From NCBI GenBank assembly GCA_001799195.1, contig MGSU01000052.1:1-12824 (forward strand): DNA of 12,824 nucleotides, in the 5' to 3' direction. The DNA is from Deltaproteobacteria bacterium RIFOXYA12_FULL_61_11 (GTDB lineage Bacteria > Bdellovibrionota_F > JAHFAK01 > YA12-FULL-61-11). The notes beneath the pieces were generated by a model. The model made no database searches. It was given only the letters and a program-made list of their open reading frames with translations, and was not told the DNA's origin. The position numbers and the translations under genes were made by a program. Below are positions 1 to 12,824 of this stretch, piece by piece (position 1 is the stretch's first letter; each line of letters opens with the position of its first letter).

Positions 1-68
1 ACGATTGGATCAAAGCCGTTGGGGTTCTTCACCGAGAGGTCAAAGGTCTTCGGGTCGATTTTTTCCAT
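1..68 (-). pseudogene. hsdM-like fragment at window edge
   Basis: A minus-strand frame opening with ATG at 68 reads MEKIDPKTFDLSVKNPNG and then diverges to FDPI before leaving the window. The core matches the HsdM C-terminal stretch IDPKTFDLSVKNPNG of the larger hsdM remnant at 585-1177. At DNA level, 15-59 and 708-752 agree at about 41 of 45 bases and the differences I see are synonymous. It is therefore a diverged homologue, not a fresh duplicate. The expected continuation (GGEEITHRSPQ) is absent. It overlaps the MNT remnant in another frame. It may be the edge of a second type I methylase gene or a recombination scrap; the sequence left of the window would decide. Confidence 0.45.
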
Positions 69-288
69 CTGCAACGTGGACCTCATTCGCACCTGCCCGC
101 TGATAAAAAACCACGCCAACCCGCTCGATATGTTCACGCAGTCCGGCATGGTCAAGCTGGCTCCATAACGATATGTCTACCTGATAGGGAATCGGCAATT
201 CATCCAGTCGGGCTGCCAGTTCTCCAAGGATACGAAGGTTAAGTCGATCGCCGAAAATGGACAGATCAATGTCGGAGCCGGGCCGGTA
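40..288 (-). pseudogene. MNT-domain nucleotidyltransferase, 5'-truncated remnant
   Basis: An open minus-strand frame of 82 residues begins abruptly at YRPGSDIDLSIFGD. It carries the G-S-D-x-D-L nucleotidyltransferase signature of minimal nucleotidyltransferases (MntA type). In that family, proteins of this type AMPylate the partner HEPN toxin and so act as antitoxins. The family's later region is present (ELPIPYQVDISLW, then EHIERVGVVFY). The N-terminus with the usual Y-G-S-R-A-K-G part of the active site is missing, and there is no start codon or ribosome site. The frame joins the neighbouring HEPN gene out of frame at about 286-292, so a deletion has fused the two genes. The C-terminus runs on past its usual end into the hsdM-like fragment. 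It is non-functional as it stands. Confidence 0.7.
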
Positions 289-580
289 TACGCTTTTCGA
301 TCATGTCCATCCAGGCTTCGCCATCGGTGATCAGTCCGCGCTTGAAGGCTTCGCGCACGGCGCTTCGGGAACCTACGAGCCCCTGAATTCCTTCGTATTC
401 CAGATAGTCTTTCAAGACGTTCCAGGCCAGTTCATGGGTACATTCGAATCCTTGAATGATGCCTTGTTGTTCGAGATCAGAAAGCGCGCGCTGGTGAAGG
501 AGCTGCACTGCAAGGGTGAGTTGATGCAGCGCGCGTTTGTAATTGTCAAAGCGTTGTTGCCAACGAAGGTCTTCAGGCAT
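266..580 (-). pseudogene. HEPN-type nucleotidyltransferase substrate-binding protein (HI0074-like), 3'-truncated
   Basis: The predicted 104-residue product starts MPEDLRWQQRFDNYKRAL and matches the HI0074 family: LSDLEQQGIIQGFE, ELAWNVLKDYLEYEGI, then GSRSAVREAFKRGLI and WMDMIEKR. In HEPN/MNT pairs this protein is the HEPN partner, often an RNase toxin. ATG at 580 is preferred to an upstream TTG at 604 because AGAGG lies 8 bases before it and it sits 4 bases after the hsdM stop, as in an operon. Family members continue after 'MIE-R' with an R-N-x-x-x-H segment that holds the HEPN catalytic residues. Here that segment is gone and the frame ends IPARLRH after a junction into the MNT gene at about 286-292. 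The catalytic motif is lost, so toxicity is unlikely. Confidence 0.7.
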
Positions 581-584
581 GAAT

Positions 585-1177
585 TCAACCTCTTTTATTG
601 TCAATCAATTGGTTGCGAATTTCAGCCAAGATGATGGCGCTCTCCGCATCCAGCGCGGCAATTTCGTCCATGATCTCCTGCGGGCTGCGGTGCGTGATTT
701 CCTCACCGCCGTTGGGGTTCTTCACGGACAAATCAAAGGTCTTCGGGTCGATGGCCGCCACGTCCACGCTCCAGCTCTTGGGCGAGTCGGCTTTGGTCTT
801 TTGCAGCGCGATGAACTCGGCGAGGTCGGCGTCGCTCAGCGGGTTGGTCTTGCCCAGGTTGCGGCCGGGGTCGAGTTGGTAGAACCAGACCTTGCGGGTC
901 TTCACGCCCTTCTCGAAGAAGAGCACCACGGTCTTCACGCCCGCGCCCTGGAAGGTGCCGCCGGGGCAGTCGAGCACGGTGTGGAGGTTGGTTTATCGAG
1001 GATGTGGACGTAGGTTTTACCGGTCAGCGCCGCCGCCGTGGCGCGGTCAGCCTCCAGCGCATCAAGGTATTTTAGGAACAGTAGCCAGGACGACTGTTCC
1101 GTGTAATCCAGCTCACTGGTGCAACCGGCATCCTTCCAGAGCACGTCGTCGATGTTCTTGAAGGTTTGTTCAAACAT
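585..1177 (-). pseudogene. hsdM: Type I restriction-modification methylase HsdM, large internal deletion plus frameshift
   Basis: Two pieces of an N6-adenine methylase of type I restriction systems adjoin. Residues 1-63 (MFEQTFKNIDDVLWKDAGCT through VHILDKP) run from ATG 1177 to about 989, preceded by the ribosome site TAAGGA 5 bases upstream. The C-terminal 134 residues (NLHTVLDCPGGTFQGAGVK to the stop at 585) are in a different frame and begin at 989. HsdM of this subfamily is about 500 residues, so roughly 300 are missing. That includes the AdoMet-binding motif and the N-P-P-F catalytic motif, which cannot be found here. Reading from the true start gives a short product ending in an unrelated tail. 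The gene heads a broken operon followed 4 bases later by the HEPN gene, a common placement for HEPN/MNT pairs inside hsd loci. Confidence 0.85.
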
Positions 1178-1368
1178 GGTTGTCCTTACTCATATCGCCT
1201 TGTTTCTCTTCAGGGCAAACGTTTGGAATTAGCAGCGTGCAGAACCTTCGCTGCGGTGGTATTGTTGTTCTAACTTGTTGGCACGGTTGGTCGAGAAGCA
1301 CGTTGAGCTGCTCCAGAAGAGAACCAGGGGAGAGGGTACCCGCGGAAGGATTTGATGGCAAGTGCGAG

Positions 1369-1397
1369 GGCCGAGGGGGCGCTGCGCTCTCTCGGCC
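1369..1397 (+). other. Strong hairpin in the leader of a small ORF
   Basis: GGCCGAGGGGGC (1369-1380) can pair with GCTCTCTCGGCC (1386-1397) over 12 positions, including two G-U pairs, around a 5-base loop. The next bases (TGCTCTTCTATG) are pyrimidine-rich but not a clean U-tract. The hairpin ends 13 bases before the Shine-Dalgarno AAGGAGGT at 1411-1418. It could be a 5' leader structure, an old terminator, or chance in GC-rich DNA. The 1178-1422 stretch around it shows no gene I can recognise on either strand. Confidence 0.4.
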
Positions 1398-1422
1398 TGC
1401 TCTTCTATGTAAGGAGGTAACC

Positions 1423-1518
1423 ATGACCGAGAACCCCCGTGATGCCCGGGGGGAAGTTCGACACCAGCTCAGAGCGGGATCATGGTGTTCCTGTTCCGAA
1501 ACCCACCCACCAGGGTAG
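1423..1518 (+). CDS. Small ORF with near-consensus ribosome site (possible 5' end of a decayed gene)
   Basis: ATG 1423 is preceded by AAGGAGGT at 1411-1418, the best Shine-Dalgarno in the window. The frame (MTENPRDARGEVRHQLRAGS...) gives 31 residues before a TAG at 1516-1518. The product has two close cysteines and no recognisable domain. The quality of the ribosome site contrasts with the shortness of the frame. Together with the repeat just downstream in another frame, this suggests the start of a longer gene now broken by indels. A genuine leader peptide or small protein is the alternative. I do not recognise it. Confidence 0.3.
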   Translation: MTENPRDARGEVRHQLRAGSWCSCSETHPPG

Positions 1519-1564
1519 TACCCAAGAAACTACCCAGGGTACTACCCAAGAAACTACCCAAGAA
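1517..1564 (+). repeat. 12-bp tandem repeat encoding T-T-Q-E
   Basis: Four consecutive 12-base units, consensus ACTACCCAAGAA, lie at 1517-1528, 1529-1540, 1541-1552 and 1553-1564. A degenerate fifth precedes them at 1505-1516. In the plus frame that continues to the stop at 1673-1675 they read STQE-TTQG-TTQE-TTQE. Similar TTQ(E/P) runs are familiar near the C-termini of some AlbA/AAA_4-type DNA-binding ATPase-like proteins, where they precede a winged helix. No such domain follows here, so this is probably debris of such a gene, by inference. Confidence 0.6.
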
Positions 1565-1889
1565 ACGTCACGCACTACGCTGACCATGAGCATGGTTCCA
1601 ACCATACTCGCCTCGACAGCGCTTGGTTCGGCAGCGGCGCCAAGCTCAAAGACCTGGCCTTCAGCGAAGCCCTGAAACTGGCCGCCTGAAACGACGAGAA
1701 ATATCCCGAAGGCTTCTATTGCAGCCCTGACCGCGCCACCGGGGCCTCCCCTCAAGCCACCGTCGCAAGGCAGTGGCATTTTTCTTCCAGGAACTGTGCT
1801 TGCTCACAGGCACATGGTCCTCTACAATCTGACGACGTGGAACGCAGCCCAGCAACATCAACCTTTGCAGCGAATACCTGGAGCCGACC
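1565..1889 (+). other. Gene-poor stretch with an unrecognised, stop-interrupted frame
   Basis: No intact gene is visible between the T-T-Q-E repeat and the DUF2442-type gene. The plus frame through 1568-1889 has protein-like composition (for example DSAWFGSGAKLKDLAFSEAL, then a stop at 1687-1689, then NDEKYPEGFYCSPDRATG). It has only that one internal stop and then runs to TGA about 1 base from the next gene's ATG. That pattern suits a pseudogene or a remnant fused by deletion. I cannot assign a family. I see no promoter-like pair in it. Confidence 0.3.
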
Positions 1890-2144
1890 ATGATTGAACT
1901 TTCTTCGGTGGAAACAAGGGAAGGTCACCTCCTGGTCTGCGTCTCGACTCAAGGGGAACAGCGCATCTTCGACCTGAGCGATATCCTGGCCCTCGATACG
2001 GTCATGGTGCGGCCGCTGCGTGACCCAGCCTATTGTGCCTCGGTCTTCCTCGAGGCCGGTGCTCCTTGTTGGCCAAACGGGTATGAACTGTGTCCGGACG
2101 CCATCTGGCTCACCACCGGCGAGCAAACGTGCACAGGACAATAG
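1890..2144 (+). CDS. DUF2442 domain-containing protein
   Basis: This 84-residue protein fits the small DUF2442 family. It has an N-terminal beta-rich half (GEQRIFDLSDILAL), then the characteristic LRDPAYCASVFLEAG and the WPNGYELCPDAIW block close to the C-terminus. Family length is about 80-100 residues, so the gene appears complete. ATG 1890 has GGAG at 1880-1883, 6 bases upstream. DUF2442 genes are often found beside DUF4160 or other toxin-antitoxin-like partners and are thought to act in such pairs; their biochemical role is unproven. No DUF4160 partner is seen here, so it may be an orphan survivor of the surrounding decayed island. Family call fairly sure; function unknown. Confidence 0.75.
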   Translation: MIELSSVETREGHLLVCVSTQGEQRIFDLSDILALDTVMVRPLRDPAYCASVFLEAGAPCWPNGYELCPDAIWLTTGEQTCTGQ

Positions 2145-2216
2145 GGCGAACAATCTTCTGCCCTACAGAAGCAAAAGAGTTATGGGCGGGAGGGATCGTC
2201 GGTCTTCCCTGATCAA

Positions 2217-2240
2217 ACCGCGCCGAACAACAAGCGCGGT
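2217..2240 (-). terminator. Possible intrinsic terminator of recQ
   Basis: ACCGCGC (2217-2223) and GCGCGGT (2234-2240) form a perfect 7-bp stem with a 10-base loop. Read on the minus strand the stem is followed by TTGATC, giving only a short T-run. It lies 31-54 bases past the recQ stop, the right place for a terminator. The weak T-tract keeps confidence modest. On the plus strand it would lie 73 bases after the DUF2442 gene, and could act for both. Confidence 0.4.
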
Positions 2241-2270
2241 CCCCGGAACCCCGGCGCGAGTTACTCCAAC

Positions 2271-4352
2271 TCATCCTCCGCACAGAGCGAGCAACTTCGC
2301 GCCGTAAGTCTTGGCGATCTTCGGGCCAATACCGGGGATCTCTAAAAGTTCGGTCAGGCTCTTCGGCCGGTCAGTTGCCAAGGCAGTGAGCGCCTTATCG
2401 GTGAGGATGCGGAAGGCGGGGACGCGGCGCCTTTTTGCCTCTTGCAACCGCCAGGCCTTCAGGACCGGGAGCAGGTCGAGGGAGCCGGCGGAGGAGACCG
2501 GTGCAGCAGCCCGTGACTGTTTCCCGGACTTGACCGGTGGTTTTTTCTTCTTCGGAGATAGGACAACCGGTGCAAGCTCCTCGGGGAGGGTGAGCGCCGT
2601 GAGGTCGACAGGGTGCAGAGCTGTGGAGGTGAGAAAGGCCCGGGTGAAATGAATGGTCGCGCCATCCTTCTCGAAGCTTGCCGCCGCCAAGCGCACCACC
2701 CCGCCGCGCACCAGGGCGTCCAGGAGTCGGTCCCCCAACTTCCGATCGGCCGGGCTCTCTCCGAGGCACTGTTTACAGAGCCTGCCCGTGCTCTGCCCGT
2801 CGGCTTGCCGCAGGCCACCGAGCAGGGTCTCGACTTGCATGAGCTCAGCCGACGAGATTGGCCGGAACGAGGTCGCCAGACTTGCCGCCGGGGCACAGCG
2901 ATCGCAGCGCCCGCATGGGACACCGCTGTCCGCCCGGTCGCCGAAGTGGCGGACGATGTGCAGCATCCGGCAATCGTGCCCGTCCGCGAAACGGAACATC
3001 AGTTCGAGCTGTTTATGCCGGAGTTCCCGCTGGGCGCGGTACGAGGTCACCCAGCCGGGGTTGCCGACGCTGAGTTCCTCTTCCGGACTCACCTCTACTC
3101 CGCCGTGGATCCAGAGTTTTTCGAGCGCGGGTTCGAACACCTCGGCACTCAGCTTCAGCGCGGTCTGGAGCACGGCCCGAGGAACCTTCACCTCCCTGAG
3201 CGCTCGGTAGAGACGTTCGAGCACCTCGACCTCCGGATAGTCCCGGACGTGGAAGCGCTCGTGCGTCCAGCGATCGGCATGGGAGTAGAACAGGACCGCT
3301 GCCGCCGGTTCGCCGTCCCGTCCGGCACGGCCGATCTCCTGGTAGTAGCTTTCCACACTGCCGGGTAGGGCAAGATGGACGACCGTGCGCACGTTCGCCT
3401 TGTCCACGCCCATGCCGAAGGCGATGGTGGCCACGATGACCTCGAGGGAGCCCCCGAGGAAGCGGCTCTGGACCTGGTCCCGGACCTCGGCCACCAGACC
3501 GGCGTGGTAGGCCGCGGCCGGGTAGCGGCGAGACAGCTCGTCGGCTAGGGCCTCGGACGCTTTCCGTGAGGGTGCATAGACGATGGCCGGCCTGCGGTTG
3601 CGCTCGGCGAGCAGCGCGCTCGCCCGTGCCGGACGCTCCCCTGGCCGTACTTCGACCACCTCGAGGGCCAGGTTGTCCCGGCGAAAGCCGTGGATAAAGG
3701 TCCGGACCGGCTCGAGCCCCAATTGCCCGACGATGTCCTGTTGCACCAGCGGCGTGGCCGTGGCCGTGAGGGCGATGACCGGAGCAGGCCGGAGCAGCGC
3801 TAGACGTTGGCCGAGCAGGCGATAATCGGGTCGAAAGTCGTGTCCCCACAGCGAGATGCAGTGGGCCTCGTCGACGGCAATGAGCGCCGGTCTGCGCCGG
3901 GCGAGGAACTCCACGAAGCCGGGCACACTCAATCGTTCCGGGGCAATGAAGAGGAAGTCCAGCACTCCGTCGAGGTAGCGCTGACACACCAGGCGCGCTT
4001 CGGCCCGTCCACGGCCGGAGTGGATCCGCTCAACGGCGAAACCGCTCGCCCCGAGCTTTTGGACCTGGTCCTCCATCAGAGCGATGAGGGGGCTGATCAC
4101 CAGGGTGGTACCGGCTCGGGCAATACCGGGAAGCTGATAGCACAAGGACTTGCCTGCTCCGGTCGGCATCACGACCAGGACGTTCTCGCCCAGGGTCGCG
4201 GCCCGGCAGACCTCTTCCTGGTGAGGGAGGAAGGCCTGGAAGCCGAAGGCCTCTCGGAGCAGCATGCCGAGGTGGTCGGGGTCGACGGGAGAGCGCGGTC
4301 TCTGCGTAGGAACCTCCACGAGCTCGAAGGTCTCGCCACCACGTGGCGACAT
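2271..4352 (-). CDS. recQ: ATP-dependent DNA helicase RecQ
   Basis: This is a 693-residue superfamily 2 helicase that unwinds DNA 3' to 5' in recombination and fork repair. Walker A (MPTGAGKS) is at residues 62-69, DEAH at 161-164, the ALTATAT motif at 194-200, [11 protein letters not shown] at 308-318 and the motif VI region [10 protein letters not shown] at 338-347. The RecQ zinc-binding cysteines are C461, C480, C483 and C486 ([12 protein letters not shown], then CGRCDRC). A poorly conserved winged-helix-like region follows, then a basic linker ([11 protein letters not shown]) and a C-terminal HRDC domain from about 615 ([29 protein letters not shown]). ATG 4352 is preceded by AAGG six bases upstream. 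The N-terminal extension before the helicase core is about 25 residues. The gene stands alone, divergent from the tyrosine-repeat lipoprotein. All key motifs look intact. Confidence 0.95.
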
Positions 4353-4666
4353 GGGCTACCTTGCCAGAATGCACGTTCGATGCAATCGTTTCCCGTTGCG
4401 ACCCGATGCACCAGCACGTCGTAGGGACCAAGCTTCTGTTCCGCCGAACCGAGGATCCACGTCTTCTCTTCCACCTACAACCACCACGCCTCATCCCCAG
4501 GTCGCCTAGTGTCATGCAATACCGAGTGGATCCAACTTGACACCAGCAAGCAGCACTATATCCGTAGTATTTCATAATATTACATCAGGCACATACCTTG
4601 CCTATGGGCTTGCGGTTCTTGTTTGTCCTTCGGCCATGTGCTGAACAACCCAAGGGGGAGTACACT
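4353..4666. other. Divergent intergenic region between recQ and the tyrosine-repeat lipoprotein
   Basis: This 314-base gap must carry both promoters. A consensus -35 hexamer TTGACA on the plus strand lies at 4537-4542, followed by an AT-rich patch at about 4557-4583 with TATATC (14-base spacing) and CATAAT (30-base spacing). Neither gives ideal sigma-70 spacing, so a promoter is only suggested. For recQ I see no convincing pair. A short minus-strand frame from GTG 4474 runs into recQ out of frame and has no ribosome site; I treat it as chance. Confidence 0.4.
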
Positions 4667-5533
4667 ATGAAGCGTTCACTCTTCTACGCCACCGCCCTCG
4701 GCGGTAACCTCATCCTGTTCATCGCTCTGCTGTTCGGTGCCGGTGCCTCTTGTGGAGGGACCGAAGAGGAAACCCCGGCTGAGACGCCGCCGCCTACGAC
4801 CGCTCCGGTCGAACCCACCACCCCGACAACCCCCGAAGTAAAGGCCTTCTACAACTGGAGATCCAACCCGGCCGACGGTCGGTTCTACTGCTACCAACTC
4901 GATCCGCAGACCATGCAGCCGACCGGGCAACCCCAAGAGGCGGAACTCTGCCGGGCGGTCGTCCGAACCACGTACGCATGGACAACCATCGCGGATCGTA
5001 AGGAATGTTACGAAACGACTCTGACCGGTGAGTTGATCGGTGCTGCTCCGGTTGCGGCCGAACTCTGTCCCCAAGAAGAGCCCGCTCCGGTTCCGACCGA
5101 GCCGACCGAACCCACCGAGCCCGCTGAAGAGCCGACCGAGGAACCGCTGCTCGACGAGAACGGCTATCAGTATTACCTCGACGAGAACGGCTACGCCTAC
5201 TACCTGGACCCAGAGGGTCAGGCCTACTACCTCGACGAGAACGGGTATGCCTATTACTTCGACGAACAGGGCTTTGCCTACTATCTCGACGAAGCGGGTT
5301 ACGCCTATTATCTCGATGAGAACGGCTACGCCTACTACCTCGACGAGAACGGCTACGCCTACTACGTCGACGAGCACGGCAATTACTACTACCTCTCCGA
5401 GGAGGGGTATGCGTTCTGGTACGACGATCAGGGCAACTATTACTACTACGACGAAGAAGGCCGCCCCTTCTATTACGATGAGGACGATCGCCGCTACTGG
5501 TACGATGCCGAGGGCAATCCCTTCTATTACTGA
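4667..5533 (+). CDS. Tyrosine-rich tandem-repeat putative lipoprotein
   Basis: The product has 288 residues. Residues 1-29 form a signal peptide with a hydrophobic core (NLILFIALLFGAGASC). C29 could be the lipidated cysteine, though glycine at -3 is an imperfect lipobox. A Pro/Thr/Glu linker spans 31-58. Residues 61-134 hold a duplicated module with cysteines at 75/95 and 114/134. A second Pro/Glu linker runs 136-161. Residues 162-287 are fourteen 9-residue repeats, consensus L-D-E-N-G-Y-A-Y-Y, and the protein ends in tyrosine. ATG 4667 is preceded by GGGGAG at 4654-4659; an upstream in-frame ATG at 4598 would bury the signal peptide. I know no family for the whole protein. Aromatic octamer (OCRE) and choline-binding repeats are the nearest look-alikes, with different period. 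It is probably exported and envelope-attached. It converges on the MBL gene with a 3-base gap. Confidence 0.85.
   Translation: MKRSLFYATALGGNLILFIALLFGAGASCGGTEEETPAETPPPTTAPVEPTTPTTPEVKAFYNWRSNPADGRFYCYQLDPQTMQPTGQPQEAELCRAVVRTTYAWTTIADRKECYETTLTGELIGAAPVAAELCPQEEPAPVPTEPTEPTEPAEEPTEEPLLDENGYQYYLDENGYAYYLDPEGQAYYLDENGYAYYFDEQGFAYYLDEAGYAYYLDENGYAYYLDENGYAYYVDEHGNYYYLSEEGYAFWYDDQGNYYYYDEEGRPFYYDEDDRRYWYDAEGNPFYY
4847..5068 (+). repeat. Duplicated two-cysteine module inside the lipoprotein
   Basis: Residues 61-95 and about 101-134 of the tyrosine-rich lipoprotein share one pattern: an aromatic Y-x-W start, C-Y after 9-11 residues, a T-G or P-T-G turn, and A-E-L-C at the end. Both copies have exactly CX19C (75/95 and 114/134), and the copies are offset by 39 residues. 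One disulfide per copy is the simple reading in an exported protein. DNA identity between copies is low, so the duplication is old. Confidence 0.6.
5150..5527 (+). repeat. 14 x 27-bp in-frame repeat (9-residue tyrosine-rich unit)
   Basis: Fourteen 27-base units follow one another without any gap or phase slip. The first eight are close to L-D-E-N-G-Y-A-Y-Y. Units 9-14 drift to forms such as YDDQGNYYY, YDEEGRPFY, YDEDDRRYW and YDAEGNPFY. Units 2, 4, 7 and 8 are identical in protein, and 7 and 8 nearly so in DNA, indicating recent unit expansion in the middle. I count 37 tyrosines in the last 127 residues, with acidic D/E in every unit and almost no basic residues before unit 12. The conserved D-x-N-G is typical of a tight turn. 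Confidence 0.95.
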
Positions 5534-5536
5534 TCC

Positions 5537-6406
5537 TCAGTGAGCCTCCCCCTCCCCTAAGGGCCTGTTCAAATCCTGTCCAGGGTATTTCCTTACAGTC
5601 CCTAACCACAACCACTTTCCCGGTTCTGGTACCAACACCTCGAGGTCTGGCAGTGTTTTCCGGACCACGGCAACGAACTCCTCGACCGGGTAGTCGACGC
5701 AGAACCCCGGGAAGAACCGATCGAAGTGGTGCAACACCACGGTTGCAGGGCGCACGGTCCGCAGCAGGCGCAGGAAATAGGGAACCGCATCGGAGCGGCC
5801 GGCGAAGGGCAACAGCAGGCAATCGGGCTCCAGGGCAGCAACAACGTCGGGAGCTGCTCCACCGCTGCCGGAAAAATGCAGCCTGCGCCCTCCGAGAGAG
5901 AGGAGAAAATCCGCGTTGGCTCCACGGGGGAATTGGAGGATCAACCGCAGTAACAAGGGCAGGGTTCCGCTCCGGAGGACCAGGGCCGCGGTGCGCAGAA
6001 TGAGGAGAGGATCGAAGCGCACGTGCGGAGCTGGGTGGACTTCGACCCAGGCCATCTCGCCGAGCTCGAACCTGGTCGTCCGTTCGAGCGCATGAAGACG
6101 CTCGGCTGGAAGGCCCGCGGCTGTGAGTGCGGCGCAGACTGCCGCGGGAGCCAAGACCTTGGCACTGCTCGCCTTGGCGATGAGCGCGGCGTCGTACACA
6201 TGGTCGAAATGCCCGTGCGAGAAGAGCAGGGAGCCGATGCCGGAGAGGTCCTCCAGCGTGGTCGGGAAGACCGGATGCGCGCCGGGCCAACGGGACAACA
6301 GCGGATCGAGAGCACAGGAAAGATCGCGGTAGCGCAGCAGGAAGCCCGCGGTTCCCAACCAGAGCAGACCGATCTCGTCTTGCGCAGGGATGCCGGTCGC
6401 GCTCAT
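5537..6406 (-). CDS. MBL-fold (UlaG-like) metallo-hydrolase family protein
   Basis: The 289-residue product has the metallo-beta-lactamase core. It opens with a beta-strand (LLWLGTAGFLLRY) and carries the H-x-H-x-D-H motif as SHGHFDHVYD, residues 63-71. Candidate third ligands are H124 and H128 (VHPAPH), and there is a late histidine pair at 226-227 (VLHHFDRFF). The segment that normally supplies the metal-bridging aspartate (G-D) reads HFSGSGG at 177-183 and has none, so metal content and activity may differ from relatives. No signal peptide is seen. ATG 6406 overlaps the upstream gene's stop in ATGA, so the two are almost certainly co-transcribed and translationally coupled. The frame extends further upstream, but that part is inside the upstream gene. 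The substrate is unknown. Confidence 0.8.
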   Translation of the reverse strand: MSATGIPAQDEIGLLWLGTAGFLLRYRDLSCALDPLLSRWPGAHPVFPTTLEDLSGIGSLLFSHGHFDHVYDAALIAKASSAKVLAPAAVCAALTAAGLPAERLHALERTTRFELGEMAWVEVHPAPHVRFDPLLILRTAALVLRSGTLPLLLRLILQFPRGANADFLLSLGGRRLHFSGSGGAAPDVVAALEPDCLLLPFAGRSDAVPYFLRLLRTVRPATVVLHHFDRFFPGFCVDYPVEEFVAVVRKTLPDLEVLVPEPGKWLWLGTVRKYPGQDLNRPLGEGEAH

Positions 6407-9400
6407 CGCCCCGCATCCAAACGTTCCTGCCGCCTCCTCAGGGCCTCGGCATCGCTCGTATAGCCCTGCTGGTCGAAGAACTTGGCCAGGGCCTCGACCC
6501 GGGCTCGCTCCTCGACAAGCGTCTTCTGTAAGGCCGCGAGATAGGGCTCGGCCTGGGTGATCTTTCCCTGGGCCAGCACGGCCGCGGCGAGCAGACCGAG
6601 GACCTGGAGATCGTTGGGTACCGCGGCGTGATAGCTGGCCAACCACGCCGTTGCATCCTCCCATTGGCCGCGTTTGAACGCCAAGCTCCCGCGCACCCGG
6701 TCGAGGTGTACCCCACAGGCTGCGACATGAGCAGCTTCGTCGCTGTCGACCTGAGCGGCAAACCCTGAGGCCGCAGCAAGGTCGTCGCGTTCGAGGGCGA
6801 GGTCGAGGAGTTGGCAGGTCGCAATGGGATCGGCCTTCCCGGCGAGCAGGTGTTCCGCTGTCTCGAACTCACCGAGGACCAGGGTCACGTCCACGAGCAA
6901 GTTCTTCGCCTCGACCTGCTCCGGGCGCTCGGCTACCCTTTCGAGGTAGGTCTTGGCCGTGGCATAGCGTTCGGTTCGATAGGCGTACTGTCCGATCAGA
7001 TGGCTCCAGGTCTCCTCTTCTGCCCCGGCCTTGATCAAACGATCGAGCACCATATTGAAACGATGGGTATTCCTCAGATCGGCGGACATCGAGGCCAACA
7101 ACTCGGCCAAGACCTGGGGACTCCCGGCCTGCTCGGGTGGGAGGATATCCTCGAAGGAGGCCTGGTACTGTTGGCCGAGCAGGGAGTTGGGCTCCTCGCT
7201 GACCCCTTGGTAGAACAGGGTGCTCTGCGCGAGTTCGGCATGCGCGTTGAAATCCGAATTCACCACTCCCTCCCCGACCCAAGACCTCACCTGTTCGCGG
7301 CCGAGGGCGAACTGGGCCAAGAGATCGTAGGGACGGTTGTAGGGGATGCCGGTCAGTTTGGCGAGCAGGTTCTTGTCCTCGCTCATGTGTCCCAGACGTT
7401 TGAGGTCGAGCCGCAGCGGGTGGACCGAGGCGAGCATGATCACCTGGGCATCGCCTTGTTCGGTGAACACCGCGCCGTGGGGGAAGACCGAGAAGAGCGT
7501 CCTCAGGATGCAACGCAGGACGTCGGCATCCATGTTGTAGAGGTTGAGCCACTGGGCGAACACCCCGCGCTCGGTCAGGTTGGCCTTCACGATCTCGAAG
7601 AACTCCCGGGTGAACAGGTTGGCGGCTCCGGCCAGCCAGGAGTGGGAAGGCTGCGAGACGATGAGATCGAAACGGCCCCAGGCCTTGGTGGCGAGGACGA
7701 AGCGGGCATCCTCGATCTCGACCTTCACGTTGGGGCGCTCTCGGAGATGATCGTTGCCGTTCCGGGCAATTTCGGCGGCCTCGAGGACGGCCTCCTCGAG
7801 TTCGGCTACCCTGACTTCGTCGAGACCGAGGCCGCTAAGGACGTCCACGGTGAAGCCCGCGCCATACCCGACCACGAAGGCCCGGTGCGGCGCGCGGGAG
7901 AAGGCGAAAGGAAGGAAGCCGAGCATGGCTTCGTACTTGGGCAGCTCTCCGGGTCGGTCCAAGCTGTACACGGATTCGTTGAGTCCGTTGGTCTTGAGCC
8001 GCAAGTACCTTCGGTAGTCCTGGCCGTCGGCCGGATCATGACTGAGACTCACCACGGCGTTCCGCCCTTCCTTCAGCCATACGAATTCTTCGTAGGTGCG
8101 GCTGAAATAGCGCACCACCTCCGAGAAACTCATACCGGGCGAGGTGTGTTGGAAATAGGCGGACTTGAGGATATTGGTGAAACCCGGCTCGAACAGGGCG
8201 AAGGCAACGACCGCCGCACCGAGATGGGCCGCCAACAACCAGCCTCTCCGGGCCGGGGCGAAGACGATGAGCAGCCCGAGGCCACAGAGGAGTAACCCGG
8301 CTTCGGCCAACTGCATGGTCACGCCCGAGCCCAACCAGGGGATGAGGACGATCCCCGAGAGGCAGGAGCCGAGGATGGTGCCGAACGTATTCACCGCGTA
8401 GACAGAACCCACCGCTGAGGGAGCCGACCCGACCGAGGTCGCCGCCATTCTGCTGGCCAAGGGCAAGAGGGCTCCGCTGAGGCAGGTCGGAAGGAAGAGG
8501 GTCAGCGTTGCCACCACGGACTTGATCGCGAGGAGGGGCAGCCGTTCGCCAAGGTAATAGGCCAGGACATTGGCCGCGATCGGCGCCAGATCGAGCATCA
8601 GGCTGGCCAAGATCATGGACGAGGCGATGCCCAGGAGGAGCCAGACGAAGGTCGCCTCGCGGTCGCGTATTCGATCGATCATCGGAGCAGCGAGCAGGGA
8701 ACCGAGGGCGATGCCGAACAGGACCAAGGCCAGAACCAGGCTCAACCCGAAGACGTTGGCGCCGAGGAAGATGCCCAAATACTTGGTCCAGACGACCTCG
8801 GCGATCAGCGTGGCGCAACCGACCACGCCGCACGCCAAGAGCAGGATCCGTCGCCGAATTCCGGCCAGAACCGGAACCCCGGCAACGTCCGTCTCTCCCT
8901 TCTCTTCAGGCGCCTGCACCTTCCAGAACTTGTCCAGGGTGACCGCGAGGAGGAAGATCCCGAGATTGATGGCGGCGGCCAAACGATTGGCACCCTCGAC
9001 CCCCAGGGCGGGAAGGAGCAGGAACCCGGAACCCGCGGCTCCGAGCACGGCTCCGGACGTGTTCAAGGCATACAGCAGGGCAATGGTGCGGCCCAGGCGT
9101 TGCTCGCGGGAGGCCAGGAGCTTGACCAGGATAGGCAAGGAAGCCCCCATACACGTGGTCGGGAGGATTAAAAGGGTGGCGACGACCAGGGACTTGACCA
9201 GGGTCCCTCCCAGACCGAGCGAGCTGCCGAGCGGCACCACGGCGAGCACCTGGTGGACCTCCGCGAGGAGAGGGAGGAGCCCCAGCGAGAGGGCACCGAT
9301 GAAACCTTCGAGCAAGCCGTAGACCCGCAGGGGGTGCGTGAACCGCGGGGCTAGGCGTCCGGCGAGCGCGCTGCCGAGGGCCAGCCCCGAGAAGAACACC

Positions 9401-9552
9401 GCCAGGACCATGCTCGTCGCCGCGGTGGTCGAACCAACGCCCAAGGCCAGCACCCTGATCCACAAAACCTGGAAGATCAGGCTGCTCGCTCCCGAGCAGA
9501 CGAAGAGGCCGCCGACGAATAGCGCGCGGCGCTTCAAACCGATGGGTACCAT
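6403..9552 (-). CDS. Fused MFS-like membrane protein / spermidine-synthase-like domain with TPR-like tail
   Basis: The product has 1049 residues. Residues about 8-215 and 235-465 are two related membrane halves: SLIFQVLWIRVLALGVGSTT matches TLIAEVVWTKYLGIFLGANV, each ending in S/F-G-x-A-L-G-S. A spermidine-synthase-like Rossmann domain spans about 495-735 (VVGYGAGFTVDVLSGLG, EDARFVL, DLIVSQPSHSWLAGAANLFT). The rest is helical and TPR-like (YATAKTYLERVAERPEQ, RGQWEDATAWLASYHAAVP). This fusion family is widespread; no polyamine synthesis has been shown for it. The glycine loop is G-Y-G-A-G instead of G-G-G-D-G, and the family's S-E-P-S-N-P is S-Q-P-S-H-S, so aminopropyl transfer is doubtful. 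ATG 9552 is chosen over GTG 9561 because GGAGG at 9561-9565 sits 8 bases upstream of it, and the GTG would overlap that site. It is the first gene of an operon with the MBL protein. Confidence 0.87.
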   Translation of the reverse strand: MVPIGLKRRALFVGGLFVCSGASSLIFQVLWIRVLALGVGSTTAATSMVLAVFFSGLALGSALAGRLAPRFTHPLRVYGLLEGFIGALSLGLLPLLAEVHQVLAVVPLGSSLGLGGTLVKSLVVATLLILPTTCMGASLPILVKLLASREQRLGRTIALLYALNTSGAVLGAAGSGFLLLPALGVEGANRLAAAINLGIFLLAVTLDKFWKVQAPEEKGETDVAGVPVLAGIRRRILLLACGVVGCATLIAEVVWTKYLGIFLGANVFGLSLVLALVLFGIALGSLLAAPMIDRIRDREATFVWLLLGIASSMILASLMLDLAPIAANVLAYYLGERLPLLAIKSVVATLTLFLPTCLSGALLPLASRMAATSVGSAPSAVGSVYAVNTFGTILGSCLSGIVLIPWLGSGVTMQLAEAGLLLCGLGLLIVFAPARRGWLLAAHLGAAVVAFALFEPGFTNILKSAYFQHTSPGMSFSEVVRYFSRTYEEFVWLKEGRNAVVSLSHDPADGQDYRRYLRLKTNGLNESVYSLDRPGELPKYEAMLGFLPFAFSRAPHRAFVVGYGAGFTVDVLSGLGLDEVRVAELEEAVLEAAEIARNGNDHLRERPNVKVEIEDARFVLATKAWGRFDLIVSQPSHSWLAGAANLFTREFFEIVKANLTERGVFAQWLNLYNMDADVLRCILRTLFSVFPHGAVFTEQGDAQVIMLASVHPLRLDLKRLGHMSEDKNLLAKLTGIPYNRPYDLLAQFALGREQVRSWVGEGVVNSDFNAHAELAQSTLFYQGVSEEPNSLLGQQYQASFEDILPPEQAGSPQVLAELLASMSADLRNTHRFNMVLDRLIKAGAEEETWSHLIGQYAYRTERYATAKTYLERVAERPEQVEAKNLLVDVTLVLGEFETAEHLLAGKADPIATCQLLDLALERDDLAAASGFAAQVDSDEAAHVAACGVHLDRVRGSLAFKRGQWEDATAWLASYHAAVPNDLQVLGLLAAAVLAQGKITQAEPYLAALQKTLVEERARVEALAKFFDQQGYTSDAEALRRRQERLDAGR

Positions 9553-9580
9553 GCGTTGCACCTCCCTGCACGACGCGGTC

Positions 9581-9609
9581 AGCGTAGCGGTCGGCCGAGG
9601 TCACGTCAA
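9581..9609 (-). promoter_or_regulatory. Candidate sigma-70-type promoter for the MFS/spermidine-synthase operon
   Basis: On the minus strand TTGACG (9609-9604) and TACGCT (9586-9581) are separated by 17 bases. The -35 matches consensus at five of six positions; the -10 keeps the key T, A and final T. A start about 7 bases further would leave a leader of roughly 20 bases containing the GGAGG ribosome site. The 9562-9744 gap is shared with the divergent cysteine-rich lipoprotein, for which I find no clear pair. Confidence 0.45.
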
Positions 9610-9744
9610 CCGTGGGGTTGTGCTCTATCCTATAACATAACGATGCCGCCCATCTTGACTGGGGATCAGATACCTGTGAGAACAATACTCGGCGTGGCTT
9701 GAGCTTTCCTGAAGCACTGCGCGGTGGCTTTGAGGGAGGATGGT

Positions 9745-11778
9745 ATGCGAACGATAGGGATGTTCTGTGGTTTGCTCGGGTTATTGGGCTCGATCACGGC
9801 CTGCGATCCCCAACTGCTCGAACAGTTGACCAAAGAGGACGAGGAAGTTGCCGAGGACACCGAGCGCTTCGCCGAGAGCGACGCCACCTCAGACAGGCGT
9901 GCCGCCGCTTTCGAGGACCTCGCCGGCCAGACCCTCTTCATGTTCAGGGCGCCGGAGGGTCTCTTGACCGATCCCCTGAACCGCTGCTCCCACTTGGTCG
10001 AGGAGGTCGAGTTCTCGGAAGACTACATGCAATGCGCTCGGCGTCTCTTCGGGACCGGTTTCTACGGTGATCTCGACCATTGCGCGGGGCTCGACCCCAG
10101 GAAGCTCGAGCCGGTCCCGGTGGTCGCAGAAGAGCACTGCACCATCGAGTGCAACCGGAGCGAGGATGCCGACCATACCTATGAGGATTGTCACAAGGTG
10201 TGCGTCAAGGCACAACCGGGGCAGGAAGCCGAAAACCAGGACCACGGTCTGCCACACTATCAATTCTGTCTCGAGGATTGCAAAAACGTATTCCCCCGAG
10301 GTCCGGAGAACGATCCTCAGGCCGGCCTCTGTTTCAAACGCTGCGAAGAGCTTCTGGCGCACGTGATCCTTCCCGCCCAGGTCGGAGGCACCTGTGAGGA
10401 ACAATGCAAAGCCTCGACCGACCCGACCCAACTCGAGATGTGCCTGCAACGCTGTCACACCGAGGGAGTACCCCCTACCCCAGCGCTGCCCTGGCAAGAG
10501 GAATGCGTGAGGCAATGCAAGACCGAGTATGCCACGGATACCGATCCGGCGAATGTCGAGAGATGCTTGGCCAGTTGCGGAGCTGCGGCACCGACGAACA
10601 ACCTCGCCCCGCTCGATCAATGTCGTTTCGAGTGTAAGGAGAAGTTGGCCCACAGCAACGACCCCCTGGAGGTCGAACGCTGCTTGGCTTCTTGTTCCGA
10701 CAATACCAGCAACCTCCCCCCCCCAATACCCGCTCCTGCCTCGTGCACCGAACGCTGCAAGCAGGAGAACGGCAACGACGTAGACCCGGCGCGCCTCGAG
10801 ACTTGCCTGGGAACCTGCACCGCGACCTCTCCGGAGCCCCAGCAAGTAGGCAGCCCCGGCGAGGATTGCGCAGCGAGCTGTAGCATCGAGTTCAAGGACC
10901 AGGGAAAAGCGGCTCTTGAACAGTGCCGCCAGACCCGCTGCACTCCCGCCGCCGGCCCCGCGAACGAAGATCCCTGCCTCGTGCGCTGCCACGAGAAGAA
11001 GCTGGAAGGAGGAGACGGGTACGAGGCCTGCCTCCGCGAATGCTTACCAACGCCTGAACCACTCGTGGTCGACAACCTCGACAACCTCTGTCCCCAACAA
11101 TGCGGCCAGGAGGCCGGCACGAACGAGGAAGGGAAGGTGCTGGAATGCTTACGACACTGTCCCGGTTTTCTCCCCCCCGCCGAGGAACAGTGCAAAATGG
11201 GATGCTCGATCCTGTCCGACTCCGAGGCCTTGGACCGTTGCTATCAGCAGTGCGCCGGCAACGCCGCGCCGGCCCTGGAATGTGAGCTCCGCTGCGCCGA
11301 GACCGATGCTGACCCCGAGCGATTCGCCGCCTGCCGGAGGGAGTGCAGCGGTCCTGCCGATCGTGGGGTCTATTGTGAGCTGAGCTGCCGCCAGGCCCTG
11401 CTCGACGATAGACCTATCGTGCACCAACAATGCACCGAGCTCTGCCTGCGAGGAGAAATCCTGACCACCGAGGCCGAGGACATCGATGTCAACCTCCGCC
11501 AGCACAAGGAATGCCTCCTCTCGTGCGAGAAACAGAACGAGGACGAAAACTGGGTCGCGGATGAGCTGCGCCTGTGTCTGAAGCGCTGCGGGGTCGAGAA
11601 TCTCTCCTTCGCCAACTCGGAGATTCCTGAGACCCGACGCGAAGAGGTCTTCCAGGGGTGCCTCAAAGGCGTGTTGCTGCTCATGCAGGTCTGCGGGGAG
11701 TACGCTCCGCGTATCGACGAGAATCCCGAACTGTCGCAATGCTTGAACGTGCAGTACGGTAGCGTCAGAGCCCCCTGA
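9745..11778 (+). CDS. Cysteine-rich lipoprotein with 13 tandem twin-CX3C units
   Basis: The product has 677 residues. Residues 1-20 are a signal peptide ending in a perfect lipobox (I-T-A-C, C20). Aspartate follows at +2, which in enterobacteria favours inner-membrane retention. An acidic segment (21-60) and a region with C81, C97 and C113 come next. Residues 132-615 hold thirteen units of CX3C-X11-16-CX3C (unit 7 ends in CX4C), 52 cysteines in all. The tail has C639, C650 and C666. Conserved loop words such as D-x-D-P-x-x-[VL]-E precede the second CX3C. The spacing suits a helical hairpin closed by two disulfides, as in mitochondrial small Tim proteins; homology is not implied. ATG 9745 has GGAGG at 9735-9739, better than GTG 9724. 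Function unknown: binding, scaffold or redox roles are all possible. Confidence 0.9.
   Translation: MRTIGMFCGLLGLLGSITACDPQLLEQLTKEDEEVAEDTERFAESDATSDRRAAAFEDLAGQTLFMFRAPEGLLTDPLNRCSHLVEEVEFSEDYMQCARRLFGTGFYGDLDHCAGLDPRKLEPVPVVAEEHCTIECNRSEDADHTYEDCHKVCVKAQPGQEAENQDHGLPHYQFCLEDCKNVFPRGPENDPQAGLCFKRCEELLAHVILPAQVGGTCEEQCKASTDPTQLEMCLQRCHTEGVPPTPALPWQEECVRQCKTEYATDTDPANVERCLASCGAAAPTNNLAPLDQCRFECKEKLAHSNDPLEVERCLASCSDNTSNLPPPIPAPASCTERCKQENGNDVDPARLETCLGTCTATSPEPQQVGSPGEDCAASCSIEFKDQGKAALEQCRQTRCTPAAGPANEDPCLVRCHEKKLEGGDGYEACLRECLPTPEPLVVDNLDNLCPQQCGQEAGTNEEGKVLECLRHCPGFLPPAEEQCKMGCSILSDSEALDRCYQQCAGNAAPALECELRCAETDADPERFAACRRECSGPADRGVYCELSCRQALLDDRPIVHQQCTELCLRGEILTTEAEDIDVNLRQHKECLLSCEKQNEDENWVADELRLCLKRCGVENLSFANSEIPETRREEVFQGCLKGVLLLMQVCGEYAPRIDENPELSQCLNVQYGSVRAP
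10138..11589 (+). repeat. 13-unit twin-CX3C protein repeat
   Basis: First cysteines of the paired CX3C motifs are at residues 132/149, 175/196, 217/233, 254/274, 293/313, 334/354, 375/394, 411/429, 449/468, 483/499, 513/530, 544/563 and 590/611. The inner spacers are 12, 16, 11, 15, 15, 15, 14, 13, 14, 11, 12, 14 and 16 residues. Unit-to-unit pitch varies from 30 to 46. Units 4 to 6 are the most alike (VERCLASC, VERCLASC, LETCLGTC). The others share little beyond the cysteines, so most of the array is old. Confidence 0.93.
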
Positions 11779-11781
11779 CGC
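11762..11781 (+). other. Perfect hairpin spanning the stop codon of the cysteine-rich lipoprotein gene
   Basis: GCGTCAG (11762-11768) and CTGACGC (11775-11781) form a 7-bp perfect stem with loop AGCCCC. The TGA stop (11776-11778) is inside the 3' arm. No T-run follows, so it is not a standard intrinsic terminator. It may protect the 3' end of the message or be fortuitous. Confidence 0.4.
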
Positions 11782-12017
11782 GGAAGCGGAATTGCACATG
11801 TACATCCCGAAGAAAGTACAGATTTTTAAATTATTAAGAGCATTTCGGCTATTATTATAAACTAAGCCTGCCTCTACTCGCGGCATGGTGATCCATCTAA
11901 TTGTAAGCACATAGTATTATCCAGAACCCCACTCCCCTGTCTGACCGTATGGTTCACGGTATTCTTTTTGTAATGAGGCCAGTTGCTGATTAAGATGAAA
12001 CAGAGGAGTGCAGCATC

Positions 12018-12509
12018 ATGGTACTGAAAACTGGTCTTATGACGATGTGGATAGCAACTCTACTTGTGTCGGCCCACGCTCAAAATATTTTCGTAGGCGA
12101 ATGCCGATCTTCGCTGACCTTTTTACAGGATTTTTCCATACGGATGACCCATGGCGTGACAGAGATCGATACCGAGCTCACCATGTTCAATCTGCAACAC
12201 CAGGATGGACGTTCTTTTGTGTGGATATTCATGGCGCGGCCGGAACAACCCGGGCTGCTCTACGGTTTGGCTTCCTTTTCACGTCTTTTACATGATGCCA
12301 TGGCAGATTTCTCCACCATCGCACCTCACGCTCCGCGGGAGACGACCATCGGGACCGGTGAGTTCCATCGCGAGGACTCCATCATGGCCCAAGCAGATGC
12401 CCCCTTCATGTATTATGACCTGACCTTGACCCATGCCAGGGTTCTCAAAAAACTGGGCAGAGACAACCAACAAACCAGATTCACCTGCACGGTCAATGAA
12501 ATGGAGTAA
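12018..12509 (+). CDS. Small secreted protein, unknown family
   Basis: The product has 163 residues. A Sec signal peptide spans residues 1-21, ending S-A-H-A before Q22-N23, a good signal-peptidase I site. The mature part has only two cysteines, C29 and C157, placed near its two ends and plausibly paired. A beta-strand-like core (VTEIDTELTMFNLQ, RSFVWIFMARPEQPG) and a Y-Y-D-L-T-L-T stretch are visible, but I recognise no domain. ATG 12018 has GAGGAG at 12003-12008, 9 bases upstream. The 239-base gap before it is AT-rich around 11818-11865 (including TATAAA at 11856-11861 without a good -35) and holds no other gene. Codon use is less GC-biased than the upstream lipoprotein, hinting at a different origin. 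It is likely periplasmic or extracellular. Confidence 0.75.
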   Translation: MVLKTGLMTMWIATLLVSAHAQNIFVGECRSSLTFLQDFSIRMTHGVTEIDTELTMFNLQHQDGRSFVWIFMARPEQPGLLYGLASFSRLLHDAMADFSTIAPHAPRETTIGTGEFHREDSIMAQADAPFMYYDLTLTHARVLKKLGRDNQQTRFTCTVNEME

Positions 12510-12691
12510 AACGGCACCGTGGTGCCAGTCCCAACTGCTGCAAGTCGAACACCCTGTTGTATTTTCAAGATCGAACCGCTCAGAAGAGAGGCTGAGCTAG
12601 ACATCCTCTGGGTCCTACAGCAGAACGTGATGGCACCAACCCCAGGATCTCAGGGTTTGCCGTAGCACCGAGGTGACTCAGGCACCGGCGC

Positions 12692-12824
12692 TCACCCCAG
12701 CACCGCGACCTCTTGTTCGAGGACCACGCCGAAACGTTCCTCCACGCGGTCGACGATGAGGCGGCAGAGTTGCACGAGGTCCTCGCTCCGCAGCGGGGGT
12801 TCGCCGGTGAGGATGTTGGCGTGC
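12692..12824 (-). CDS. murB: UDP-N-acetylenolpyruvoylglucosamine reductase MurB, C-terminal end (partial)
   Basis: The last 43 residues of a minus-strand gene are visible: HANILTGEPPLRSEDLVQLC, then RLIVDRVEERFGVVLEQE and VAVLG before TGA at 12692-12694. This fits the end of MurB's C-terminal domain, with H-A-N-(F/I) after the substrate-binding region, a helix with V-x-x-R-V-x-E-x-F-G and the closing L-E-x-E-V-x-x-(I/L)-G. MurB is the cytoplasmic FAD/NADPH enzyme that reduces UDP-GlcNAc-enolpyruvate to UDP-MurNAc for peptidoglycan. The rest of the gene lies beyond the right edge, so neither the start nor the flavin-binding part can be checked. It converges on the secreted-protein gene across a 182-base gap with no recognised gene. 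Confidence 0.78.
   Translation of the reverse strand, partial: HANILTGEPPLRSEDLVQLCRLIVDRVEERFGVVLEQEVAVLG

Follow-up and report, generated by a model that had tools for sequence, protein, structure and literature searches.

Several groups of proteins share a helical hairpin with two paired cysteine motifs. The α-hairpinins carry a CX3C-Xn-CX3C motif and fold as a helix-loop-helix that is closed by C1-C4 and C2-C3 disulfides, and some of them, namely VhTI and BWI-2c, are trypsin inhibitors that act through an Arg residue in the loop (PMC7191063). A C1X3C2-Xn-C3X3C4 arrangement with C1-C4 and C2-C3 disulfides and a two-helix fold is likewise reported for the scorpion κ-hefutoxins and the 14-type toxins of cone snails (PMC7191063). 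In plants, modular α-hairpinin precursors start with a signal peptide, continue with a cassette in which as many as 12 units stand in tandem, and have a C-terminal region; paralogous precursors vary by whole modules (PMC11591084). The small Tims of mitochondria chaperone hydrophobic clients and are assembled as hexameric chaperones (PMC3759932). Here we describe a bacterial gene for a protein with 13 tandem units of this kind, located in a window of 12,824 nucleotides (the whole stretch of DNA that was analysed), and its longer paralogue in the same genome.

Gene layout and cysteine units

The initial annotation had presented the product of the gene as a lipoprotein. This agrees with its signal peptide and lipobox (MRTIGMFCGLLGLLGSITA-C20, by inspection), which is identical in the paralogue, and the protein is probably exported and lipidated. 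From the anchor onwards, about 40 acidic residues are followed by an N-terminal cap, the 13 units and a C-terminal cap. The 677 amino acids include 60 Cys residues: one in the signal peptide, one in the lipobox, three in the N-terminal region, 52 in pairs and three in the C-terminal region. The mature part thus contains 59 Cys in 658 residues. The net charge of the protein is about -62, the unit cores themselves being neutral to acidic (net -4 to +1), and the His counts of the two copies are low (14 and 9).

The initial annotation had also counted 13 twin units with a single CX4C exception and loops of 11-16 residues, and these counts were confirmed. Of the 26 close Cys pairs, 25 are CX3C and one is CX4C (C394-C399, in the second half of unit 7). 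Taken two by two they form 13 units, 12 of which have the exact C1X3C2-Xn-C3X3C4 motif, with intra-unit loops of 11-16 residues and linkers of 9-22 residues, mostly containing Pro, between the units. The exception in unit 7 is not a sequencing slip, because the paralogue keeps it (CRSTKC). The cysteine pattern is far above chance expectation: in 5000 composition-preserving shuffles of the protein the number of CX3C motifs was on average 3.9 and at most 12, compared to 25 in the real protein, and the number of twin motifs was on average 0.08 and at most 3, compared to 21. In the following list of features, all on the + strand of the window, the units were placed from the sequence and the comparison with the paralogue, and the helix-loop-helix of units 4 and 5 is that of a two-unit structural model.

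9733-9739: Shine-Dalgarno-like AGGGAGG, 5 nt ahead of the ATG (read in the sequence)
9745-11778: ORF of 677 amino acids, from the ATG at 9745 to the end of the stop codon at 11778, for the putative poly-hairpin lipoprotein; paralogue 62% identical, dN/dS approximately 0.13
9745-9801: predicted signal peptide, residues 1-19, closing in the lipobox SITA; SSITAC-DPQ also in the paralogue
9802-9804: lipobox Cys20 with Asp at +2 (sequence; kept in the paralogue)
9925-10119: N-terminal cap, residues 61-125, with Cys81, Cys97 and Cys113; best conserved region, 80% identity between the two copies
10138-10203: unit 1 core, CX3C-X12-CX3C
10267-10344: unit 2 core, loop of 16
10393-10455: unit 3 core, loop of 11
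10504-10578: unit 4 core, loop of 15; modelled helix-loop-helix
10621-10695: unit 5 core, loop of 15; modelled helix-loop-helix; resembles paralogue unit 5, then 6
10744-10818: unit 6 core, loop of 15; counterpart is paralogue unit 7
10867-10941: unit 7 core, second pair CX4C; counterpart is paralogue unit 11, also with CX4C
10975-11043: unit 8 core, loop of 13
11089-11160: unit 9 core, loop of 14
11191-11253: unit 10 core, loop of 11
11281-11346: unit 11 core, loop of 12
11374-11445: unit 12 core, loop of 14
11512-11589: unit 13 core, loop of 16
11602-11775: C-terminal cap, residues 620-677, with Cys639, Cys650 and Cys666 (sequence and paralogue comparison)

The surroundings of the gene were also read. 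Divergent from it lies a gene for a 1052-residue protein in which an MFS-like membrane part is fused to a spermidine-synthase-like domain and to TPR repeats (window 6403-9561, - strand), and directly downstream is a 163-residue ORF with a signal-peptide-like start and no Pfam match (12018-12509, + strand). Further downstream, murB-like, lgt-like (prolipoprotein diacylglyceryl transferase) and 6-phosphofructokinase-like genes were recognised by reading (L006:12692-15764, - strand), the murB-like gene having a short internal stretch masked with N. At the other end of the window, within 266-1177 (- strand), a gene for a HEPN-like nucleotidyltransferase substrate-binding protein adjoins an HsdM gene that is apparently in pieces, with the N-terminal HsdM domain at 935-1177. 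A second repeat lipoprotein appears to be encoded at 4667-5533 (+ strand). It has a signal peptide, a lipobox-like Cys, a Pro/Thr/Glu-rich stretch and six more Cys residues, after which come Tyr-rich repeats of the YYLDENGYA type, about 14 in number (DNA periodicity of 27 bp and 81 bp), and it had no match above the cut-off in Pfam or NCBIfam. Its Tyr-rich repeat is reminiscent of the OCRE octamer repeats of eukaryotes.

A paralogue with 17 unit positions

The host genome is a MAG of 4.64 Mb in 342 contigs that is about 87% complete. It contains one further gene of this type:

L005:2544-5087, contig C194 of the host genome (G000), - strand: paralogue with 17 unit positions, 62% identical to the 13-unit protein, 847 amino acids in the longest reading

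The paralogue is adjoined by an IS200-like transposase gene and also has a gene for a Sel1-repeat protein nearby, neighbours that are unlike those of the 13-unit gene. The two copies are therefore not one locus assembled twice. For the same reason, the neighbouring genes give no functional logic.

All 13 units have counterparts in the paralogue, in which units 6, 8, 9 and 10 are extra, so that the two copies differ in unit number while staying in register (13 versus 17 positions). Outside the Cys residues, matching units of the two copies are 54% identical, whereas different units of one protein are only 15% identical, which places the divergence of the units ahead of the gene duplication. Unit 5 resembles a join of paralogue units 5 and 6: over the first half, 78% of its bases agree with paralogue unit 5 and 39% with unit 6, and over the second half, 71% agree with unit 6 and 60% with unit 5, the latter difference being small. 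Such a mosaic would be expected if recombination between units had added or removed one unit.

All 59 mature Cys residues of the 13-unit protein are kept in the paralogue, compared to 58% identity at the other positions, and at 26 of these 59 Cys positions the two copies use different synonymous codons. By the NG86 method, dN between the two copies is 0.29 and dS is 2.25, giving a dN/dS of about 0.13 that is approximate since dS is near saturation. Judged from the complete retention of the mature Cys residues, the synonymous codon differences and the low dN/dS, the cysteine framework is a maintained, selected feature of both copies. Without the lipid-bearing Cys, the mature proteins have 58 (13-unit protein) and 74 (paralogue) Cys residues. 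Both numbers are even, and in the paralogue the lack of a fourth Cys in unit 10 is balanced by one extra Cys after unit 8.

The statement in the initial annotation that the layout belongs to no named family held, as the 13-unit protein matched no family in Pfam and no model in NCBIfam at E≤10. In total, about 590 sampled genomes were searched. Neither the two-unit nor the full profile detected a relative in one further genome of the phylum or in 385 additional sampled genomes, and none was present among the genomes searched from the phyla of G029 (195 genomes), G017 (10) and G057 (one). Two scans of GTDB genome contigs, which required exact short peptides and would miss distant relatives, gave no confirmed relative, and the same was true for the viral contigs, phages and plasmids searched. 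PHROGs contained nothing for the 13-unit protein, and two PHROGs matches of the paralogue (E≥0.18) were judged meaningless. We also dropped weak full-profile matches in four genomes (E 0.004-0.08), which lacked a CX3C array, and a weak match within the host genome (contig C246) to a TPR-like protein. No tandem CX3C lipoprotein of bacteria came up in a search of the literature. Within the genomes, GTDB contigs and viral, phage and plasmid sets searched, the two proteins are orphans. They constitute a family with two known members, both in one genome, that is real, selected and unusual, and that is a variant of a known structural kind.

Predicted fold and basis of the likeness

The initial annotation had assumed that each unit is a helix-loop-helix. 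Structure prediction agreed with this for a two-unit model, whereas the full-length model was poor. The full-length AlphaFold model, made from a two-sequence alignment, had a mean pLDDT of 40.7, with values below 50 for the caps, unit 1 and units 10-13. Units 4-8 displayed paired helices already in this model, which was otherwise set aside as too poor for use. For a second AlphaFold model, of units 4-5, the repeats served as their own alignment (27 two-unit windows). This model reached a pLDDT of 79 and contains helices at residues 3-14, 21-30, 42-53 and 60-72, each 10-13 residues long, with an unstructured linker below 50. In this model the hairpin is located inside each CX3C-loop-CX3C unit and not across the linkers.

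A Foldseek search with the two-unit model gave no match at E≤0.001. VIA-align placed the walnut Jug r 2 vicilin hairpinin on model residues 1-40 (37 aligned residues, 2.4 Å) with a weak Z of 2.7, an alignment that is suggestive only. The rows ranked above this hairpinin, CsoR-type regulators and designed bundles, were rejected as common helix packing (Z<5, rmsd 6-8 Å).

At the sequence level, a profile of the two-unit windows matched vicilin hairpinins, EcAMP1, VhTI, BWI-2c and Tim9 among PDB sequences at E 0.004-0.3. As controls, the PDB sequences were searched again with two profiles in which the non-Cys residues had been shuffled within rows while the Cys columns stayed fixed. The first control matched Tim9, Tim10 and a vicilin-buried peptide (E 0.095-0.4), and the second matched vicilin hairpinins, hairpinin-like peptides and a Tim-domain protein (E 0.014-0.36). 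For the hairpinin group, E was 0.004-0.3 with the real profile versus 0.014-0.13 with the Cys-fixed shuffled ones, and for Tim9 it was 0.06 versus 0.095. Since the shuffled profiles match the same families, the likeness rests on Cys spacing and composition. No homology to hairpinins beyond the Cys residues rose above the Cys-fixed shuffled control, and likeness to the small Tims (zf-Tim10_DDP) neither gave a Pfam match at E≤10 nor exceeded the Cys-spacing control. Convergence, already preferred over homology in the initial annotation, therefore appears to be the simpler reading, and descent from hairpinins or Tims is without support.

Lastly, candidate enzymes for disulfide formation are encoded in the host genome. 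One ORF of 463 amino acids on contig C338 matches both VKOR and DsbA:

G000:C338:12107-13228, - strand: VKOR-DsbA fusion

A second pair of VKOR and DsbA matches lies side by side on contig C133, two more DsbA homologues are encoded in the genome, and VKOR and DsbA were also found in the other genome of the phylum. The presence of these enzymes makes disulfide formation in the envelope plausible. The pattern within each unit, C1-C4 and C2-C3, is a prediction.

Possible roles and comparison with known systems

As possible roles, the initial annotation had named a metal- or peptide-binding scaffold and a stalk. We propose that the gene encodes a lipid-anchored envelope protein of 13 disulfide-locked beads of the α-hairpinin type that acts as an acidic spacer or binding scaffold, a proposal to which we give about an even chance. 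Each bead would consist of two short antiparallel helices with one CX3C pair on one face of each, and would be closed by the predicted C1-C4 and C2-C3 disulfides, made by the VKOR/DsbA system. Pro-containing linkers would separate the beads, with a Cys-containing cap at either end. The resulting array would be a compact, protease-resistant and strongly acidic spacer or binding scaffold that is held at the membrane, and its length would change through the gain or loss of whole beads. It should be noted that we infer both this role and the bead-on-string shape. The best conserved part of the protein is the membrane-proximal cap and not the distal one, and this conservation peak does not single out a display stalk. 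The position-specific unit sequences (54% versus 15%) suggest that the units are more than interchangeable spacers.

This last property also fits an adhesin or receptor array, in which individually conserved bead surfaces would bind partners either on other cells or on the envelope of the same cell, as does the multi-bead, surface-compatible build. However, no ligand or partner gene is in evidence, and the Asp at +2 in both copies would specify inner-membrane retention by the E. coli rule, which may not hold in this phylum. We consider such an array unlikely, although it survives best among the alternatives. Somewhat less probable is a periplasmic metallothionein-like metal sponge or scavenger with reduced, metal-binding Cys residues. 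The high Cys content of the mature protein would suit this function, and the weak Foldseek and VIA-align rows for the two-unit model include metal-sensing CsoR-type regulators, at scores no better than background. Several features argue against it: the twin CX3C spacing is strict and the units are predicted to be helical, the genome also encodes a VKOR-DsbA oxidising system, both copies have an even number of Cys residues, and His is scarce. A still more doubtful option is a multi-headed protease inhibitor, by analogy with the loop Arg of VhTI and BWI-2c (PMC7191063), or a chaperone of the periplasm with helices that bind clients, by analogy with the small Tims and their hydrophobic clients (PMC3759932): the loops of 30 aligned units have no conserved basic residue, and, unlike Tims, the units have neither long hydrophobic helix arms nor a hexamer assembly. 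Least probable of all is a polyprotein precursor from which beads are cut free as bioactive peptides (antimicrobial, inhibitory or toxin-like), since the plant-like order of signal peptide, CX3C-Xn-CX3C cassette and C-terminal region (PMC11591084) and the varying module number of the paralogues (13 versus 17) are set against a lipid anchor instead of secretion, neutral to acidic unit cores, Pro/Glu-rich linkers with no recurrent basic cleavage motif seen by inspection, and the absence of a homology signal beyond Cys spacing.

The disulfide-locked spacer or scaffold can be placed in a wider view, which we hold to be evenly balanced between right and wrong. The two proteins would be independently evolved poly-α-hairpinin lipoproteins, oxidised by a VKOR-DsbA relay, in which the gain and loss of whole disulfide-locked beads tunes envelope length or valency; the twin-CX3C hairpin would then have originated a third time, and its arrays here would be the longest known. 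If this is true, the twin-CX3C helical hairpin of mitochondria, plant seeds and venoms arose in bacteria too, and the bacterial arrays exceed the described plant precursors, with their up to 12 units, in length. The proteins would then also offer a natural modular bead-on-string design of selectable length and, with about 29 disulfides per chain, a heavy test substrate for the VKOR-DsbA pathway in a barely sampled phylum.

The initial annotation had chosen the small Tims (Tim8/9/10/13) as the best comparison. Indeed, twin CX3C motifs, a similar loop length and a helix-loop-helix are shared with them. However, Tims have one unit per chain, long helical arms and a place as single-unit subunits in hexamers, whereas the bacterial protein carries many units per chain, with short helices (10-13 residues) and only 9-22 residues between units. 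One unit per chain, as remarked in the initial annotation, is true of Tims but not of plant hairpinin precursors, which carry up to 12. The κ-hefutoxins and 14-type toxins, likened here by description, share the C1X3C2-Xn-C3X3C4 pattern and are single short animal venom peptides. The modular α-hairpinin precursors, from which plants derive defence peptides, are closer in layout than the small Tims: the plant α-hairpinins (MBP-1, EcAMP1, Tk-AMP-X, VhTI, BWI-2c and the vicilin-buried peptides) have the same CX3C-Xn-CX3C motif in a two-helix hairpin such as that predicted here, and their precursors likewise combine a signal peptide with tandem units joined by linkers and vary between paralogues by whole units. 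Unlike the plant hairpinins, the bacterial proteins have a lipid anchor, two end caps, 13 or 17 unit positions and a strong acidity.
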